Shown in pieces: positions 1-64,000 of a stretch of DNA of 64,000 nucleotides. Within the stretch, counting starts at the first letter, position 1; the number at the start of each line of letters is the position of its first letter. The stretch comes from Rhodospirillaceae bacterium (GTDB lineage Bacteria > Pseudomonadota > Alphaproteobacteria > GCA-2731375). The notes below the pieces were generated by a model. The model saw only the letters and a program-made list of their open reading frames with translations, was not told the DNA's origin and made no database searches. The stretch is taken from NCBI GenBank assembly GCA_018660265.1, contig JABJKS010000001.1, positions 1-64,000 on the forward strand, read 5' to 3'. Position numbers and translations under genes: made by a program.

Positions 1-54
1 GTACCTTCAAGCTTTCATGACGCCGCCGGCGCGCTCCTGAAACGACCGAATTCG

Positions 55-148
55 GCGCTTTACGAAGGCTTTCGGCGGTGTCGCGCGCAGCTTATGGTAC
101 TTGTACCACGGCGCAGCGCGCTCCTACCCGAAAACCTTCGTAAAGCGT
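55..148. repeat. Long imperfect palindrome at left edge
   Basis: Arms reading gcgctttacgaaggctttcgg (from about 55) and, inverted, cccgaaaaccttcgtaaagc (about 128-147) pair with one mismatch. They enclose GC-rich sequence centred on the small hairpin ggtac-tt-gtacc (near 97-108). No gene is visible in bases 1-215. The structure resembles in outline the nested palindrome at 53306-53570, but I see no base-level match between them. It could be a terminator for a gene left of the window or a palindromic intergenic repeat. Confidence 0.55.
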
Positions 149-215
149 CTATATGGGTCTTTATTACCGCACCTTGGTATAAGGACAACAATGTATTCAA
201 GTGAGGTAAAGAGTA

Positions 216-980
216 GTGGATTACGCCACGGTAGAGGAAGCCAGGGATAAACCGGGACTGCGGCTCGCCCTGACAATGGGCGTACCGGGCCCATGGAGCC
301 AGGCTGCGAAATACCTTTTCGAATATAAGGATATACCGTTCATTCCTGTGGGTCAGATGGGCGCGCGGGAAAACCCGGAGCTGTTTGATTGGACAGGTCA
401 TCGCAATGCCCCCGTTGCCGTCTACAACGACGAAGCGCCACGGGTTGGCTGGTACGAGATTGTCCTGCTGGCGGAACGGTTGGCACCGGAACCGCGTCTC
501 ATCCCTGCGAATCCATCCGAGCGTGCGATGATGTTCGGCCTGATAACCGAAATTGCGTCCCAAGGTGGCCTGGCCTGGCAGCGCCGGTTGCAGATGGTGG
601 ATGTAATGTATGCGGCGTCCGAGGATCCAAAGGTACGCAAGACACCGGATGTTCTGGCCATACGCTACGGCCATAACCGGGCTGCAGCCGACCAGGCGGA
701 AAAAACCTGTGCTGAAATCCTGACCATGTTGACAGCGCAGCTGGAAATTCAAGCGGCCAAAGGCAGTGACTATCTGGTTGGCGCTACCTTTACGGCGGCG
801 GATCTGTATTGGGCCTGTTTTTCGCAGTTACTGGTTCCCATGGCGGACGATCTGAACCCCATGCCGGCCCGTCTGCGGGGGCCGTATAATGCACCGAAAA
901 CCCTGACTGTCGATCCTTTGTTGATTGCCCATCGCAACAAGATGTATGAACGTCATCTAAGTTTACCATTGGAATTTTGA
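216..980 (+). CDS. Glutathione S-transferase-like protein
   Basis: A 254-aa soluble protein with the two-part GST layout. The thioredoxin-like N-terminal half (about 15-95) contains a stretch resembling the family's 'xNAPV' strand and a surface-exposed first helix. The all-helical C-terminal half includes 'YLVGATFTAADLYW' (about 185-198), the usual GST C-domain motif. The start is GTG, with GAGG about ten bases upstream. The family conjugates or isomerises electrophiles with glutathione, but the substrate cannot be told from sequence and the active residue is not obvious. It precedes an FMN reductase by 36 bp on the same strand, so co-transcription is likely. Confidence 0.75.
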   Translation: MDYATVEEARDKPGLRLALTMGVPGPWSQAAKYLFEYKDIPFIPVGQMGARENPELFDWTGHRNAPVAVYNDEAPRVGWYEIVLLAERLAPEPRLIPANPSERAMMFGLITEIASQGGLAWQRRLQMVDVMYAASEDPKVRKTPDVLAIRYGHNRAAADQAEKTCAEILTMLTAQLEIQAAKGSDYLVGATFTAADLYWACFSQLLVPMADDLNPMPARLRGPYNAPKTLTVDPLLIAHRNKMYERHLSLPLEF

Positions 981-1016
981 GACCATTTTTGAGAGTATTT
1001 TAAGGGGTAAGGCGAG

Positions 1017-1565
1017 ATGAAGGTTCTGGGGATATCGGGAAGCTTGCGGGCAAGCTCCTTCAATACGGCATTGCTGCGCACGGCACAGCAGGTGGCACCT
1101 GAAGGCATGGAAATTGAGATCGCGGATATCAAAGCTTTCCCGGTTTATGACGAAGACATCTACGTGAACGGGTTTCCCGACGCCGTCGCCACCTTCCGCG
1201 GCCAAATTGCAGCCGCCGATGGTTTGTTGATCGCCACGCCAGAGTATAATTTCGGCATGTCCGGCGTGATCAAGAACGCCATTGATTGGGCCTCCCGCCC
1301 GCCCGAACAACCTTTTGATGGTAAGGCCATGGCCTTGTTAGGTGCCAGTGCGGGCAAATTGGGCACAGGTCTGGCCCAGATGCAACTGCGTCAGGTTCTG
1401 GGTGCGCTTAGCGGTCAAATCGTTACCAAACCGCAGGTTTTTGTCAGCGGGGCGGGGCAGGCCTTTGATGAAAATGGAACTTTATTGGATGATGCCGCCA
1501 GGGGTTTGATCGGTCAGTTGTTGGTTGGACTTCAGGAATTAAGCCAACGCACGGCGGCCCAATAG
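1017..1565 (+). CDS. NAD(P)H-dependent FMN reductase (flavodoxin-like, ChrR/ArsH type)
   Basis: A 182-aa protein of the NADPH-dependent FMN reductase family. It has the N-terminal FMN phosphate loop 'GISGSLRASSFN' (5-16) and the signature 'TPEYNFGMSGVIKNAIDW' around 78-95. Members are dimeric cytosolic flavoproteins that transfer two electrons from NAD(P)H to flavin, quinones or metal ions. A strong ribosome binding site (aaggggtaaggcgag) precedes the ATG. The next gene starts 5 bp after its stop, which suggests translational coupling to the exported pentapeptide protein. The specific electron acceptor is unknown. Confidence 0.88.
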   Translation: MKVLGISGSLRASSFNTALLRTAQQVAPEGMEIEIADIKAFPVYDEDIYVNGFPDAVATFRGQIAAADGLLIATPEYNFGMSGVIKNAIDWASRPPEQPFDGKAMALLGASAGKLGTGLAQMQLRQVLGALSGQIVTKPQVFVSGAGQAFDENGTLLDDAARGLIGQLLVGLQELSQRTAAQ

Positions 1566-1570
1566 CCAAC

Positions 1571-2284
1571 ATGAAACGCGTCCTTGTCATAGCCTTGTTT
1601 GCCGCCTTCACGCTGTTGCAGCCTGGGGCGGGCTGGGCCTTTGATGAGATTGATCAGACCGATCAAAAGCGCTTTAGATCCATGAAAACCTGCTCCGGCT
1701 GCCATCTGTTGCAGCCGGGGACCCATGGCGTCGTCAAGATGATCGGGGCCAGGATGCAGGGGGCGGATCTGCGCAGTTTGGATATGCGGAATGCGGATTT
1801 ACGCCGGGCCGATCTGCGCGGGGTAAATTTGGGCAAGGTTAATTTGACCGGGGCAAAATTGAAGGGCGCATTGCTGCGCGGGGCCAATCTGCGCGGTGCC
1901 ATTCTGCGTAATGCCAACCTACGTGGGGCGGATCTGACAGGTGCCAAAATGACAGGCGCGGACCTGCGCGGGGTCAATCTAAGCCGCACAAATCTTCAAA
2001 ACGCCGCCATGGAAGACAGCAATTTGCGCGGTGCCATCCTGTGCCGGACCACCATGCCTTCGGGTAAAGTGGAAAATCCTGATTGCCCGTGGTGGAAGCA
2101 GGAAGTGGTAAATATACCAACGACATTGGCAGCCAAATCCGCGCCGGTGCTGGCAAAAAAGGCCGAACCAAACCCGACCGAACAACAACCCAGGACAGCA
2201 GCCTTTGACACCGCAGCCTTTCTGGGCCGTCTATTTCATATCACGGTGACCAAGCCCGCTGATCCGCAGGCGGACTATAACTAG
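1571..2284 (+). CDS. Exported pentapeptide-repeat protein with CSGCH motif
   Basis: 237 aa. Residues 1-23 form a signal peptide ending near 'GWA-FDE'. A cysteine pair 'CSGCH' follows at about 41-45, and then about 17 pentapeptide repeats of the A(D/N)LxG type (about 58-155), which fold as a right-handed quadrilateral beta-helix. A non-repeat tail continues to 237. CxxCH is the attachment motif of c-type haem, and export to the periplasm is compatible with haem attachment. However, many pentapeptide proteins carry a structural CxxC just before the repeats, so haem is only a possibility. It ends convergently with the acyl-CoA ligase, the two stop codons overlapping in ctag. Confidence 0.8.
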   Translation: MKRVLVIALFAAFTLLQPGAGWAFDEIDQTDQKRFRSMKTCSGCHLLQPGTHGVVKMIGARMQGADLRSLDMRNADLRRADLRGVNLGKVNLTGAKLKGALLRGANLRGAILRNANLRGADLTGAKMTGADLRGVNLSRTNLQNAAMEDSNLRGAILCRTTMPSGKVENPDCPWWKQEVVNIPTTLAAKSAPVLAKKAEPNPTEQQPRTAAFDTAAFLGRLFHITVTKPADPQADYN

Positions 2285-3912
2285 TCGCGCAATTCTCGAC
2301 GCAGGATTTTGCCGACCGGGGATTTCGGCAATTCATCAATAAAAGCAATCTGACGCGGCACTTTGTAGGCGGTCAGGTTTTCCCGGCAGAAGGCGGTGAT
2401 TTCTTCGGAGCCGACGTCTGTATCGGGCATTTTGACCACGAACAGCTTCACAGCCTCGTCCGTACGTTCGTCCGGCACTCCGACACAGGCAGCTTCCAGC
2501 ACGCCGTCCATATTAGCGACCACGGACTCAATTTCGTTGGGATAGACGTTGAAGCCTGAAACCAGGATCATATCCTTCTTTCGATCAACGATTTTAAAGT
2601 GGCCTTCGTCGGTCAGAATAGCCACATCGCCGGTGCAGAAATAACCATCCTTGGTGGTGACGGCCGCCGTCTCGTCGGGCTGGCGCCAATAGCCGATCAT
2701 GACTTGCGGTCCCTTGATGCATAGTTCGCCGGGCTCTCCTTGGGCGACGTCTTCGCCTTCATCACCGCGCAGTACAATATCGGTAGAGGCAAGGGGGACG
2801 CCGATGGTAGCGGTAAATTCGTCCTGTCCGGGAACATTAAAGGTCGCTACGGGGGAGGTTTCAGATAACCCGTAACCTTCCGTGATGTGCTGGCCGGTCA
2901 CTTCGCGCCACTTGTTCGAGATGGCTTCTTGGATAGCGGTGCCACCGCCACCGGTCAGCCGTAGGTTGGAGAAATCACATTCGGCAAAGCCTGGCGTGTG
3001 CAGTAAGCCATTGAACAGTGTGTTGACGCCCGTGATGACCGAGAACTTCCAATTCGACAGCTCGGCCACGAAGCCCGGCATATCACGGGGGTTGGTGATC
3101 AGGACATTGCGCCCGCCCTTGGTGAAATAGGACAGGCAATTCACCATCAGGGCAAAGATGTGATAAAGCGGCAGGGCGGTGATTACCACTTCTTCACCAT
3201 CGCGGATCATGTCGCCGGCCAGGGCCGAAAACTGCTCAATATTGGCAACCAGATTGCGGTGGGTCAGGGTCGCACCCTTGGACAGGCCAGTGGTGCCGCC
3301 GGTGTACTGTAGAAACAACAGATCATCGCCAGTGATTTCTACCGGCGTAAAGGAAAGCCCTTCGCCCGCCGCCAGGGCATCGGTGAACCGCACCACATTT
3401 TTTAAACGTTCGTCCACGGGGGGAGAGGGTAGGGCAGCATTGCCGCAATCGCCTAGGTCCGCGACGATAACGTTTTTGATTGGTGTATTGCCGATAATTT
3501 CAGCCAACACCGGGGTGGAGCCGGAAAATATGATGATGGTATCCGTGTCCGCGTCGTTGAGCTGATGCTCCAACTCCCGCGGGGTATAGAGCGGGTTGAC
3601 GTTGACCTGCACCAATCCGGCCCGGATGTTGGCAAACATGGTAACGGGAAAGGCCATGATATTGGGCGACATGATCGCGACCCGGTCACCCTTTTTTAAG
3701 CCCAGTTCGTTCTGCAGATAGGCTGCGAAGTTTTCCGACAGTCGGTCGATATCGTTAAAACTTAAATCCGCACCGAAATTGCTGAACGCTGCCGCATCAC
3801 CGAACTTTTCAATAGCTGCCGCCGACATGGCCCAGATGGAGGAGTGGGCATCCGCGTCGATTTCATGCGGGACGCCGGGCTTGTAGTGTTTGCTCCACGG
3901 TTTTTCGGTCAT
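2281..3912 (-). CDS. Long-chain fatty-acid-CoA ligase (FadD-like)
   Basis: About 543 aa from the chosen start. It is an ANL-superfamily adenylate-forming enzyme that activates a fatty acid with ATP and CoA. Motifs in order are the P-loop 'YTGGTTGLSKG', 'GYGLSETSP', 'FCTGDVAIL', 'VDRKKDMILVSGFNVYPNE' and the C-terminal catalytic lysine in 'SPVGKILRREL'. The frame stays open to 4008, but the ATG at 3912 is preceded by a GGGGGA ribosome binding site at proper spacing, and upstream residues do not look like the family. 'GFNVYPNEIE' is typical of FadD-type long/medium-chain ligases. It stands alone, divergent from the FecR-domain gene. Confidence 0.9.
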   Translation of the reverse strand: MTEKPWSKHYKPGVPHEIDADAHSSIWAMSAAAIEKFGDAAAFSNFGADLSFNDIDRLSENFAAYLQNELGLKKGDRVAIMSPNIMAFPVTMFANIRAGLVQVNVNPLYTPRELEHQLNDADTDTIIIFSGSTPVLAEIIGNTPIKNVIVADLGDCGNAALPSPPVDERLKNVVRFTDALAAGEGLSFTPVEITGDDLLFLQYTGGTTGLSKGATLTHRNLVANIEQFSALAGDMIRDGEEVVITALPLYHIFALMVNCLSYFTKGGRNVLITNPRDMPGFVAELSNWKFSVITGVNTLFNGLLHTPGFAECDFSNLRLTGGGGTAIQEAISNKWREVTGQHITEGYGLSETSPVATFNVPGQDEFTATIGVPLASTDIVLRGDEGEDVAQGEPGELCIKGPQVMIGYWRQPDETAAVTTKDGYFCTGDVAILTDEGHFKIVDRKKDMILVSGFNVYPNEIESVVANMDGVLEAACVGVPDERTDEAVKLFVVKMPDTDVGSEEITAFCRENLTAYKVPRQIAFIDELPKSPVGKILRRELRD

Positions 3913-4175
3913 AGTAGTCATCCCCCAGTTGTTAGGCGAAATAGCTTCAGCATTGAGTTCGCAGCTAAAATATAGCCAACCCATGCATAGCGCACGAAAT
4001 TTTCTCAACGCCCCAGCCTTTATTTCCGTTAACCATCTTTAGGCCTTGTGCGAAGAGCAAATTGTGATGAATATATAACATTAACGAAGTATTAAGTATA
4101 TTTTTTGAGATAACCTATTGTTATTACTGCCAGTTGGATTGGTTATCTGAGCGCGCCAGGGTGGCGAATTTTATT
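3913..4175. promoter_or_regulatory. Divergent intergenic region between acyl-CoA ligase and FecR-domain gene
   Basis: 263 bp without a gene. The part nearest the FecR gene (about 4050-4130) is markedly AT-rich, with runs such as gaatatataacattaacg and tattaagtatattttttg. It presumably holds promoters for both divergent genes. I cannot place individual -35/-10 boxes with confidence. Confidence 0.4.
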
Positions 4176-7100
4176 ATGGGTATTGATATGGGGTTTCGTG
4201 TCAGGTTCTGTCGTGGTGGTTTTGGCCTAGGGCTCATGCTCATCACACTTATGGTTGGCGGCCCGGTCCAGGCAGAATTGCCCAAGATTGGCGTGCCCGC
4301 CGCCGTGCGCCCGGATGCTCATGGTACCCCCCCAGGGTTGGAGACCCATATTCTGCAGATTGGTGTGGACCTGCATGCCAATGAGGCGATTGTTACGGGA
4401 CCTACCGGTCAGACCCATCTGTTGTTCCTGGATGGGTCTACAATTTCCATCGGCCCGAATTCTGAACTGCGCCTGGACAAGTTCGTTTATGACACGGAGA
4501 CAAAAAAGGGCGAACTGGTCGCCTCCGTTTCCAAAGGGGTATTTCGATTTGTCGGCGGACGGATATCAAAAACCCGTCCCGTATTATTCAAGGCCCCGAA
4601 CGCCACCATTGGTATTCGCGGTGGTGTGGCCATTATGGAGGTCAACAGCCCCGAACAGATCGCCCGGGCCCAGGCCCAGGGGCGGACCCTGCCGCCGGTT
4701 ACCGCGACCATGCTGTTTGGTGACGCGGTTACCATGCAGACACCAACGCAGCTGCAGAGGATAACCAAGCCGGGCTTTCAAATGTCGGCCACGGGTCGGG
4801 GCGGTGTCACCCCACCGAAGAAAACCAGCCAAGCCGAACTGGTCAAGGTTCTCTCCACCCTGGAAGATCCGCCGCCCCCGCCACCGCCCGGTGATGGCGA
4901 GCAGACAGCGCAACAACTGGGCGAAATTGCACCAGCCGCAGGCGGCCCCACTGTCAGCAATGAAGATGTTGCTGCCAGCCAAATGGCGGCCCTGGGGTCG
5001 CAAAACGATCCAGCTGCCGTAGGCGGTGGGACACCTGGTGCCCCGCCGCCGCCGGGACCAGGTGCGACGAATGATGGTACGGGCGGCGGTGGGGAGCTCA
5101 CCGCGGAAATCAGTCAAACCTCCCAGCAAACACCGGTTCCACCCATTGGGACATTGGTTGCCACCCCGAACGGCGATGGGCTATTGATCGAAACAGCCGC
5201 CGACGGCACCCTGGTTGGCGTGGTTTCGCAGGCGTCGGACGATGCTGTGGTTCCTGAGGTCGTTTATAGCTTGACCGAGAACGCAGATGGCCGTTTTGCT
5301 ATTGATCCCACTACTGGCGAGATCACCGTGCTCGATGGTGGATTGCTTGATTTTGAGGCGGAGATATCGCACGAGATTTCCGTCCTGGCGACCAGCACCG
5401 ACGGTACCACGTTGGCCGGGTCATTCCTTATTTCGTTGTTTGATGACACGACGGAATTTCAGGTCACGCCGATTGTCGATAGCAACCCCAGTACCAACGG
5501 TACGGTCGAAAATGCGCCACAAGGAACAATGGTCGGCGTGATGACCGTGGCCAGGGATGATGATGCCACGGACAGTGTCAGTTTTACTTTGCTCGACAAT
5601 GCAGAGGGACGGTTTTCTGTTGATCCCGTGACGGGGGTCGTCTCTGTAGCCGATAGCGGCCTTTTGGATTTCGAGAATAGCGAGACCTACAGCATCACCG
5701 TGCTGGCAACCAGCACAGACGGTACTACGTCAGAGGCGAGTTTCACCATTGCCTTAACTGACGATAATAGGGAATTCGACGTCACGCCCGTGTCCGACAG
5801 TGACGCTGCGATCAATCTGATCTCGGAAAGTGCGCCTAACACCACCCCGGTGATGATTACCGGCGCTGCCTCTGATGGAGATGGCAGCGATACGATCACC
5901 TATAGCCTAAGTCTCAATCCCGGTAATGCCTTTTCTATCGACCCCAATACCGGTGTGGTGACCGTGAATGATGCCAGTGTACTGGACTTCGAATCCGGGA
6001 CATCCCTCACCATTGAAATAACGGCGGCCAGCACGGACGGCACTGAACAGGCGGAATCTTTCATCGTCACCTTGAGTGACGATAATACGGAATTCGACGT
6101 CACGCCCGTGTCCGACAGTGACGCTGCGATCAATCTGATCCCGGAAAGTGCGCCTAACACCACCCCGGTGATGATTACCGGTGCGGCTTCTGATGGCGAT
6201 GGTAGCGATACGATTACATATAGCCTAACCGTTAATCCCGGAGGCGTATTTGCGATCGATCCTGTTACCGGCGTGGTTACGGTGGCGGATGCCAGTTTGT
6301 TGGATTTTGAGACGGATGCCTCACTGACTATTGAGATTACCGCGACCAGTTCGGATGACACGCAAGCGGCTGAATCTTTCATCGTCACCTTGAGCGATGC
6401 TAATGAGTTTTCGATCGGCCCGGTCAGTGATACCGAAGTTGGTTTGAATGTGGTTGATGATCGTAGTCCCGATGGGACCCTGTCGGGAGTTACCGCCTTA
6501 GCCACAGATCTAGACGGTACGGATAACACCACCTACAGCCTGATCGATGATTCCAATGGCCGATACTCCATTGATCCGACCACGGGCGTGATTACCGTTC
6601 TAGATGCTTCGAAAATCGATTTCACGGATACCACCGGAACAGATGGCTATTCTCACGACGTCATTGTGCGGGCGATAAGCGATGATGGCTCGGAATCCGA
6701 AGCCAGTTTCAATATTCGAGTCCGTTCGACACAATTTTCCGGACGCAGCAAACGTGGGACGTTGTCTGCCACTGGCGGCGATGACGGCTCGCCGACAGAT
6801 AACGTGTCATCAAATACGGTATTTTTGCAGTTCGGCAATGTTGTATTTCCAACGCCGGGCGTCGGCAGTGGTTTTTATCAACTTCTCCGGCAGGCGTCTC
6901 CCGGTACCTTTACCGTTACTTCGCCAAACCTTTCGCCCTATGGCGATGTTACGGGGGACGGAATATTTTTTGGTGATCGTGATTTTGTTCTCTACGAGTT
7001 GACGGAGCAGGCTAATCCGACCAGCGGTTTGTTTATGTTTGTTGGCATTCCAACCCAGAATTTGGAATTTCCCACCGCCGGCTTCTCGTCCTTCACACCA

Positions 7101-8471
7101 CGGGATGATTTCCTCCTCGGTAGCGATATTCCCTTTGTCAGACCATCCTCGGGCGGCAGTGTAAGCGATCATATTGTCAGCGACATCTATGTCTCATGGG
7201 ATACCACGGGCAGCGGCGGCACCAATCCCCATCCCGTGTTTGCCCAGGCCAGCTTTGCCTTGGGCCCCAATCAACAGGGCGGCTTGGTTGTCGCGATGGG
7301 ACGTATTCTGCCCGACGGTGACAACCCTTATTTCATGACGGGTGGGGTCAGTGGCAGTTTCAATCCAAGTAATGGCAGCGCCGTCGGTGCAAATCTAATC
7401 AAGGGCAGTATTGCGTCCAGTGATGATGGCAATGGCTTTGATTTTTTCGGCAATGGTTCACCAAAGTACGGCGTAATTGAAGCGGCTGCGGTTGACGGCG
7501 GTGATGTCGTTCAAAGTAGAGGCTTGGCAGAAAGAACCAGTGGCAGTGCGGCAAGCCGGTCGGATACAGCCTATTTTCCCAACGTTGTTATGATAGGTGG
7601 GCCTAACGGCACAATCAGTACGACCCGAACGTCACGAACCCTGAACGGATTTGTCTCCGGTGGTCTACAAATAGATGGTTCATCCGGCTTTTTCCCCGCC
7701 TACAGCACCGATGCGGCTGCTGCGACCGCGACGGGTATCGTGATCACCACCTCTGCTGAAGAGGGGCAATTGTCTGCAACGATCAACGTGATCGATGATA
7801 CCAATGATTTTACGCGGCAATTTCTTTTAGGTGGTGTCGACGGCACCACCAGCAGTGCCTTTATCAATGACGATTTGTTCGTGGCGCGGGAGGCCGATGG
7901 CAGCACTACGGATACCCTTGCCTTGGCGACCTCCGGCATGGTGCCATTGCTCGCAGCTCACATTCCAGCCGGTGTCAATCTCTGCGCCTGCAGCTTTATG
8001 AAGTGGGGTCACTGGGCCGGTGACTTCGAAATGGTCGGCGTGGCTACCGAGCGTTATCATCTGGCCCATTGGGTCGCGGGCGAATTGGCATCCGTCGTTG
8101 ACGTCCCCACAGGCGGAACGGCAACCTTTACGGGGCATGCAATAGGGACCATAGCCGATAGCTCCATCCGGCAGTTTGTCGCGAACATGTCTGCGACATA
8201 TGATTTCGCTGACCGCTTTGGCCAGGTAACAATAAGCAATCTGGAGAGTAAGACGTTTGTATTTCCTATCTCCGCAGGGGCGATGACTGCAAATGTCTTC
8301 AGTGGCAATTTGGATGTGGAAAGCAGTGCGCCGGGGTTTACAGGTGATACGCGCGGTGCCTTCTATAACAATGGCGGCGTTAAAGCCGATGGCATTGGTG
8401 GAGACTTCGTGATTAATGAAAGCGCCACGCCCTTCGCCAGCATGGCTGGTGTCTATGTGGGTGAGCGGTAG
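4176..8471 (+). CDS. Giant exported surface protein: FecR domain, five cadherin-like repeats, TbpB-like barrel
   Basis: About 1431 aa from the ATG at 4176; a TTG at 4134 would add 14 residues. A signal peptide ends near 'GGPVQA-ELP' (about 33). A FecR domain follows (about 55-155), ending in the typical 'APNATIGIRGGVAIMEV'. Next come a low-complexity Pro/Gly-rich linker with a run of seven prolines, and about five cadherin-like units of roughly 106 aa, recognised by 'DxDGSDxITYSL...FxIDPxTGVVTVxDxSxLDFE'. A long beta-rich region follows. The final 150-190 residues match the C-lobe style of TbpB-like lipoproteins: 'TFTGHAIG', 'MSATYDFADRFGQVTISN', 'RGAFYNNGG' and the terminal 'ASMAGVYVGER'. 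No lipobox is seen. A role as surface adhesin or ligand-binding protein is inferred. No sigma factor or TonB receptor gene is adjacent, so a FecR anti-sigma role is unlikely. Confidence 0.82.
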   Translation: MGIDMGFRVRFCRGGFGLGLMLITLMVGGPVQAELPKIGVPAAVRPDAHGTPPGLETHILQIGVDLHANEAIVTGPTGQTHLLFLDGSTISIGPNSELRLDKFVYDTETKKGELVASVSKGVFRFVGGRISKTRPVLFKAPNATIGIRGGVAIMEVNSPEQIARAQAQGRTLPPVTATMLFGDAVTMQTPTQLQRITKPGFQMSATGRGGVTPPKKTSQAELVKVLSTLEDPPPPPPPGDGEQTAQQLGEIAPAAGGPTVSNEDVAASQMAALGSQNDPAAVGGGTPGAPPPPGPGATNDGTGGGGELTAEISQTSQQTPVPPIGTLVATPNGDGLLIETAADGTLVGVVSQASDDAVVPEVVYSLTENADGRFAIDPTTGEITVLDGGLLDFEAEISHEISVLATSTDGTTLAGSFLISLFDDTTEFQVTPIVDSNPSTNGTVENAPQGTMVGVMTVARDDDATDSVSFTLLDNAEGRFSVDPVTGVVSVADSGLLDFENSETYSITVLATSTDGTTSEASFTIALTDDNREFDVTPVSDSDAAINLISESAPNTTPVMITGAASDGDGSDTITYSLSLNPGNAFSIDPNTGVVTVNDASVLDFESGTSLTIEITAASTDGTEQAESFIVTLSDDNTEFDVTPVSDSDAAINLIPESAPNTTPVMITGAASDGDGSDTITYSLTVNPGGVFAIDPVTGVVTVADASLLDFETDASLTIEITATSSDDTQAAESFIVTLSDANEFSIGPVSDTEVGLNVVDDRSPDGTLSGVTALATDLDGTDNTTYSLIDDSNGRYSIDPTTGVITVLDASKIDFTDTTGTDGYSHDVIVRAISDDGSESEASFNIRVRSTQFSGRSKRGTLSATGGDDGSPTDNVSSNTVFLQFGNVVFPTPGVGSGFYQLLRQASPGTFTVTSPNLSPYGDVTGDGIFFGDRDFVLYELTEQANPTSGLFMFVGIPTQNLEFPTAGFSSFTPRDDFLLGSDIPFVRPSSGGSVSDHIVSDIYVSWDTTGSGGTNPHPVFAQASFALGPNQQGGLVVAMGRILPDGDNPYFMTGGVSGSFNPSNGSAVGANLIKGSIASSDDGNGFDFFGNGSPKYGVIEAAAVDGGDVVQSRGLAERTSGSAASRSDTAYFPNVVMIGGPNGTISTTRTSRTLNGFVSGGLQIDGSSGFFPAYSTDAAAATATGIVITTSAEEGQLSATINVIDDTNDFTRQFLLGGVDGTTSSAFINDDLFVAREADGSTTDTLALATSGMVPLLAAHIPAGVNLCACSFMKWGHWAGDFEMVGVATERYHLAHWVAGELASVVDVPTGGTATFTGHAIGTIADSSIRQFVANMSATYDFADRFGQVTISNLESKTFVFPISAGAMTANVFSGNLDVESSAPGFTGDTRGAFYNNGGVKADGIGGDFVINESATPFASMAGVYVGER
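5771..5862 (+). repeat. Intragenic direct repeat, copy 1 (cadherin-like unit)
   Basis: Starts ggaattcgacgtcacgcccg and recurs 318 bp (106 codons) downstream with about one difference in 90 bases. It encodes the boundary of two cadherin-like units of the FecR-domain protein. Near identity at DNA level, beyond protein conservation, indicates recent unit duplication or gene conversion. Confidence 0.9.
6089..6180 (+). repeat. Intragenic direct repeat, copy 2 (cadherin-like unit)
   Basis: Second copy of the 92-bp segment at 5771-5862, same orientation and reading frame. A Ser codon (tcg) is changed to Pro (ccg) in 'LI(S/P)ESAPNTTPVM'. Such repeats can expand or contract the number of cadherin-like units by recombination. 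Confidence 0.9.
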
Positions 8472-8503
8472 GATCCGACTACCCGGCTTTAGGAACAGAT
8501 TCT

Positions 8504-9298
8504 TTGTCAGATGCTGTTAAGCGAGGGGTACTGCTGCATTGCGATGGTGCCGTTGCGACCATTACCTTGAACCGACCGGAAAAGCTGAACCCGTTGGATG
8601 GCGCGACAATCATCCAGCTACGGGATGTTGTTGCGGATTTGGAAGGGCGCTCTGACATCCTAGTGGTACGCCTGACCGGTGCCGGCAAGGCATTTTCTGC
8701 CGGTGGAGATCTTGGCGGTTATATTTCGCTCTATCAATCGCCGGACGATTTTCGAGGCTTTCTCGAGAATTTCCACGATCTTTTAGGTCGAATGGAAAAC
8801 TCAGGCAAAATCTATATGGCGGTCATCAATGGTGCCTGCGTTGCGGGTGGGTTGGAACTGCTGCTGGCCTGCGATGTTGTGGTCGCGGGTGCGGGTGCCA
8901 GGATTGGCGACGGGCACTTGAATTTCGGCCAGTTGCCTGGTGCTGGCGGCTCTCAGAGGTTGGCACGGGCCATTGGTGCCATGGGCGCGAAGTTCCTGAT
9001 GCTTAGTGGTGCGTTGGTTGATGCGGAAGAAGCGTTACGCCTGGGCTTGGTCAATCGCATCTTTCCCGATGATGAGTTGGAGGCTGGATCAATGGCCCTG
9101 TGTCAGACAATGGCAAAGCACAGCCCGGCGGGCCTGAAGGCGGCCAAGCATCTGGTCAACGAAGGCCTGCGCGGTGATCTGCAAACAGGTCTGCGGATGG
9201 AACTGGAATACGTCCACAACTATGCGACGACCGAGCCTGATGCCATGGAGGGTCTGCTGGCGTTCAGGGACAAACGGCAACCGGACTACAGAAAATAA
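8504..9298 (+). CDS. Enoyl-CoA hydratase/isomerase family protein (crotonase fold)
   Basis: 264 aa, the usual crotonase length. It shows the N-terminal 'ATITLNRPEKLNPLD', the first oxyanion-hole segment 'GKAFSAGGDLGGY' (about 64-76) and the second, 'VINGACVAGGLELLLACDVVVAG' region (about 107-130). A Gly/Ala-rich 'LNFGQLPGAGGSQRL' follows, where many hydratases carry a catalytic Glu; here the equivalent position looks like Q or G, so the reaction may be isomerisation or hydrolysis rather than hydration. The start is TTG with AGGA about ten bases upstream. It sits 32 bp after the FecR-domain gene and is followed by a hairpin. Confidence 0.85.
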   Translation: MSDAVKRGVLLHCDGAVATITLNRPEKLNPLDGATIIQLRDVVADLEGRSDILVVRLTGAGKAFSAGGDLGGYISLYQSPDDFRGFLENFHDLLGRMENSGKIYMAVINGACVAGGLELLLACDVVVAGAGARIGDGHLNFGQLPGAGGSQRLARAIGAMGAKFLMLSGALVDAEEALRLGLVNRIFPDDELEAGSMALCQTMAKHSPAGLKAAKHLVNEGLRGDLQTGLRMELEYVHNYATTEPDAMEGLLAFRDKRQPDYRK

Positions 9299-9365
9299 GC
9301 TCCCCAGAGCAATTTTTGATTGCTCTGTTCTTAAGAATCCGAGCATGTTTTAAAGTAGACATGCC
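9299..9365 (+). repeat. Dispersed intergenic repeat, copy A, with terminator-like hairpin
   Basis: The hairpin agagcaat-tttttg-attgctct (9306-9326) is followed by ttcttaagaatccgagcatg and tttaaagtagacatgc. Related sequence lies at 55749-55912 and 61851-61950, always between genes of the fatty-acid or CoA type. Here it lies between the convergent crotonase and hyuB genes, so it may also act as a bidirectional terminator. Confidence 0.65.
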
Positions 9366-11135
9366 CTAGGCGCGGCGCTTTTCCGTTGCCGCCCTGTCGA
9401 TGCTCAAATCCTCGTTAATGATCACGCCATAGTCATCCGCTGCGCGCGCAATGGTGATAAGTTCGTCTGTAACATCAGCCAGAACCATTTCGGGGTCGCG
9501 CAACAGGGGATCGCCATAGCCGCCCCCCGCGGGGCCCACGCAGACAAAGCGGTCGCCCGCATCCACCGGCGTATGAGGCACTTTCGATGGCAGCTCCCCG
9601 CCCTTGCCGTTGGTGCGATCCAGGCGCAGACCGGCAGAGCCGCCGTCATTGCCACCGCGAAAGCCCCAGGGGGGAAACTTGTGACCCTCGCCCTCGATCG
9701 AGGCCCCGCCGGCATCGAGATAGACGAATTCCCGCACCGAGCCGAAGCCGCCCCGCCATTGACCTGCGCCACAGACATCTTCGCGCAACTCGTATCGGTC
9801 CACACGCAGGGGCAGGTGGCTTTCAATATCTTCAATGGGGTTGTTACGGGTGTTGGCGTACAGGGTATCGACCGCGTCCATGCCGTCCTTGCCGTCCCGC
9901 CCGCCATAGCTGCCTTCGAAGATTTCCATATGCACCCAATGCTCGGAATTCTGTAGCCCGGAAAATGCGATCACCCGCAGATTGCCAATGCCGGCCGAGA
10001 CCTGGCTTGGCGCGACGCCGGCCAGGGCCTTCATCACTGTGTCGGCCAACTGATTACCGGGGCAGAACCTGGCAATGGTTGGTGCGGGAAAGATGGGATT
10101 GGCCAAACAGCCCACGGGCGCGATGATCTCAATCGGGCGAACCAGACCGTCATTGACCGGGATATGGCCGTGCACCGCCGTGTCCAGCAGGACCGAGCGG
10201 ACGGTCAGCCAGATGGCAATATCGACGGTGCCGTGCAGGGGCATGTTGATGGGCTTGTCGGGAACCTGCGGCGCGGTGCCCGTTAGGTCCACCACCATCT
10301 CATCGCCTTTAATGGTAATGGCGACGCACAGGGGCAGCTCCTTCCGGCTGGGGTCGGGATCATCGAGATAGCCATCGATAAATGTTGTTGCCGCGTAGGT
10401 GCCGTCGGGCAGGGCCGCGATGGCCTGACGCATCAGGCGCTCGGCATGGTCCATGACGTTGTCGCAGGCGGCCTGGAAGGTGCTTTTGCCATAGCGGTCG
10501 ATCAGCTCCACCAAGCGTTCGGCGCCGATGCGGGCAGCGGCGATCTGCGCCTCCATATCACCAACCACCAGGTCCGAGACACGAATGTTGTCCCGCAGGA
10601 TATGCCAGACGGGGATGACTTTTTTGCCGGCCTCGTAAACCTTGATGGCTTTGAACTGCAACCCTTCGGCATAGGCATCGATGGCATCGACGATACCGCA
10701 ACTGCCCGGCGTCAACGATCCGATGTCCAGGTGATGGGCCGTGGTGGCCGAGAATGCGATCAGCTCGTCCTTGTAAAACACCGGCACGATGAAGCCCACA
10801 TCGGGCACGTGGGAGGCACCGGCGTAAGCATCGTTATGCATGATCACATCGCCGGGGTTTATGCTCTCCCCCCGATCCGCCAGGGTTTTCAGAATGCCGC
10901 GTACATAACCAGGGATAGGGCCCGATTGCAGGGGCGTTGATTGCGCGGATTCCGCCAGGCCACGGCCTTGGATATCCACCAAACCGGCGCCAAAATCCTC
11001 CGACTCCCGAATGATCGAGGAGTACGACATGCGCATCAACTTATAGCCCATCTCGATGGCGATGTTTTCCAAGGCACCCTGAATAACCGAAGCCGTGACG
11101 TGGTCCACCGCTGGCGCGTTTTTCTGGATATTCAT
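9366..11135 (-). CDS. hyuB: Hydantoinase B / oxoprolinase subunit (HyuB)
   Basis: 589 aa from the ATG at 11135, which has AGGAG upstream and lies 2 bp after the hyuA stop. The frame continues upstream but overlaps hyuA and is not family-like. HyuB pairs with HyuA in ATP-dependent opening of cyclic amides (hydantoins, N-methylhydantoin, 5-oxoproline). Typical segments include 'SYSSIIRESEDFGAGLVD', 'GDVIMHNDAYAGASHVPD', 'HHLDIGSLTPGS' and the C-terminal 'GGGYGDPLLRDPE'. It is the last gene of a three-gene operon with carbamoylase and hyuA, which favours a hydantoin-type substrate over 5-oxoproline. Confidence 0.92.
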   Translation of the reverse strand: MNIQKNAPAVDHVTASVIQGALENIAIEMGYKLMRMSYSSIIRESEDFGAGLVDIQGRGLAESAQSTPLQSGPIPGYVRGILKTLADRGESINPGDVIMHNDAYAGASHVPDVGFIVPVFYKDELIAFSATTAHHLDIGSLTPGSCGIVDAIDAYAEGLQFKAIKVYEAGKKVIPVWHILRDNIRVSDLVVGDMEAQIAAARIGAERLVELIDRYGKSTFQAACDNVMDHAERLMRQAIAALPDGTYAATTFIDGYLDDPDPSRKELPLCVAITIKGDEMVVDLTGTAPQVPDKPINMPLHGTVDIAIWLTVRSVLLDTAVHGHIPVNDGLVRPIEIIAPVGCLANPIFPAPTIARFCPGNQLADTVMKALAGVAPSQVSAGIGNLRVIAFSGLQNSEHWVHMEIFEGSYGGRDGKDGMDAVDTLYANTRNNPIEDIESHLPLRVDRYELREDVCGAGQWRGGFGSVREFVYLDAGGASIEGEGHKFPPWGFRGGNDGGSAGLRLDRTNGKGGELPSKVPHTPVDAGDRFVCVGPAGGGYGDPLLRDPEMVLADVTDELITIARAADDYGVIINEDLSIDRAATEKRRA

Positions 11136-11137
11136 AT

Positions 11138-13210
11138 CTAGGCTCCTGTCTCGATCAACAGATTTCCCCCCCGCTGCGCCGTCGCCTTGGCACCGGGGGG
11201 GATGACGGTGGTGGTATCTTTTTGCAGCACAATGGCCGGTCCCTCGAATACTTGATCGATGGGCAGTTTGTCCCGTGCATAGAGGGGCGTCGCCATGGCG
11301 GCCAGCTCTCCATCGAGCCGGAAATGACATGGCACCTCATCCAACAGCGCGTCTTTAAGGACGCCGCCCTGTTGCAATGTGGGCAGTTCGATCTTCGGCA
11401 TCTGGCCAATGCCGGTGACGCGAATGTTGACGATCTCGATTGGACTATCCTCGAACACGTGACCGTATTCGGCTGTATGAATTGCCTCAAACGTTTTAAA
11501 AACGTCGCCCAGGCTAGCCTGGTCCACCGGGCCATCGGCGACCGGCACGCGTAGTTCATAGCCCTGGCCGACATATCGCAAATCGCCGCTGCGTTGATAG
11601 GCGATGGCAGCGTCATCCAGGCCATCGATTTTAAACTGCGCGGCCAGGCCGTCGCGCATGACGTTGAAGTCGCGGCTTAGGCGGTCCCCATCAACGTCAC
11701 CACTGGTTTGGAATTCGGTGCGGATGGCGTCGTATTTCAGGTCTGTGGTCAGTAGCCCGGCAGCCGACGTTATGCCCGGATACGGCGGGATAATGACCTC
11801 CGGAATACCGAGGTCCCGGGCGACTTCTACTACATGAAGGGGCCCCGCGCCGCCAAAGGCGACCAGGGAGAATTCCCGTGGGTCATGGCCCTTTTGCACG
11901 GTGCGGGAGCGGATGGCATTGGCCATGTTGGCATTGATAATGGTCAACACGCCGTCGGCGGCAGCCTCCACCGTCATGCCCAATTGTTCGGCAAACTCGC
12001 TCATGACCTTATGGGCTGCCGGTGCATCCAGGTTCATCTCCCCGCCCAGGAAGTTGCCCGGCTGTAGACGGCCCAGGACCACATTCGCATCCGTTACAGT
12101 TGGCAAGGTGCCGCCACGTCCATAGGCTGCGGGGCCCGGCTGTGCCCCGGCTGATTGCGGGCCGACGCGAAATGCCTGGCCCGCATCAAGGTGGGCGATG
12201 GAACCGCCGCCCGCGCCGATGGTGTGGATATCGATCATGGGGGCCATGACAGGGTAGCCGCCGATCCAGGTATCCCGCGCGGTGGCTTCGGCAAATTGGC
12301 CATCCACGATCAGACCAATATCGGCCGAGGTGCCGCCCACATCATAGGTGATCAGGCGTTTGCGGTCGGACTTCTCCCCCGCCATGGCACCACCCAAAAC
12401 ACCTGCGGCCGGTCCCGACAGCAAGGTCAGCACCGGCCGGTCCGACACCATGGCTGATGTGGCCACCCCGCCGTTTGATCCCATGACATGCAAGTCTGCC
12501 CTGAAACCATTGTCGGCAATGGCGGCTTCCAGATCGCGTACATAGGTCCGCACCTTGGGGCCGATGAAGGCGTTCATGGCGGCGGTGGTGAAGCGTTCGA
12601 ACTCCCGGAACTGGGGCGACACGGCGGATGATGTTGTAACGAAACAGTCAGGATATTCCTGCCGGATAATCGCGGCTGCGCGATCTTCGTGCGCGGGATT
12701 AATATAGGCAAACAGGAAACAGACCGCCACGGCCTCAACCCCTGCCGCTTTCAACTCCCGCGCCGCCCCGCGCACGGCCTCTTCATCCAAAGGTACCAGC
12801 ACCGCGCCGTCGGGGGGGCTCAACCGCTCCGCCACCACTTTGCGGTGACGCCGTTGCACCAGGGGGCGGTCCTGCCAGGGGACGTCCTGCATGATGGAAT
12901 AATGCTGTGGCCTTTGGTGGCGGCCAATATGCAAAATGTCGCGATAGCCCTCGGTGGTGACCATGCCTGTTTTGGCACCTTTGTATTCCAGCACCGCATT
13001 GGTGGCGATGGTGGTGCCGTGGAGGACGTGGTCAACCTCGCTGCGGGATACATCGAACCGCTCGCAAATCTCCACCATACCTTGGATCACGCCGCGCGAG
13101 GGGTCATCGGGGGTGGTGGGGACTTTGTGAATGGCGACGTCCTGGGTTTCCGTATCGCCATACATGACGTCCGTGAAGGTGCCGCCGACGTCGACGCCGA
13201 TCAATTTCAT
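11138..13210 (-). CDS. hyuA: Hydantoinase A / oxoprolinase ATPase subunit (HyuA)
   Basis: 690 aa, full length for the family. It has an N-terminal ASKHA-type ATP-binding motif '[11 protein letters not shown]' (4-14), '[13 protein letters not shown]' (about 63-75), the second phosphate motif '[13 protein letters not shown]' and 'AFGGAGPLH'. The protein hydrolyses ATP to drive opening of a cyclic imide or amide together with HyuB. AAGGGA precedes the ATG. It lies 28 bp after the carbamoylase stop and 2 bp before the hyuB start, so the three are one transcript. The exact substrate is not readable from the sequence. Confidence 0.93.
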
Positions 13211-13238
13211 CGTGCTTATATTCCCTTAACCGTTTTGG

Positions 13239-14189
13239 CTATTCGGGTGGCAGAACCACCCCTGCTGTTTCCGTTATCAGCCCGTACTGATCGGGCTGGC
13301 GGTGTTCGGCGAAATTGAACACCGTGTTCTTATAGTGATTACACGCATCCAGGTCGCAATCGGCTACCACCAATTCATCATCCAGGGTGCGGCCCTGGGC
13401 GACGATTTCGCCCGTGGGCGCGACAATCAGCGTCCCGCCCATCATGTCACAGCCTTCCTCCCGCCCCGCCTTGGCCACGCCGATGACCCAGGTGGCGTTT
13501 TGATAGGCCCCTGACTGCATGGACAGATTGTTGTGCAGGCTGGCCAGATGGGTCGGCTCAAAACCCCAGGGTGGCTCGGTAGCCGGCGTGTTGTAACCCA
13601 GCATGATCATCTCCACCCCCTGCAGTCCCATCATGCGATAAGTTTCCGGCCAGCGCCGGTCGTTACAGATGCACATACCCATGATGCCGCCCATTGTGCG
13701 CCAGACGGGAAAGCCCAGATCACCGACGTCAAAATAGGCCTTTTCCAGATGCTGCCATTTCCGTTCCGGCAGATGGTCGGCATGGCCGGGCAGGTGCACC
13801 TTGCGGTACTTGCCCACAATGGTGCCTTCTTTATCTACCAGAATGCAGGCGTTGTAGCGCATTGTTTCGCCGTCCTGCTGCACCAACTCGGCAAAGCCCA
13901 GGCAGAAGCCGATGCCGTATTCTGCTGCCCGTTCGAACAGGCGGGCGGTATCGGGACCTGGCATGGCGGTTTCGAAAAAACGATCAATCGCGCCTTGTTC
14001 CTGAAAGTACCAACGGGGAAAGAATGTCGTCAGGGCCAGTTCGGGAAAGACCACCAGGTCACAGCCCCTGTCGTGCGCCGTCTCCAACAACGCCAACAGG
14101 CGGTCGACCACCGCCTCCCGGCTTTCGTTCAGGCCGATAGGGCCCAGTTGCGCCGCGCCGACGGTCAGTATGCGATTTGATTTAACCAT
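13239..14189 (-). CDS. N-carbamoyl-D-amino-acid hydrolase-like nitrilase-superfamily amidohydrolase
   Basis: 316 aa from the ATG at 14189; a GTG at 14204 would add five residues. It is a carbon-nitrogen hydrolase with a Glu-Lys-Cys triad. E is in 'VFPELALTTFFPRW', K in 'KYRKVHLPGH' and C in 'MCICNDRRWPE'. The spacings E+80=K and K+45=C equal those of D-carbamoylase. The C-terminal 'FNFAEHRQPDQYGLI' also matches that family. The enzyme would convert an N-carbamoyl amino acid to amino acid, CO2 and ammonia. Being first in an operon with hyuA and hyuB makes a full hydantoin-to-amino-acid route plausible. Confidence 0.88.
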   Translation of the reverse strand: MVKSNRILTVGAAQLGPIGLNESREAVVDRLLALLETAHDRGCDLVVFPELALTTFFPRWYFQEQGAIDRFFETAMPGPDTARLFERAAEYGIGFCLGFAELVQQDGETMRYNACILVDKEGTIVGKYRKVHLPGHADHLPERKWQHLEKAYFDVGDLGFPVWRTMGGIMGMCICNDRRWPETYRMMGLQGVEMIMLGYNTPATEPPWGFEPTHLASLHNNLSMQSGAYQNATWVIGVAKAGREEGCDMMGGTLIVAPTGEIVAQGRTLDDELVVADCDLDACNHYKNTVFNFAEHRQPDQYGLITETAGVVLPPE

Positions 14190-14265
14190 GACGCTATTCT
14201 GCACCAGAGGTGGTGAAAAAGGAAACAGCCGTTATGATTGTTACAAATTGAACAGCGAGGATATC

Positions 14266-15138
14266 ATGGACTTTGGCGTATCATTTCCCCAAACCCAAAT
14301 TGGCAACGACCCTGCCATCATGCGCAACTTTGTCACCACAGCAGAAGACCTTGGTTTTGAACGCCTGACCTTGGTGGATCATATCCTGGGCGCAAAAGAC
14401 GCCAAGGATGCACCGTGGGCGGTGCATTACACCATTGAATACGGTTTTCATGAGCCCATGACATTGTTCGCCTGGATTGCCGCTTTCACCACCAAGATGC
14501 AGTTGGTCACCGCCAACGTGGTGCTGCCGCAACGGCAGACCGAATTGGTGGCCAAGCAAACGGCGGAGATCGATATCCTGACCGGGGGCCGCATGGTGCT
14601 TGGCGTTGGTGTCGGCTGGTCGGCATCTGAATTTGAGGCCCTGGGCATGAACTTTACCAACCGGGGCGCACGGATGGAGGAACAGATTGCCCTGTTGCGG
14701 GCGCTATGGACGGATGAGTTGGTGGAATTCGACGGCAAGTGGCACAAAATGTCCGACATGGGCATGAACCCCCTTCCCATTCAGCGCCCCATACCGATCT
14801 GGATTGGTGCCATGGAAGACGTCGCCATCCGCCGCGCAGGCCGCATTGGCGATGGCTGGTTGATGAGCCCCCGTACCAAGCCCGACGATGTCATGCGCGC
14901 CAAAATCGAAGTATTTAGGGAGGCCGCCGTGGGCGCAGGCCGGGACCCCGGCACATTGGGTATCGACGCCACAGTTTTCGCCGAAGACCGCGGCCCCAAC
15001 GAATGGCTATCGGAAGCCCAAGCCTGGCGCGACATGGGCGCGACCTCCGTTACCTTCCGCACCTCGGAAAGCGGCTTCACCCATATCGACCAGCACCTCA
15101 GCGCCATGCGCCGGTTGGCGGATGCGGTCGGGGGATAG
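14266..15138 (+). CDS. LLM-class (luciferase-like) flavin-dependent oxidoreductase
   Basis: 290 aa from the ATG at 14266, where GAGG precedes at good spacing; the open frame upstream lacks family character. TIM-barrel luciferase-like protein with 'LVDHILG' (about 36-42), 'VVLPQRQTELVAKQTAEIDILTGGR' region (about 84-108), 'LGVGVGWSASEFEALG' and 'RRAGRIGDGWL'. This subgroup is usually called F420-dependent TIGR03619-like, but many alphaproteobacterial members use FMNH2. It is divergent from the carbamoylase operon, sharing a 76-bp promoter region, which may reflect joint control. The substrate is unknown. Confidence 0.87.
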   Translation: MDFGVSFPQTQIGNDPAIMRNFVTTAEDLGFERLTLVDHILGAKDAKDAPWAVHYTIEYGFHEPMTLFAWIAAFTTKMQLVTANVVLPQRQTELVAKQTAEIDILTGGRMVLGVGVGWSASEFEALGMNFTNRGARMEEQIALLRALWTDELVEFDGKWHKMSDMGMNPLPIQRPIPIWIGAMEDVAIRRAGRIGDGWLMSPRTKPDDVMRAKIEVFREAAVGAGRDPGTLGIDATVFAEDRGPNEWLSEAQAWRDMGATSVTFRTSESGFTHIDQHLSAMRRLADAVGG

Positions 15139-15165
15139 GGCATAATGGGTAGGGGAGAGTAGCAA

Positions 15166-15993
15166 ATGTGCCGTTGGCTGGCTTATTCCGGAACGCCCAT
15201 ATTCCTGTCTCAGCTGCTGTTTGAGCCGGAGAATTCTTTAATCGATCAAAGCCTGCATGCCCGTGAATCCATCGCCACCACAAACGGCGATGGTTTTGGT
15301 ATCGGTTGGTATGATGCCCAGCCGCACGCAGGCCTGTTCCGTGACGTCCTGCCCGCCTGGAATGACGAGAACCTGTTGGCATTGTCCGAACAAATCCGCT
15401 CCGGCCTGTTTCTGGCCCACGTTCGCGCCTCCACCGGCACCTCCACGGCACGGCAGAACTGCCATCCCTTCCGCTATGGCCGCTGGCTGTTCATGCATAA
15501 CGGCCAGATTGGCGGTTACACCATGATCCGCAGGCAGTTGGAAATGTTGATAGAGCCGGACCTCTACCGCCATCGTGTCGGTACCACGGACAGCGAAGTG
15601 ATGTTCTATCTTGCCCTCAGTCTGGGTTTGGAGACGGATGCTGAATTGGCCCTGCGCCGTATGGTTGGTCATATAGAAAGGTTGACCAAGGATGCCGGCG
15701 TCGACACCCAGGGGGCGGCACCGTTGCGCATTTCCCTGGTTCTAAGCGACGGCGAACGCCTGATCGCCCTACGCTATTCCTCCGACCGCCAGTCGCCAAG
15801 CATGTACATTGGCCTGGGCGGCGATGCCCTGGCCGAAGCCGGCCTGGACGATGCGAAGGATGAGCAGGACATACTGGTCCTGTCGGAACCTTTGGACGAT
15901 GTCGGCGACAATTGGCGCGCCGTCGATGATGGCTGCCTTTTGGTGGCATCGCGGGGAACGATGACCAGCAGCGTTTTTACGCCGGAGCCATGA
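15166..15993 (+). CDS. Class II glutamine amidotransferase (YafJ/EgtC-like)
   Basis: 275 aa. The N-terminus 'MCRWLAYSG' supplies the catalytic Cys2 of class II (Ntn) amidotransferases after removal of Met1. 'NGDGFGIGWY' (about 40-49), 'LAHVRASTG' (about 85-93), 'NCHPF' and 'FMHNGQIGGY' line the glutamine pocket. No synthetase or other acceptor domain is fused, as in YafJ. EgtC (ergothioneine) uses the same fold, but egtB and egtD are absent here, so the physiological role is open. A good ribosome binding site (aggggagag) precedes the ATG. Confidence 0.88.
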   Translation: MCRWLAYSGTPIFLSQLLFEPENSLIDQSLHARESIATTNGDGFGIGWYDAQPHAGLFRDVLPAWNDENLLALSEQIRSGLFLAHVRASTGTSTARQNCHPFRYGRWLFMHNGQIGGYTMIRRQLEMLIEPDLYRHRVGTTDSEVMFYLALSLGLETDAELALRRMVGHIERLTKDAGVDTQGAAPLRISLVLSDGERLIALRYSSDRQSPSMYIGLGGDALAEAGLDDAKDEQDILVLSEPLDDVGDNWRAVDDGCLLVASRGTMTSSVFTPEP

Positions 15994-16052
15994 GGGCCTC
16001 GACCATCGGCCCGTTTCGCCGACGTGTTTAATCATAATTTAGGAGCACCGCC

Positions 16053-16490
16053 ATGCCTGATCTACCTGTCGTCGTAGGAGACACAACAACATTCGCGAAG
16101 ACTGTTGGCGAAAGCGATATCTATGGTTTCGCCGGCATTACGGGAGACTTTGCCGCACCGCATGTGAATGCAGAGTTCATGAAAAATTCCCAATATGGCG
16201 AGCGGGTAGCCCATGGCGCTTTGTTAGTCGGCTTTATGTCCACCGCCTCGGCATTGTTGGCAACGCGCATCATTTCCAAGCGGGATGATCTGACGCCCAT
16301 GTCCATCGGCTATGACCGGGTGCGTTTTACCGAGGCCGTGAAGATTGGCGATACCATCTCCGTTGTCTATGAGGTGAAGGCGTTGGAGCCTGAGCGCGGG
16401 CGTAGCCGGGCTGCATTGACCGCCACGAACCAGGACGGCACGGTTGTGGGCGTGGCCGAGCATATTATGAAATGGCTGGTGAATCCCTAA
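16053..16490 (+). CDS. MaoC-like (R)-specific enoyl-CoA hydratase
   Basis: 145 aa, a single hotdog domain of the PhaJ/MaoC type. The hydratase-2 motif with catalytic Asp and His is present as 'YGFAGITGDFAAPHVNAEFM' (about 30-49), followed by 'GERVAHGALLVGFMS'. It would hydrate trans-2-enoyl-CoA to the (R)-3-hydroxyacyl-CoA, feeding polyhydroxyalkanoate or related pathways. AGGAG precedes the start. The 3' end overlaps the convergent M15-like gene by 26 bp. Confidence 0.88.
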   Translation: MPDLPVVVGDTTTFAKTVGESDIYGFAGITGDFAAPHVNAEFMKNSQYGERVAHGALLVGFMSTASALLATRIISKRDDLTPMSIGYDRVRFTEAVKIGDTISVVYEVKALEPERGRSRAALTATNQDGTVVGVAEHIMKWLVNP

Positions 16491-17097
16491 GGGATGGGAA
16501 GTCCTGATACCAATCGCCGTGATCTCCCGCAAAATTGCCCATGCCCGGTTTGGTCAGCAGGCCGCGGGGGGCGACATAACTGGAAATATGACGCTCCGGT
16601 GCTTCTGACCAACTGATGTTGAAGGCACATAATTTGGGAAAAAACTGCAGGCGGCTGTAGGGCAGGTGGTCATGGATCCACCAGGCAAGCGAGCGCCAAT
16701 CGGCCCCTTGGGCATACCGGTCCGTGAACCAGGGCAGCAGCACACAGGCCATAGCACCCATATGGCCGTTTTCATCCCGATGATCCCAGACGTGGCGGCC
16801 TTTGGCCCGTTCGGGGCTGGCACAGTTCAGGTTGTTGGCGTTGCCAAACGCGTTCACCGCCGCATTGCGGTATGACGAACGGATGGACAGATCGCCGAAA
16901 CTGGCCTTTAACGGCTCCAATATCTCGCGGCACAGCATGCTGCCTGCGGCGATGGCCAGATCCGGGTTATCGGGGATATTGGGAATGCCGTAAAACACGG
17001 AAATCTCGCTATAAAGGAAATCCCGCATGAAGAACGACGGCGACAGGCGGACCCGGCCCAGCTCCTCCAATCCTTTCATGCTGCCCGGCTTGCGCAT
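16465..17097 (-). CDS. Peptidase M15-like conserved protein of unknown function
   Basis: 210 aa, no signal peptide or membrane segment. The segment 'RDFLYSEISVFYGIPNIPDNPD', then 'LSIRSSYRN', 'NCASPERAKGRHVWDHRD' and 'AWWIHDHLPYSRLQFFP', is reminiscent of M15 (VanY/endolysin) D,D-peptidase-like proteins with His/Asp metal ligands. The assignment is tentative. It lies 55 bp downstream of the cystathionine lyase gene on the same strand and could be its last co-transcribed gene. An ATG at 17079 is an alternative start. Confidence 0.65.
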   Translation of the reverse strand: MRKPGSMKGLEELGRVRLSPSFFMRDFLYSEISVFYGIPNIPDNPDLAIAAGSMLCREILEPLKASFGDLSIRSSYRNAAVNAFGNANNLNCASPERAKGRHVWDHRDENGHMGAMACVLLPWFTDRYAQGADWRSLAWWIHDHLPYSRLQFFPKLCAFNISWSEAPERHISSYVAPRGLLTKPGMGNFAGDHGDWYQDFPSLRDSPAIS

Positions 17098-17152
17098 TGG
17101 ACGCGTTAACCTTGTTTCTTAGAAAAAACCCTTAATTAACCATAATTAAAAG

Positions 17153-18310
17153 CTATTTTAATGCGAATTTTAGGTCATTAAGCAAATCTTCGCCATCTTC
17201 GATGCCCACGGACAGGCGCACCAAGCCATCGGATATGCCTAGTTCAGCCCGAATTTCGGGGGGGATAGACGCATGCGTCATGATGGCGGGATGTTCGATC
17301 AGACTTTCCACCCCGCCCAGGCTTTCCGCCAGTGAGAATAATTCCGTCCGTTCCAGAAACCGGCGGCTTCTTTCCAGCCCGCCCTTGAGAACAGCCGTCA
17401 CCATACCGCCGAAATAATCCATCTGGCGCACCGCCAGTTGATGTTGCGGATGGGAGGGGAGGCCAGGGTAATAGACCGTTTCAACATCCTCGTGAGCCTC
17501 CATGAACTCGGCAATGGCAATGGCGTTTTCACTGTGCCGTTGGATGCGCAATGGAAGCGTTTTCAGGCCCCGCATGGCCAAAAAGGCATCGAACGGCCCG
17601 GCGACGGAACCAACTGCGTTATGGAGGTAGGCGAGGCGGTCCCGCAGGTCCTTGTCATCCCGGGCCACGACCATGCCGCCGACCATGTCGGAATGGCCGT
17701 TCAGGTATTTCGTCGCCGAATGCATGACCATATCAAAGCCGAAATCCAGGGGCCGTTGGGCCACGGGGGAGGCGAAGGTATTGTCCGCCACGGTCAATAT
17801 GCCCCGGGGTGCAGCTATACGCGCGATGGCGGCGAAATCCACCAGGCGCAACATGGGGTTTGTCGGGCTTTCGATCCAGATCATCTTGGTTTCGGGCCGG
17901 ATGGCAGCCTCCAACGCCTCTGGATCCGACAGATCGACATAACTGAAATCGAGTCCGGCAGAGCGTTTGCGCACATCCTGGAACAATCGATACGTACCGC
18001 CGTACAGATCATCCATGGCAATGACATGATCGCCGCTGTCCAACAGTTCCAACACTGTGGCGGATGATGCCAGGCCGGAGGCGAAGGCATATCCCTGCGC
18101 GCCGTTCTCCAGATCAGCCACACAGGCTTCATAGGCCATACGGGTGGGGTTTTGGCTGCGGGAATATTCATAGCCTTTGTGGACACCGGGGCTTTCCTGC
18201 ACATAGGTGGAGGTGGCATAGATTGGCACCATAATGGCGCCTGTCGTGGGGTCGGGTTCCTGGCCTGCATGAATGGCGCGGGTCGCGATGCCGTGGCGGT
18301 TGCGTGACAT
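17153..18310 (-). CDS. Cystathionine gamma-lyase/synthase family PLP enzyme
   Basis: 385 aa from the ATG at 18310 (an upstream TTG at 18340 would overlap the previous gene). It is a Cys/Met-metabolism PLP enzyme with 'IATRAIHAGQEPDPTTGA', 'YSRSQNPTR', 'GYAFASGLAS' and the PLP-lysine in 'MHSATKYLNGHSDMVGG'. Placement 19 bp downstream of a cystathionine beta-synthase strongly suggests the gamma-lyase direction, that is cystathionine to cysteine plus 2-oxobutyrate. Sequence alone does not exclude gamma-synthase or homocysteine/methionine lyase activity. Confidence 0.9.
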   Translation of the reverse strand: MSRNRHGIATRAIHAGQEPDPTTGAIMVPIYATSTYVQESPGVHKGYEYSRSQNPTRMAYEACVADLENGAQGYAFASGLASSATVLELLDSGDHVIAMDDLYGGTYRLFQDVRKRSAGLDFSYVDLSDPEALEAAIRPETKMIWIESPTNPMLRLVDFAAIARIAAPRGILTVADNTFASPVAQRPLDFGFDMVMHSATKYLNGHSDMVGGMVVARDDKDLRDRLAYLHNAVGSVAGPFDAFLAMRGLKTLPLRIQRHSENAIAIAEFMEAHEDVETVYYPGLPSHPQHQLAVRQMDYFGGMVTAVLKGGLERSRRFLERTELFSLAESLGGVESLIEHPAIMTHASIPPEIRAELGISDGLVRLSVGIEDGEDLLNDLKFALK

Positions 18311-18329
18311 ATTCGGGCTCTTTCTAAGT

Positions 18330-19706
18330 TCAAGCTTCAACTACTGCGTTACGGCGCAGATGGTTTAATAGATCAACCTTGGTGATCAGGCCCAGGAAGT
18401 GGCCGTCCTCGACAATAATGGCGACCCGGTCGGCGCGTAGGATCGGCAGCAGGTTTTCCATGGGTTCGGACGGGGCCAGCATTTCCAACCGGTCCGTCAT
18501 AAAACCTGAAACCGGATCGGCAAAGTGTTCCTGGTTTTGGTACAGGGACAACAGTAAATCGCTCTCATCGATAATGCCTATAATTTTGTCGCCGTCCAGA
18601 ACCGGCAGCTGGCTGACATCCGCCATCCGCATGCGGCCATAGGCACTCAACAACGTATCATCAGGGCTGGCTGCGACCACGGCCCGGTCATCAAAGGAAC
18701 GCGAGATCAGATCCCGCAGATCGCCATGCTGGGGCCGCTGGATAAATCCCTGATCGGTCATCCAGAAATCGTTGAACATTTTCGAGAGGTATTTATTGCC
18801 GGAATCGGGCATCAGGCAGACCACAGTCTTCGCCGATGTCTGCTCCCGGCAATAGCGTAGGGCGGCAGATAGAAGTGTGCCGGTGGAGGAACCCGCCAAA
18901 ACGCCTTCAACCGCCAACAGTTCCCGCGCCGTCGCCAGGCTTTCGTAATCAGGGATGGAGTAGGCCTTGGTGATCAGATCGATATCGCAATTGGGCGGCA
19001 CAAAATCCTCACCAATGCCTTCAACGACCCAAGATCCCAATTCACCCGCCACCCCATCGTTGACCAAGCCTGCCAGGATGGACCCTTCGGGATCCGCCAA
19101 GATCATCTCCACGGACGGTTTCACGCCTTTGAAATACCGCGCCAGGCCGGTAATAGTCCCGCCGGAGCCGACACCACAGACCATGGCGTCGATCTCGCCC
19201 GCCGTCTGTTCCCAAATCTCCGGCCCGGTGCCTTGTTCATGGGCGGCCGGGTTGGCTGGATTGGCGAATTGGTTAACCCAGAAACTATTCTCCATCTCGC
19301 CCGCAAGACGCTCGGCTACATCCTGATAATATTCCGGATGGCCCTTTGTGACATCGGATCTCGTCATCATGACCTGAGCGCCCAGGGCATTGAGGTGGAA
19401 AATCTTTTCCTGGCTCATTTTGTCCGGCACGATGACCAGCATCTTGTAGCCCTTTTGCGCCGCGACCAGGGCCAGGCCCAGGCCCGTGTTGCCGGCCGTC
19501 GCCTCAATAATGGTGCCACCTGGCTGGATGTCGCCATTTTGCTCCGCCGCTTCGATCATAGAAAGGCCGATGCGATCCTTGATGGAGCCGCCGGGATTCT
19601 GCGCCTCCAACTTCAATAGTAACTTGCAAGGCCCGGTCTTGAAGTGACGCAATTCCAACATCGGCGTGTTGCCGATCATCTCGATGACGGAGGCGTAGAT
19701 GCTCAT
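18330..19706 (-). CDS. Cystathionine beta-synthase with C-terminal CBS-domain pair
   Basis: 458 aa from the ATG at 19706, with AAGGAG upstream. The PLP fold has the Schiff-base lysine in 'NPGGSIKDRIG' (about 38-48), 'IIEATAGNTGLGLA' (phosphate loop) and 'GVGSGGTITG'. Residues from about 335 form a Bateman (CBS) pair: 'DDTLLSAYGRMRMADVSQLPV...IGIIDESDLL' and 'RADRVAIIVEDGHFLGLITKVDLL'. No N-terminal haem domain is present, as usual in bacteria. With the downstream lyase it makes the reverse transsulfuration pair (serine plus homocysteine to cysteine). The CBS pair may sense SAM or a nucleotide. Confidence 0.92.
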   Translation of the reverse strand: MSIYASVIEMIGNTPMLELRHFKTGPCKLLLKLEAQNPGGSIKDRIGLSMIEAAEQNGDIQPGGTIIEATAGNTGLGLALVAAQKGYKMLVIVPDKMSQEKIFHLNALGAQVMMTRSDVTKGHPEYYQDVAERLAGEMENSFWVNQFANPANPAAHEQGTGPEIWEQTAGEIDAMVCGVGSGGTITGLARYFKGVKPSVEMILADPEGSILAGLVNDGVAGELGSWVVEGIGEDFVPPNCDIDLITKAYSIPDYESLATARELLAVEGVLAGSSTGTLLSAALRYCREQTSAKTVVCLMPDSGNKYLSKMFNDFWMTDQGFIQRPQHGDLRDLISRSFDDRAVVAASPDDTLLSAYGRMRMADVSQLPVLDGDKIIGIIDESDLLLSLYQNQEHFADPVSGFMTDRLEMLAPSEPMENLLPILRADRVAIIVEDGHFLGLITKVDLLNHLRRNAVVEA

Positions 19707-19728
19707 GCAAGGCTCCTTGGTTCTTTGC

Positions 19729-20184
19729 CTACCCGCGCCCTCTGTAAGGCGCGACCCCTTGATCGGGTATCCAAACGCCTGCCGGCGGCTCTCCGGTCGC
19801 ATAGAAAACATCGATGGGAATGCCGCCACGCGGGTACCAATAGCCGCCAATGCGCAGCCATTTCGGCCCCAGAAAATCGACCAGCCGTTTGGCTATTCCA
19901 ACCGTACAGCCTTCATGGAAAGCCGCATGATTTCGGTGCGCCGCCAGGTACAGCTTCAGCGATTTGCTTTCGACAATCCAATCACCGGGCAGATAATCTA
20001 TCACCAGATGGGCAAAATCTGGCTGTCCCGTCACGGGGCAAACAGAGGTGAATTCCGGGCAGGCAAAGCGGATCAGATAATCATCACCGACATGGGGATT
20101 AGGGACCCGCTCCAACACAGCATCTTCCGGGCTGTCGGGTGCCTCAACGGCACGACCCAATTGGCTTAGTTCGTTGTTTTCCAT
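19729..20184 (-). CDS. queF: NADPH-dependent 7-cyano-7-deazaguanine reductase QueF (preQ0 reductase)
   Basis: 151 aa, the short YkvM-type (unimodular) QueF. The catalytic Cys49 and Asp56 lie in '[13 protein letters not shown]', and the QueF motif 'ESKSLKLYL' (about 72-80) is intact. The enzyme reduces the nitrile of preQ0 to the amine preQ1 in queuosine biosynthesis. The usual 'FRNHGxFHE' appears as 'HRNHAAFHE'. It lies 22 bp upstream of the cystathionine beta-synthase start on the same strand. No other queuosine genes are in the window. Confidence 0.94.
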
Positions 20185-20258
20185 GTTGTGTCTGTCTCAT
20201 ATTTTAACCGATGCCAGTTCATACATAGGTGGCATCGTGTCATGGACAATTGCAAGCC

Positions 20259-21185
20259 CTATTGATCCTGCTGGCGCAAGGTTATCAAGGTTATTTCGGG
20301 CGGGCAGTTATAGCGCACGGGAATTGTCGTGACCCCGGCACCAGACGTTGTGTGCCCGATCATTTGCTCATGACGCCACATGCCATGGCCATAGGCACGG
20401 CAGCGACGCAAATTATTTATTGGCGGCGGACCCCAGGGCAGGCGGATTTGACCGCCATGGGTATGGCCGCAAAGATAAAGGTCAATGCCGGCGGCAGCGG
20501 CAATATCGGCCACCTCGGCCGAATGTACCGCGGCGATGCGACAGCCTTGAATGTCAGCTTCCAAGGCGTTCCGGGCCTGCTTTGTATAGAAATAATGCAC
20601 ATCATCCAAACCCGTCAGATGCACCGTCGCATCATCTCTGACTATGGCTACCGTCTGATTGATCAGAACATTCAGGCCCATGGCTTCCAATATAGGCACA
20701 GCATCGGCGGGATCATGATTGCCCAATATGGCGTAGTGGCCATCGGGTGCCTCGATGGCCCCCAGAATGGGCTCCAAAAGGGCCAGACCGGGTTCGACCG
20801 GTGTGTCGTGACGATCACGGTAGTCGCCGGTTAATAGCAACAGATCGGCCTGGATGTTCGTGACCAAAGCGGCGATCCGACCGGCCAATTCCGGTACCAG
20901 GTCAAGATGGGGGTCGCTGATTTGTAATATACGATAACCGTCAAAGACACCGGGCAAATTCTTAAGATGAACGGTGATCGGCTTTAGGCTGACAGCCATG
21001 GCATTGGACCGACCCCGCCCATAGAGCCCAGACAATTGCAGGAGGCCCGACGCCAAAAACATCGCGGGTGATATATGGCCGAACCTGGGATGGCGAACCA
21101 GGCCGTCCGGCGTGGAAAAATGATGGCCCTGTTCCAGGGCGCGCCGTTGCCGGTACCAAGTTTCCCGGACATCATCTCGCATCAC
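20259..21185 (-). CDS. Calcineurin-like metallophosphoesterase (YaeI-type)
   Basis: 308 aa with the dimetal phosphoesterase motifs in order: 'ISDPHLD' (about 89-95), 'LLTGDYRDRHD', 'AILGNHDPAD', 'AAVHSAEVAD' and 'LCGHTHGGQIRLP'. The first ~65 residues contain a weakly hydrophobic stretch but no clear signal or anchor. The YaeI subgroup acts on phospholipid-type phosphates such as UDP-diacylglucosamine; the real substrate here is unknown. It is on the same strand as queF, 74 bp upstream. Confidence 0.88.
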   Translation of the reverse strand: MMRDDVRETWYRQRRALEQGHHFSTPDGLVRHPRFGHISPAMFLASGLLQLSGLYGRGRSNAMAVSLKPITVHLKNLPGVFDGYRILQISDPHLDLVPELAGRIAALVTNIQADLLLLTGDYRDRHDTPVEPGLALLEPILGAIEAPDGHYAILGNHDPADAVPILEAMGLNVLINQTVAIVRDDATVHLTGLDDVHYFYTKQARNALEADIQGCRIAAVHSAEVADIAAAAGIDLYLCGHTHGGQIRLPWGPPPINNLRRCRAYGHGMWRHEQMIGHTTSGAGVTTIPVRYNCPPEITLITLRQQDQ

Positions 21186-21241
21186 AGACCCTCTCCATTG
21201 GCCCGTATTCTGACCTGTATAGCGGAAATGGGGAAGATGGT

Positions 21242-22522
21242 TTAGTTGGGTAATTTCGCCTCGGTGATGATGGCACCCTGCAGGCGCGCGCCATCAATGG
21301 CGGAACCGGACAGGTCTGCGCCGCGTAAATTGGCACCGTTAAAATTGCTGCCTGACAAAATTGCACCGCACAACAGGGTCGCGGCAAGATTGCAGCGGCT
21401 AAGATTGGCATCTGTCAGATTGGCTGGCCAGGAACGGCCCGTGGTTTTGCCGTCCCGCCCCTTAATATCCGCCGCTGATATGTCGGCTGCCTCCAAGCTC
21501 GCCTCGGTTAGGTCCGCACCGGTGAGATTTATGCCGGTCATTTCCGCCCGGTCCAGTTTGCCTTTATAGATATTGGTGCCAGATAGATCCGCCATATTCA
21601 GAGCAGAACCAATAAACCGCGCACCGGTCAAGGTCGCGCCGATCAGGGAGGCACCGGAAAGGTTGATGCCGGAGAAATCAACGTTGTCCAGTTCCGCACC
21701 GTCCAGTACCGCGCGTCTGCCTTCGGCACCAAAGCTGGCCATCCATTTCTCATGATCGCGAATGGTATCACGCAGATCATCGGGCAGGCTATCGACGGAA
21801 ATGACGATCTCTGCACCGGTCAGGTCAGCGCCCGATAGGTCGACACCTTCCATGGATGTATTGCTTAATTTTACACCGCGCATGTTGGTGTCTTTGACTT
21901 TAATTCCGGTCAGCTTCGCAGACCCTAAATTCGCGCCTTCGAGGCTCGCACCTGTCAGGTCCGCGCCGCTTAAATCCGCGCCATCAAGCATGGAGCCACT
22001 AAGGTCCGCATCCGTTAGTATCGCGTTCGTTAAAATGGCACCGGATAGATCGGTTTGCGTCAGGACGGAGTTTGACAGTCGCGCGCCGGACAGGTTTGCC
22101 CCTTTGAGGGAGCCGCGTTCCAGCTCCAAGGAGCTCATTTCTGCATTAGCGACCTTGGTGCCGCCCTCTTCCGCCGCCGTCATCAAAGTGCCGTCGCGCA
22201 GGTCGGCACCGAACAGGTTGACGTCTGTTAAATCCGCGCCGCGTAACTGCGCCCCGCGCAGGTCGCAATTGGACAAATCCGCGCCCCGTAAATCCGTGTT
22301 CCGCAAATCGGCGGCAAACAGGTCGGCTTTGTGAAAATTCACGCCGCACAGCATCGCCTCGGCCAGCTTGGCACCGGTCAATTTGGCCTCTGATAAATTG
22401 GCGTTGCCGAAATCCATACGCTCCAGTTCTTGCAGGGAAAAATTTGCCCGTGAACCGCCGGGATGGCCGTCCAGCCAACGTTTATGACGCGCTAAGGTGA
22501 GCTGAATTTCTTGTGTTATCAT
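21242..22522 (-). CDS. Large cytoplasmic pentapeptide-repeat protein
   Basis: 426 aa from the ATG at 22522; an upstream ATG at 22585 would add 21 residues. After 'ITQEIQLTLARHKRWLDGHPGG' come about 40 A(D/N)LxG pentapeptides in two blocks (about 35-240 and 285-425). A helical spacer separates them, containing 'IRDHEKWMASFGAEGRRAVLDG', which repeats the theme of the N-terminus. So the protein is a duplicated module: short helix 'H(E/K)xW' plus beta-helix. No signal peptide is seen. The function is unknown; such proteins can be scaffolds or DNA mimics. Confidence 0.85.
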   Translation of the reverse strand: MITQEIQLTLARHKRWLDGHPGGSRANFSLQELERMDFGNANLSEAKLTGAKLAEAMLCGVNFHKADLFAADLRNTDLRGADLSNCDLRGAQLRGADLTDVNLFGADLRDGTLMTAAEEGGTKVANAEMSSLELERGSLKGANLSGARLSNSVLTQTDLSGAILTNAILTDADLSGSMLDGADLSGADLTGASLEGANLGSAKLTGIKVKDTNMRGVKLSNTSMEGVDLSGADLTGAEIVISVDSLPDDLRDTIRDHEKWMASFGAEGRRAVLDGAELDNVDFSGINLSGASLIGATLTGARFIGSALNMADLSGTNIYKGKLDRAEMTGINLTGADLTEASLEAADISAADIKGRDGKTTGRSWPANLTDANLSRCNLAATLLCGAILSGSNFNGANLRGADLSGSAIDGARLQGAIITEAKLPN

Positions 22523-22653
22523 TATTATTTTAATCCGACTGACCCGGCCATAATTGGCACAGAGAATAGATGCGGGAAATGCCATCGGAATGATGCGCCG
22601 ATGAAGTAAAGATTAGCTTAAGAATTTACCCGGGAGCGCATCTGTTTTCGCAG

Positions 22654-23715
22654 CTATTTGCCACTATTACCCCAGTTTAATACCCGAAAAAAGATTGGTG
22701 CCAGGGTAACAATCAGTAGAATTCTGACCAGATGCATGGTTGCGATGAATGCCGTATCGACCCCCAAAGCCAGGGCGATTAAACTCATTTCCGCCAACCC
22801 CCCCGGAGACAGGGCCAGCAATAATGCATGCATGGGCAGGCCAAGCCAGGGTGCGATGACTGAAGCGAATATTGCCGCCATGGCCAGCATAAAGATGGCT
22901 GAACATATGGCCAGGAATATGGGTTTACCCGTCTGACGCAGGTTCAGGCCGACGAACCGCGCCCCAATGGCGGAGCCAATTACAACTTGTGCTATAGCGA
23001 TTAATTCAGCAGGCGGGCGGCCATGTACGATGCCGCTTAGATAGGCCGCAGCGGACACCGACATGGGCCCTAAAATCCGTCCGCCAGGCAGGCGCAGATA
23101 CTGACCCAGAAAAAAGCCTATCACGGCGCAGACCGCCAAAATGGCCAATTCCCCGCCATGCGCGGTGGGGCGACTGGCCAACACCCTTGCCGTGTTGGGG
23201 ATATCCAGATGCTGCACCGTGGTCAGAAACAGGGGGAGAAGGAAGACAACAACGAAAATGCGCGTGGCATGAACCAAGGCGATGGTGCGCGGATCGCCGC
23301 CCTGTTGTTCGCCAATAATGGTCATTTCCCCCAATCCACCGGGGGTACCGGCGAAATAGGCTGTGGTACGGTCCATCTTGCCAAACCACATCAGAAAACC
23401 GACCGAAGCGGCGGTCATGGTGGTCACGAACACGACCATCACCAGCACGCCGGCACCCCAATGCTGCAATTGATCCAGAATGTGTGGCGTGAATGCACTG
23501 CCGAGCAATGTACCCAATACGGCGACCATAGCCATACGCAAGGGCATATGCAGACGCACAGGTGCGCCGGCGAACGCCGCAATGGTCGTGAATGTCATGC
23601 TGCCCAGCATCCAGGCCAGGGGTAAATCGAGATAGAAGAATACCGCGCCGCCGATGGCCCCAAGCAGAAGGGTGAAAGCCAGCCGCGTAATTTGCCCAAA
23701 AGACGGCTTAATCAA
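22654..23715 (-). CDS. AbrB/COG3180-family integral membrane protein (putative permease)
   Basis: 353 aa, about 10 hydrophobic segments, with the duplicated family feature 'G(P/G)xGGxxxFYLDLPLAWMLGSM' near the N-terminus and 'GRILGPMSVSAAAYLSG' in the second half. 'AYFAGTPGGLGEMT' and 'ALSPGGLAEMSLIA' are the paired conserved loops. It is often mis-named ammonia monooxygenase or AbrB regulator; transport is inferred. Its start overlaps the preceding aspartoacylase-like gene by 8 bp, so it is the last gene of the five-gene NAD kinase operon and a candidate carrier for that pathway's substrate. Confidence 0.85.
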   Translation of the reverse strand: MIKPSFGQITRLAFTLLLGAIGGAVFFYLDLPLAWMLGSMTFTTIAAFAGAPVRLHMPLRMAMVAVLGTLLGSAFTPHILDQLQHWGAGVLVMVVFVTTMTAASVGFLMWFGKMDRTTAYFAGTPGGLGEMTIIGEQQGGDPRTIALVHATRIFVVVFLLPLFLTTVQHLDIPNTARVLASRPTAHGGELAILAVCAVIGFFLGQYLRLPGGRILGPMSVSAAAYLSGIVHGRPPAELIAIAQVVIGSAIGARFVGLNLRQTGKPIFLAICSAIFMLAMAAIFASVIAPWLGLPMHALLLALSPGGLAEMSLIALALGVDTAFIATMHLVRILLIVTLAPIFFRVLNWGNSGK

Positions 23716-24661
23716 TGAACTTTCCCAGACGCACGGCGGTTTGGCCGGGGCGGGGCCGGTGGGTCGGCATAATAAGGACGCAATCGTCGTGCGGCGTCAG
23801 GACCGGCTGGGCCCCGTCATGGCCGATTATCGTGCCGGCTTTTGGGATCACCTCCAGGCCATTGTAATCGTCGCTAAAACGAAATGCCTCCGTCTGGATC
23901 GTGATCGGGCCTACGACTTCGATCATCTGTTGGGCCGGGGGATGGGCCGCCAAAAAAGGTGCCGCCGCTTCTGTTTCGATCAGACCCAGGGCATCGAGGA
24001 AATGAAATACGGCATGGACGGCAACAGCACCTGTGTCCGCTGCCCAATGCTGACCGCATTCGATCAACAAAGCGGTCTGCTCCGCCCTCGTCTCGGCAAA
24101 GGCATTATAGTCGCGCAGTCTGGGGCCGGCCGCGTGTCCGGGATCTGCCACCACATATTCCGGCACGGCCATGGCATTGGCCAGGCGGCGGCCTTTTGCA
24201 GCTGTACCCGACAGCATCAACGCCGGGCAGGGCAGGTGCATGGAATGGAGGTCGAGGAGGAAGTCCGCATCAGCCACGACAGGTTGGATTTGCCGCGCCC
24301 TGGTCAATTCCGATGACTGCCGGGTGCCACCCAGAATTTCGTCTGACCACAATCGGTTGAAATCTTCATCCACAAAGCGGGAAGCACCGGGATTGTCCAT
24401 GTCGAACGAATGATAGGCGTCCACGTTGGCAAAACTGAGGGTCAAGGTACCCCTGTTGGGGCGGATATCATTTTCAAACAATGCTGCCAGGGCATGTGCG
24501 CCGCAAACCTCGTTACCGTGGGTCAGGGCATTGATCAGCGCATTTGGGCCTGGTTTGCCGCTGCTAAAACGGTGGACGTAATCAATGCCGGTGTTGCCGG
24601 CGCGATAGCCTCGGATATCTATGGGTAATAATTCAAGCTTTGGCTGGTATTTATCCCTCAT
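23708..24661 (-). CDS. Succinylglutamate desuccinylase/aspartoacylase-family hydrolase
   Basis: 317 aa from the ATG at 24661, which overlaps the stop of the upstream gene as ATGA. It is an M14-like zinc amidohydrolase with zinc ligands His and Glu in 'ALTHGNEVCGAHAL' (about 45-58) and His in 'FLLDLHSMHLP'. 'DEDFNRLWSDEIL' is also typical. The family removes N-acyl groups (succinyl, acetyl) from amino acids, as AstE, AspA and DoeB do. In this operon it could deacylate an amino-acid product made by the M81 and PLP enzymes. The specific acyl donor is unknown. Confidence 0.88.
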   Translation of the reverse strand: MRDKYQPKLELLPIDIRGYRAGNTGIDYVHRFSSGKPGPNALINALTHGNEVCGAHALAALFENDIRPNRGTLTLSFANVDAYHSFDMDNPGASRFVDEDFNRLWSDEILGGTRQSSELTRARQIQPVVADADFLLDLHSMHLPCPALMLSGTAAKGRRLANAMAVPEYVVADPGHAAGPRLRDYNAFAETRAEQTALLIECGQHWAADTGAVAVHAVFHFLDALGLIETEAAAPFLAAHPPAQQMIEVVGPITIQTEAFRFSDDYNGLEVIPKAGTIIGHDGAQPVLTPHDDCVLIMPTHRPRPGQTAVRLGKFID

Positions 24662-25914
24662 AACATCGCCCCATAATCGATGGGTTGGTGGCGATCCAAG
24701 GGTATGCCTGCGGGCGGCATGGGATACTTCAGGCCTGTGGCGCAATTGAACAGGATGCTGCGATCCTGGGCGCTGATCCGGCCATCGGCGACAGCCTGGC
24801 GCCAGGCCGCGTAAGTCGCCGCACCCTCGGGACACAACAACAGGCCGCCATTTCTGGCCATGTCATCGCGTGCGGCAAAAATTGTTTCGTCGTCAATGGC
24901 AATGGCGAAACCGCCTGATTGGCGCACCGCACGCAGGATCAGGAAATCACCTACCGCTGCGGGTACCCGAATGCCCGCCGCCATGGTATGGGCATCGGGC
25001 CACAGTTCCGCATGTTCCACACCTTCATCGAAGGCCTTGACGATAGGGGCACAACCCGCCGCCTGTACGGCAATCATTTTTGGCCGCTTGGGGCCAATCC
25101 AACCCATGGCTTCCAACTCGTCAAAGGCCTTCCACATGCCGATCAGACCGGTGCCGCCACCTGTGGGATAGAAAATAGCGTCGGGCAATTGCCAGCCGCA
25201 TTGTTCCGCTAACTCCAACCCCATGGTTTTTTTGCCCTCAATCCGATAGGGCTCTTTCAGGGTAGAGGCATCGAACCAGTCCATGGCCTCCTTGCCGTCG
25301 CCGACGATTTTGCCGCAGTCGTTGATCAGGCCATTGACGCAGTAGACATGGGCACCCTGCAGGGCGATTTCCCTGATATTCGTCTCCGGCGTGTCGTCGG
25401 GGCAAAAGACAAAGGCTTCGATCCCGGCGGATCGGCAATAGGCGGCCAGGGCTGCGCCGGCGTTACCGTTGGTGGGCATGGCCATGCGGGTGACGCCCAG
25501 TTCCTTGGCCATGGACACGGCCAGGCAAAGACCACGGGCCTTGAAAGACCCGGTGGGTAGGCGACCCTCGTCCTTGATCCACAGATCACCCGAGACACCG
25601 GGTGCGGGCATTAAGGGCGTCATGCATTCCCCGAGCGAGACGATGTTCGCGGTTTCCCGCACAGGCAGGAATTCCCGGTACCGCCACATATCGGGGGGAC
25701 GGGCCGCCAGGGTTTCCTTGTCCAGGCTTTTCGCCAAAGCGGGGAGGTTGTAGCGCACGAGAAATGGCCGGCCCACCGAGGACAGACCATGCAACCGGTC
25801 GCTTGCGACCTCTTCGCCGCTTAACCCGCATTCCAGGTTTGTTACGAAGGTTGGGCGTTGTTCCAGGACGTTGGTCCAGCTGGGCACTTGGGTATCAGAC
25901 ATCATCCAGTCCAT
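24658..25914 (-). CDS. Threonine-synthase-like PLP-dependent enzyme (fold II)
   Basis: 418 aa. It starts with the zinc-ribbon-less 'FVTNLECGLSGEEVASDRLHGLSSVGRPFLVRYNL' type N-terminus. The PLP-lysine is in 'LPTGSFKARGLCLAV', the phosphate loop is 'MPTNGNAGAALAAY' and the Gly-rich binding loop is 'FYPTGGGTGLIGMW'. The closest theme is threonine synthase, but homoserine genes are absent. The setting, with deacylase, M81 peptidase and permease, suggests a catabolic lyase such as an ammonia-lyase acting on a hydroxy- or diamino-acid. Start options are 25914, 25905 and 25902; all overlap the upstream stop. Confidence 0.85.
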   Translation of the reverse strand: MDWMMSDTQVPSWTNVLEQRPTFVTNLECGLSGEEVASDRLHGLSSVGRPFLVRYNLPALAKSLDKETLAARPPDMWRYREFLPVRETANIVSLGECMTPLMPAPGVSGDLWIKDEGRLPTGSFKARGLCLAVSMAKELGVTRMAMPTNGNAGAALAAYCRSAGIEAFVFCPDDTPETNIREIALQGAHVYCVNGLINDCGKIVGDGKEAMDWFDASTLKEPYRIEGKKTMGLELAEQCGWQLPDAIFYPTGGGTGLIGMWKAFDELEAMGWIGPKRPKMIAVQAAGCAPIVKAFDEGVEHAELWPDAHTMAAGIRVPAAVGDFLILRAVRQSGGFAIAIDDETIFAARDDMARNGGLLLCPEGAATYAAWRQAVADGRISAQDRSILFNCATGLKYPMPPAGIPLDRHQPIDYGAML

Positions 25915-27403
25915 CTATTATGCCGTCGTCGGGTGGTCCCATGGTAATCGGAAAGATCCCCGGTGGGACATTGCGATAGGGCAGGCCGATCAGGTCGGCA
26001 GGGCCCCAGTCCGGCGTATCTACAATCAGAATGGCACCGGCGATAGGTTCATATGCAGCCCTGAAATGGGTTTTCGAGCGCAGGACGATAATATCAAATT
26101 CGTTGATATCCAGGCCGCATTGCGTAAAGGGGTCGGTGTCTACGGCGGTCATGCTGTGGGAGGTTACGATGACCGCGATTTTGCCGTTGTCGATGACGGC
26201 GGACAGGCCCAGATCGTTGGTTTCCCCGGTACGATAAGGCCCTGTGATGGAATACCGCAGCTCACCGGTATATTTGATGAAGCCTGTAAAAAGTACTGGA
26301 AATCCAGCCATTTCCGACGATTTACCACCCAAGGTCGTCATCAACTGGCCGCCCAAGCCGGAGGAACCCGCTGCCATGGCAGCGATAGGGTCATGTAAAT
26401 AAGGTACGGCGGTGCGCGGCACGCCACGGTCAAGCATGGTTTGCAAAAGATGGGTGGAATCGTTGCCTCGATCCGCATGCTCCAACAACACGATGGGCCG
26501 AACGCCTTGCGCCAACAACTCCGCTGCCTTGTCCAGGGCCGTATCGGGATCAAACAACGGTGCGGCGTTATATAAAGCCTCCCGTTCCTCTACCAGGCGG
26601 GCGCTGATGCGCTCTGCCGTGCGAATGGCCAGGGCCTCGTCCCCATCCGCAATTGCCAGGACCGTGGCGCCGATTTCCGGCACATCGGCATAGGCAAAGC
26701 CCATAAATAGCGTCACGTCCAAGATGCCCGGCTGCTTTGCGGCCTCCCGCACCTCCGCCATGATTTCCCGTAAGGGGGAGACGTCAGTGGCGGTGAAGAT
26801 CGACGGCAGTACCAAACCGGGGCGGGCCACAGCCGTCACCGGTTTGATTTTACCCGTCATTTTGGCCAGCAACAAAGATGCCGCCCGCGCCCCGGTCTCC
26901 GCCATGTCCGTATGGGGAGAGCGTCGAAAGCCGCAGACGATATCGGCCAACAAAGCCTTTTCCGCGCTCACATTGCCGTGTAGGTCCATGGCGACTGCAA
27001 TGGGATAGTCAGGGCCCAGAACCTCTCGCAAGCGCAACAACAGGGTCAGCTCCGGGTCGTTATCGCCGCGGGCGACCATGGCACCATGGAGGTGCAGCAA
27101 CAACCCGTCCGCTTCGTCCCGCCACAGGGTGGCACGGGATACCAATTCATCCGACAGGGCTTGGAACGCGGCCTTTGAGACAGGGCCCGAGGGGGCACAT
27201 TCAGCGCAGATCAAACCTTCGACCGTGACGTTGTTATCCTGGCAGACAGACAGGAACCCACCATAGACCGTATTGGAGCCCACAAAGGTTGTGGCAATTT
27301 CATCACCACGGCTGGCGCGATGTTCAAAGGCCGCCAAGTTGGTTTCTTCAGGCAGAAACGTGACCGTTTCATGCACCAAGCCGCTGATCGCCAACACGGT
27401 CAT
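25895..27403 (-). CDS. M81-family metallopeptidase (MlrC-like)
   Basis: 502 aa, full length for the MlrC family. The metal-binding N-terminal motif '[11 protein letters not shown]' (8-18), '[14 protein letters not shown]' (about 135-148) and '[12 protein letters not shown]' are present, and the C-terminal domain continues with 'YDPFxxxG-like' segments including '[12 protein letters not shown]'. MlrC opens linearised microcystin peptides; most family members act on unknown small amides or peptides. The ATG overlaps the NAD kinase stop as ATGA, so expression is coupled. No mlrA or mlrB relatives are near, so microcystin degradation is not implied. Confidence 0.88.
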
Positions 27404-28167
27404 GGAATAAACTGCTCGTTCAAAATTCGTTCTTCCAGGTTGTGCTCCGGGTCGAACAAAAGATAAAGCTGGGCCGCCAGATTTTCGACCACGTCTATGG
27501 CGCGGACATCACGAATTTCCTGATTGTCCGCAACCACTGAGACGGGACGCCATTCGGGCTCCAACACATCGAAATGGACATGGGCGGTGCTGGGCAGCAG
27601 GGCGCCGCGCCAACGCCGTGGTCGGAAGGCCGAAATGGGCGTCAGGGCCAGAATTTCGGCCTCGAGGGGTAAAATGGGGCCGTGGGCGGACAGATTATAG
27701 GCCGTGGACCCGGCTGGGGTGGCCACCAGGACGCCATCGCAGACCAATTCATCCAGGCGAACATTGCCATCTATGGATATGCGGATTTTCGCAGCCTGAC
27801 GGGTTTCCCGAAAAACCGAAACTTCGTTGATGGCCATTGCCTCATGTTCAAGGCCACTGCCATCGATCGCCGTCATCGCAAGGGGGTGTAGGGTTGCCAT
27901 TTGCGCCGCCTCAATGCGCGCGGGCAAATCATCTTCGGAAAATCTGTTCATTAAAAAGCCGACAGTGCCCTGGTTCATGCCATAGATCGGCAAGTCCATA
28001 TGACGGGTGTCGTGCAGCACGCTTAACATAAAACCATCGCCGCCCAGAACCACGATGACCTCTGCATTTTCCGGGCCGACGTCGTCATAGCGGTCGCGAA
28101 GCTTTACCAGGGCGGCATTTGCCTGAGGTGTTTCGCTGGCCATAAAAGTTATTTTATTGCGGTTCAT
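27400..28167 (-). CDS. nadK: NAD kinase
   Basis: 255 aa, the compact alphaproteobacterial form. It has the 'VLGGDGFML' motif (GGDG at 42-45), '[12 protein letters not shown]', '[15 protein letters not shown]' and '[25 protein letters not shown]' region with catalytic residues. It phosphorylates NAD to NADP with ATP or polyphosphate. It leads a five-gene operon in which each following gene overlaps its predecessor by a few bases. This is an unusual context for a housekeeping NADP-producing enzyme. Confidence 0.95.
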
Positions 28168-28307
28168 CCGCTATCCATCGCCTCTCATCTTCGTCATCAT
28201 CCTATGGGCGCACTATATAACCTGTCATTGCAATTTTGTATTCGTTGGCCAAGACATAGCGCTGGGGACATAATGACAGATAACCGCCTTTCCATAGGGA
28301 AGAATTA

Positions 28308-28826
28308 ATGCCGTCACAAATACATAAGATAAATTCTCTGTCCGCTCTTATAGCGGTTGTCCTGTTTTTGGCCCTCGCCACCGCGCCAACGATCGTCAGA
28401 GCCGCTGATGCGACGCAGGATCGTCACAGCGGATATTATTATCCTTCAATTAGCAGCACGGAAGTTTATCGCGCCCGGGCACCGGTGATGAATACGGCCC
28501 ATCGGGAAATGCGCATTGGCTTCATCGTCGCGCAAACCAACGGGCAGATCCAAAGGAACTACCCCCCACGCTATGCCATCTTCGCCAAAGGCGCGGAAGC
28601 GGAAAAGCTCATAATTGTCGGTTTGGACGGAAACAGTTTTGCCACTCTGCACAGGGCGCGCGCTGTTATGGCGCAGTTGACCGCGGCGGCGCGTGGTAGC
28701 GCCCTGTTTCGAAATATGGCCGTCGAAGACCTGTTTACATTCTTTGATTTGGCAAAAATGCTTGGCTTCAGCCAAATCACCATCAGTGACGGGAAGTCCT
28801 ATGCCCACAAGGTGACGCTTGAATAA
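28308..28826 (+). CDS. Exported protein of unknown function
   Basis: 172 aa. A signal peptide (about 1-32) ends in 'APTIVRA-AD'. The mature part begins 'RHSGYYYPSISSTEVYRARAP' and continues with 'MRIGFIVAQTNGQ', 'YAIFAKGAEAEKLIIVGL' and 'LFTFFDLAKMLGFSQITISDG', a compact alpha/beta pattern with no cysteines in the mature chain. I do not recognise a named family. AGGGAAG precedes the ATG. It is divergent from nadK and convergent with the ankyrin gene. It is probably periplasmic and soluble. Confidence 0.7.
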   Translation: MPSQIHKINSLSALIAVVLFLALATAPTIVRAADATQDRHSGYYYPSISSTEVYRARAPVMNTAHREMRIGFIVAQTNGQIQRNYPPRYAIFAKGAEAEKLIIVGLDGNSFATLHRARAVMAQLTAAARGSALFRNMAVEDLFTFFDLAKMLGFSQITISDGKSYAHKVTLE

Positions 28827-28835
28827 GCAGTATTT

Positions 28836-30317
28836 TCAGCGCCGATTTATGATGAACCAACGCAGCCCGACAAACAGCAGGACAATAAAAAGGGTCAGCA
28901 ATATATAGATGACATAGTCCGGCAGACCAGCATCGTCCCCGGCCCGTGACTTTCGGGTGGCCTCATCGGTGGATGAGGGCGGCAGACCGGCCAATATTTT
29001 GCCGAATTCTTTTTCCAATAAAGCCTTGCTGGCGTAACCCTTTTCAATCCTGCCGTCCGTGCCAAAACGGATCATCTGGGTATCCTGATCCAGAATTATT
29101 CCCTCTTTCGAGCCGACACCTTCCACAACGGCCAGGGCGCCGACCTTATCATTGTCGCCGGCGAGAATAACAAAGACCTCCCCGCGCCGGCGGATGGTTT
29201 TTTTCGGTCCCGCACGCAGCAATGCCGCGATACCGCGTTCGTTTTGCGCCAATGCCCGCTGTAGGGCATCGATACCACGATCATCGGCGGCGGAAATATT
29301 GGCACCGTTTTCGATGAGGGATTTGACGATTCCCTCATGGCCATTCCAGGCGGCCCGGATCAAAGGGGTCAAACCCTTATTATCGCGTACATCCACCAGT
29401 GCGGCTTCTTCCAGCAAAGTATCAACAATTTTGGAATAACCGTTGATGGCTGACCAGGTCAGTGCCGTTCTGCCCTGATTATCGGCGGCATCGATTTCAA
29501 CACCGGCCTTCAGCAATTCGCCCACAATGGCATGATGGCCGCGCCAGGCCGCCGCGATGACGGAGGTTCGGCCCAATGCATTAATGGCGTTGGCGTCCAC
29601 GCCGTCTCTTAACAGGCTCTGTACTTTGCCAATGTCACCTTCGGCTGCGGCGACCAGAAGGGCCTGCTCCTGCGCCCGTTGCAGGATCAGGTCCAGTGCC
29701 GGCATGCGGGCTCTTATGACACGGGCTCGTTTGCGGGCCTGTTCCAATTGGCTATGATCAAGATGTTTTGCCAGCATCGCCTTGGCCAGGGACGCACCGC
29801 GATTTTGGATGCCGGCGGCGACGTAATACAGGGCCTGGGCTTCCACTCTGTTTTCTGCCGTGCCCAGACCCGCCAAATGGAATTCCGCCAGGCGCAGCAT
29901 GGCAGGCACATTGCCTTGTTCGGCGGCAAGGCGAAACCCTGCCAGGGCCCGGCGATAATTCCGCTTGATCCCACGGCCCTCGGCCAGGGCCCGGGCCAGA
30001 TTGTAGTGGGCCATGATGAAACCCTGATCCGCCGCCCTTTCATAACGTGCGACCGCCTTTTTCGCAGCCCTGATGTATCGGTGGTCGTGGGCCACCGATT
30101 GGCCCAGGTCTTCGCGAACAATTCGCGGGTCGTGTTGCCGGACGGCACGAATGGCGGCGGAGGCGGCGGGGGTAACGGCCTTGTCCAAATAAGGAACGCT
30201 TAGATGAACAGCACGCTGGCTCTCCTTCGCCCATGCGCCTGCCGCCAATCCAGTGTGCGCAAGGGCCAGCAGACAGAAAGCCACGACACGTGCCCACAAA
30301 TGAGGCCGCAGCTTCAT
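28836..30317 (-). CDS. Exported Sel1- and ankyrin-repeat protein with C-terminal membrane anchor
   Basis: 493 aa. A signal peptide (about 1-31) ends 'GAWA-KES'. Two to three Sel1-like helical pairs follow ('AHYNLARALAEGRGIKRNYRRAL', 'AMLRLAEFHLAGLGT') and then about five ankyrin repeats ('NALGRTSVIAAAWRGHHAIVGELL', 'NQGRTALTWSAINGYSKIVDTLL', 'NKGLTPLIRAAWNGHEGIVKSLI', 'DRGIDALQRALAQNERGI'). The C-terminus 'YVIYILLTLFIVLLFVGL' is a transmembrane helix. The body is predicted periplasmic, anchored to the inner membrane, for protein-protein contacts. It lies 42 bp downstream of moaA on the same strand; no functional link is evident. Confidence 0.85.
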   Translation of the reverse strand: MKLRPHLWARVVAFCLLALAHTGLAAGAWAKESQRAVHLSVPYLDKAVTPAASAAIRAVRQHDPRIVREDLGQSVAHDHRYIRAAKKAVARYERAADQGFIMAHYNLARALAEGRGIKRNYRRALAGFRLAAEQGNVPAMLRLAEFHLAGLGTAENRVEAQALYYVAAGIQNRGASLAKAMLAKHLDHSQLEQARKRARVIRARMPALDLILQRAQEQALLVAAAEGDIGKVQSLLRDGVDANAINALGRTSVIAAAWRGHHAIVGELLKAGVEIDAADNQGRTALTWSAINGYSKIVDTLLEEAALVDVRDNKGLTPLIRAAWNGHEGIVKSLIENGANISAADDRGIDALQRALAQNERGIAALLRAGPKKTIRRRGEVFVILAGDNDKVGALAVVEGVGSKEGIILDQDTQMIRFGTDGRIEKGYASKALLEKEFGKILAGLPPSSTDEATRKSRAGDDAGLPDYVIYILLTLFIVLLFVGLRWFIINRR

Positions 30318-30359
30318 TCTTTGTCAGGTGGTGTTTCGAATGGGGCCACCACGTCCAGA

Positions 30360-31355
30360 TCAGCCGCCCGTTACGCTCATGTGACGGGCCACGGCGGGGC
30401 TATCGGCATCCCGGTCAATGATGAAATCATGACCCTTTGGTTTGCGGTCGATGGCCTCAAGGATGGCTTGTTTCAAGGCATCGTCATCGGCGTTTTCACG
30501 CAAGGTTGCGCGCAGGTCGGCCGCGTCATCCTGGCCCAGGCACATGAAAAGGGTGCCTGTGCAGGTCAGGCGTACGCGATTGCACGATTCACAGAAATTA
30601 TGGCTCAGCGGTGTGATGAAGCCCAAACGCCGCCCGGTTTCCTTCACCGTGACATAAGACGCCGGGCCACCGGTTTGGTGATCACTGGGCAACAAGTTCC
30701 ATTTTTCCGAAAGGGTCTGTCTAACATCGGACAAGGCCAAATGCTGATCTGCCCGATTTTGCCCAATGTCGCCCATGGGCATGGCCTCAATCAAGGTCAT
30801 GTCGAGACCCTTTTCGCCGCACCAGGTGAGCATATGATCAAACTCATCCTCGTTGAAATCACGCAGGGCCACGGCATTAATTTTTACCGCCAACCCGGCA
30901 TCCCGGGCCGCGTCAATACCAGCCATGACGCGGTCGAATTTTCCCCATCTGGTAATGGCAAGGAATTTGTCGGGGTTCAAGGTATCCAACGAGACGTTGA
31001 TGCGCCGCACACCGCAGGCATAGAGATCGACCGCATGACGGGCCAATTGCGAACCGTTGGTGGTCACCGTCAATTCATCCAGGGCGCCGCTGTCCAGATG
31101 CCGGCCCAATTGTTGGAACAACCACATCACATTACGCCGGACCAGGGGTTCGCCACCGGTGATACGCAGCTTGCGGACGCCCAGTTCGACGAAGCTGCGG
31201 CATAATCGATCCAATTCCTCCAGACTGAGAACTTGGTTCTTGGGCAAAAAGCTCATGTCTTCCGACATGCAATAGGCGCAGCGAAAATCGCATCGGTCGG
31301 TGACCGAAACGCGCAGGTAATCAACGGTGCGCCCAAAGGGATCAATCATGTCCAT
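30360..31355 (-). CDS. moaA: GTP 3',8-cyclase MoaA (molybdenum cofactor biosynthesis)
   Basis: 331 aa radical-SAM enzyme. The N-terminal cluster ligands are Cys22, Cys26 and Cys29 in '[11 protein letters not shown]'. The C-terminal cluster ligands are in '[17 protein letters not shown]'. The protein ends in the essential Gly-Gly ('MSVTGG'). It converts GTP to 3',8-cyclo-dihydro-GTP, the first step of molybdopterin synthesis. No other moa or moe genes are nearby. The 262-bp upstream region shows no molybdenum-cofactor riboswitch that I can recognise. Confidence 0.96.
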
Positions 31356-31617
31356 AGCCTCTCAATTATGCCGGAACACCGCTGCTAATGAAGCGCAGGG
31401 TATTGTCTCAGGGCATCGTGTCACGGCAGCGTTTCCGGGGCACAGACTATCAGTAACATGGCCCCTTCGACCACCATAATGTTCCATCATAATATAATGT
31501 TGGAATGGACGATGTCCCGCGGCAAAATGACCGTAACAAAACAGCCGGCTTGGAACGGGGCCTTCGATATGGGCGCGAAATCCGCCCGCAGGTGAGAGGG
31601 GTTGCGGGTATGTGGTC
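31356..31617. other. Intergenic region upstream of moaA
   Basis: 262 bp between the DUF2336 gene and moaA, both on the minus strand. The only feature of note is an AT-rich segment around 31475-31505 (minus-strand reading aacattatattatgatgg) that could hold a -10 box for moaA. No gene or repeat was identified. Confidence 0.35.
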
Positions 31618-32760
31618 TTAGTTCCGAATTTCCCGGACCGCGTTCAGATAGCGCCGGTCCCGCTGCCATTTCCGTAGCACCAGGAATGCGGATTCCCGGG
31701 TAATGGATTCGTAAAATTTCGTCAATCGAACCACTTCGTCCTTGGACAGCCTATTATCACTTCCCCGCGCCTTGCGGGTCAGCTGATAGATTTGTAAAAA
31801 GACCGAACGTTCCAGGCCGACCGCGCGGCTCGCAATACCCAGGGCTTCACCGCCTTGTTCATAGATGATGCGGCGGGCCAATACGGGGCGGATACCGAGC
31901 ATCCTGGAAAAGGAAAACTCAAAAATCGAAACCTGCCCCTGGTTCAATGATTTAAGGGCAAAATCGATGGACAGACCCCCGCCGTCATGCAGACGGTCCA
32001 CCAATCTTTCCGCCGCAACGCCGCTATCTTCCTCGCCACCCTGCATAACGTCGGAAACCGTCGCCGACATCTGATCGTCAAGGTCGTCAATATCGACGTC
32101 ATAATTCTCAACAATATAATTCCGCACGGCGGCAGAGACCCAGTAATACATTCGTTCCGCCAGTTCGGTAGGCAGATCCGGGCGTCGAACCAATGGCTTT
32201 TGAAAAGCGTCGATACGTTTAGATTCATCCGCCAGATATTCCAGAACGTCGGCCGAAATACGGGCATCCTGATTGTTGAGCAATGTCACGATAACGTCGT
32301 CCGTCCCGGTCTCAACCAGGGCAGCAGATACCTCTTCGGAGACGTCTTTGCGTATAGCGACGGCTAATTGATGTTGCATGGTGCGATGGCGGACGACCTC
32401 GACCAGATCGGCATCACGCAGAACCGGGCTGGTAGACAGAATTCTGTAGGCTACCTGCACGTCGTCATTGGCCAGCATTCGGATCAGATCATAAGGGGCA
32501 TCACCATTTTCACTTAATCGATTGGCTAAGTTGACGCGCACCGCCATTTCCACATCAAGGCTTAGGCGCTGCAGAATTTCGATCATCAAATCCCGCTCAT
32601 GGCTCTGTAATTCATCGGCCCTGCGTTCAAACAGATCGCCGATGGCGTCATAGAGTGTTTCCCGGCCTTCTTTGGATTTCTCATGCGCGAGTTTGAATAA
32701 TTCCCGTACTTCGGAATCCTTCACCGGCTGCTGCATCGCTTTTGCGAGAATGCCACTCAT
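31618..32760 (-). CDS. DUF2336 domain-containing protein
   Basis: 380 aa, almost entirely helical and acidic. It has the HEAT-like repeats of this alphaproteobacterial family: 'LFERRADELQSHERDLMIEILQRLSLDVEMAVRVNLANRL' region, 'DVQVAYRILSTSPVLRDADLVEVV', 'RLVDRLHDGGGLSIDFALKSL' and 'GEALGIASRAVGL'. No signal peptide. In Caulobacter a DUF2336 protein has been linked to signalling and the family is often genomically near response regulators, but its function is unproved and no such partner is adjacent here. It is divergent from the 115-aa orphan gene. Confidence 0.85.
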   Translation of the reverse strand: MSGILAKAMQQPVKDSEVRELFKLAHEKSKEGRETLYDAIGDLFERRADELQSHERDLMIEILQRLSLDVEMAVRVNLANRLSENGDAPYDLIRMLANDDVQVAYRILSTSPVLRDADLVEVVRHRTMQHQLAVAIRKDVSEEVSAALVETGTDDVIVTLLNNQDARISADVLEYLADESKRIDAFQKPLVRRPDLPTELAERMYYWVSAAVRNYIVENYDVDIDDLDDQMSATVSDVMQGGEEDSGVAAERLVDRLHDGGGLSIDFALKSLNQGQVSIFEFSFSRMLGIRPVLARRIIYEQGGEALGIASRAVGLERSVFLQIYQLTRKARGSDNRLSKDEVVRLTKFYESITRESAFLVLRKWQRDRRYLNAVREIRN

Positions 32761-32867
32761 ATCAAATTCTTTCTGATTTCTTGGCCGTTTTCATTACATA
32801 ACTTGTGAAAACTACCAAATTCCTAGCACTATTGAGCTTAACGCCTGATACCTTAATGAAAGGTAAA

Positions 32868-32934
32868 AATGTGCGGGTTTGCGGCAATTTCGAACGGTTT
32901 TCCTGCGGTTTTCCAACGGATTTCCAACGATTTG
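32868..32934 (+). promoter_or_regulatory. Helically phased T-tracts / 11-bp direct repeats
   Basis: Four consecutive 11-bp units start at 32891, 32902, 32913 and 32924: cgaacggtttt, cctgcggtttt, ccaacggattt, ccaacgatttg. Two more T-tracts end at 32880 and 32890. T-tracts recurring every 10-11 bp predict intrinsic bending; the unit consensus CCAACGGTTTT could also be a regulator site. It lies in the 292-bp divergent region between the DUF2336 gene and the 115-aa gene. Confidence 0.55.
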
Positions 32935-32958
32935 CAAGACGTCTGTGCAAACGTCTTG
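32935..32958. other. Hairpin caagacgt-N8-acgtcttg
   Basis: Perfect 8-bp inverted repeat with an 8-base spacer, directly after the 11-bp repeat array. It has no T-run, so it is more likely an operator dyad than a terminator. It is about 95 bp upstream of the 115-aa gene. Confidence 0.5.
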
Positions 32959-33052
32959 TCGGCAATTAGCTTGAAATGACCGCAGTGGACTCCACCTCGA
33001 AGCCTAAAACCGCTAGTCTGCGTTCTATCCAGGGCACAGAAGAAAAAAAGCG

Positions 33053-33400
33053 ATGACCGATCAAACTCCACTTGAAGGCTATGATGATGACATTCGCAAG
33101 GCCGCGGACGATTTAATTGCGCGTCACGGTTCCGAAGTTGAAAATGCGACCACTGAAAAAATGATCGAAGTCCTCGATACCGGTGCCATGGAAGACGTGA
33201 TTTATTGGTTGAAAGTTCGCCAATGTGTCCGCCAGACCAGTGGCCAGGATCGATATATTCGTCGCCTGCCGGATAAAATTGTCTGGGCCCTGGAACAGGC
33301 GGTGGAACAGGGGCGCAATCAACTGGCGCGTTTATTGGGCGGACTATACAGCGAAGCAAAGGCCGATGAAGATCGACTGCGGCGGGAACGCCGCGGTTAG
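33053..33400 (+). CDS. Small conserved-looking hypothetical protein
   Basis: 115 aa, soluble, highly charged, mostly helical ('DDIRKAADDLIARHG', 'KIVWALEQAVEQGRNQLARLLGGLY', C-terminal 'DEDRLRRERRG'). One cysteine. No domain I can name. Codon use looks like that of its neighbours and the frame is intact, so it is likely real. It is divergent from the DUF2336 gene across a region with phased T-tracts, suggesting specific regulation. Confidence 0.65.
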   Translation: MTDQTPLEGYDDDIRKAADDLIARHGSEVENATTEKMIEVLDTGAMEDVIYWLKVRQCVRQTSGQDRYIRRLPDKIVWALEQAVEQGRNQLARLLGGLYSEAKADEDRLRRERRG

Positions 33401-33571
33401 TGGACGGACTAGTAAGGCCCGTAAAAATTTCTACTTAAAAAATGTTAGGCAATCAGGGCGTAATTCCCAGGAAATGAAAAGATTTCTGGTGGAATTGATC
33501 TATGTCAATGCCCCGGCGACCTTCTGAACATATTCTCTTCACAGATCAGCTGCTTATAAGTTGTCCTCCAA

Positions 33572-33740
33572 ACCGGAATTCGAGCGCCGGTAAATTACAA
33601 CGGAGCAGTAGATGGAAATCGCAAGATTGCCATCGAGAGTCCCCTGGCGCTGCAATCCCCTGCAAGCGCCCGAGGGCTGCGGCCCCCCATCCGCAGCCCT
33701 CAACAATAGGAATGGTCGCGTCGAATACGACGCGGCCATT
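33572..33740 (+). ncRNA. Candidate structured RNA or leader: five consecutive hairpins
   Basis: Five stems follow one another. (1) accgg/ccggt at 33572-33591. (2) gatgg..atc-GCAA-gat..ccatc at 33611-33634, closed by a GNRA tetraloop. (3) ggcgctgca/tgca-a-gcgcc at 33646-33670. (4) gagggctgcgg/ccgcagccctc at 33672-33701, a perfect 11 bp. (5) aatggtcgcgtcg/cgacgcggccatt at 33711-33740, with one G-T pair, then tttcttcgttt. The last stem resembles a terminator. The array ends 87 bp before cobB. It may be a small RNA or an attenuating leader; I do not recognise a named family. A 63-codon frame (33612-33803) runs through it but is probably not coding. Confidence 0.5.
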
Positions 33741-33827
33741 TCTTCGTTTGGGCGGGTCGTCTTGATTTTTGCCCTACTTGCCCTGCTTATACAGGTCTCG
33801 TAAGCTCATTATTGCGGGAGAATGACG

Positions 33828-34592
33828 ATGGCTTTTGCGGATCAGGAAGACGTCAAACGTTTAAGGGAACTTATTGCGGGCGCTGAGAGCGTGGTGATAT
33901 TCACAGGTGCCGGCATCTCCACCGAATCCGGTATTCCTGATTTTCGTAGCCCAGGCGGTCTGTGGACCAAATACCAACCCATAGATTTTCGTGATTTTAT
34001 GGCGTCGGAAGAGATGCGTCGGGAATCCTGGCGGCGTAAGTTTGCCATGGATGCAACCATGAATGCGGCGGAACCCAATAGGGGCCATCGCGCCGTCGCC
34101 CAGCTGGTGGAGACGGGCAAAGCCTCGGCCGTGATCACGCAAAATATCGATGGTCTGCACCAAGTTTCAGGCATTCCCGATCTGCAGGTGATTGAACTGC
34201 ATGGCAACGCAACCTATGCCAAATGCCTGGGCTGTGGGGCGCGGCACGAGCTGGCCCCCATCAAGGAAGCCTTCCTGGCGGATGAGACCATGCCCATATG
34301 CCAATCCTGCGGCAGCGAATACATGAAGACGGCAACTATTTCCTTCGGCCAGTCCATGCCCGAGGATCAAATGACCAGGGCACAGCGGGAAACCCTGGCC
34401 TGTGATCTGTTTATCGCTATCGGATCGTCCCTGGTGGTCTATCCTGCGGCCGGCTTCCCGGTGATGGCAAAACAAAATGGTGCAGGTATGGTAATTTTGA
34501 ACAGGGAGCCGACGGACCTGGATACTCATGCGGACCTCGTTATCAATGGCGAGATTGGCCCTACTTTGGGTGACGCAGTCGCAGTGAACTGA
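33828..34592 (+). CDS. cobB: Sirtuin NAD-dependent protein deacylase (CobB/Sir2)
   Basis: 254 aa from the ATG at 33828, which has GGGAG at seven bases; an ATG at 33822 is too close to it. It has NAD-binding 'FTGAGISTESGIPDFR', 'TQNIDGLHQVSG', the catalytic His in 'IELHGNATYAKC' and four zinc cysteines in 'CLGC' and 'CQSC'. 'GSSLVVYPAAGFP' closes the Rossmann fold. It removes acyl groups from lysines using NAD. The Ala/Tyr/Arg set of desuccinylases is not evident in the 'SPGGLWTKYQPIDFRDF' region, so deacetylase is the default. The hairpin array upstream may affect its expression. Confidence 0.93.
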   Translation: MAFADQEDVKRLRELIAGAESVVIFTGAGISTESGIPDFRSPGGLWTKYQPIDFRDFMASEEMRRESWRRKFAMDATMNAAEPNRGHRAVAQLVETGKASAVITQNIDGLHQVSGIPDLQVIELHGNATYAKCLGCGARHELAPIKEAFLADETMPICQSCGSEYMKTATISFGQSMPEDQMTRAQRETLACDLFIAIGSSLVVYPAAGFPVMAKQNGAGMVILNREPTDLDTHADLVINGEIGPTLGDAVAVN

Positions 34593-34980
34593 AGATTACA
34601 GACCTGTAACTTCAACCGTGGTGCTGCCTGATTTCGCAGTGGCCTCGCGATTCCCAACCATGATATCCTGTACCAGCGGGTGCAGATGATCCCCCATTTC
34701 CTGAGCCCCGGCACAACGATGTAAAATTGGGCCTTGTATAAGGATTACAAATTTTGCGTACGCCAAGCGTACCGATTTCTAAGAAACGGCGCGCTAATTC
34801 ACGATCTTGTCTAATTTGCAATTGTGGTGTTACATACCATGAACGGCGTGGCAAAAGGTCGTCTAGAGGTAATATTAGCAATCTCTTAATTAATGTTTGA
34901 CATTAAGCAATTCCATGAAGTTACCTATTGTAATGGTCTGAGATGTCTGATCGCGGTCGGAAGCCGGGGAAAAATATTGA
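34593..34980. other. Intergenic region between cobB and hybrid kinase, with a possible short minus-strand ORF
   Basis: 388 bp. On the minus strand a frame is open from 34778 to a stop at 34596; its internal ATG at 34697 would give 33 aa ('MGDHLHPLVQDIMVGNREAT...'). A second minus frame (34612-34881) contains 'QDRELARRFLEIGTLGVRK', so the stretch may be a frameshifted small gene. TTGACA at 34897-34902, with ttacct 18 bases on and the kinase start at 34981, is a plausible promoter. Confidence 0.35.
34897..34926 (+). promoter_or_regulatory. Putative sigma-70-type promoter of hybrid kinase
   Basis: Consensus -35 TTGACA (34897-34902), 18-base spacer, weak -10 TTACCT (34921-34926), 55 bp before the kinase start codon. 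The -10 is poor, so this is tentative. Confidence 0.35.
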
Positions 34981-37900
34981 ATGGCGGCAGAACAGGATAT
35001 TCTTGGAAGTGTTTTGGACCACATTGGCCAGGGCGTTTCGATGTTTGACGCATCGCAATGCCTCGTCACCTGGAATCAGAAATTTGAAGACATCATGGAG
35101 TACCCCCCCGGAACCGTGAGGGTCGGTGCGTCGATGTTGGAATTAACGCTGTTCAACGCCAACAGGGGTGACTACGGGGAGGGCGATCCCGAGAGGCTTG
35201 CCCATGATCGTACAGAGTTTTTCTTTGGTTCAACCTCATCTGAAGGCGAATATATCCAAAAGGGTGATAAAAGCTACCGCGTAATGTTTCAGCGGTTAGC
35301 TGAGGGCGGATTAATATTGTCCCTAACAGACATCACCGATCTTATGAAAACGCAGGCCAATTTAGACGAGCACAGGAGACACCTGGAAGAGGTTGTCGCG
35401 CAACGAACAGATGAATTAGAGCAAAATAGGCACCGTTTCCGCGATTTCACGGAAACCGCATCGGATTGGTTCTGGGAGATGGATGCCGATCTGCGTTTTA
35501 TCTATCTGTCGGATTCGTTTGATGAAAACTTTGGCCGGGCGACCGAGGTATCCTTGGGTCGAACTAAACAGGATATCTATGCCGCGATCATCGAGTCAGG
35601 CACGGTTGAGGAGCAGAGGGAATGGCACCGGCACTTCGCTGACCTTGAGGCCCGGCGGCCATTCAAAAATTTCGTGCAGCGTTGGATTACGCCGGCTGGC
35701 GAAACGCGGTTCTTTGCCAATAACGGCAAGCCATTTTTTGACGAAAATGGCGACTTCGCTGGTTATCGGGGGACCGGATCGAACATCACCGAGCGCAAAC
35801 AAGCGGAAAATTCACTCATAGCAAGTGAGGCAATGCTTCGCTTGGTTATCGACAACCTGCCTGTTTTGATCACCTATGTCGATACGGATCAACGCTTCCG
35901 CCTGATCAACCGGACCTGCGCCGAGTGGTATGGTCGGGCGCAAGCCGAAATTGTCGGTAAGCGAGTGGCAGAGATTCACGGCGACCGCTACCCACTATTT
36001 GCGCCGCGCATCAAAAGAGTGTTGTCCGGTGAAAGCCTCACTTTCGAAGATGAAGTCGTCTACCCAAACGGGAAGACACGCAATATCCGATCCATCCATG
36101 TGCCCGATTTTGACCCGGAGGGTGCGGTTCGGGGTTATTTCTCCCTGACCGAGGATGTAACCGAACGCAAGCGGGCGGACGTGGCACTGATGGAAAGCGA
36201 GCAGCGTTTCCGCGATTTCGCGGAAACAGCGTCGGATTGGTTCTGGGAGATGGATGCCGATCTGCGTTTCAGTTCTGCGTCGGAATCGTTCTCTGTAAAC
36301 ATTGGCCGAGAGTTCGAGGGGTCGCTGGGCCAAACTAAACATGATGTCTATGCCAAGATCATCGAGTCAGGCACGGTTGAGGAGCAGACGGACTGGCGTC
36401 GGCATTTCGCCGACCTTGAGGCCCGGCGGCCATTCAAAAATTTCATACAACGCTGGATTACGCCGGCTGGCGAAATCCGGTTTATTCTTAATAATGGCAA
36501 GCCCCATTTTGACAGAGATGGAAATTTCACTGGTTATCGGGGAACCGCATCGAACATCACCGAGCGCGTTCTGGCCGAACAAGCCCTGCGTGACAGTGAA
36601 GGCCGATACCGGGCGCTGATCGAGAATGATGCGATCGGATTGATTGTGTACGATGATCAATATCGTCCGGTGTTCGTCAGTCCCCTGGCAGCGCATATCT
36701 TTGGCTATGATACGCCGGATGAAATTATGGCCATGCCGGCGCTGTCGCCGCTGTTGGCGGAAGGCGAAGTAGAGAGAATAGCGGAGATTCGCCGAAGACG
36801 CTACGCCGGTGACGGTCCAGAGGAAAAAATCGATTTTCAGGGCATGCGAAAGGATGGCGCGGCCATTTGGATATCGCAGCGATCCAGTCTCGTCAATTGG
36901 GACGGTGCCGAGGTGGTTATGTCCGCCCTTGTCGATATCACCGAACAACGCGCGCTGGAGGAACGTCTGCGGCAATCCGGGAAGATGGAGGCCGTGGGAC
37001 AGCTAACGGGGGGCATCGCGCACGAATTCAACAATTTGCTACAGGTCGTCGCCGGCAACATCGGACTACTGGAAGAGGGTGTTCCGACCGGCCCGGAGAC
37101 CAGCCGGCAATTTGGGGCGATCAACAGGAACGTAAGGCGCGGGGCCGAACTGACCAGCCGTTTGCTGTCGTTCGCACGCCGACAGCCACTGGCGCCCAAG
37201 GCGGTGGAGATCGCCATAGTGTTGGCGGAGATGAAGGCCATGCTGGGGCAGACCCTGGGCGAGACGATAGCGGTAAAGGTCGAACCGGCCAGTGATGTCT
37301 GGCCGGCGGAAGCCGACCCTGGCCAGTTGGAAAATGCCCTGCTCAATCTTGCCATCAATGCCCGCGACGCCATGCCGGGCGGCGGCGTCATTACGCTCTC
37401 GGCCAACAATATCCGGCTCGACGAGCAGGCGGCTGCGCACGAGGAGGTATTGCCCAGAGATTACGTCGTGCTCAACGTGGCCGATACCGGCAGCGGCATG
37501 ACGGAAGAGGCCATTAGCCATGCCTTCGAGCCATTCTTTACCACCAAGGATGTCGGCAAGGGCACGGGGCTTGGCCTGAGTATGGTTTATGGTTTCGCCC
37601 AGCAATCGGGCGGCTTCGCCGAGATTGAGAGCGAGATTGGGGTCGGTACGACAATGCGCTTGTACCTGCCTCGGCTGGCCGGTGCCGAAAACGACAAGGC
37701 GATCACTCAGGATCACCCAAGCAAGAGCGCATCGGCGGCTAGCGGTACCATACTTCTGGTCGAGGATGATACCGATGTCCGGGAATTGTTGGCCGCGCAA
37801 CTGAGGAGACAGGGCTACCGGGTGATAGAAGCCGAAGACGGGGCGGCAGCCTTGGCCGTTCTGGAGAGTGAGCCTCGGATCGATCTGCTGTTTACCGATG

Positions 37901-38103
37901 TGGTGATGCCTGGCGGTTTAAGCGGCCTTGAGTTGGCGCGTCAGGTTTTGCTGGTTCGACCCAATCTCAAGGTCCTTTACACCACCGGGTACAGTGAAGA
38001 TATTGTCGTTGAAATGGGACAGATGTTGGATGGTACCGTCGTACTGCGCAAGCCCTACGACAATGCCAAACTGGCCGCCACGATTGCACAGATATTGGGC
38101 TGA
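34981..38103 (+). CDS. Soluble hybrid histidine kinase: five PAS domains, HisKA, HATPase, receiver
   Basis: 1040 aa, no membrane segment. PAS1 (about 5-125, '[20 protein letters not shown]') is followed by a coiled coil. PAS2 (about 155-280), PAS3 (285-400), PAS4 (410-540) and PAS5 (545-665) follow. The phospho-acceptor is His681 in '[12 protein letters not shown]', then N/G boxes '[13 protein letters not shown]', 'DTGSGM' and '[14 protein letters not shown]'. The C-terminal receiver has phospho-Asp973 in '[11 protein letters not shown]' and Lys in 'VLRKPY'. PAS2 and PAS4 are internal duplicates 257 residues apart. It is a cytosolic sensor for an unknown signal; no response regulator or HPt gene is adjacent. 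It ends at the acyl-CoA ligase relic. Confidence 0.93.
35434..35800 (+). repeat. Intragenic PAS duplication, copy 1
   Basis: DNA encoding PAS2 of the hybrid kinase closely matches 36205-36570, 771 bp downstream. Long near-identical runs include gattggttctgggagatgga and cccggcggccattcaaaaat. It is a recent in-frame domain duplication. Confidence 0.88.
36205..36570 (+). repeat. Intragenic PAS duplication, copy 2
   Basis: Encodes PAS4. It differs from copy 1 mainly in the first third after 'MDADLRF', where ligand-binding residues would lie ('[12 protein letters not shown]' against '[12 protein letters not shown]'), while the '[11 protein letters not shown](V/I)QRWITPAGE' half is nearly unchanged. 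Confidence 0.88.
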
Positions 38104-38126
38104 ACCATTGGGCTCGCCAGGATTTC

Positions 38127-38223
38127 GGTGGCTCAAAAATGCGCCCTTTAACGCGGCATTGATGGGTGCGAATATGGCACCGGTCTTCATGATTGCCAAC
38201 TGGGCCAGCATGAACTCAATGCG
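38127..38223 (-). pseudogene. Relic of a second CaiC-like acyl-CoA ligase gene
   Basis: 97 bp that match 39557-39653 inside the intact ligase at about 93% (seven differences by eye), same orientation. It encodes the equivalent of ligase residues about 68-100 ('LAIMKTGAIFAPINAALKGAFLSH'). It lies between the stop codon of the hybrid kinase and that of the ligase. It is best read as what remains of a tandem ligase copy after deletion. Confidence 0.85.
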
Positions 38224-38225
38224 CG

Positions 38226-39857
38226 CTACACCCGCCGGGCAATTTTATAGCCGACAGAGTCTCTATCCCAAGTACGGTTCGTAACGCCGGCCTGGCGCAG
38301 GGGCTCTTTTTGGATCTTGCCCGTGGCGGTTTTGCCGATTTCGCCGACCGCTTCAATAAAGCGCGGTACGGCAAAGCGGGGGATTTGTTCAACGCAATAG
38401 TCCAACAGGGCAATGTTGTCGATTTCGGCCCCGCCGTCGGTGACGATGTAGGCCTTAACCTCATCCTCGCCGCCCGCGTCCTCTACCTTGATGCCCACGA
38501 CGGCGCTTTCCAAAACAGCCGGGTGGTCGTTAAGGACCTGTTCAATTTCAAAGCTGGAAATATTTTCGCCCCGGCGGCGGATCCGATCCTTGATCCTATC
38601 GGCATAGAACAAACGGTTCTTGGTATCGAAATAGCCCGCGTCGCCCGTGTGGAACCACAAATTCCGCCATGCCTCCACCGTGCGTTCGGGCATGCGGTAA
38701 TAACCTTGATTGAAACAGAACGGCACCTTGGGGCGGATGACGATTTCGCCGATGTCTCCCTGTGGCAGGGGCGCATCAGTTGTGGCGTTGACCACGCGCA
38801 CCTCAAAATACTCGTCCACAATATGCCCCGCCATGCCCGGCAACAATGGGTCATCTTCGTTGGTGTAGCTGGGAATGTTGACTTCCGTCATGCCATAGAC
38901 CTGGAGGAATTTAAGGCCGAAGCGCGCCTCCATCGCATCCCCCCATTCAGCCGCGATGGGCACCGCGACAACCAGGCGCAGCTTATGATCCCGATCATGT
39001 TCGGTCTCGGGCGTGCGAAAGATAAACTCGGGCATGACGCCCAAGGCGTTCGAGACGGTGGCACCGCTTTTGCGCACATCTTCAAGCCAGGTTGCCGGTG
39101 AAAACCGCTCGATGCAATAGACCCTGGCCCCCGCGATCATCGCACTGAAAACCTGCATCCACAGGCCCATGGCATGAAACAGAGGCATGCACACGTATTG
39201 GCAGTCGTCCTCGCCGATTTTCATGTTGATGGCCATGTTGCGGCCAAACAGATAGCAATGGGCATGGGGCAGCAGCACCCCTTTGGACGGGCCCGTGGTG
39301 CCGGATGTGTACATGATGCAGGCAATATCTTCGGGCTTTGGCGTGCACAGAGAATGATCACCATCGCCTTCATCTGCCATGAGCTCTTCAAACGTCATGG
39401 CAGGTGCGACCGAAAGAACATCCGGGCGTTGGGCTGGAACATCTCCGGCAACATAGATCGTGTGGATCAGGTTCCCGTTCCCACCCTCCGCCGCATCAAA
39501 AGCATCGGCCAGGTCCGCATCCAAAAACAGCACCTTGGGCTCTGCATTGCGGATTTGGTGGCTCAAAAATGCACCCTTTAATTCGGTATTGATGGGTACG
39601 AATATGGCACCGGTCTTCATGATTGCCAGCAGGGCCAGCATGAACTCAATGCGGTTCTTCACCATGACCATGACCCGGTCTTCGGGTTCTATGCCCAGAC
39701 TGATCAGATTGCGCGCCAGACGCTCGCTGTCCGATTGGTAGGAAGCAAAGGTTAGTGTGGTGCCGTGCTCAAACGACATGAACTCCCTCTCTCCGTGACG
39801 CTCTGCCTGTCGACGCACCAATTCCACCAGTGACCAGTTTGCGATGTCTTGATCCAT
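38226..39857 (-). CDS. Acyl-CoA ligase, CaiC-like (crotonobetaine/carnitine-CoA ligase family)
   Basis: 543 aa ANL enzyme. It shows the P-loop 'MYTSGTTGPSKGVLLPH', 'VYGMTEVNIPSYT', 'WFHTGDAGYFD', 'ADRIKDRIRRRGENISSFEIEQV' and the catalytic lysine in 'GKIQKEPLR'. 'ENISSFEIE' places it nearer the CaiC and carboxylate-CoA ligases than FadD. The substrate is a short or branched carboxylate, unspecified. It is embedded between two hybrid histidine kinases, downstream of and on the same strand as the membrane-bound one. Part of its 5' third is duplicated as a relic at its 3' side. Confidence 0.9.
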   Translation of the reverse strand: MDQDIANWSLVELVRRQAERHGEREFMSFEHGTTLTFASYQSDSERLARNLISLGIEPEDRVMVMVKNRIEFMLALLAIMKTGAIFVPINTELKGAFLSHQIRNAEPKVLFLDADLADAFDAAEGGNGNLIHTIYVAGDVPAQRPDVLSVAPAMTFEELMADEGDGDHSLCTPKPEDIACIMYTSGTTGPSKGVLLPHAHCYLFGRNMAINMKIGEDDCQYVCMPLFHAMGLWMQVFSAMIAGARVYCIERFSPATWLEDVRKSGATVSNALGVMPEFIFRTPETEHDRDHKLRLVVAVPIAAEWGDAMEARFGLKFLQVYGMTEVNIPSYTNEDDPLLPGMAGHIVDEYFEVRVVNATTDAPLPQGDIGEIVIRPKVPFCFNQGYYRMPERTVEAWRNLWFHTGDAGYFDTKNRLFYADRIKDRIRRRGENISSFEIEQVLNDHPAVLESAVVGIKVEDAGGEDEVKAYIVTDGGAEIDNIALLDYCVEQIPRFAVPRFIEAVGEIGKTATGKIQKEPLRQAGVTNRTWDRDSVGYKIARRV

Positions 39858-40001
39858 CTTTGCATCCCCCTACGGTTTATTATCACGGGTCATAATGCCT
39901 CAGCGGCGTGGATTTATATTTAGCCGTTTCTGCGGCGGCCCTTGTTTCGATCATAATCACAGCTGAAAGCCGGTACGAGCAAGGATGATGATAAGAGCGC
40001 T

Positions 40002-43000
40002 TTAGCCATCAAGGGTCTTGCGCAACATTCTACCCAGATCCTCCATGGAAAACGGTTTCGGCAATAATTCCGCGCCGGCGTCCATATTGGTTTGGTGTTC
40101 CAACGCACCTTTGGCGTATCCCGACATATAGAGGATTTTCAAAGACCCTCCGTCGCTTGTGGCCGCCTTCGCCAGCTCGAAACCCGACATGCCGCCGGGT
40201 AATACTATATCAGTCAGCAAAAGATCTAGACGGGGTAATTTCGGCAAAAGCTGCAGTGCATCCTGAGCATGCTGGGCGATATAGACCGTATAGCCCAGGT
40301 CACGTAGCATGCTTTCGATCAATTGTCGCAAGCTGGGATCATCTTCGACCGCCAGGATGGTTTCTCCCGGCTTGGCGCGGGCCAGCGTTAGGGGCGCGAC
40401 CGCGCGGGGTGTCGCCGTCACTGCTTGGGATCGCGGCAGATAAAGGTGTATGGTCGTACCGTGGCCTGGTTCGCTGTACACGACTACGTGGCCTCCCGAT
40501 TGTTTGACGAAGCCAAATACCATGCTGAGGCCCAACCCGGTGCCTTCGCCAACCTCTTTGGTGGTGAAGAAAGGGTCGAAAATTTGCTCCTGGATTTCCG
40601 GCGTCATACCTATGCCGATATCGCTAACCGAGACCACCACAAATTCGCCCGCTGTCAGTTCCCTCTTGTCGGCCAGGTCGCCTTCGTCGACAATTTTATT
40701 CCCGGCCTCAATGGTCAACCGGCCGCCGTTAGGCATGGCGTCGCGGGCGTTGACGGCAAGGTTTAGTATGGCCTGTTCCAATTCTCCAGGATCGATCCGG
40801 GAGAGCCAAAGAGCAGCTGAATATTGAATGCGGAGATCAATGGTTTCGCCAAGGCTGCGCCGCAACATATCATCCATGCCGTCCAACAGCCCGCCAACAT
40901 CAATATCCTGGACATCCAGGGTTTGCTTGCGGGCGAAGGCCAACAGACGGTGCGTCAATGCCGCACCCCGATTTGTCGCCGCAATTGCAAGATTGATATA
41001 TTGTTCCAGATTCTGACCGCTGGTCAAATTCGTGGATAACAGGCCAAGACTACCCAAAATGACTGCCAGCACATTGTTGAAATCATGCGCGATTCCGCCA
41101 GTTAGCTGACCGATCGCTTCCATCTTTTGCGTCTGGCGCAACTGTAATTCCAGGGCGTGCCGTTCCGTGACGTCGATACCCAGACCGAAATACCCAGCGA
41201 CCTCGCCGCCGAAACCATGATGCGGTACATAGCTAAATGCCATCTCCCGGGTCTCACCATCAGGAAAATCAATAACAGGTTCGAATTCCTGGACTTCGCC
41301 GGACAGCGCAGCTTGTATACGGGGAAGTAATCGTTGGTATGTTTCTTCGTCGAATATTTCCCGGACATTGGAGCCGAGAATTTCTTCAGTCGACCTTGCC
41401 AAAAATTTTTCCGCCAGGGTGTTCACGAAACGGTAAATCATATGGGCATCGACATAGAAGATCGCCACCGGCAAGGCGTCCGTGATCAGACGCAATTGCT
41501 GTTCGCTGTCACGCAGTGCCTCCTCGATCTTCTTGCGGGCGGAGATGTCGCTGCCAATGGTAATGATCGAACCATCGGGCAGTTTCTGTTCACGCAGACG
41601 AAGCGTGATACCGTCCGCCCGGGTTAGCTCAAAGGCCTCACCGGGATGGCGATGCTTTTCCATGCGTTCCGCGAACCAGGCTTCCTCGCGCCCAACCGCA
41701 TCAGCGGGGGAATAGTGATGGAGAAGCGCCCTTATGCGATCTTCAAAGCTCTTGCCCTGTTGCAGGACATCTAACATCACGCTGTCCATATCTCGTAAGG
41801 CCTGATTGGCGTAGACGAGTTTATCATCGGCATCGTAGATAGAGACGGTCTCGGCCACGCCGTCAATGGCGGTCGCCAGTCGTCGTTGGGTTTCCTCGGC
41901 TCGCCTGTTTTGGGTAATGTCGATGATGCTGACGGGAACACTATGGAAGCCATTTTCTGTCTCGGGGATTGGAAATGAGACAATGACATGAATGACCCTG
42001 CCATCAAGGGTTCGCATCTCTGCTTCTGAACGGAAAATTCTTTTTCTGTCCCAGATCGCACAAGCAGCATCAATGAAGATTTTAGTCTCTATGTCCCCGA
42101 ACCTGTTGTTGGACCAGTTCAGGAATTCTTCTTCGGTTTCCGCACCAAACAATTCCAGGGTCGCCTGATTGACCTGAACAGCCTTGACCATGTCTGCTAA
42201 TTCCCGGGCCACGCTGTTCGAGCTCTCCAGATGCTCTCGAAGGTCATGCACGCCATCCTGTCGCAGCCTGTTCAGCTCTCGATACACTGCCGAGAGATCC
42301 TCGTTCCATATGGAGACTTCGGCATTGTCGAACAGGCGACGAAATTTTCCCTCGCTCGCCTGCAGGGCGGCGTATGGCGTCCGCAAATTTGAAATGACGA
42401 CCGCCTGGAAAATCATCCAGAAAGAAAAAATCTTAAAGAGGTGCCCCGCCAGATTAGAAAGTCCAAAGACACTGACGTAAAAAGTAAAGGCAATTTCCGC
42501 GCACATGGTCAGGACGATGGATGCGGCGATGAGGAATTTTTCGTCTCTCGAGATGCCATGCTCCCGTCGGAACAAGGCGACCAGCGCCAACGCCAGGATT
42601 AGATCGATCAGGTATTCACTGTAGATCTTGAAATCCGTCAGGCCCTTGCCGGGGACGAAACCGGTCGGGAAATATCCCGATAAGATCAAACCCGTCAGTC
42701 CAACGGCTATGAAACCGAAAAGGGCCGTAAGACGATAGCCGTTCTGCCGTCTGGTCGCAGCGAACGGGGCGGCCAACAACAAAAGGGCTTCCCCGTAGCG
42801 GGCACTGAGCCAAAATTGCACGGCTGAATTACCGTTGCCCTCCATGAAGACATTCATGCCTGTATAGACAAGGGTATGCACCAGATCGAGGCCACCGATC
42901 CAAAAATAGCCACAGGCCAGGAAGAGCAGGAAATTGTTTCGCGATAAAATATGTGTAGATAAGGCGAAGGTAAACAGCGTGAAAGAAATCACGATGGAGA

Positions 43001-43169
43001 AGAGTTCCGCGAGGGTATGGAAGGCCAGAAAGCTGAACTGAGCGACAATAATGAGGAAGACGGCCATGCCGATAGGCGGGACCCACAGCCACGCATTTAG
43101 CAACGGATTGGGTCTTTCCATTTCGATATCTAAATCCCCCCCCCCAAGGTGTTCAAGTGCCATCGTCAT
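40002..43169 (-). CDS. Membrane hybrid histidine kinase: MASE3-like sensor, PAS domains, HisKA, HATPase, receiver
   Basis: 1055 aa. Residues about 30-255 contain 7-8 transmembrane helices of MASE3 style ('GYFWIGGLDLVHTLVYTGMNVF', 'FPTGFVPGKGLTDFKIYSEYLI' region). PAS domains follow (about 275-410, 420-540, 550-680). The phospho-acceptor is His695 in 'GGIAHDFNNVLAV', with ATPase boxes 'NLAVNARDAMPNGG', 'DIGIGM' and '[14 protein letters not shown]'. The receiver has phospho-Asp987 in 'LLLTDIVLPGG'. The start codon lacks a clear ribosome binding site; the ATG two codons on (43163) is an alternative. It shares its kinase-receiver core with the soluble kinase at 34981, so the two may signal to the same phosphotransfer protein. 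Confidence 0.92.
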   Translation of the reverse strand: MTMALEHLGGGDLDIEMERPNPLLNAWLWVPPIGMAVFLIIVAQFSFLAFHTLAELFSIVISFTLFTFALSTHILSRNNFLLFLACGYFWIGGLDLVHTLVYTGMNVFMEGNGNSAVQFWLSARYGEALLLLAAPFAATRRQNGYRLTALFGFIAVGLTGLILSGYFPTGFVPGKGLTDFKIYSEYLIDLILALALVALFRREHGISRDEKFLIAASIVLTMCAEIAFTFYVSVFGLSNLAGHLFKIFSFWMIFQAVVISNLRTPYAALQASEGKFRRLFDNAEVSIWNEDLSAVYRELNRLRQDGVHDLREHLESSNSVARELADMVKAVQVNQATLELFGAETEEEFLNWSNNRFGDIETKIFIDAACAIWDRKRIFRSEAEMRTLDGRVIHVIVSFPIPETENGFHSVPVSIIDITQNRRAEETQRRLATAIDGVAETVSIYDADDKLVYANQALRDMDSVMLDVLQQGKSFEDRIRALLHHYSPADAVGREEAWFAERMEKHRHPGEAFELTRADGITLRLREQKLPDGSIITIGSDISARKKIEEALRDSEQQLRLITDALPVAIFYVDAHMIYRFVNTLAEKFLARSTEEILGSNVREIFDEETYQRLLPRIQAALSGEVQEFEPVIDFPDGETREMAFSYVPHHGFGGEVAGYFGLGIDVTERHALELQLRQTQKMEAIGQLTGGIAHDFNNVLAVILGSLGLLSTNLTSGQNLEQYINLAIAATNRGAALTHRLLAFARKQTLDVQDIDVGGLLDGMDDMLRRSLGETIDLRIQYSAALWLSRIDPGELEQAILNLAVNARDAMPNGGRLTIEAGNKIVDEGDLADKRELTAGEFVVVSVSDIGIGMTPEIQEQIFDPFFTTKEVGEGTGLGLSMVFGFVKQSGGHVVVYSEPGHGTTIHLYLPRSQAVTATPRAVAPLTLARAKPGETILAVEDDPSLRQLIESMLRDLGYTVYIAQHAQDALQLLPKLPRLDLLLTDIVLPGGMSGFELAKAATSDGGSLKILYMSGYAKGALEHQTNMDAGAELLPKPFSMEDLGRMLRKTLDG

Positions 43170-43397
43170 AAGTCTATACTTCGCAGGATCAACGACTTTA
43201 TATGATTCAAATTGTATTAGTCACACAATATACTTCAGTTGCAATCAATGATGCGTGATCTTTGGTAGCGGTTGTACGCACCACAATAGGGTTTCATTGT
43301 TTTAGAGATACCCGGAGCTGGTTTCGATTACGACCCTTGCGGTATTGGTCTGTGCTTGCAGTTGCTCACTTGCCCTATCTAGCGCTACCTTAGGTTC

Positions 43398-44018
43398 ATG
43401 AGTATCGAATTATATTTGTCCTTCTGCCTGGCCACCTTGGTGTTGATCCTGATGCCGGGACCCATTGTCACCCTTGTGGTGGCGCAATCCCTGCGGCATG
43501 GCACCGCCACCGGGCTGGCAACTGTCGCGGGATCAACCATAGGCAACATGGTCCTAGTCGCCGCCGGTGCCTTTGGTCTCTCAACCATGCTAACCTTATT
43601 GTCGGACGTCTTTGATTTGGTGCGCTGGCTTGGTGCGGCTTATTTGATCTGGCTTGGGGTACGGGAATTGCGCAACAGAGGCGTGGGGCTGTCAGATGCG
43701 GATGCAGGTGAACGTAGTCCGAATTCCAAAGTCTTTTGGCAAGGCATCGTGGTCGCGGTTACGAACCCGAAAACGATTTTGTTCTACGTGGCTTTTTTCC
43801 CACAATTTATCGATCCCGCAGCGCCCCTTGGATCGCAACTCGCCCTCATGTGCGTCAGCTTTCTGGTTATCGGCACGGTCTTTGACAGCGCCTATGCCCT
43901 CTTGGCGGGACGTTTGCGGGGCGTGTTGCAAAGTGGGCGCGGGGCCCGCATTCGCAGCCGTATTACCGGCTGTCTGTTGATTGGTACGGGGATCGGTCTG
44001 GTCCTGGCGCGCAGTTGA
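43398..44018 (+). CDS. LysE/RhtB-family amino-acid exporter
   Basis: 206 aa, six hydrophobic segments. It has the family N-terminus 'FCLATLVLILMPGPIVTLVVAQSLRHG' region (about 9-35) and 'YLIWLGVRELR' after helix 2. 'FWQGIVVAVTNPKTILFYVAFFPQFID' region is the signature after the loop. These carriers export amino acids or related metabolites by proton antiport. It is 17 bp upstream of the GMC dehydrogenase, same strand, so probably co-transcribed; an exporter for that enzyme's product or toxic precursor is possible. Confidence 0.88.
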   Translation: MSIELYLSFCLATLVLILMPGPIVTLVVAQSLRHGTATGLATVAGSTIGNMVLVAAGAFGLSTMLTLLSDVFDLVRWLGAAYLIWLGVRELRNRGVGLSDADAGERSPNSKVFWQGIVVAVTNPKTILFYVAFFPQFIDPAAPLGSQLALMCVSFLVIGTVFDSAYALLAGRLRGVLQSGRGARIRSRITGCLLIGTGIGLVLARS

Positions 44019-44035
44019 TAAAGGAAGTTGGATAG

Positions 44036-45658
44036 ATGCAATACGACTATATCGTAATCGGGTCAGGTTCGGGAGGGGCCGCGACGGCGGGCCGGCTGTC
44101 TGAGGATAGGGGTATGTCGGTGCTGTTGCTGGAAGCGGGGGGCAAGGACCGCCATCCCTTTATCCATATCCCCGTCTTGTTTCCCCATCTGTTGACCAAT
44201 CCCAATACCACCTGGCTGCGTAAATCAGAGCCGGTACCGGGTTTGAACGGGCGGCCCATGTTTTTCCCCTCCGGCAAGGTGCTTGGTGGCTCCAGTTCCA
44301 TCAACGGTATGCTCTATATTCGCGGCCAGGCGGAGGACTACGACGGCTGGCGCGATGCGGGCAATGCAGGTTGGGGTTGGGATGATGTGTTGCCCTATTT
44401 CAAACGCATGGAAGATTATGAACATGGCGAGACCGATATGCACGGCGCGGGCGGCCCTATTGCCGTCACCGACACATTGCCCAGCAACGATAGCTCCTAC
44501 AAATTCCTCGAAGCAGCCGTTGCAACCGGCATCCCGCGTATTCCGGATCTGAATACCGGCGATCAACACGGTATCGCGACAGTACAGGGAACCATTCGCA
44601 AAGGGCGTCGGGATTCCACCGCGCGCGGCTATCTAAAGGATGCCAAAAGCCGCCCCAACCTGACGATCCGAACCGGTGCCAACGTCAGTCGTATCCTGTT
44701 GGACGGCACACGGGTCAGCGGTGTGGAGTTTGTTGACAATAATGGCGCTGTCGAAACCGTCCGGGTCGGGCGCGAGATGATCCTCTCTGCCTCCGCCGTC
44801 GGTTCACCGCAGATCCTTTTGCAATCCGGCATAGGCGATAGTGCCGAGTTGAAAGATGTCGGCGTCGCGCCAACCCACCATTTGCCTGGCGTTGGCAAAA
44901 ACCTGCATGACCATGCCTTCGTGCATGTGCAGCCGCGCCTGAAAGCGGCCTATCCCACTTTGAACCAAATGCTTAACAACAAGCCGCGCATGGGGTTTGA
45001 GCTGATACGCTATGCAGTCACGCGGAATGGTGCATTCGGGCTGACCAGTACGGAAATTTGCGGCTTTCTGGATTCAAAACGGGCTGGGGGACGCCCCGAT
45101 ATTCAGATCAATTACCGCCCCTTTAGTTTCGATTATTCATCCCAAGGCGGGTTCATGTTCCATCCATTCCCGGGCGGTACCGCATCGATCTGTTACACCC
45201 GTCCGAAAAGCCGGGGCGATGTGCGTTTGGTTAGAGATGACCGTGGGGACGGCGCGGGGACGCGCCTGGCCATACAGCCCAACTATCTGGACCATGACGA
45301 TGACGTCCAAGGCATGTTGAACGGCGTGAAAATCATCCGCCAGATCATCAACTCTTCACCCTTTGCAGACTGCCTTGAGGGCGAACATGGCGATGGTGCT
45401 AAGGCCAAGACGGATGATGAGATCATCGAGCATATCCGAAATAATGCCGCCACCATCTATCACCCCGTTGGTACCTGCAAAATGGGCACGGACGATATGG
45501 CGGTGGTGGATGATCGCCTGCGGGTGCGCGGCCTGTCGGGTCTGCGCATCGCCGATGCCTCGATCATTCCGGTCATTACCTCCGGCAATACCAATGCGCC
45601 CTCTATTATGGTCGGTGAAAAATGCGCCGATATGATCCGGACGGAACGTAATCGTTAG
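44036..45658 (+). CDS. GMC-family FAD-dependent alcohol/choline dehydrogenase
   Basis: 540 aa. FAD-binding 'YIVIGSGSGGAATAGRLSED' (4-23) and GMC signature 1 around 'GKVLGGSSSINGMLYIRGQ' (about 80-98) are present. Signature 2 lies around 'SASAVGSPQILLQSGIG' (about 250-266). The C-terminal catalytic region is 'YHPVGTCKMGTDDMAVVDD' with His, then 'GNTNAPSIMVGEK'. It resembles BetA-type choline dehydrogenases and other membrane-associated GMC alcohol dehydrogenases; no betB or betI is adjacent, so the alcohol is uncertain. AAGGAAG precedes the ATG. It ends 1 bp from the convergent LLM gene. Confidence 0.9.
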   Translation: MQYDYIVIGSGSGGAATAGRLSEDRGMSVLLLEAGGKDRHPFIHIPVLFPHLLTNPNTTWLRKSEPVPGLNGRPMFFPSGKVLGGSSSINGMLYIRGQAEDYDGWRDAGNAGWGWDDVLPYFKRMEDYEHGETDMHGAGGPIAVTDTLPSNDSSYKFLEAAVATGIPRIPDLNTGDQHGIATVQGTIRKGRRDSTARGYLKDAKSRPNLTIRTGANVSRILLDGTRVSGVEFVDNNGAVETVRVGREMILSASAVGSPQILLQSGIGDSAELKDVGVAPTHHLPGVGKNLHDHAFVHVQPRLKAAYPTLNQMLNNKPRMGFELIRYAVTRNGAFGLTSTEICGFLDSKRAGGRPDIQINYRPFSFDYSSQGGFMFHPFPGGTASICYTRPKSRGDVRLVRDDRGDGAGTRLAIQPNYLDHDDDVQGMLNGVKIIRQIINSSPFADCLEGEHGDGAKAKTDDEIIEHIRNNAATIYHPVGTCKMGTDDMAVVDDRLRVRGLSGLRIADASIIPVITSGNTNAPSIMVGEKCADMIRTERNR

Positions 45659-45659
45659 G

Positions 45660-46679
45660 TTAGGCGGCCTCGAAACCCTTCACGACGTCGGCCCAGCGTT
45701 CGATGGGGTCGTCATCGGGGATTGGATAATAGGTCGCGATACGCTGGACCAGGCCGTCGTAACGGTTTTTGAGCGCGGCACCCAATTCACTGTACGAGGC
45801 GGAAATTGCCACCTCGGCCAACAGGGCATCGGGTACCATGGCCGCCATTTTATCAATCTCGCCGTTGCGCATGACTTGGCTTAGTTCCTTGCCCAGAGCC
45901 TCCATGCCGTGGTGGCGCAACAGGGCGCGATAGCTGGGCGTCGAGGCGTAGAAGGCGACCTGTTCGCGAATTTGTTTTTCCGATGCGCTGCGTTCCGCCT
46001 CCGTTTCTCCCAACACCGCAAAGACCGATGCATGCAGGTCCAGATCATCAACGGATTTGCCCGCCATGCGCGCGCCTTCGTCAATGGCCGGGCGGACCAC
46101 GTCTTTCAGATAGGCGATGGAATGCATGGGATGGACATGAAAGCCGTCGGCCACTTCACCCGCCACCCGGCACATGCGCGGATTGACGCCGGCGACGTAG
46201 ATGGGAATGTGGGGATGCGCGATCGGGCCGGGGATAAATGCTGGGTTGGTCAAGATGAAACGATAGAACGGCCCCTGGTATTCCGGCTTGGTGCCGTTCT
46301 GGAAATTGTCAAAGATCGCGCGCAGGCAACGGATATAGTCTGTCAGGCGGGCTGCGGGATGTTCAAACGGCATATCATAGCGCCGTTCAATATGGGCCCG
46401 AACCTGGGTGCCCAGGCCCAGGTGAAAACGCCCGCCGCTGGCCTGTTGCAAATCCCAGGCAGCCTGTGCGGTGGCAAAGGGGCTGCGGCCAAAGGCTACG
46501 GCGATGTTGGTGCCAATCTGTAGGCGTTCCGTCGACATGGCGGCTGCCACCAGGGGCAGGAACGGATCATGGCCTGCTTCAAAGCTCCACACTGCATCGA
46601 AGCCCATGGCCTCCATACGCTTTGCCATGTCGGCTGCCAGGTGTGGATAGAGGGCACCAAGTTGGGCGTCAATTTTCAT
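45660..46679 (-). CDS. LLM-class flavin-dependent oxidoreductase (TIGR03617-like)
   Basis: 339 aa luciferase-like TIM barrel. It has 'MGFDAVWSFEAGHDPFLPLVAAAM', 'IGTNIAVAFGRSPFATAQAAWDLQQASGGRFHLGLGTQ' region (about 57-94), 'IYVAGVNPRMCRVAGEVADGFHVHP' and the C-terminal 'ERWADVVKGFEA'. F420- or FMN-dependent monooxygenase of unknown substrate. It starts 2 bp after the CoA transferase stop, so the two form one transcript. Confidence 0.88.
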   Translation of the reverse strand: MKIDAQLGALYPHLAADMAKRMEAMGFDAVWSFEAGHDPFLPLVAAAMSTERLQIGTNIAVAFGRSPFATAQAAWDLQQASGGRFHLGLGTQVRAHIERRYDMPFEHPAARLTDYIRCLRAIFDNFQNGTKPEYQGPFYRFILTNPAFIPGPIAHPHIPIYVAGVNPRMCRVAGEVADGFHVHPMHSIAYLKDVVRPAIDEGARMAGKSVDDLDLHASVFAVLGETEAERSASEKQIREQVAFYASTPSYRALLRHHGMEALGKELSQVMRNGEIDKMAAMVPDALLAEVAISASYSELGAALKNRYDGLVQRIATYYPIPDDDPIERWADVVKGFEAA

Positions 46680-46681
46680 AG

Positions 46682-47887
46682 CTAAACAATTCCCTTTTCT
46701 CGCAGGGCCGCGATTGCCGCAGCGTCGTATCCCAATTCCCCCAGTACCTCGTCGGTATGCTGGCCCAGGGTGGGGGCGGCGGTCTTGGCCGCAGGTTCTC
46801 CGTTCGAGGCATGGAAGCCTGCGCCGGGTACAGTAATATTTCCCTCCATACCCGCGGGCGCGGCCATGGTCATGAGGACGCCGCGATGATCCAGTTGCGG
46901 GAAATCCATCAACTGCGGCACGCTGTGAACCGGGGCAATAGGAATACCGGCATCACCCAGAACTTGCATCCAATGCTTGGTTGGTTCGCTGGCAAAGACG
47001 GCACCAATGCTGTCATAGACCTCAACCTGATGATCAACCCGGCCCTGGTCCGTGGCAAAGCGGGGGTCGTCCATCCATTCCGGCCGGCCAAGAGCATCAC
47101 AAAGCTTCTGTGTCATGGAATTGGTGATAACCGTCATTTGCACATGCCCGTCCTTGGTCGGCCAGGTATCTGCGGAGCCTTGATAGGTAGGGGAGGCATT
47201 GCCCAGACGCTCGGGTATGACATCGCCATTCAGGTAGTTTGAGATTACCGGGTTCAACATGGTCATGGCGCTATCCAACATGGCCACATCCAAATGCTGT
47301 CCTTCACCACTGTGGGACCGGCGGAACAGGGCGGAGGCAATAGCGTAGGAGGCAGTAATGCCTGTCGAGATATCGACCGGCATATAGCCCACCCGCAACG
47401 GCCCGCTGTCCGGCGTGCCCGTTACGCTCATCATGCCGGACGCTGCCTGGATCGCGCCGTCATAGGCACCTTTGCCTGCCATGGGACCTTGCTGGCCATA
47501 GCCGGAGATGGAGCAATAGATGATATCAGGTTTGATCCCGGCAACCGCGTCATAGCCATAGCCCAGGCGATCGATAACGCCGGCCTTGAAGTTTTGGATC
47601 ACCACGTCGGCGTTTTTCAATAACCGATGCATGATTTCTTTCGCCTCCGGGTTTTTCAGATCCACGGTAATGGCGCGCTTGTTGGTATTGATGCCCAAAA
47701 AGGCCGGCGCGAGTTTTAATGCGGCCTGCGTTTCATTTGCCATCATGGTGCGCATCTGATCGCCCACGCCCGGCTGCTCTACCTTGATCACATCGGCACC
47801 CAATAGGGCCAATTGACCGGCTGCGAACGGTCCCGCCAGTACTTGGGAAAAGTCCACCACCCGGATGCCGTCAAAGGCTTTTATCAT
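46682..47887 (-). CDS. Class III (CaiB/BaiF) acyl-CoA transferase
   Basis: 401 aa from the ATG at 47887, preceded by a GGGAG/AAAGAGA ribosome binding site; the frame is open to 47950 but that part is duplicated intergenic sequence. Family III features are 'VVDFSQVLAGPFAAGQLALLGADVIKVEQPG' region at the N-terminus and 'NKRAITVDLK'. The catalytic Asp is in 'GKGAYDGAIQAASGMM' and 'LRVGYMPVDISTGITASYAI' follows. It moves CoA between carboxylic acids. A CaiC-like ligase lies upstream and an LLM enzyme overlaps downstream. A copy of its first ~30 codons lies at 49869-50036. Confidence 0.92.
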   Translation of the reverse strand: MIKAFDGIRVVDFSQVLAGPFAAGQLALLGADVIKVEQPGVGDQMRTMMANETQAALKLAPAFLGINTNKRAITVDLKNPEAKEIMHRLLKNADVVIQNFKAGVIDRLGYGYDAVAGIKPDIIYCSISGYGQQGPMAGKGAYDGAIQAASGMMSVTGTPDSGPLRVGYMPVDISTGITASYAIASALFRRSHSGEGQHLDVAMLDSAMTMLNPVISNYLNGDVIPERLGNASPTYQGSADTWPTKDGHVQMTVITNSMTQKLCDALGRPEWMDDPRFATDQGRVDHQVEVYDSIGAVFASEPTKHWMQVLGDAGIPIAPVHSVPQLMDFPQLDHRGVLMTMAAPAGMEGNITVPGAGFHASNGEPAAKTAAPTLGQHTDEVLGELGYDAAAIAALREKGIV

Positions 47888-47970
47888 TCTCTTTACTCCC
47901 AAACCCGTAGTTATGGCATTATTTCTAAGGTATGAGATGAAAGGCGGCAATGGCGAACCCCGATATAGCG
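47801..47970. repeat. Left direct repeat bracketing acyl-CoA ligase
   Basis: Covers the 5' end of the CoA transferase gene, its promoter region and the first nine codons of a cyclase-like start on the plus strand (47950, 'MANPDIA', which then runs to a stop at 48012). It matches 49869-50036 in the same orientation at about 94% (nine differences plus a 2-bp indel by eye). Confidence 0.92.
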
Positions 47971-48121
47971 CCTATTATCCAATCATGTCTGCTCAACCGC
48001 AGCGCAATATGATTGCTATTAAGTCATTGATGAAAACGGGATGAACACCGACTGCTGGCAACAACTGGCAATGGACGGGTGGCTGGTAGACCACATTATT
48101 CTAGAGTCTTATTTCACAGCC

Positions 48122-49771
48122 TTATTTCGCTGCGTTATTGCCCGGGCCCTTACCCCGGCTTTGTTTCACTTGGCGTAGATCGACCGTTCGTGGATCAGCC
48201 GTGGGATCGGCATCGCCAAAGATTTCGCCTTTGCGAAGTTTCTGGGAGTAGGTCGTCGGCAGTTCATCCAGAAACGCGACCCAACCGGGAACTTTGAAAT
48301 AAGCCAGCCGTTCCAGGGTAAAGCGCACCAGTTCATCCGCCAGCTCGTCTGTTCCGGCTATGCCGTCTTCCAAAATAATACAGGCGAAGACTTCTTCGTC
48401 CCGCAAATCATCTGGAATGGGGATCACGGCAATTTCGCGAACGGCTGCATGGGTGCGAAGGGTCGCCTCGATCTCGGCGGCAGAGATGTTCTGGCCGCTG
48501 CGTCTGATCATGTGTTTTTTGCGGTCAACAAAGACAAGGCCGGCAGGTTCTTCGACCAGGATATCACCGGTATGGAACCAACCATCCTGCCAAACCTCGG
48601 CTGTTGTCGCGGGATCACGGAAATATTCTTCCAGCAGTCCCAGGCGCGGGTTGGGTCCGGTACGGCGCACGCGTAATTCACCAGGCGTGCCGGGGGGGTG
48701 TCGATTTCCATCATCATCAATAATCTGGAATTCCATGCCCGGCATATCCCGCCCGATAGAGCGCGTCTTGCCATCCCGGTCCGTACTGACATCAAAGGAA
48801 CAGATGCCAATTTCCGACATGCCGTAGATTTCCACCAACGTCATGCCAAAACGTTTTTCAAAGGCAACGCGGAGGGCAGGATCAACACCGGCACCTACGC
48901 CAAAACGGACCTTGTGCCGACGCTCTATCACCTCCTCCTCCCTGGCCATCAGGACGGGTGGTATGATGCCAAGGTAATGGATCATGGTCGCCTCTGTCTC
49001 GACAATCTCCTGCCACCAGGTGGCGGGGTGAAAGCGGTCGGAGAATATCATGCAGTTACGGGATAGGATCATGGCAGGGTTGGCGATTGCCAGGCCATTG
49101 GCATAGAACAGCGGCAGCGGGTTATATAACCGCTCCGCCCCATGCTCGATGGTCATGGTGCCGCCTGCACCCAAATATCGCTCGCCGGCGAAGAAAAAAT
49201 ATTCGTTCGAAATGATGCAGCCCTTTGGCATGCCCGTGGTGCCCGATGTGTACATCAGAACAGATTCAGACGACCTGCCAGGCGGGGAATTTTTCTCAGG
49301 CCGCAAGGGTGCCGGCAGGGCGTCATTGAACATCGCCACATCCACAATAGGTATAACTCGCCCGGTGACCGTCACCGCGGCTGTTAAATTTTCGGTGTGC
49401 GGGGCAAGTGTGACGATCAGGTCTACTTCCGAATGACCAAGGATAAAGGCAAAATCGTCGGTTCGAAACTCCGGGTTCAAGGGCACAACCCAACAGCCTA
49501 AGGCGTTAAGGGCAAGGAAATGCAACATGAATTCGGGGCGATTTTCCAGCAACAGCGACACCCGATGTCCATGGCCATAACCGGCTGCGGCATAATGCTC
49601 GATCAGCTGATTTGTGCGGGATGCAACTTCGCCATAACTCCACAATACGCCATCGGGATAATAATCCCGTTCATTGCGAGGCGGGATCGCGATACATGGC
49701 AAATGAGGCTGTGAATGGGCGGTATCCAGCAATGCCAGCCACAGGGTGCCGGAATTCATCATATCGGTCAT
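48122..49771 (-). CDS. Acyl-CoA ligase, CaiC-like (class I adenylate-forming)
   Basis: 549 aa. Motifs are 'MYTSGTTGMPKGCIISN', 'IYGMSEIGICSFD', 'WFHTGDILVEE', 'VDRKKHMIRRSGQNISAAEIE' and a C-terminal lysine in 'TTYSQKLRKGEIF', where it replaces the usual GK. 'SQKLRK' keeps a basic residue at the catalytic site. It activates an unspecified carboxylate for the CoA transferase/LLM pair downstream. The gene sits exactly inside a pair of 170-bp direct repeats, so it seems to have been inserted between the CoA transferase and the cyclase genes. Confidence 0.9.
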   Translation of the reverse strand: MTDMMNSGTLWLALLDTAHSQPHLPCIAIPPRNERDYYPDGVLWSYGEVASRTNQLIEHYAAAGYGHGHRVSLLLENRPEFMLHFLALNALGCWVVPLNPEFRTDDFAFILGHSEVDLIVTLAPHTENLTAAVTVTGRVIPIVDVAMFNDALPAPLRPEKNSPPGRSSESVLMYTSGTTGMPKGCIISNEYFFFAGERYLGAGGTMTIEHGAERLYNPLPLFYANGLAIANPAMILSRNCMIFSDRFHPATWWQEIVETEATMIHYLGIIPPVLMAREEEVIERRHKVRFGVGAGVDPALRVAFEKRFGMTLVEIYGMSEIGICSFDVSTDRDGKTRSIGRDMPGMEFQIIDDDGNRHPPGTPGELRVRRTGPNPRLGLLEEYFRDPATTAEVWQDGWFHTGDILVEEPAGLVFVDRKKHMIRRSGQNISAAEIEATLRTHAAVREIAVIPIPDDLRDEEVFACIILEDGIAGTDELADELVRFTLERLAYFKVPGWVAFLDELPTTYSQKLRKGEIFGDADPTADPRTVDLRQVKQSRGKGPGNNAAK

Positions 49772-49868
49772 CGTACGCTACCCTAACTACATCTATGAAC
49801 ACCTACATCAAAAGCTAACCATCATCGACCCGTACCAACCGACATTTTCCAGATGGCCCCTAATTCGT

Positions 49869-50036
49869 CAATAGCCAATTGACCGGCTGCGAACGGTCCC
49901 GCCAGCACTGGGGAAAAACCCACCACCCGGATGCCGTCAAAGGCTTTTATCATTCTCTTTACTCCCAAACCCGTAGATGTGGCATTATTTCCAAGGTATG
50001 AGATGAAAGGCGGCAATGGCGAACCTTGATATAGCG
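49869..50036. repeat. Right direct repeat bracketing acyl-CoA ligase (includes CoA transferase relic)
   Basis: Second copy of 47801-47970. On the minus strand it keeps a broken start of the CoA transferase ('MIKAFDGIRVVGFSPVLAGP', from the ATG at 49953), which runs into unrelated sequence. On the plus strand it supplies the ribosome binding site and first codons of the intact cyclase gene. Offset between copies is 2066 bp. Confidence 0.92.
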
Positions 50037-53000
50037 GACTGGCTGAACGAATTAGGCTTGGCAGACTACGTTGAAATCTTTGCGGAAAACCGCATTGATT
50101 TTGATGTATTGCCGGAATTGGCCGAGGCGGATTTGCGGGAATTGGGCCTGGCCCTTGGTGATCGAAAGCGTTTGATGAAGGCCATCGACGGTTTCACAAA
50201 CAAGGAAGTTGTGGCAGCGCCGCCCAACGACGCGACCGCGCCGGATGCTCCCGGTGCGCCAGCGGGTGAGCGGCGCCAGGTCGCCGTGCTGTTCGCTGAT
50301 ATTTCCGGCTTTACCACATTGTCGTCTGAGCGGGACGCCGAGGAAATCCATCAGTTATTGAACCGTTTCTTTGCCGCCGTCGACGACGTGGTGCAAAAGT
50401 TTGGCGGCAGTGTGGACAAACATATTGGCGATGCTGTGATGGCCGTGTTTGGCGCGCCCGTCGCACATACGGATGACCCGGAGCGCGCTGTCCGTGCTGC
50501 CTTGGCCGTACATGATGCCGCAGCAGAGTTGGACCCGCCCATGCGGGTTCATGCAGGTGTCGCAGCGGGGCAGGTGGTGGCATCCAATACGGGCAGCGCG
50601 GCCCATCTTGAGTACACGGTCACGGGAGAAACGGTAAATCTCGCCTCCCGCCTGACGGACCTTGCGACTGCGGGTGAGACGCTGATTTCAGGTGAAGTTC
50701 ACGATGCCCTGGATGAACGGTTGGATGGCGAAGACCTGGGCAAGAAAAGTCTGCCGGGCCTCCCCAATCCGGTCGGGGTTTGGCGGGTTAACGGTCTGGG
50801 TGAGGCGCGGGCCTATGCTGAAGGTCAATTTATCGGTCGCGCGGCGGAAGTCGCGACCTTCAATGGTGCCCTTGACGCGGCTGTGCGCAATGGGCGCGGC
50901 CAAACCCTTTTCATCCGGGGTGAGGCGGGAATAGGGAAGACCCGGTTGCTCCATGAATATCAGCGCCTGGCCGAAGAGTCCGGTTTTCAGAGTTATGGCG
51001 GTCAGGTGCTCGATTTCGGTGTGGGTGAAGGCCAGGATGCGGTACGTGTCCTGCTGCGTGGTCTCATGGGCTTGGCACCTGGTGCCGGACAAAACCTGCG
51101 CACTACGGCGGCGGAGCGGGTAGTACAGACAGGCTTGATCGCGCCGGAACAAAGCCTGCATTTATATGATCTGTTGAACCTGCCGCAGACAGCTGATCAA
51201 CGCCCCTTGTATGAGGCGATGGACGTTCAACAGCGTAGTCTAGGCCGGGCGCAGGTGTTGGTGACATTGGTCGCAAACCTGTCGGACAGCTCACCATTGT
51301 TGCTGCGCATCGAAGACCTACATTGGGCCCAGCCCGCATTGTTACGTTACTTGATGGCGCTGGTGAAAACGGCGGCTACGCATCCGATTATATTGCTCCT
51401 GACCTCGCGTCTGCAGGGCGATCCATTGGATGCTGCCTGGCGCGCAGGAATTGATGCGGCACCCATAACGACCATGGATCTGGAGCCCTTGAATACAGAT
51501 GAGGCCCGCAATCTGGTCTTTGAATTCGAAGGGGTCGACGCGGATTGGGCCAACGAATGTATCGAACGTTCGGGTGGAAATCCGCTATTTTTGGAGCAAT
51601 TGTTGCGCAGTTCCAATAGCACTGATGGCCAATCCATTCCGGGTTCCGTGCAAAGCGTGGTGCAGTCCCGCATCGATGCATTGATAGCCCAGGATCGCGC
51701 GGCGCTACAGGCAGCCTCGGTGCTTGGCCAACGCTTTGCCTTGGATGCCCTGCGTTTCGTCATGGCGGACGGCACTTATCAGCCGGATAGTTTGCTGCAG
51801 TTTAACCTGATCCGTCATTCCGAAGGGGAATTTCAGTTCTACCACGCCTTGTTCCGGGATGCGGTGCATGGCTCCTTCCTGAAAGGACGCCGTCAGGCGC
51901 TGCATCTTAAGGCGGCGGATTGGTATCAGGACCGCGACGCGGTGTTGTATGCGGAACACCTGGGCCAGGCCGGCAGCGATCGGGCACCCATAGCTTTTCA
52001 GCGTGCGGCACTGGCTGAGGCTGAAGCCTATCGCATCGAACGCGCCCTGGAATTGGTGGAACGAGGGTTGGATCTGTTGGGCGATAATACCGACAGGTTT
52101 GACCTGACCGCCCATAGCGCGGATTTGTTGCGTGAGTTGGGCCGGCCGGAGGAGTCGTTGGATGCCTGGGAGGAAGCCTCCAATCTGGCGACGACGGACC
52201 GACAACGGTGCCATGCCTGGATTGGGGTCGCAGCGGTAAATCGCTTGATGAGCTCGCGTGAGCGCGGCGCAAAGGTTCTGGATCAGGCGGAAGCTATTGC
52301 TCAGCGCGAGGGGATGGAGGTGGAGCTGGCGGAAATCTATTCTTATCGTGGCGGTGCTGCTTTTGTTGCCGGCGATTTTGAACAATGCCTGTATTTTCAC
52401 AATGAGTCCCTGCGCCACGCGCGCCTGGGCGGTAGTTATCGCTGGGAAGCAAACGCGCTGGGCGGGATCGCCGATGCGGAGTATGGCAGGGGCCACATGC
52501 GCAATGCGGTCGATAGCTTCAAACGTTGTTTTGCACTGTGCCGGGCCCATGGTTTGCTGGATATTGAATCCCGCAACCGCTTTATGATGGGCGTGACACG
52601 CCGCTATGTGGACGGCCATGATGTTGCCCTGGAAGAACTCCATGCCGCGCGTAAATTGGCTAATGAAATTCTCAACGTACGCGCGGCCATGATGGCCAAT
52701 ATGCTCAGCGGTGAAATGCTGATCGATATGACCGATTTTGAGGCCGCAGAGACACATTTGCAGGACGCCATACGGATCGCGCGTTCGTTGAGCAATAGGC
52801 GGATGGAATTGTACTGTTTGTACGAGCTGTCACGTCGTGCTTTGGGCCTGGGGCAATCGGACAAGGCAATTGAGATTTTAGACCAGGCCATTGCGATTGG
52901 TCGGGAAACCGGGATCAATTTTCACGGGCCCCGTCTTTTCGCGCTTAACGCTGTCTTGCGTAAGGATCCCGAGGTTTGTCGCCAATCCCTGGCGGAAGGG

Positions 53001-53138
53001 GCGGCTTTGGTGGCCGAAGGCGCGAACGCCCATAATGTCCTGTGGTTTCATCGCGATGCAATCGATGCCTGTTTGAACATTGGCGATATCGACAAGGCGC
53101 GCTCCCATGCGGAGGCATTGTTGAATTTCACGGTCTAG
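50016..53138 (+). CDS. SAM-domain / class III nucleotide cyclase / AAA ATPase / TPR signalling protein (3' end interrupted by amber codon)
   Basis: 1040 aa. A SAM domain is at about 1-65 ('IADWLNELGLADYVEIFAEN'). The class III adenylate/guanylate cyclase domain (about 85-250) has both metal aspartates, Asp95 in 'VLFADISGFTT' and Asp139 in 'KHIGDAVMAVFG', and 'GETVNLASRL' for transition-state binding, so catalysis looks intact. The Walker A is 'GEAGIGKTRLL' (about 302), then a predicted-ATPase region and TPR-like helices from about 640. A TAG at 53136-53138 ends the frame. The same frame continues for 56 codons of family-like sequence to a TAG at 53307, so the ancestral protein was about 1097 aa. 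Confidence 0.9.
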   Translation: MANLDIADWLNELGLADYVEIFAENRIDFDVLPELAEADLRELGLALGDRKRLMKAIDGFTNKEVVAAPPNDATAPDAPGAPAGERRQVAVLFADISGFTTLSSERDAEEIHQLLNRFFAAVDDVVQKFGGSVDKHIGDAVMAVFGAPVAHTDDPERAVRAALAVHDAAAELDPPMRVHAGVAAGQVVASNTGSAAHLEYTVTGETVNLASRLTDLATAGETLISGEVHDALDERLDGEDLGKKSLPGLPNPVGVWRVNGLGEARAYAEGQFIGRAAEVATFNGALDAAVRNGRGQTLFIRGEAGIGKTRLLHEYQRLAEESGFQSYGGQVLDFGVGEGQDAVRVLLRGLMGLAPGAGQNLRTTAAERVVQTGLIAPEQSLHLYDLLNLPQTADQRPLYEAMDVQQRSLGRAQVLVTLVANLSDSSPLLLRIEDLHWAQPALLRYLMALVKTAATHPIILLLTSRLQGDPLDAAWRAGIDAAPITTMDLEPLNTDEARNLVFEFEGVDADWANECIERSGGNPLFLEQLLRSSNSTDGQSIPGSVQSVVQSRIDALIAQDRAALQAASVLGQRFALDALRFVMADGTYQPDSLLQFNLIRHSEGEFQFYHALFRDAVHGSFLKGRRQALHLKAADWYQDRDAVLYAEHLGQAGSDRAPIAFQRAALAEAEAYRIERALELVERGLDLLGDNTDRFDLTAHSADLLRELGRPEESLDAWEEASNLATTDRQRCHAWIGVAAVNRLMSSRERGAKVLDQAEAIAQREGMEVELAEIYSYRGGAAFVAGDFEQCLYFHNESLRHARLGGSYRWEANALGGIADAEYGRGHMRNAVDSFKRCFALCRAHGLLDIESRNRFMMGVTRRYVDGHDVALEELHAARKLANEILNVRAAMMANMLSGEMLIDMTDFEAAETHLQDAIRIARSLSNRRMELYCLYELSRRALGLGQSDKAIEILDQAIAIGRETGINFHGPRLFALNAVLRKDPEVCRQSLAEGAALVAEGANAHNVLWFHRDAIDACLNIGDIDKARSHAEALLNFTV

Positions 53139-53309
53139 GAAAAATTGCCTTGGGTGGAGTTCTTTGCCGCACGGGGCCAGGCCCTGGCCGACTGCGCGGA
53201 AGGCAAGGGCGCGCATAAGGTGCTTCAGGAAATCCTGGAACAAGGACGCCAATTCGGCTTACGGATTGCGCTGCCCGAACTGGAAGCGGCATTGGTGCAG
53301 TTGGCCTAG
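53139..53309 (+). pseudogene. Severed C-terminal segment of the cyclase protein
   Basis: In-frame continuation after the amber codon reads 'EKLPWVEFFAARGQALADCA', then 'LQEILEQGRQFGLRIALPEL' and 'EAALVQLA', ending at TAG 53307-53309. This is the normal C-terminal TPR end of such cyclases. No start codon with a ribosome binding site is present, so it is translated only by readthrough or if the stop is a sequencing error. Its stop codon is the first part of the palindromic element. Confidence 0.85.
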
Positions 53310-53570
53310 ACCCCATTCGTAGAATATAGACCCGTTTGACCGTACTTCCCATCGTCGTGGCTAGGCGAAGGGTGCCGATCATAGTGGGACTACGGACAAG
53401 ACCTTCAACGACGCCACGGCGTTGGGAAGCACGGCCTTCGGTGGCGTGTGGAGGCCATTCGGATGCGTTATTTTGCTTGCCCGTAGTCCCACTACGACCG
53501 GCGCAAAATGCCTACCCAAATGGCCTCCACACGCCATCAAACGGACCTATATTCTACGAATGGGGTCTAG
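53306..53570. repeat. 265-bp nested palindromic element
   Basis: Terminal inverted repeats start ctagaccccattcgtagaat at 53306 and end with its complement at 53570, 34 bp with two or three mismatches. A second stem pairs ggcgtgtggaggccatt (about 53442) with aatggcctccacacgcc (about 53519-53535). Short dyads gtagt-ccc-actac and tagt-ggg-acta lie within (53380-53395 and 53481-53495), and cgtacttcccatcgtcgtgg pairs with a segment near 53415-53432. It has no coding capacity. Shape and length suggest a MITE-like or REP-like mobile palindrome with ctag at both ends. Confidence 0.75.
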
Positions 53571-53646
53571 CCACTCGACAAAGTTCCCCGAAGGCGGTTA
53601 CATCCCTGCAAGCGATTTTGCAGCGCGTCATAGAGAGGATAGAGCG

Positions 53647-54063
53647 ATGAAAGAGACATTGCAGCCGGGACTGAAAGTCACCAAGCGGTATAATGTGGAC
53701 AAGGAAAAGACCATCGATTTCATGGGCGATGAGTTGCGGGTCTATGCCACGCCCATGATGGTGATGGATGTGGAACGTACCTGCCTGGCATTGATGGATG
53801 AGCACGCGGAGATTGGCGAAAGCTCTGTCGGGGCGCGGGTGGAAATCGACCACATGGGCCCGACCCTGATGGACATGTGGATCGAAGTTCGGGCCGAAGT
53901 GGTTGAAGTTAAGGGCCCGAAAGTGGTCTTTGATGTAGAAGTCCACGACGCCCTTGATCAGGTCGGCAAGGCACGCCATATCCGCTTTATGATCGAAAAA
54001 GCGGGCCAACAGGGCCGGTTAGAGAAGAAACGCGCCAAGGCCAAGGAAGCCGGCGCGCTGTAA
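53647..54063 (+). CDS. Hotdog-fold thioesterase (FlK-like)
   Basis: 138 aa. A single hotdog domain with 'ATPMMVMDVERTCLALMDEH' (about 36-55), the region that in FlK-like thioesterases carries catalytic Thr/Glu, then 'SSVGARVEIDHMGPTLMD' and 'VVFDVEVHDALDQVGKARHIRFMI'. The family hydrolyses small acyl-CoAs. The start is chosen for GAGAGG nine bases upstream; the open frame before it lies inside the palindromic element. It opens the fatty-acid region on the plus strand. Confidence 0.82.
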   Translation: MKETLQPGLKVTKRYNVDKEKTIDFMGDELRVYATPMMVMDVERTCLALMDEHAEIGESSVGARVEIDHMGPTLMDMWIEVRAEVVEVKGPKVVFDVEVHDALDQVGKARHIRFMIEKAGQQGRLEKKRAKAKEAGAL

Positions 54064-54064
54064 G

Positions 54065-54439
54065 TTATAAATCAGTTTCCAATTTTAGGGACAATAACCA
54101 TTCCCGGGCACGGGATGGATCGTCAAATGCGCGTGTGGGAAAGGGGTTTTTGTGCAGTCTAAGGAATAGATTGGCCAAGACACGACCGACCTTGCCACGC
54201 GGGACAAGGGCGGCCGCATGGGTATGGGCAACAACGCTGTCAGATGAGCTGAATTGAGCTAAATCCGTATCGATCTTTGCGCCGGCTTCACCAATCATCA
54301 GTACCTTTGATTTACCAGGTGCCAATGCCTGTTGTTGGCGCAGGGCGTCAGCCAATAACTCGACCGTAATCAACAGATTGCCGAAATCTATTTCGACGAT
54401 GCCGTTCGGTGTTAAGCTGACTTTTGGACTATCAATCAT
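54065..54439 (-). CDS. Small STAS/SpoIIAA-like conserved protein
   Basis: 124 aa from the ATG at 54439; an upstream ATG at 54520 is possible. It has the pattern 'VSLTPNGIVEIDFGNLLITVE', 'GKSKVLMIGEAGAKIDTDLAQF', 'VVAHTHAAALVPRGKVGRVLANLFLRLHK' and 'TRAFDDPSRAREWL'. The C-terminal 'F(D/x)D..RAREWL' is the ending seen in STAS-like/SpoIIAA-like small proteins. No enzymatic motif. It is convergent with the thioesterase (1 bp apart) and divergent from the thiolase. Confidence 0.68.
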   Translation of the reverse strand: MIDSPKVSLTPNGIVEIDFGNLLITVELLADALRQQQALAPGKSKVLMIGEAGAKIDTDLAQFSSSDSVVAHTHAAALVPRGKVGRVLANLFLRLHKNPFPTRAFDDPSRAREWLLSLKLETDL

Positions 54440-54557
54440 TTTCGCTCGAATTACCGGAAACGTACCTGCGACAACAGAACACCTTGCCGCCGCGTGTAGG
54501 AATGGTAATTTAGCCCGCAATATATGAATAATTCACGACTTCCAAAGGAACGAAAAT

Positions 54558-55748
54558 ATGAGCGACCAGGATCCTATTGTTATCGTCAGCGCCGCGCGGA
54601 CACCGATGGCCGGCATGCAGGGCGATTTCGCCGCCGTTCAGGCACCGCAACTTGGTGCCGGCGCTATCGAGGCCGCTTTGCAACGGGCGGGGATCAGTGG
54701 CGATGACGTTGATGAAGTCATCATGGGTAACGTTCTGGGGGCAGGCCAGGGCCAGGCACCGGCGCGTCAGGCTTCCAAGGGTGCCGGCATCCCCGATGCG
54801 GTCGGTGCCACGACGATCAACAAAATGTGCGGTTCCGGCATGAAGGCGACTATGTTCGGCCATGATCTGTTGGTTGCCGGTTCGGCAAATGTCATCGTCA
54901 CGGGCGGTATGGAAAGCATGACGAACGCGCCCTATTTGCTGCCCAATGCGCGCGGCGGTATGCGTTTGGGGCATGGGGATGTCAAAGACAGCATGTTTCT
55001 CGATGGCCTGGAAGATGCCTATGACAAGGGTCTGCCCATGGGTGTGTTTGCCGAACAGACGGCACAGCACTATCAGTTCACGCGGGAGCAACAGGACGCC
55101 TACGCCATTGAATCCCTGACCCGGGCCCAGAAGGCTACTGCGGACGGCAGCTTTGCAGGCGAAATTGCCGCCTTTACAGTCAAAGAGCGTAAAGGTGAGC
55201 GGGTTGTGGAAATTGACGAACAACCAGGCAATGCCAATATCGATAAGATCCCGTCATTGCGTCCCGCCTTTGCCAAGGACGGCACAGTGACAGCGGCGAA
55301 TTCCTCCTCTATTTCCGATGGCGCGGCGGCCCTCGTGTTGATGCGTCAGTCTGAGGCGGAAAAGCGTGGCCTAACGCCTATTGCCAAAATCGTCGGGCAT
55401 GCGACCCATGCACAGGAACCGGCCTGGTTCACCACGGCACCAATCGGGGCGGTGAATACATTGTTCGAGAAAACCGGCTGGGATAAAGCAGACGTTGATT
55501 TGTTCGAGATCAATGAAGCATTCGCCGTCGTAACCATGGCGGCCATGAAGGAAATGGGTCTGCCCCATGATATCGTCAATATTCACGGCGGGGCCTGCGC
55601 CTTGGGTCATCCCATCGGTGCTTCGGGAGCACGGATCCTGGTGACGCTGATGGCCGCTTTGCAGAAAACAGGTGGCAAAAAAGGCGTCGCCGCTCTGTGC
55701 ATTGGTGGTGGCGAGGCTACAGCCATGGCGGTGGAGTTGCTGCACTAG
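54558..55748 (+). CDS. Acetyl-CoA C-acetyltransferase (thiolase)
   Basis: 396 aa, full-length thiolase. The nucleophilic Cys91 is in 'TTINKMCGSGMKA', His is in 'EINEAFAVV' and the second Cys/His pair is in 'IHGGACALGHPIGASGAR'. Biosynthetic (PhaA/AtoB-type) length and motifs suit two-acetyl-CoA condensation or acetoacetyl-CoA cleavage. AAAGGAACG precedes the start. It stands between a small STAS-like gene and a repeat-filled intergenic region, ahead of acyl-CoA dehydrogenase on the same strand. Confidence 0.94.
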   Translation: MSDQDPIVIVSAARTPMAGMQGDFAAVQAPQLGAGAIEAALQRAGISGDDVDEVIMGNVLGAGQGQAPARQASKGAGIPDAVGATTINKMCGSGMKATMFGHDLLVAGSANVIVTGGMESMTNAPYLLPNARGGMRLGHGDVKDSMFLDGLEDAYDKGLPMGVFAEQTAQHYQFTREQQDAYAIESLTRAQKATADGSFAGEIAAFTVKERKGERVVEIDEQPGNANIDKIPSLRPAFAKDGTVTAANSSSISDGAAALVLMRQSEAEKRGLTPIAKIVGHATHAQEPAWFTTAPIGAVNTLFEKTGWDKADVDLFEINEAFAVVTMAAMKEMGLPHDIVNIHGGACALGHPIGASGARILVTLMAALQKTGGKKGVAALCIGGGEATAMAVELLH

Positions 55749-55912
55749 AGCATTTCCGACTAGGAAATGCTCCGACTCTTAAGAATCGAGCAATTTTTCC
55801 AATCACTTAGAATCGCAAAGCGATTCTCTTTTGATCGGAATTGCTCTAAAATTCTTGAAAAAAGAGCAATTGAACCTATCACTTGGATCACAATAGTCGA
55901 TCCAAGTGATAG
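55749..55912 (+). repeat. Dispersed intergenic repeat, copy B: three tandem hairpins
   Basis: Stems are gagcatttcc/ggaaatgctc (about 55749-55773), agaatcgc/gcgattct (about 55810-55828) and tatcacttggatc/gatccaagtgata (55877-55889 with 55899-55911, perfect 13 bp). Shared words with the other copies are cttaagaatc-gagca, gagcaatt and ttgctcta. The first hairpin may terminate the thiolase transcript. Confidence 0.7.
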
Positions 55913-56016
55913 AAAATTTCTCTAAATCGTATCCAGGGGAAAACCATTCCAGGGGAAAAATTTGGGCGCATCGGCATACGGGGGATGCCGGACGTCAAGT
56001 ATCTGGAGTATGGCTC

Positions 56017-57156
56017 ATGCTGTTGAACGATGATCAAATCATGGTTCGTGATATGGCGCGGAATTTCGCCCAAAAAGAACTAGCCCCCAATTCGGCCCAA
56101 TGGGATCGTGACGCGAAGCTGCCCTGGGAAGTTCTGGCCAAGATGGGCGCGCTGGGATTGTTGGGCATGTGTGTCGACCCCGAATGGGGTGGTGCCGGTA
56201 CGGACTATCTTTCCTACATTCTGGCGGTGGAGGAAATTGCCGCCGGCGATGCCGCTGCTTCCACTGTCATGGTGGTCAACAACGTGCCGGTCTGTGCCGC
56301 GTTGGTGGATTTCGCGACCGACGCTCAAAAGGCGGAATTCCTGACGCCGCTGGCCAAGGGCGAACATATCGGTGCTTTCCTGTTGACCGAGCCGGGCGCG
56401 GGTTCCGATGCCTCCCACCTGGCCACCCGCGCGGTGCGGGATGGTGATCGCTATATCATCAATGGTCAAAAGCAGTTCATCACCTCCGGTCAGATAGCAT
56501 CCACCGGCATGATCTTTGCCGTAACCGACCCTGATGCCGGCCCCAAGGGCATCAGCTGTTTTCTGACGCCGACATCCGCCAAGGGTTATAACGTCGTTCG
56601 GGTGGAGGAGAAGATGGGCCAGCACGGCTCCGACACGGCGCAAATCTCCCTCGATGATCTGGAGGTCCCGGCTGAGATGATGTTGGGCGCAGAGGGGCAA
56701 GGCTATCGCATCGCCCTGGGCAATTTGTCCACGGGTCGGATCGGGACCTCGGCGCAGGCGATCGGCATGGCGCGGGCGGCATTCGAACACGCCCTGGCCT
56801 ATGCGCAAGAGCGGGAAGCTTTCGGCAAACCAATCTTTGAACATCAGGCAGTGGCCTTTCGCCTGGCGGAGATGGCAACCAAAATTGAAACCGCCCGTCA
56901 GATGATGCACCACGCCGCACAGATGCACATGGCGGGAATGCGCTGTGGCAAGGAAGCCTCCATGGCAAAGCTGTATTCTACGGAAATGGCAGAGGAAGTC
57001 TGTTCCGCCGCGATCCAGACCCTGGGCGGTTATGGCTACCTGAAAGACTTCCCCGTAGAGAAAATTTATCGCGATGTGCGTGTGACGCAGATCTATGAAG
57101 GTACGTCTGATATTCAAAAGCTGTTGATAAGCCGCGCCATTCAGGATGAAATGTAA
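56017..57156 (+). CDS. Acyl-CoA dehydrogenase
   Basis: 379 aa from the ATG at 56017 (GGAG at 56005-56008); the frame is open further upstream but that part is intergenic repeat. It has FAD-binding 'FLLTEPGAGSDAS', 'QFITSGQIASTGMIFAVTD', 'EKMGQHGSDTAQISLDDLEVP' region and 'LGGYGYLKDFPVEKIYRD'. The catalytic Glu is in 'QIYEGTSDIQKLLISR'. It catalyses alpha,beta-dehydrogenation of a short- or branched-chain acyl-CoA, passing electrons to ETF. It is 32 bp ahead of a CoA transferase, likely one operon. Confidence 0.95.
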   Translation: MLLNDDQIMVRDMARNFAQKELAPNSAQWDRDAKLPWEVLAKMGALGLLGMCVDPEWGGAGTDYLSYILAVEEIAAGDAAASTVMVVNNVPVCAALVDFATDAQKAEFLTPLAKGEHIGAFLLTEPGAGSDASHLATRAVRDGDRYIINGQKQFITSGQIASTGMIFAVTDPDAGPKGISCFLTPTSAKGYNVVRVEEKMGQHGSDTAQISLDDLEVPAEMMLGAEGQGYRIALGNLSTGRIGTSAQAIGMARAAFEHALAYAQEREAFGKPIFEHQAVAFRLAEMATKIETARQMMHHAAQMHMAGMRCGKEASMAKLYSTEMAEEVCSAAIQTLGGYGYLKDFPVEKIYRDVRVTQIYEGTSDIQKLLISRAIQDEM

Positions 57157-57188
57157 GCTGCTGCCTAATTTGATTTAAGGACAACAGT

Positions 57189-58346
57189 ATGAATGACGCT
57201 TCCCCTAAATCTATGCCCCTGGATGGTCTGACCGTTCTGGAAATGGGATCGTCCTTGGCAGGACCATTTGCCGGCCGGACCTTCGCCGAACTTGGCGCCA
57301 CGGTGATAAAGGTGGAACCGCCCGAAGTCGGCGATGCCTCGCGTGGCTGGGGCAAGGCCATGCTTGGCGGGCGGGCCGTATTGTTTCAGGCCTTTAACAA
57401 GGGCAAGCGTTCCTTGACCGTTGATTTCGCCAACGAGGGTGAATTGGACGCCCTGCGCCAGCTGGTCGCCAGAGATGTGGATATTGTCTTTCAAAACCTG
57501 CGTCCCGGCGTTGTTGATAAGTTCGGGTTGGATGCCGCCACTTTAGTGGCGAGCAACCCGCGGCTGATTTATTGCAACATGGCGGCCTATGGCGCGGATG
57601 GACCCTTAAAGGACGCGCCGGGCTATGACCCGTTGATCCAGGCGTTCGCCGGTATTTCAGAGGCTACGGGGGACCCGGACGGCGGCGCTGTGCGCGTCGG
57701 TGTGCCGATTATTGATATTGGCACCGGGATGTGGGCCCTGATTGGTATCCTGTCAGCCCTGCATCAACGTGATGTCACGGGGAAAGGATGTTTGGTCGAT
57801 GCGGCCATGCTGGAAACCGCCCTGGCCTGGCAGGGATTATCTTTTGCCAATGCGGAAGGCGGTGCCGGATGGCCCGTACGCATGGGCCTGCAAGGGCCTT
57901 TGCTGGTTCCCAACGGCGGTTATGACGCGGCCGATGGAAAGCTGGTTTTGACCATTGGCACGCCGTTGCAGTTCTCGCGGTTTTGTAAAGTGATTGATCG
58001 GCTCGATTTGTTGGAAGACCCACGTTTCGCCACCAACGATAACCGTGTGGCCAATAAGCCAGACTTTGATGCCACGGTATCAGAGACTTTGCGCACCCGG
58101 CCCCGCGCTGAATGGAACGAATTATTGACGGCTGCGGATGTGCCTAATTCTCCGCTGCAAAATCTGGGCGAGACTGTGGCGCACCCGCAAACCCTGGCCA
58201 CCGGTATTCTTCAGGATAGTCCCGATGGCAGTTTTCGTCTGATCGGCACGCCCCTGCGGTTCGATGGCGAGCGTCCGGCGTTCGCGCGGGCGTCACCGGA
58301 ATTGGGTGAAGCCAACCAGGACGTCTTTGCTTTTATGAAGGAATAG
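57189..58346 (+). CDS. Class III (CaiB/BaiF) acyl-CoA transferase
   Basis: 385 aa. It has 'LEMGSSLAGPFAGRTFAELGATVIKVEPP' region at the N-terminus, 'NKGKRSLTVDF', the catalytic Asp in 'DAPGYDPLIQAFAG' and 'VRVGVPIIDIGTGMWALIGIL'. AAGGACA precedes the ATG. It follows the acyl-CoA dehydrogenase on the same strand, so it probably activates or relays CoA to the acid that the dehydrogenase oxidises. It is a second, divergent paralogue of the transferase at 46682. Confidence 0.92.
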   Translation: MNDASPKSMPLDGLTVLEMGSSLAGPFAGRTFAELGATVIKVEPPEVGDASRGWGKAMLGGRAVLFQAFNKGKRSLTVDFANEGELDALRQLVARDVDIVFQNLRPGVVDKFGLDAATLVASNPRLIYCNMAAYGADGPLKDAPGYDPLIQAFAGISEATGDPDGGAVRVGVPIIDIGTGMWALIGILSALHQRDVTGKGCLVDAAMLETALAWQGLSFANAEGGAGWPVRMGLQGPLLVPNGGYDAADGKLVLTIGTPLQFSRFCKVIDRLDLLEDPRFATNDNRVANKPDFDATVSETLRTRPRAEWNELLTAADVPNSPLQNLGETVAHPQTLATGILQDSPDGSFRLIGTPLRFDGERPAFARASPELGEANQDVFAFMKE

Positions 58347-58405
58347 CTTTCTCCCCGACGTCCGTTTGACGTTCGTCAAGGACACGGCTGCCCCGGCAGG
58401 GCTGC

Positions 58406-59611
58406 ATGGGGCGCATGACGAAAATTGCAAAAGTTCAGACCTTTGATGTGATCATCGTAGGTGCGGGTCCGGCGGGGCTAAGTTTCGCCCGGACCCTGGT
58501 GGGCAGTGGCCTTAATGTAGCCGTTGTGGAGCGGCAATCGCGGGCGCAACTGGCCGACCCAGCTATTGATGGCCGGGATATTGCCCTGACCCAACGATCC
58601 GAAGCCACCATGCGGGAGCTCGGTATTTGGCAACATATGCCTGGCGAGGAGATCGCGTTTATCCGTCACGCCAAGGTTATCAATGGCAAGACAAACTATG
58701 CCCTGCATTTCGACCATCGCGAGACAGGCGCGGATTACCTTGGTCCTATCGTCGGCAACGACGTGATCCGCCGGGCGGTCTTTGCGGCCTTTGATGAAGC
58801 GGATGCAGGCACCTTGATCGATGGCTGCGCCGTCGTTGCCGCCGGCAGCGACGAGCGTATGGCTCATGTCACCCTGGATGACGGTCGACGTTTGCAGGCA
58901 TCCTTGCTGGTGGCAGCAGACAGCCGATTTTCTGAAACCCGATGCCATATGGGGCTTGCGGCCCGGATGCGCGATTTTGGGCGCAATTGTATCGTTTGCC
59001 GGATGGATCATGTCCACGGCCATGATGACACGGCGTTCGAATGCTTCCACTATGAACGCACCCTGGCTGTTCTGCCCCTTCCGGGCCGACAAAGTTCGGT
59101 TGTCATCACCTTACCCGCAGATCAGGCAGCAGAGGTCATGGCCATGGGGGAGGGGGCACTCAATCGCGATATCGCTGCCCGGTTCGGCCATCGACTTGGT
59201 GCCATGACCTTGATAGGCGAACGCCACAACTATCCACTGGTGGCGGTCTATGCGGATCGGTTCCATGGTCGGCGATTTGCCCTTATAGGTGATGCCGCTG
59301 TGGGGATGCATCCCGTAACGGCCCATGGCTTTAACCTTGGCCTGCGCAGCGCGACGACTTTGGCTGAAGAAATCAAGGCGTCGGTTAAGGCGGGCAGGGG
59401 CATAGGTGCCAGTGCGGGTCTGCGCCGTTATCATATGGCCCATAACCGCGCGGCTCGGCCAATCTATCTGGGCACCAACATGCTGGTTGGCCTTTATACG
59501 GATGACCGTCGCCCCGCCAGACTGGCCCGAAAGGTACTGCTGCATGCGGGCAACATTATCCGGCCGGCCCGTCACAGGATCATGCGTCAATTGACGGACA
59601 AAGCTGCTTGA
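58406..59611 (+). CDS. UbiH/UbiM-family FAD-dependent monooxygenase
   Basis: 401 aa class A flavoprotein hydroxylase. FAD motif 'VIIVGAGPAGLSFARTL' (about 15-31), 'DGRDIALTQRSEATMRELG' (about 60-78) and the DG/GD motif 'GRRFALIGDAAVGMHPVTAHGFNLGLRSA' region (about 288-316). In UbiH/UbiF the last motif reads HPIAGQG; the 'HPVTAHGFNLGL' form is, to my knowledge, typical of UbiM, a broad-specificity ubiquinone hydroxylase. UbiM is therefore the best guess but not certain. ATG codons at 58406 and 58415 are both possible starts. It is convergent with the SDR gene. Confidence 0.82.
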   Translation: MGRMTKIAKVQTFDVIIVGAGPAGLSFARTLVGSGLNVAVVERQSRAQLADPAIDGRDIALTQRSEATMRELGIWQHMPGEEIAFIRHAKVINGKTNYALHFDHRETGADYLGPIVGNDVIRRAVFAAFDEADAGTLIDGCAVVAAGSDERMAHVTLDDGRRLQASLLVAADSRFSETRCHMGLAARMRDFGRNCIVCRMDHVHGHDDTAFECFHYERTLAVLPLPGRQSSVVITLPADQAAEVMAMGEGALNRDIAARFGHRLGAMTLIGERHNYPLVAVYADRFHGRRFALIGDAAVGMHPVTAHGFNLGLRSATTLAEEIKASVKAGRGIGASAGLRRYHMAHNRAARPIYLGTNMLVGLYTDDRRPARLARKVLLHAGNIIRPARHRIMRQLTDKAA

Positions 59612-59645
59612 TCGCAACTAATTGAATGCAATTAGATAATCGCAA

Positions 59646-60509
59646 CTAAATAGTCCTGGAGGCGATTTCCTCGCTGATTTGCCAAAGCCGTTGTTGCGCC
59701 GCAACATCCAGGCTTTCGGGCGACGAGGCGGCGATTTTGGATTTGTTGAAATATTGCCCGCTGACCTCTGCCAAGGCGGGCGTGGTGGCGACATGCAGAG
59801 ATGTCTGCGCGCCTGCGTACGGGGATATGGCCATCAGGACTTGGCTGAGGCGAACGATCAAGCCTGGAAGGCCAGGATTATTGTGACCAAATTTGGAGGC
59901 GACGAAGCCCGGGTGCAGGCAATTCGCTGTCACATTTGTACCTTCGAGGCGGCGGGCGATTTCGTACGTGAACATGATATTCATTAGTTTTGATTGGCAA
60001 TAAGCCGACCACCCGGCATAGCGGGTGCGCCCCTGAAGGTCGTTAAAGTTCATGCTGCCGTTTTGGTGGGCCCGTGAGGAAACGTTGACGATGCGTCCCT
60101 GTGCCGCCGCTTTTAGAGCTGGTAGCAGCCGATCGGTCAGGACGAAATAACCCATGTGGTTAAGTGCGAAAGTATATTCCAGTCCTTCGCTGGTTTGCGA
60201 ACGTTGGCGGAAGAATCCACCGACGTTATTTAACAGGACGTCGATATGATCATGCGCGTCTGTCACGCGGTTTGCCAGGTCCCGGACCTGTGACAGAATT
60301 GATAAATCAGCGACTTCCACCGTGATGTTTTTCGTTGCGGTGTCGAGATTGATTCTGGCCGCGGCCTGTTGGCATTTTTCCTGATTTCTGCCGACCAGTA
60401 CCACCTTGGCACCCAATTGCGCCAGAGTGTATGCGCAAACATAACCAATGCCGTCCGAGGCACCGGTTACCACGACTGTCTTCCCCGATATTGTCCCCAT
60501 TACTGACAT
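59646..60509 (-). CDS. Short-chain dehydrogenase/reductase (retinol-dehydrogenase-like)
   Basis: 287 aa classical SDR. It has the cofactor loop 'VTGASDGIGYVCA' (about 14-26), 'ADLS', 'LLNNVGGFF' (NNAG-like), the catalytic Ser in 'RIVNVSSRAH' and Tyr-Lys in 'YCQSK'. It resembles the RDH/WW-domain oxidoreductase group that acts on lipophilic alcohols. Arg in 'LVGRNQEK' suggests NADP. It is divergent from the LLM gene across a region with a palindromic operator-like site, so joint control is likely. Confidence 0.88.
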   Translation of the reverse strand: MSVMGTISGKTVVVTGASDGIGYVCAYTLAQLGAKVVLVGRNQEKCQQAAARINLDTATKNITVEVADLSILSQVRDLANRVTDAHDHIDVLLNNVGGFFRQRSQTSEGLEYTFALNHMGYFVLTDRLLPALKAAAQGRIVNVSSRAHQNGSMNFNDLQGRTRYAGWSAYCQSKLMNIMFTYEIARRLEGTNVTANCLHPGFVASKFGHNNPGLPGLIVRLSQVLMAISPYAGAQTSLHVATTPALAEVSGQYFNKSKIAASSPESLDVAAQQRLWQISEEIASRTI

Positions 60510-60614
60510 AGTCCCCTATGGCGGTTTCGGTCTGTGATGGATGGAAGCATGGCACGAAATGGTGATGAGGAGCATCTTGTATCTTGACCATTGGCGATAA
60601 TCTTGCAAAAATCT

Positions 60615-60628
60615 AACTAACGTTAGTT
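60615..60628. promoter_or_regulatory. Palindrome AACTAACGTTAGTT, TetR-type operator candidate
   Basis: Perfect 14-bp dyad in the 146-bp divergent region between the SDR and LLM genes, 28 bp upstream of the LLM start and so in a promoter-blocking position. TetR-family repressors of fatty-acid and xenobiotic genes commonly use such dyads. No tetR gene is in the window. Confidence 0.55.
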
Positions 60629-60655
60629 TTTGGGGTTAGGCAGAGGAGACCTACA

Positions 60656-61729
60656 ATGAAATTCGGCATGATGTACCTTTTCAGCGAATACGGCTCCATC
60701 CCACAGGCTCAGGTTTTCAAGGAGTTCCTGGAGGAAGTGGAATTGGCCGAGGAACTGGGATTCGATTCGATTTGGCTGCCGGAGCATCATTTCTCTGTTT
60801 ACGGCATCCTTGGCGATACGCTGACCATGGCGGCCGCCATTGCCCAGCGGACCAAGCGCATCAAGATTGGCACGGCGGTGGTCCTTCTGCCCCTGAACCA
60901 CCCGGTACGTGTCGCCGAACAGGCAGCGTTGGTGGATTGCCTTTCCGATGGTCGTTTATTGCTGGGCGTGGGGCGGGCTTATCAGCCGGGCGAGTTTGCC
61001 GGCTTTGGTGAGAACCCGGATAACTCTCGCGAGATGTTTTTCGAGTCCATGGAAATTTTGATGAAATGTTTCTCCGGCGAGAAATTCTCCCACAAGGGCA
61101 AATTCTGGTCCGTCGATGATGTCGAGCTGTATCCAAGGCCCGTGCAATCGCCAAATCCACCGATCTACATGGCAGCCGTTTCGCCGCCCTCATACGCATT
61201 GGCCGCCAAACATGGTTTCTCTATTTTGCGCGCGCCGCGTTTCACTTCAATGCATGTTGTGCAGGAACAGTTTGCGGAATACAGCCAGCATATGCGTGAC
61301 GCCGGTCGGGACCCATTGGCGATCGATCAGCCTATGTTGATGCAGACTTATGTCGCGGAGACCGAGGCCGAGGCGAAGAGTGTCGCTGAAGTCCATGCAA
61401 TTTGGTATCACGAACTGTTCCAAAAGGTGTTGCCGGGTGCGCCGGGCAAAAAAATTCACAAAGGTTATGAAATCTATAACGTGGTGCGAAAGAACCACGC
61501 CAAGGTGACCTATGACGACCTGGCGGAATGGGGCAGCGCCTTTGGCACGCCTGAGCAGGTCGCAGACCGCATTGTCACCTACGCCGAGGAAGCCGGTGTT
61601 AATCACTGGATGGCGGAAATGAAATTCGGCGGTATGACGCACGAGGACACAATGCGCTCCATGCGCCTGTTCGCCAATGAGGTGATGCCACGGGTAAATG
61701 AAAAAATGAACAAAGTCGCGGCCGAATAA
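60656..61729 (+). CDS. LLM-class flavin-dependent oxidoreductase
   Basis: 357 aa, bacterial luciferase-like. It has 'LGFDSIWLPEHHFSVYGI' (about 37-54), 'GTAVVLLPLNHPVRVAEQAALVDCLSDGR' region (about 74-102), 'GVGRAYQPGEFAGFG', 'NPPIYMAAVSPPSYALAAKHGF' and 'GTPEQVADRI'. It is FMN-dependent by group; the substrate is unknown. GAGGAG precedes the ATG. A strong terminator follows, so it is transcribed alone, from the promoter with the operator-like dyad. Confidence 0.9.
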   Translation: MKFGMMYLFSEYGSIPQAQVFKEFLEEVELAEELGFDSIWLPEHHFSVYGILGDTLTMAAAIAQRTKRIKIGTAVVLLPLNHPVRVAEQAALVDCLSDGRLLLGVGRAYQPGEFAGFGENPDNSREMFFESMEILMKCFSGEKFSHKGKFWSVDDVELYPRPVQSPNPPIYMAAVSPPSYALAAKHGFSILRAPRFTSMHVVQEQFAEYSQHMRDAGRDPLAIDQPMLMQTYVAETEAEAKSVAEVHAIWYHELFQKVLPGAPGKKIHKGYEIYNVVRKNHAKVTYDDLAEWGSAFGTPEQVADRIVTYAEEAGVNHWMAEMKFGGMTHEDTMRSMRLFANEVMPRVNEKMNKVAAE

Positions 61730-61753
61730 AACATACCCAATCCAAGGCATTCA

Positions 61754-61787
61754 GGGTGCAGGATTATTGTCCTGCGCCCCCTTTTTT
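61754..61787 (+). terminator. Rho-independent terminator of LLM gene
   Basis: Stem gggtgcagga/tcctgcgccc (10 bp, one G-T pair), loop ttattg, then cctttttt. It starts 25 bp after the LLM stop codon. Confidence 0.9.
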
Positions 61788-61850
61788 GTAAAGCACCGCT
61801 GACACGGCGATGGTTTCTCTATATCTGTAGCTTCATACTGCGTATCCGTT

Positions 61851-61950
61851 TAGAGCAAATTTCGACGACCTGTGATCACTCCTGTAATCCAAGCGGTTGG
61901 TTCAATTGCTCTTTTCTAAAGAATCTGAGCATGTCTAAAAGAGATATGCA
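61851..61950 (+). repeat. Dispersed intergenic repeat, copy C
   Basis: Starts tagagcaaatttcgacgacc and continues to ttcaattgctcttttctaaa, gaatctgagcatgtctaaaa and gagatatgca. The last 40 bases match copy A (9326-9365) closely and the aagaatc-gagca word is in copy B. It ends 19 bp before the crotonase start, so it may carry a promoter. Confidence 0.65.
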
Positions 61951-61969
61951 CCAGGGAAGGGACATTCAC

Positions 61970-62767
61970 ATGGACTATCAAAACATTCTGTTTGAACAGA
62001 CTGGCGCTGACGGCGCGGTGGGGCTTATGACCCTGAACAGGCCGGACAAGATGAATGCCTGGACCCACGATATGCGCGATGAATTGATGCATGCCATGGA
62101 CCGGGTCAACAACGATCCCAATATGGGTGCCATGGTGATCACGGGGGCGGGGCGGGGCTTTTGCGCCGGGGCCGATATTGGTGCCATGTTCAAATCCAAG
62201 CTGGATGAAAATGCGCCGAAACGGCCGCCATCGTCAGGTGCCTGGGTTAAAGCGGTGCGCGGGGCAAAACCCATGATCGCCGCCGTCAACGGTGCCTGCG
62301 TTGGCGTTGGCCTGACGCAGATTTTGCCTTGCGATTACATCATGGCGTCAGAGAAGGCGAAATTCAGTTGCGCCTTTGTAAAGATGGGCGTGGTGACGGA
62401 GCTGGCATCGTCCCACTATCTGATCCAGCGCATGGGCTGGGGCAATGCCTCTGAAGTGTCGCTGACTGCCCGCATGATCCCAGGTGAGGAAGCGGTGCAA
62501 TTGGGCTTGGCCGACCGGTTGGTCGCCCACGATGATTTGGTGAACGAGGCTGTGGCCCTGGGTGAAATGATGGCGCAAAACCCGTCCCGGCAATTGCGCA
62601 TGGTCAAAGAGCTATTCACCCAGAACGGCAGCGAGGCGGATCTGGATGTCATTCTTCAGCGGGAATTTGACGCCCTGGAGTTGGCCTACAAATCGCCCGA
62701 GCATAGGGAGGCTGTGAACGCCTTCATGGAAAAACGCAAACCTGATTTTCGTAAAATTACAGAGTGA
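61970..62767 (+). CDS. Enoyl-CoA hydratase/isomerase family protein
   Basis: 265 aa from the ATG at 61970 (GAAGGGA upstream); an upstream in-frame ATG lies in repeat sequence. It has 'GLMTLNRPDKMNAWTHDM', the oxyanion loop 'GRGFCAGADIGAM' (about 63-75) and 'AAVNGACVGVGLTQILPCDYI' (about 106-126). The hydratase Glu is present in 'GVVTELASSHYLIQRMGW'. The C-terminal 'EHREAVNAFMEKRKPDF' is typical. It is probably a short-chain enoyl-CoA hydratase or isomerase, 18 bp ahead of a GST gene. Confidence 0.92.
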   Translation: MDYQNILFEQTGADGAVGLMTLNRPDKMNAWTHDMRDELMHAMDRVNNDPNMGAMVITGAGRGFCAGADIGAMFKSKLDENAPKRPPSSGAWVKAVRGAKPMIAAVNGACVGVGLTQILPCDYIMASEKAKFSCAFVKMGVVTELASSHYLIQRMGWGNASEVSLTARMIPGEEAVQLGLADRLVAHDDLVNEAVALGEMMAQNPSRQLRMVKELFTQNGSEADLDVILQREFDALELAYKSPEHREAVNAFMEKRKPDFRKITE

Positions 62768-62785
62768 TAGGAGCGGACTAATCTT

Positions 62786-63397
62786 ATGAGTAAATTGCAA
62801 ATTCACGGTGCCTTTAATACCCGCACATCCCGAGTGATCTGGATGGCCATGGAATTAGGCCTGGACTATGACCATAACCCAATCCATTACAGCGATGGCA
62901 GCACCAGGACGCCTGAGTTCCTGGCCATCAATCCCAATGCCACCCTACCTGCGATTGTGGATGGTGATCTGTGTTTGTGGGAATCCCTGGCCATTAATCT
63001 GTATCTGGCAAACAAGCACGGTGGTGATCTGGCACCAAAGGACACCGCTGAACAAGGTCTGGCCCTGCAATGGAGTTTTTGGGCCACGTCGGAAGTTGAA
63101 ATGGCTGCTTTGGACGCCCTGAAAAACCGTCTGCTACTGCCAGAGGGGGAGCGCGATGCAGCTGTGGTCGACGCCGCAGAAAAGAAGTTGGCGAAACCAC
63201 TGGCTGTTCTGGATGGGGTATTGGCGGATCGGGATTATCTGTTCGGTGACCGCTTTACTGTGGCGGATTTGAATGTCTCCGCTGTTGTGGGGTGGGCCAA
63301 AATTGCCAAACTGGATTTATCCGCCTGGCCGAATTTGACCGCCTGGTTGGATCGATGCCTGGGTCGCCCGGCTTTTTTAAAGGCACGGGGAAACTAG
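62786..63397 (+). CDS. Glutathione S-transferase
   Basis: 203 aa, canonical cytosolic GST. The N-terminal thioredoxin fold has 'LQIHGAFNTRTSRVIWMAMELGLDY', 'NPNATLPAIVDGDLCLWESLAINLYLA' region with the cis-Pro and Glu-Ser glutathione contacts. The C-terminal domain has 'DRDYLFGDRFTVADLNVSAVVGWAKIA' with the Asp cap. AGGAG precedes the ATG. Co-transcription with the crotonase is likely. The substrate is unknown. Confidence 0.93.
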   Translation: MSKLQIHGAFNTRTSRVIWMAMELGLDYDHNPIHYSDGSTRTPEFLAINPNATLPAIVDGDLCLWESLAINLYLANKHGGDLAPKDTAEQGLALQWSFWATSEVEMAALDALKNRLLLPEGERDAAVVDAAEKKLAKPLAVLDGVLADRDYLFGDRFTVADLNVSAVVGWAKIAKLDLSAWPNLTAWLDRCLGRPAFLKARGN

Positions 63398-63453
63398 TTG
63401 CCGATGGCCCAATGTTGAAAGATGACCAATGAAAATCCGATGATGAAAGTCCA

Positions 63454-64000
63454 ATGATGAGGGGGATCGTCGCATTTTGTATCATCATGGCGGGGCTGTT
63501 ATCCGGTGCCGCCAACGCTGCCGACTACAAGGCGATCAAGATTGGCGTCGACGGCGACTATGCACCTTGGAACAGCAAGGATAAATCAGGGGCGTTGATC
63601 GGTTTTGAGATCGATTTGGCAAAAGTCCTGTGCAAGCGCATGGCCCTGGAATGCACCTTTGTTGAACACCATTGGGAGGGCATGATACCCGCCCTGCAGG
63701 CCGGCAAGTTCGATGTCATTATGGCGGCCATGACGATTACGCCGGAGCGTATGAAAAGCCTGGCCTTCACACGCGCTTACGCCCAGGTACCGGCGCGGTT
63801 CGTGATCGCCAAATCGTCTGCCCTGGCCAACGCCAGGTTCGTAGTTCGCAGCATGGATCTATCGTCAATGGCGGCGGGCGATAAGGCCGGTATCAACGCC
63901 ATGATCAAGGCATTTACGGGAAAAACCATCGGCGTGAAGGCCGGCAGCAAGCATGAGACATTCTTACGCGATTTCCTTGGCATCAAGGTTGCAATCCGGC
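63454..64000 (+). CDS. Amino-acid ABC transporter periplasmic binding protein (partial, runs off right edge)
   Basis: Open frame of 182 codons without a stop. A signal peptide ('GIVAFCIIMAGLLSGAANA-ADY', about 1-24) is followed by a family 3 solute-binding domain. It has 'IKIGVDGDYAPWNSKDKSG', 'LIGFEIDLAKVLCKRMALECTFVEHHWEGMIPALQAGKFDVIMAAMTITPERMK' region (about 50-103) and 'GKTIGVKAGSKHETFL'. The two Cys at about 63 and 70 may form a disulphide. ATG at 63454 or 63457. It binds a polar or basic amino acid or opine for an ABC importer, whose other genes should lie to the right. Confidence 0.92.
   Translation, partial: MMRGIVAFCIIMAGLLSGAANAADYKAIKIGVDGDYAPWNSKDKSGALIGFEIDLAKVLCKRMALECTFVEHHWEGMIPALQAGKFDVIMAAMTITPERMKSLAFTRAYAQVPARFVIAKSSALANARFVVRSMDLSSMAAGDKAGINAMIKAFTGKTIGVKAGSKHETFLRDFLGIKVAIR

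Follow-up and report, generated by a model that had tools for sequence, protein, structure and literature searches.

Introduction

How a large bacterial protein that carries a FecR domain near its N-terminus, a cadherin stalk in its middle and a TbpB-like region at its C-terminus leaves the cell, and what such a chain might do once outside, is the question raised by a gene of a Rhodospirillaceae bacterium. The gene lies in the window, by which we mean the whole 64,000-nucleotide stretch of DNA analysed (positions 1 to 64,000 of contig JABJKS010000001.1), and its source, probably a marine bacterium, is represented by an assembly of 5.55 Mb in 121 contigs. The architecture is undescribed in the literature searched (FecR combined with Slam, T11SS, DUF560, transferrin-binding or CHASE2), a body of literature that mostly excluded subscription journals. 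Neither FecR, cadherin nor CHASE2 occurs in the main text of the 2025 survey of T11SS cargo (PMC12282271), and neither FecR nor cadherin in the main text of PMC8406197.

Results

Domain organization of the window protein

A preliminary description of the window had read FecR, cadherin repeats and a TbpB-like C-terminus in one exported chain, and all three parts were recovered in a single protein of 1431 residues (Table 1), by Pfam and, for the C-terminus, by predicted structure. The profile searches proposed there for each domain placed FecR and Cadherin over their cut-offs and left TbpB_B_D below its own (19.4 of 26 bits). The whole-genome FecR search returned the identical place in the protein, and the PF00028 score qualifies the stalk as a cadherin-repeat region, with five repeat cores of the type xxIDPxTG at residues 374, 480, 586, 692 and 797. 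The N-terminus displays a hydrophobic stretch and PVQA, as read from the sequence and from a rough hydropathy script, which set the signal peptide at the wrong location in some family rows.

The absence of a lipobox from the protein (pattern script) and of a sigma factor or TonB receptor from its vicinity was likewise borne out. The ten neighbouring ORFs, one of which matched no Pfam family, include no sigma factor, TonB receptor or transducer, or outer-membrane protein by Pfam, and the remaining part of the window, in which ORFs of at least 330 aa between 20 and 64 kb were judged by eye, revealed no sigma or TonB genes. The window protein shares with FecR anti-sigma and sensor proteins a FecR domain that passes the PF04773 cut-off, but here the domain comes after a putative signal peptide, as part of a large chain that would be exported. 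With no ECF sigma factor or TonB transducer found among its neighbours, the suggestion that FecR might signal an anti-sigma function is unsupported, and this reading was dropped. Two pentapeptide-repeat proteins are also encoded in the window, at 1571-2284 (Pfam) and 21242-22585 (by eye).

Table 1. Coordinates in the window of the gene and of the parts of its product.
Feature	Position	Strand	Basis
Whole gene, 1431 aa	4176..8471	+	Uninterrupted open frame
Putative signal peptide, residues ~1-33, PVQA end, without lipobox	4176..4274	+	Sequence and rough hydropathy script
FecR domain, residues 71-156	4386..4643	+	PF04773, 31.7 bits (cut-off 24)
Pro/Gly-rich linker, residues ~216-336	4821..5183	+	Sequence, boundaries by eye
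PAAG motif within linker, residues 253-256	4932..4943	+	Sequence; weak lead
Five cadherin repeats (stalk), residues ~337-851	5184..6728	+	PF00028, 138.2 bits (cut-off 28.8), five stretches
Predicted first TbpB-like lobe, residues 852-1154	6729..7637	+	TbpB at Z 11.7 (separate model mc28b1f87560c)
Predicted second TbpB-like lobe (C-lobe), residues 1155-1431	7638..8468	+	Z 14.2 to 5kkx (residues 304-580 of model m33719c40d0f9)
Cys-x-Cys of the CxC....WG motif before the last barrel, residues 1270-1272	7983..7991	+	Alignment A2
Last TbpB-type barrel, residues 1310-1429	8103..8462	+	PF01298, 19.4 bits, below cut-off 26

Predicted structure of the C-terminal region

Sequence alone leaves the nature of the C-terminus unsettled, because TbpB_B_D scores under its cut-off in the window protein and at the three places that it matches in the own-genome search (24.7, 20.6 and 14.1 bits), and because at an equally loose E-value it also matches 2 of 14 control genomes. 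The NCBIfam model slam_lipo (NF041636) matches the same end of the window protein far under its cut-off (23 of 80 bits), and a PDB sequence search with the TbpB-like alignment returned only NHBA (Gna2132; E 0.002-0.004) plus chance rows.

Structure prediction, which the preliminary description had named as a test capable of refuting it, yielded a TbpB-like fold. The AlphaFold2 model of residues 852-1431 (m33719c40d0f9, built from 20 sequences; pLDDT 80.3, pTM 0.85) finds a whole TbpB as its top Foldseek match (3ve1, E 1.9e-11); its C-terminal half aligns to the TbpB C-lobe in 5kkx with Z 14.2 over 198 residues (rmsd 4.0), and the model also reaches Z 13.2 to the C-terminal domain of NHBA. Since one domain alone can fill a Foldseek list, the first half was predicted separately (mc28b1f87560c, 19 sequences, AlphaFold2, pLDDT 80.2). 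Plain Foldseek gave a weaker result for this half, with three chains at E <=0.001, all of them TbpB (best 1.8e-4), and in a second-look alignment the top 22 entries were TbpB or LbpB, with a best Z of 11.7 over 205-210 residues and the lobe aligned mostly against the C-lobe of TbpB. These models indicate that the 580-residue C-terminus is made up of two TbpB-like handle-barrel lobes; the fold proposed in the preliminary description is thus retained, while the extent given there, the last 190 residues, takes in the last barrel only. When TbpB chains are aligned across both lobes simultaneously the rmsd rises to 16-19, and the lobe arrangement may therefore be different, flexible or mispredicted.

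The Cys-x-Cys before the last barrel is invariant in all 20 rows of the full-length alignment A2, and a looser CxC motif is present in 38 of 42 family members. A disulfide or a metal site are candidate roles for this motif. The predicted TbpB-like fold carries no proof of TbpB's ligand, and nothing points to transferrin.

Paralogues and the wider family

The genome that contains the window holds 13 FecR matches, and the six long ones constitute a single family with a common plan (the window copy on contig C80 and paralogues on C116, C54, C84, C97 and C47). Identity to the C116 copy ranges from 33 to 44 percent, and some residues are invariant, both in FecR and in the vicinity of a Cys-x-Cys ... 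Trp-Gly motif that precedes the last barrel; the C47 paralogue, from which most of the first lobe is missing, is excluded from alignment A5. Two patterns from the FecR region, scanned against contigs of GTDB genomes, produced 35 loci, and 14 of these (L025-L037, L039) hold near full-length relatives. Alignment A2 accordingly comprises 20 hand-chosen full-length rows, the six paralogues and 14 of the 35 loci, the loci left out being mainly matches to the FecR part, cut, or broken (L038). Twelve of the 14 relatives are labelled as Alphaproteobacteria or members of that class, one as 'Proteobacteria' and one as 'Planctomycetota'; the closest named relatives of the window protein are Alphaproteobacteria, and isolate names suggest a sea-water origin for several relatives. 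The member labelled Planctomycetota (L039, 2817-5897) is a full-length protein encoded in a metagenome-assembled genome, and transfer or misbinning are both possible.

The wider alignment A6 has 42 rows, some of them cut at the N-terminus, and omits L038 and L085, both fragments, while including L116. Among 42 family members, Pfam at E 0.01 matches FecR in 39, TbpB_B_D in seven and FHBP_C in four; Cadherin is matched only in the window copy, and Big_9, Cadherin_5 and Cadherin_4 in one member each, which implies that other repeat stalks exist. The lipobox pattern is present in one of the 42. FecR and the TbpB-like region therefore form the fixed plan of the family, and of the combination that the preliminary description had considered unusual it is the cadherin stalk that is odd. 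The cadherin stretch has no match in ten other genomes of the genus except one (G293), in which a family copy broken by frame or stop (L157, G293:C15) carries one cadherin-like repeat at a contig end. A tblastn search of plasmids with the window protein gave 14 records, and the matches listed, five in number, cover mainly the cadherin part. The member encoded by plasmid pAMI5 of Paracoccus aminophilus (L161, 6255-8222) carries a collagen-like PTGPTGP spacer where the window protein has its cadherin stalk (Pfam Collagen 20.7 bits, below the cut-off of 27.2).

A divergent Slam-like protein in the same genome

The preliminary description had regarded the export route as not evident and had proposed a genome search for a Slam partner. 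With the Pfam model SlipAM this search returned zero matches up to E 1, a result that does not prove absence because the 14 control genomes were also without any match. In the neighbourhoods of relatives there is a recurrent upstream gene, coding for a protein of ~450 aa that combines a barrel with TPR repeats, and an alignment of ten such partner proteins taken from the neighbours of family genes (A3) located a Slam-like protein at G000:C13:38165-39499 with E 3.5e-150. An export candidate is hence at hand in the genome itself, and 13 of 22 genomes have its relatives next to family genes.

Several comparisons connect this protein with Slam. Profiles of the C13 protein type (5 sequences) and of eight SlipAM-matching proteins (96-121 bits) align with an hhalign probability of 99.7 over 368 columns, spanning TPR and barrel; A3 against the same eight proteins gives a probability of 100 over 382 columns, and the unrelated control A2 gives 0.1. 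Two relatives, L100 (52.3 bits) and L101 (24.1), pass the PF04575 cut-off of 22. The C13 protein itself shows no match to Pfam SlipAM up to E 0.1 and scores 14.5 bits against TPR_Slam (cut-off 35.2), and the Slam-like alignment, searched against PDB sequences, returned 19 sequences that are TPR-type by name. By profile comparison the C13 protein is a divergent relative of Slam, of the outer-membrane type with TPR repeats and a barrel. Its gene is not beside family genes, and two genomes of the same genus (G281, G187) share its neighbours by eye.

Co-occurrence and gene adjacency

The A3 profile has matches in 77 of 289 sampled Alphaproteobacteria, and the Slam-like type is found in all 22 genomes with a TbpB-like region, versus 55 of the 267 others. 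Excluding the 10 genomes that supplied A3 leaves 12 of 12 (Fisher p 1.6e-8, uncorrected for relatedness; four of the 12 belong to one taxonomic family and others among them share genus or family with A3 sources). These counts refer to at most five candidates scored per genome in the Slam-like search and to at most four in the TbpB-like search, which in the own genome recovered four of the six paralogues and missed the window copy. Pfam SlipAM alone, which matches 31 of the 289 genomes, shows no enrichment with the family (3/22 vs 28/267, p 0.43); the three genomes in which it accompanies a TbpB-like region at E <=0.001 (G083 and G095, and G280 with a match below the cut-off) have the SlipAM match in the neighbouring gene.

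In 13 of the 22 genomes (G027, G029, G056, G065, G079, G080, G083, G095, G128, G178, G205, G247 and G280) a family gene and the Slam-like gene are immediate neighbours on one strand, and the two genes are apart in nine, the own genome included. A script-based count gives 12 adjacent loci because G080, which the profile search matches, falls under the script threshold.

FecR and CHASE2 genes near Slam-like genes

Of 59 Slam-like hits with E no higher than 1e-35, 58 were analysed as loci, the G227:C58 fragment being left out. A FecR gene lies within 2.5 kb in 40 of the 58 (strand not required) and a CHASE2 gene within 4 kb in 24, with both present in 22 and neither in 16. At 28 of the 40 loci the FecR protein has no TbpB-like profile match, although the genome search does match the one from G080; some of the 28 have little beyond FecR (~290-350 aa) and others carry different C-terminal parts, indicating that the TbpB-like barrel is not the sole conserved partner. 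Azospirillum thermophilum, for instance, has a Slam-like gene together with a 298-aa FecR protein. In the p1 plasmid of Shinella sp. H4-D48 and in pAMI5 of Paracoccus aminophilus, genes for the Slam-like protein, for the protein with FecR and TbpB-like parts and for a CHASE2 cyclase stand one after another on one strand. The outer-membrane protein NsrA of S. meliloti was considered as a possible relative of the Slam-like protein; one Slam-like protein, searched against plasmids, hit two records, neither of them from S. meliloti.

The Slam-like locus of the own genome has neither FecR nor CHASE2 neighbours. This genome has five CHASE2 matches, and among the three with listed places the one on C47 and a small FecR gene are ~1.6 kb apart. 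A lipoprotein-like ORF lies close to these two genes in the stretch analysed there (L023, G000:C47, 2134-5404), which contains no Slam-like gene.

Discussion

What has been observed is a domain plan, a family of six paralogues, a Slam-like protein encoded by the same genome and, in relatives, co-occurrence and adjacency of the two genes. In the best supported reading, which we consider probable, the window protein is carried as cargo by a divergent secretion route of the Slam type (type 11) and is composed of a FecR base, a variable stalk and a TbpB-like head. The chain would be exported by Sec, as its putative signal peptide suggests; the Slam-like outer-membrane protein with TPR repeats (G000:C13) would then recognize the C-terminal TbpB-like barrel, and by homology the head would cross the outer membrane. 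The two-lobed head may serve as a binding module, presumably exposed at or beyond the surface on a stalk of five cadherin repeats in the window copy and of other spacers in relatives, with FecR as the likely base near the N-terminus. As the protein has no lipid anchor, either FecR holds it in the envelope or it is released. FecR is the best conserved and least understood part of the family, an envelope base or a signalling relay.

The protein can be compared with several known systems. With TbpB and LbpB it shares, by predicted structure, two lobes of a handle and a barrel each, but it has FecR and a cadherin stalk ahead of the lobes and no TonB receptor nearby, its first lobe aligns best to the TbpB C-lobe, and the rmsd over both lobes points to an arrangement that differs or is unsure; failing both the PF01298 cut-off and the lipoprotein signal, it was not assigned to TbpB. 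Leptospira LipL45 and Lsa33 resemble it in having a FecR-type domain in an exported protein, and give weak NCBIfam matches over the FecR part only, with the window protein far under the family cut-offs. We know of no cadherin stalk or TbpB-like head in these two proteins. The T11SS cargo surveyed in the available text of PMC12282271 joins pedestal and effector parts to a barrel at the C-terminus, some of it with several handle-barrel pairs (surface proteins of Sphingomonas and Psychrobacter). The window protein agrees with such cargo in its C-terminal TbpB-type eight-stranded barrel, seen in the predicted structure with a sequence profile below cut-off, in its variable N-terminal part and in the Slam-like gene neighbouring its relatives; it differs in its FecR base and cadherin stalk, and in a Slam-like partner that is divergent and often adjoins CHASE2 cyclases. 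The same text draws all verified Slam/T11SS secretins from the animal-associated cluster 1 and describes cargo with TbpB-type barrels as rare beside the marine cluster 3.

The wider FecR/CHASE2 module is the main argument against a simple pairing of translocon and barrel cargo, and it raises a rival in which the conserved pair is the Slam-like protein with FecR, a periplasmic FecR relays to the CHASE2 cyclase and the TbpB-like head is an exchangeable sensing end. The association of FecR, TPR and CHASE2 as such is already published: the available text of PMC9239204 describes Campylobacterota clusters of a CHASE2 cyclase, a phosphodiesterase, a FecR-domain outer-membrane protein and a TPR protein, which, compared by description, share FecR, TPR and CHASE2-cyclase proteins with the loci reported here, but in that text neither a Slam-like protein nor a TbpB-like head is shown, and the own Slam-like locus has no such cluster. 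Available parts of other sources report a LysM-FecR protein that neighbours a CHASE2 histidine kinase (PMC5192318) and S. meliloti CHASE2 cyclases that respond to a protein signal via the outer-membrane protein NsrA (PMC7529298, PMC13001267). Together with the FecR and CHASE2 genes beside Slam-like loci (40 and 24 of 58, both at 22) and the gene rows of the Shinella and Paracoccus plasmids, these reports favour a relay; however, neither FecR nor CHASE2 adjoins the own Slam-like locus, no CHASE2 gene is seen by eye at the six paralogue loci, CHASE2 is common anyway (136 of 289 genomes) and 34 of the 58 Slam-like loci lack it within 4 kb. We thus regard the relay as a tentative and somewhat unlikely alternative, one that is compatible with Slam-type export of the head, so that it may hold alongside the Slam-cargo reading. 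A fuller version, in which the Slam-like protein exports the head and a periplasmic FecR base switches the CHASE2 cyclase, turning surface capture into a cyclic-nucleotide signal, seems unlikely; the switching would belong to the complete version of the module, and in the FecR proteins the exported end would be exchangeable, being a TbpB-like head on a cadherin stalk or a collagen-like one, a different C-terminal part, or absent altogether.

Two further readings were considered. The chain could stay in the periplasm, its TbpB-like fold serving an unrelated purpose and the Slam-like protein being an ordinary barrel neighbour, as would suit a putative signal peptide without lipobox and the periplasmic FecR of the Fec system described in the available text of PMC5498481. 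The strict co-occurrence and frequent adjacency with the Slam-like protein make this quite improbable. A cadherin stalk and a two-lobed TbpB-like head are, moreover, typical of surface proteins, which also counts against a periplasmic location. Very improbable, in turn, is a LapA-like arrangement in which FecR would serve for retention and the protein would be cut free by a LapG-type peptidase at PAAG, a motif that we take to resemble LapG cleavage sites. The genome does have a LapG-type peptidase (PF06035, 65.5 bits), and paralogues C54, C84 and C97 match the LapA retention model NF033682 at 17.6-21.4 bits (cut-off 50), but the window protein does not match this model at E 0.1, carries a putative signal peptide rather than signs of type I export, and displays no RTX end. 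PAAG follows FecR in only four of 43 members (the window copy, L012, L026 and L035), on which ground LapG cleavage was dropped as a general mechanism; nor was the window protein classed as a LapA-type adhesin, the cut-off of the retention module not being reached. PAAG also occurs in two truncated relatives (L024, L044) and in the broken L157. Another FecR protein of the same genome (L099, 8650-11442, on G000:C103, truncated where the contig ends) has RTX-like repeats, PAAG behind FecR and a neighbour that is TolC-type by eye, and resembles a LapA-type adhesin; the genome has one LapG-type peptidase.

If the Slam-cargo reading is correct, environmental Alphaproteobacteria would possess a large, multi-copy and mostly non-lipidated type of cargo with its own Slam lineage, and two-lobed TbpB-like heads would not be tied to host iron proteins. 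The recurrent neighbourhood of Slam-like, FecR and CHASE2 genes would link a surface-export route to cyclic-nucleotide signalling, and its occurrence in the named isolates Paracoccus aminophilus and Shinella sp. H4-D48 makes it open to testing. A capture design known from pathogens may hence also serve free-living bacteria.

Follow-up and report, generated by a model that had tools for sequence, protein, structure and literature searches.

The 64,000-nt stretch of Rhodospirillaceae bacterium DNA that we analysed (hereafter, the window) carries a row of hairpins between a 115-aa orphan gene and the sirtuin gene cobB. The initial annotation had described five hairpins at 33572–33740 as a candidate undescribed structured RNA, either a leader attenuating cobB or a separate small RNA. 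The features now assigned to this locus, all on the plus strand, are as follows:

33053–33400, plus: 115-aa orphan gene, the upstream neighbour (tblastn, 62–74% identity in 7 of 11 other homologue genomes)
33495–33508, plus: FNR/FixK-type box TTGATCTATGTCAA, centred at −41.5 from the predicted start
33531–33536, plus: −10 element TATTCT, 36 nt from the box start
33543–33749, plus: predicted sRNA transcript, about 205 nt, modelled on its homologues with covariance models R1 and R2; predicted ends, the start from promoter geometry and the end from the terminator
33549–33609, plus: stem 1, a three-part 5′ stem with a layout common to 11 homologues
33611–33634, plus: stem 2, with a GCAA loop in this genome and other loop sequences elsewhere
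33639–33645, plus: GUCCCCU, unpaired between stems 2 and 3 (putative seed 1), invariant in 12 of 12 homologues
33646–33670, plus: stem 3, loop AUCCCC (putative seed 2)
33672–33701, plus: stem 4, a perfect 11-bp stem, loop CCCCCCAU (putative seed 3)
33708–33749, plus: intrinsic-terminator-like stem of 15–16 bp with a U-rich tail
33778–33806, plus: possible separate cobB promoter TTGCCC-N17-TAAGCT
33822–34592, plus: cobB sirtuin gene, the downstream neighbour, outside the RNA unit (Pfam SIR2, NCBIfam CobB and synteny)

The plus strand at 33540–33780 was predicted to fold at −104.8 kcal/mol, whereas shuffled sequences averaged −74.5 kcal/mol (sd 4.9; z −6.2), and none of 200 shuffles folded as low; the minus strand scored more weakly (z −3.2). 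By GC-corrected fold, the RNA stretch ranked 9th of the 2,554 sliding 170-nt segments on both strands. The five hairpins are thus real and exceed chance, but the first of them proved to be the tip of a longer stem, and the RNA would start about 30 nt earlier than had been drawn. The GCAA loop, the perfect 11-bp stem and the T-rich tail were seen as described, whereas the last stem has 15–16 bp rather than 13; it spans about 33708–33743 and is followed by the tail UUUCUUCGUUU. Among homologues, UUUCUU is kept 3′ of this GC-rich stem, as expected of an intrinsic terminator, although the tail is a non-ideal U-run, which counts against the sRNA reading favoured below.

Strong folds also occurred elsewhere in the window. 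Nested inverted repeats at 53306–53570 (34-nt arms, 94% complementary, plus inner arms), among the strongest, look like a palindromic repeat or a degenerate mobile element. The strongest GC-corrected fold was that of short AT-rich perfect palindromes clustered just past an ORF end at 55745–55920, and an imperfect inverted repeat (CGCTTTACGAAGG / CCTTCGTAAAGCG) at 1–150 folded strongly on both strands.

Base pairing in the RNA was examined in two alignments of homologues. In the core alignment (A5), 99.0% of cells were paired (100% in stem 3, 99% in stem 4 and 98% in the terminal stem) and 6 of 36 pairs had changed on both sides (one, two and three compensatory pairs, respectively); none of 500 shuffles equalled this, and slid partners were only 38–50% paired. 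The alignment of the 5′ domain (A6, the R2 alignment), which has diverged more than the core, had 84% of cells paired and both-side changes in 20 of 29 pairs, against 0 of 500 shuffles and 29–55% pairing in slid versions, figures that are biased in favour of the structure because the alignment was fitted to it. This bias is tempered by the finding that the same two-stem layout recurred in each of the 11 full-length homologues when its 5′ domain was folded singly. Both-side changes affected 14 of 19 pairs in helices 1–3 (stem 1) and 6 of 10 in helices 4–5 (stem 2), the latter with 89–96% of cells paired. Every full-length homologue fold also contained stem 4 and the terminator. These comparisons demonstrate, at the level of sequence, that the five predicted stems are real and have been kept by compensatory change.

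The C-rich segments behaved differently from the stems. While the paired arms vary by compensation, GUCCCCU, AUCCCC and CCCCCAU stay fixed; among homologues, loop 3 keeps CCCC and loop 4 keeps CCCCAU (CCCCAT in the DNA) without variation. Variable paired arms combined with frozen single-stranded motifs are the pattern of base-pairing sRNAs.

The RNA is a single-copy element in this genome. When 61 genomes were searched at the DNA level, the unit turned up in 10 of 11 members of the genus and also in two further genera within the family; model R1 gave high scores in 12 of 15 genomes of the family, with a weak and partial match in G012. At the cobB loci of G012 and G013, which belong to other genera, the RNA was not found even with filters off. 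Neither the RNA nor cobB was found in G006, and since cobB is missing there as well, the absence of the RNA probably reflects an assembly gap. Across 385 genomes of the class, R1 yielded beyond the genus and family just weak matches to ordinary terminators, and those in other families were rejected as homologues on that ground. Scanning 84,980 species genomes for an exact pattern returned the same family and two further matches (L083 and L088), in one gammaproteobacterial and one planctomycete MAG; neither has the second or the third stem, and both seem to be chance matches. The pattern had no match in viral contigs.

Of all the elements, the FNR box is the most informative, and it lies just outside the interval first annotated. 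Its consensus, TTGAY-N4-RTCAATG (core TTGAY-N4-RTCAA), stands upstream of the RNA in 11 of 12 homologues, and its half-site columns are 94% conserved, compared with 43% over the 40 nt on its upstream side and 51% across the spacer that follows. A TANNNT −10 element starts exactly 36 nt from the box start in 10 of the 11 box-bearing homologues, which places the box centre at −41.5 and the predicted start at 33543. With its centre at −41.5, the box sits where FNR/CRP activators bind at class II promoters. By the geometry of its sequence, the promoter is accordingly of the class II FNR type, with binding and start site as predicted from this layout.

The same arrangement of box and −10 element occurs nine times in the genome, the RNA included, while a reversed control pattern occurs nowhere in it. 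The other instances precede genes for a NapC/NirT tetrahaem cytochrome, a NirJ-like radical-SAM protein, a second radical-SAM protein, two haemerythrin-domain proteins and a B12-binding-domain protein, another ORF, and a gene that by eye resembles subunit II of haem-copper oxidases/NO reductases and gave no family match. The genome encodes an FnrL-like regulator of 251 aa with a CX2CX7C motif and an E-T-V-S-R recognition helix (E-x-x-S-R type), scoring 180.7 bits with the NCBIfam FnrL model, below the equivalog cut-off of 300. A Crp-family protein without the CX2CX7C cysteines is also encoded, and either protein may act on the RNA promoter. In G009 (locus L016), the RNA is kept while the FNR box and the 115-aa orphan gene are lost, and the loss of the box there counts against FNR control; a sigma-70-like promoter, TTTGCA-N16-TATATT, may replace oxygen control there.

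The usual gene order in relatives is a divergent DUF2336 gene, the 115-aa orphan (which has a sub-threshold KfrA_N match only), the RNA, an Fe-alcohol dehydrogenase gene and cobB. A complete dehydrogenase gene separates the RNA from cobB in seven relatives; in an eighth, the two are set apart by other sequence about 1.2 kb long. Only in this genome and G009 does cobB, whose homology begins at the second ATG (33828), adjoin the RNA; it does so because the dehydrogenase gene is absent from this position in both, and the sirtuin gene thus appears to be a neighbour by chance. In addition, a promoter-like element with exact spacing, TTGCCA-N18-GATNAT, lies between the terminator and the next gene in seven relatives (loci L009, L010, L012 and L014–L017), including G009, where it precedes cobB; its counterpart in the window is weaker.

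These observations bear on whether the RNA might be a structured 5′ leader, driven by the FNR promoter, that would attenuate the next gene, mostly the Fe-alcohol dehydrogenase gene and here cobB. The RNA lies about 70–200 nt upstream of that gene in the same orientation, and its terminator-like last stem could allow read-through. Against this, the downstream gene varies (dehydrogenase in seven, cobB in two and other sequence in one), a conserved separate promoter follows the terminator, and every stem is itself conserved with no conserved anti-terminator pairing. We therefore regard a leader as improbable, and the proposed link to cobB was dropped: the differing downstream genes and the separate downstream promoter indicate an independent RNA gene. 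That the region is a gene for a small protein, or an RNA with a dual function, is far less probable still. Open frames of 61–87 aa do overlap the region in the window, but they are interrupted inside the most conserved part: the window sequence has a +1 indel, L016 a −1 indel, and L014 and L017 indels of 9–10 nt. The changes in the stems, moreover, are compensatory. Coding potential was rejected on these sequence grounds, in agreement with the earlier view that the structure is unlike coding sequence. REP/MITE palindromic repeats and other mobile hairpin arrays likewise form strong hairpins, yet the single genomic copy, the synteny in relatives and the conserved promoter leave such an origin with next to no probability.

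No credible match to Rfam was found at gathering scores across the window or at a relaxed E-value across the RNA region. Together with the conservation and the compensatory changes, this supports the suggestion in the initial annotation of an undescribed structured RNA, and the RNA's own conserved promoter and terminator support that of a separate small RNA. An RNA gene with its own promoter is well supported by these sequence data, from which we infer its mechanism and targets. The reading that we favour, and consider probable as a whole, is that the hairpin row is an independent, previously unnamed gene for a small regulatory RNA that is induced by FNR and acts in trans. The sRNA family would be new, although its kind is known, with members found in oxycline/OMZ Alphaproteobacteria of one taxonomic family only.

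In the proposed mechanism, an FNR-family regulator would bind the box at 33495–33508 under low oxygen and drive transcription from about 33543; nitric oxide would be an alternative signal if a DNR-type relative acts. The RNA of about 205 nt would fold into its five stems and end at its own terminator, and its three C-rich segments, one unpaired and two in loops, would pair with G-rich ribosome-binding sites, blocking translation of mRNAs that are dispensable without oxygen. Hfq, whose gene is present in the genome, would probably assist.

Candidate targets were sought by sequence complementarity. In each of the 11 genomes, the pattern CCAGGGGA-N3..10-ATG was far commoner than a reversed control. 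Of its 36 matches in this genome, however, only two are clear gene starts, those of coxM and an mlaD-like gene, and the others are mostly antisense to or inside coding sequence; the enrichment was therefore rejected as evidence for targets. The coxM product was identified by eye as the FAD subunit of an aerobic-type CO dehydrogenase. Its ribosome-binding site reads GGCCAGGGGAGGA, which complements the RNA's fixed UCCCCUGG, and is present in 7 of 10 clear orthologues (L204–L213), a conservation confounded by the end of the upstream gene. For the cyoE site, just part was conserved. We consider coxM the best single target candidate, as a lead only. As a separate observation, GGCCAGGGGAGGA at coxM is altered in G009, the same genome that is without the FNR box.

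The RNA might instead act mainly by binding protein, for instance a C-rich-RNA binder, or as a sponge for another regulator. The repeated identical C-rich loop motifs would fit this equally well, and the target search gave no supported target set. On the other side, the tested alphaproteobacterial C-rich-loop sRNA, NfeR1, acts on ribosome-binding sites (PMC10746234), and we judge action through protein to be unlikely, less so than a leader. A wider role for the favoured base-pairing sRNA is conceivable, although we advance it only tentatively: together with FNR, it might serve as a master riboregulator of the oxycline/OMZ denitrifying clade, shifting cells from oxygen to nitrogen-oxide respiration via G-rich ribosome-binding sites, for example in mRNAs for aerobic CO dehydrogenase and for haem-oxidase assembly.

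The named carriers of the RNA are MAGs whose labels point to the Black Sea at 150 m, Saanich Inlet (SI072), the Caspian at 150 m and Arabian samples, places partly deduced from isolate codes. Most of what is known about riboregulation of the aerobic–anaerobic transition comes from cultured enterics, Pseudomonas, Paracoccus and Rhodobacter. Two carriers, NP113 and BS150m-G9, sit in an "oxycline" clade (GTDB order GCA_002731375), of whose roughly 80 OceanDNA MAGs 74% are from OMZ-like niches; BS150m-G9 is described as a potentially complete denitrifier with a cd1 nitrite reductase (PMC8879329). Such a lifestyle fits an FNR-controlled sRNA. If the favoured reading is true, uncultured marine OMZ bacteria carrying denitrification genes would possess an sRNA family whose promoter logic can be read from sequence. 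The alignment and consensus structure can be used to search existing oxygen-gradient metatranscriptomes, making oxygen dependence approachable without culture.

Among known systems, FnrS has an Rfam model. This enterobacterial sRNA is activated by FNR and, in E. coli, represses mRNAs dispensable without oxygen (PMC8139620). The present RNA resembles it as a predicted FNR-activated sRNA gene with a terminator, but has no Rfam match, belongs to another lineage, and has a different, larger structure with three C-rich segments. NfeR1/alpha-r14 of Rhizobiales displays the same C-rich motif on several stems, the stems diverging while the motif stays fixed (PMC10746234), and thus shares with our RNA an alphaproteobacterial origin and this design. 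Alpha-r14, however, carries CCUCCUCCC in three hairpins, whereas here UCCCC(U) appears in one unpaired segment and in one loop, CCCCCCAU occupies another loop, and two stems lack the motif; its control is by nitrogen stress rather than from an FNR promoter. PcrZ of Rhodobacter sphaeroides is likewise an alphaproteobacterial sRNA with FnrL-linked control, under PrrA and FnrL, perhaps indirectly (PMC8139620); it is probably distinct, as the present RNA had no homologue elsewhere in the class sample. Two further sRNAs are linked to denitrification, DenR of Paracoccus, which peaks under aerobic conditions (PMC6686037), and PaiI of Pseudomonas, which depends on NarXL and probably only indirectly on ANR (PMC8139620); for neither of them has a class II FNR box like that of the present RNA been reported. 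Together, these comparisons suggest that the RNA is closest to FnrS in control and to NfeR1/alpha-r14 in motif design, and, judged by the features compared, it would be a member of neither family.
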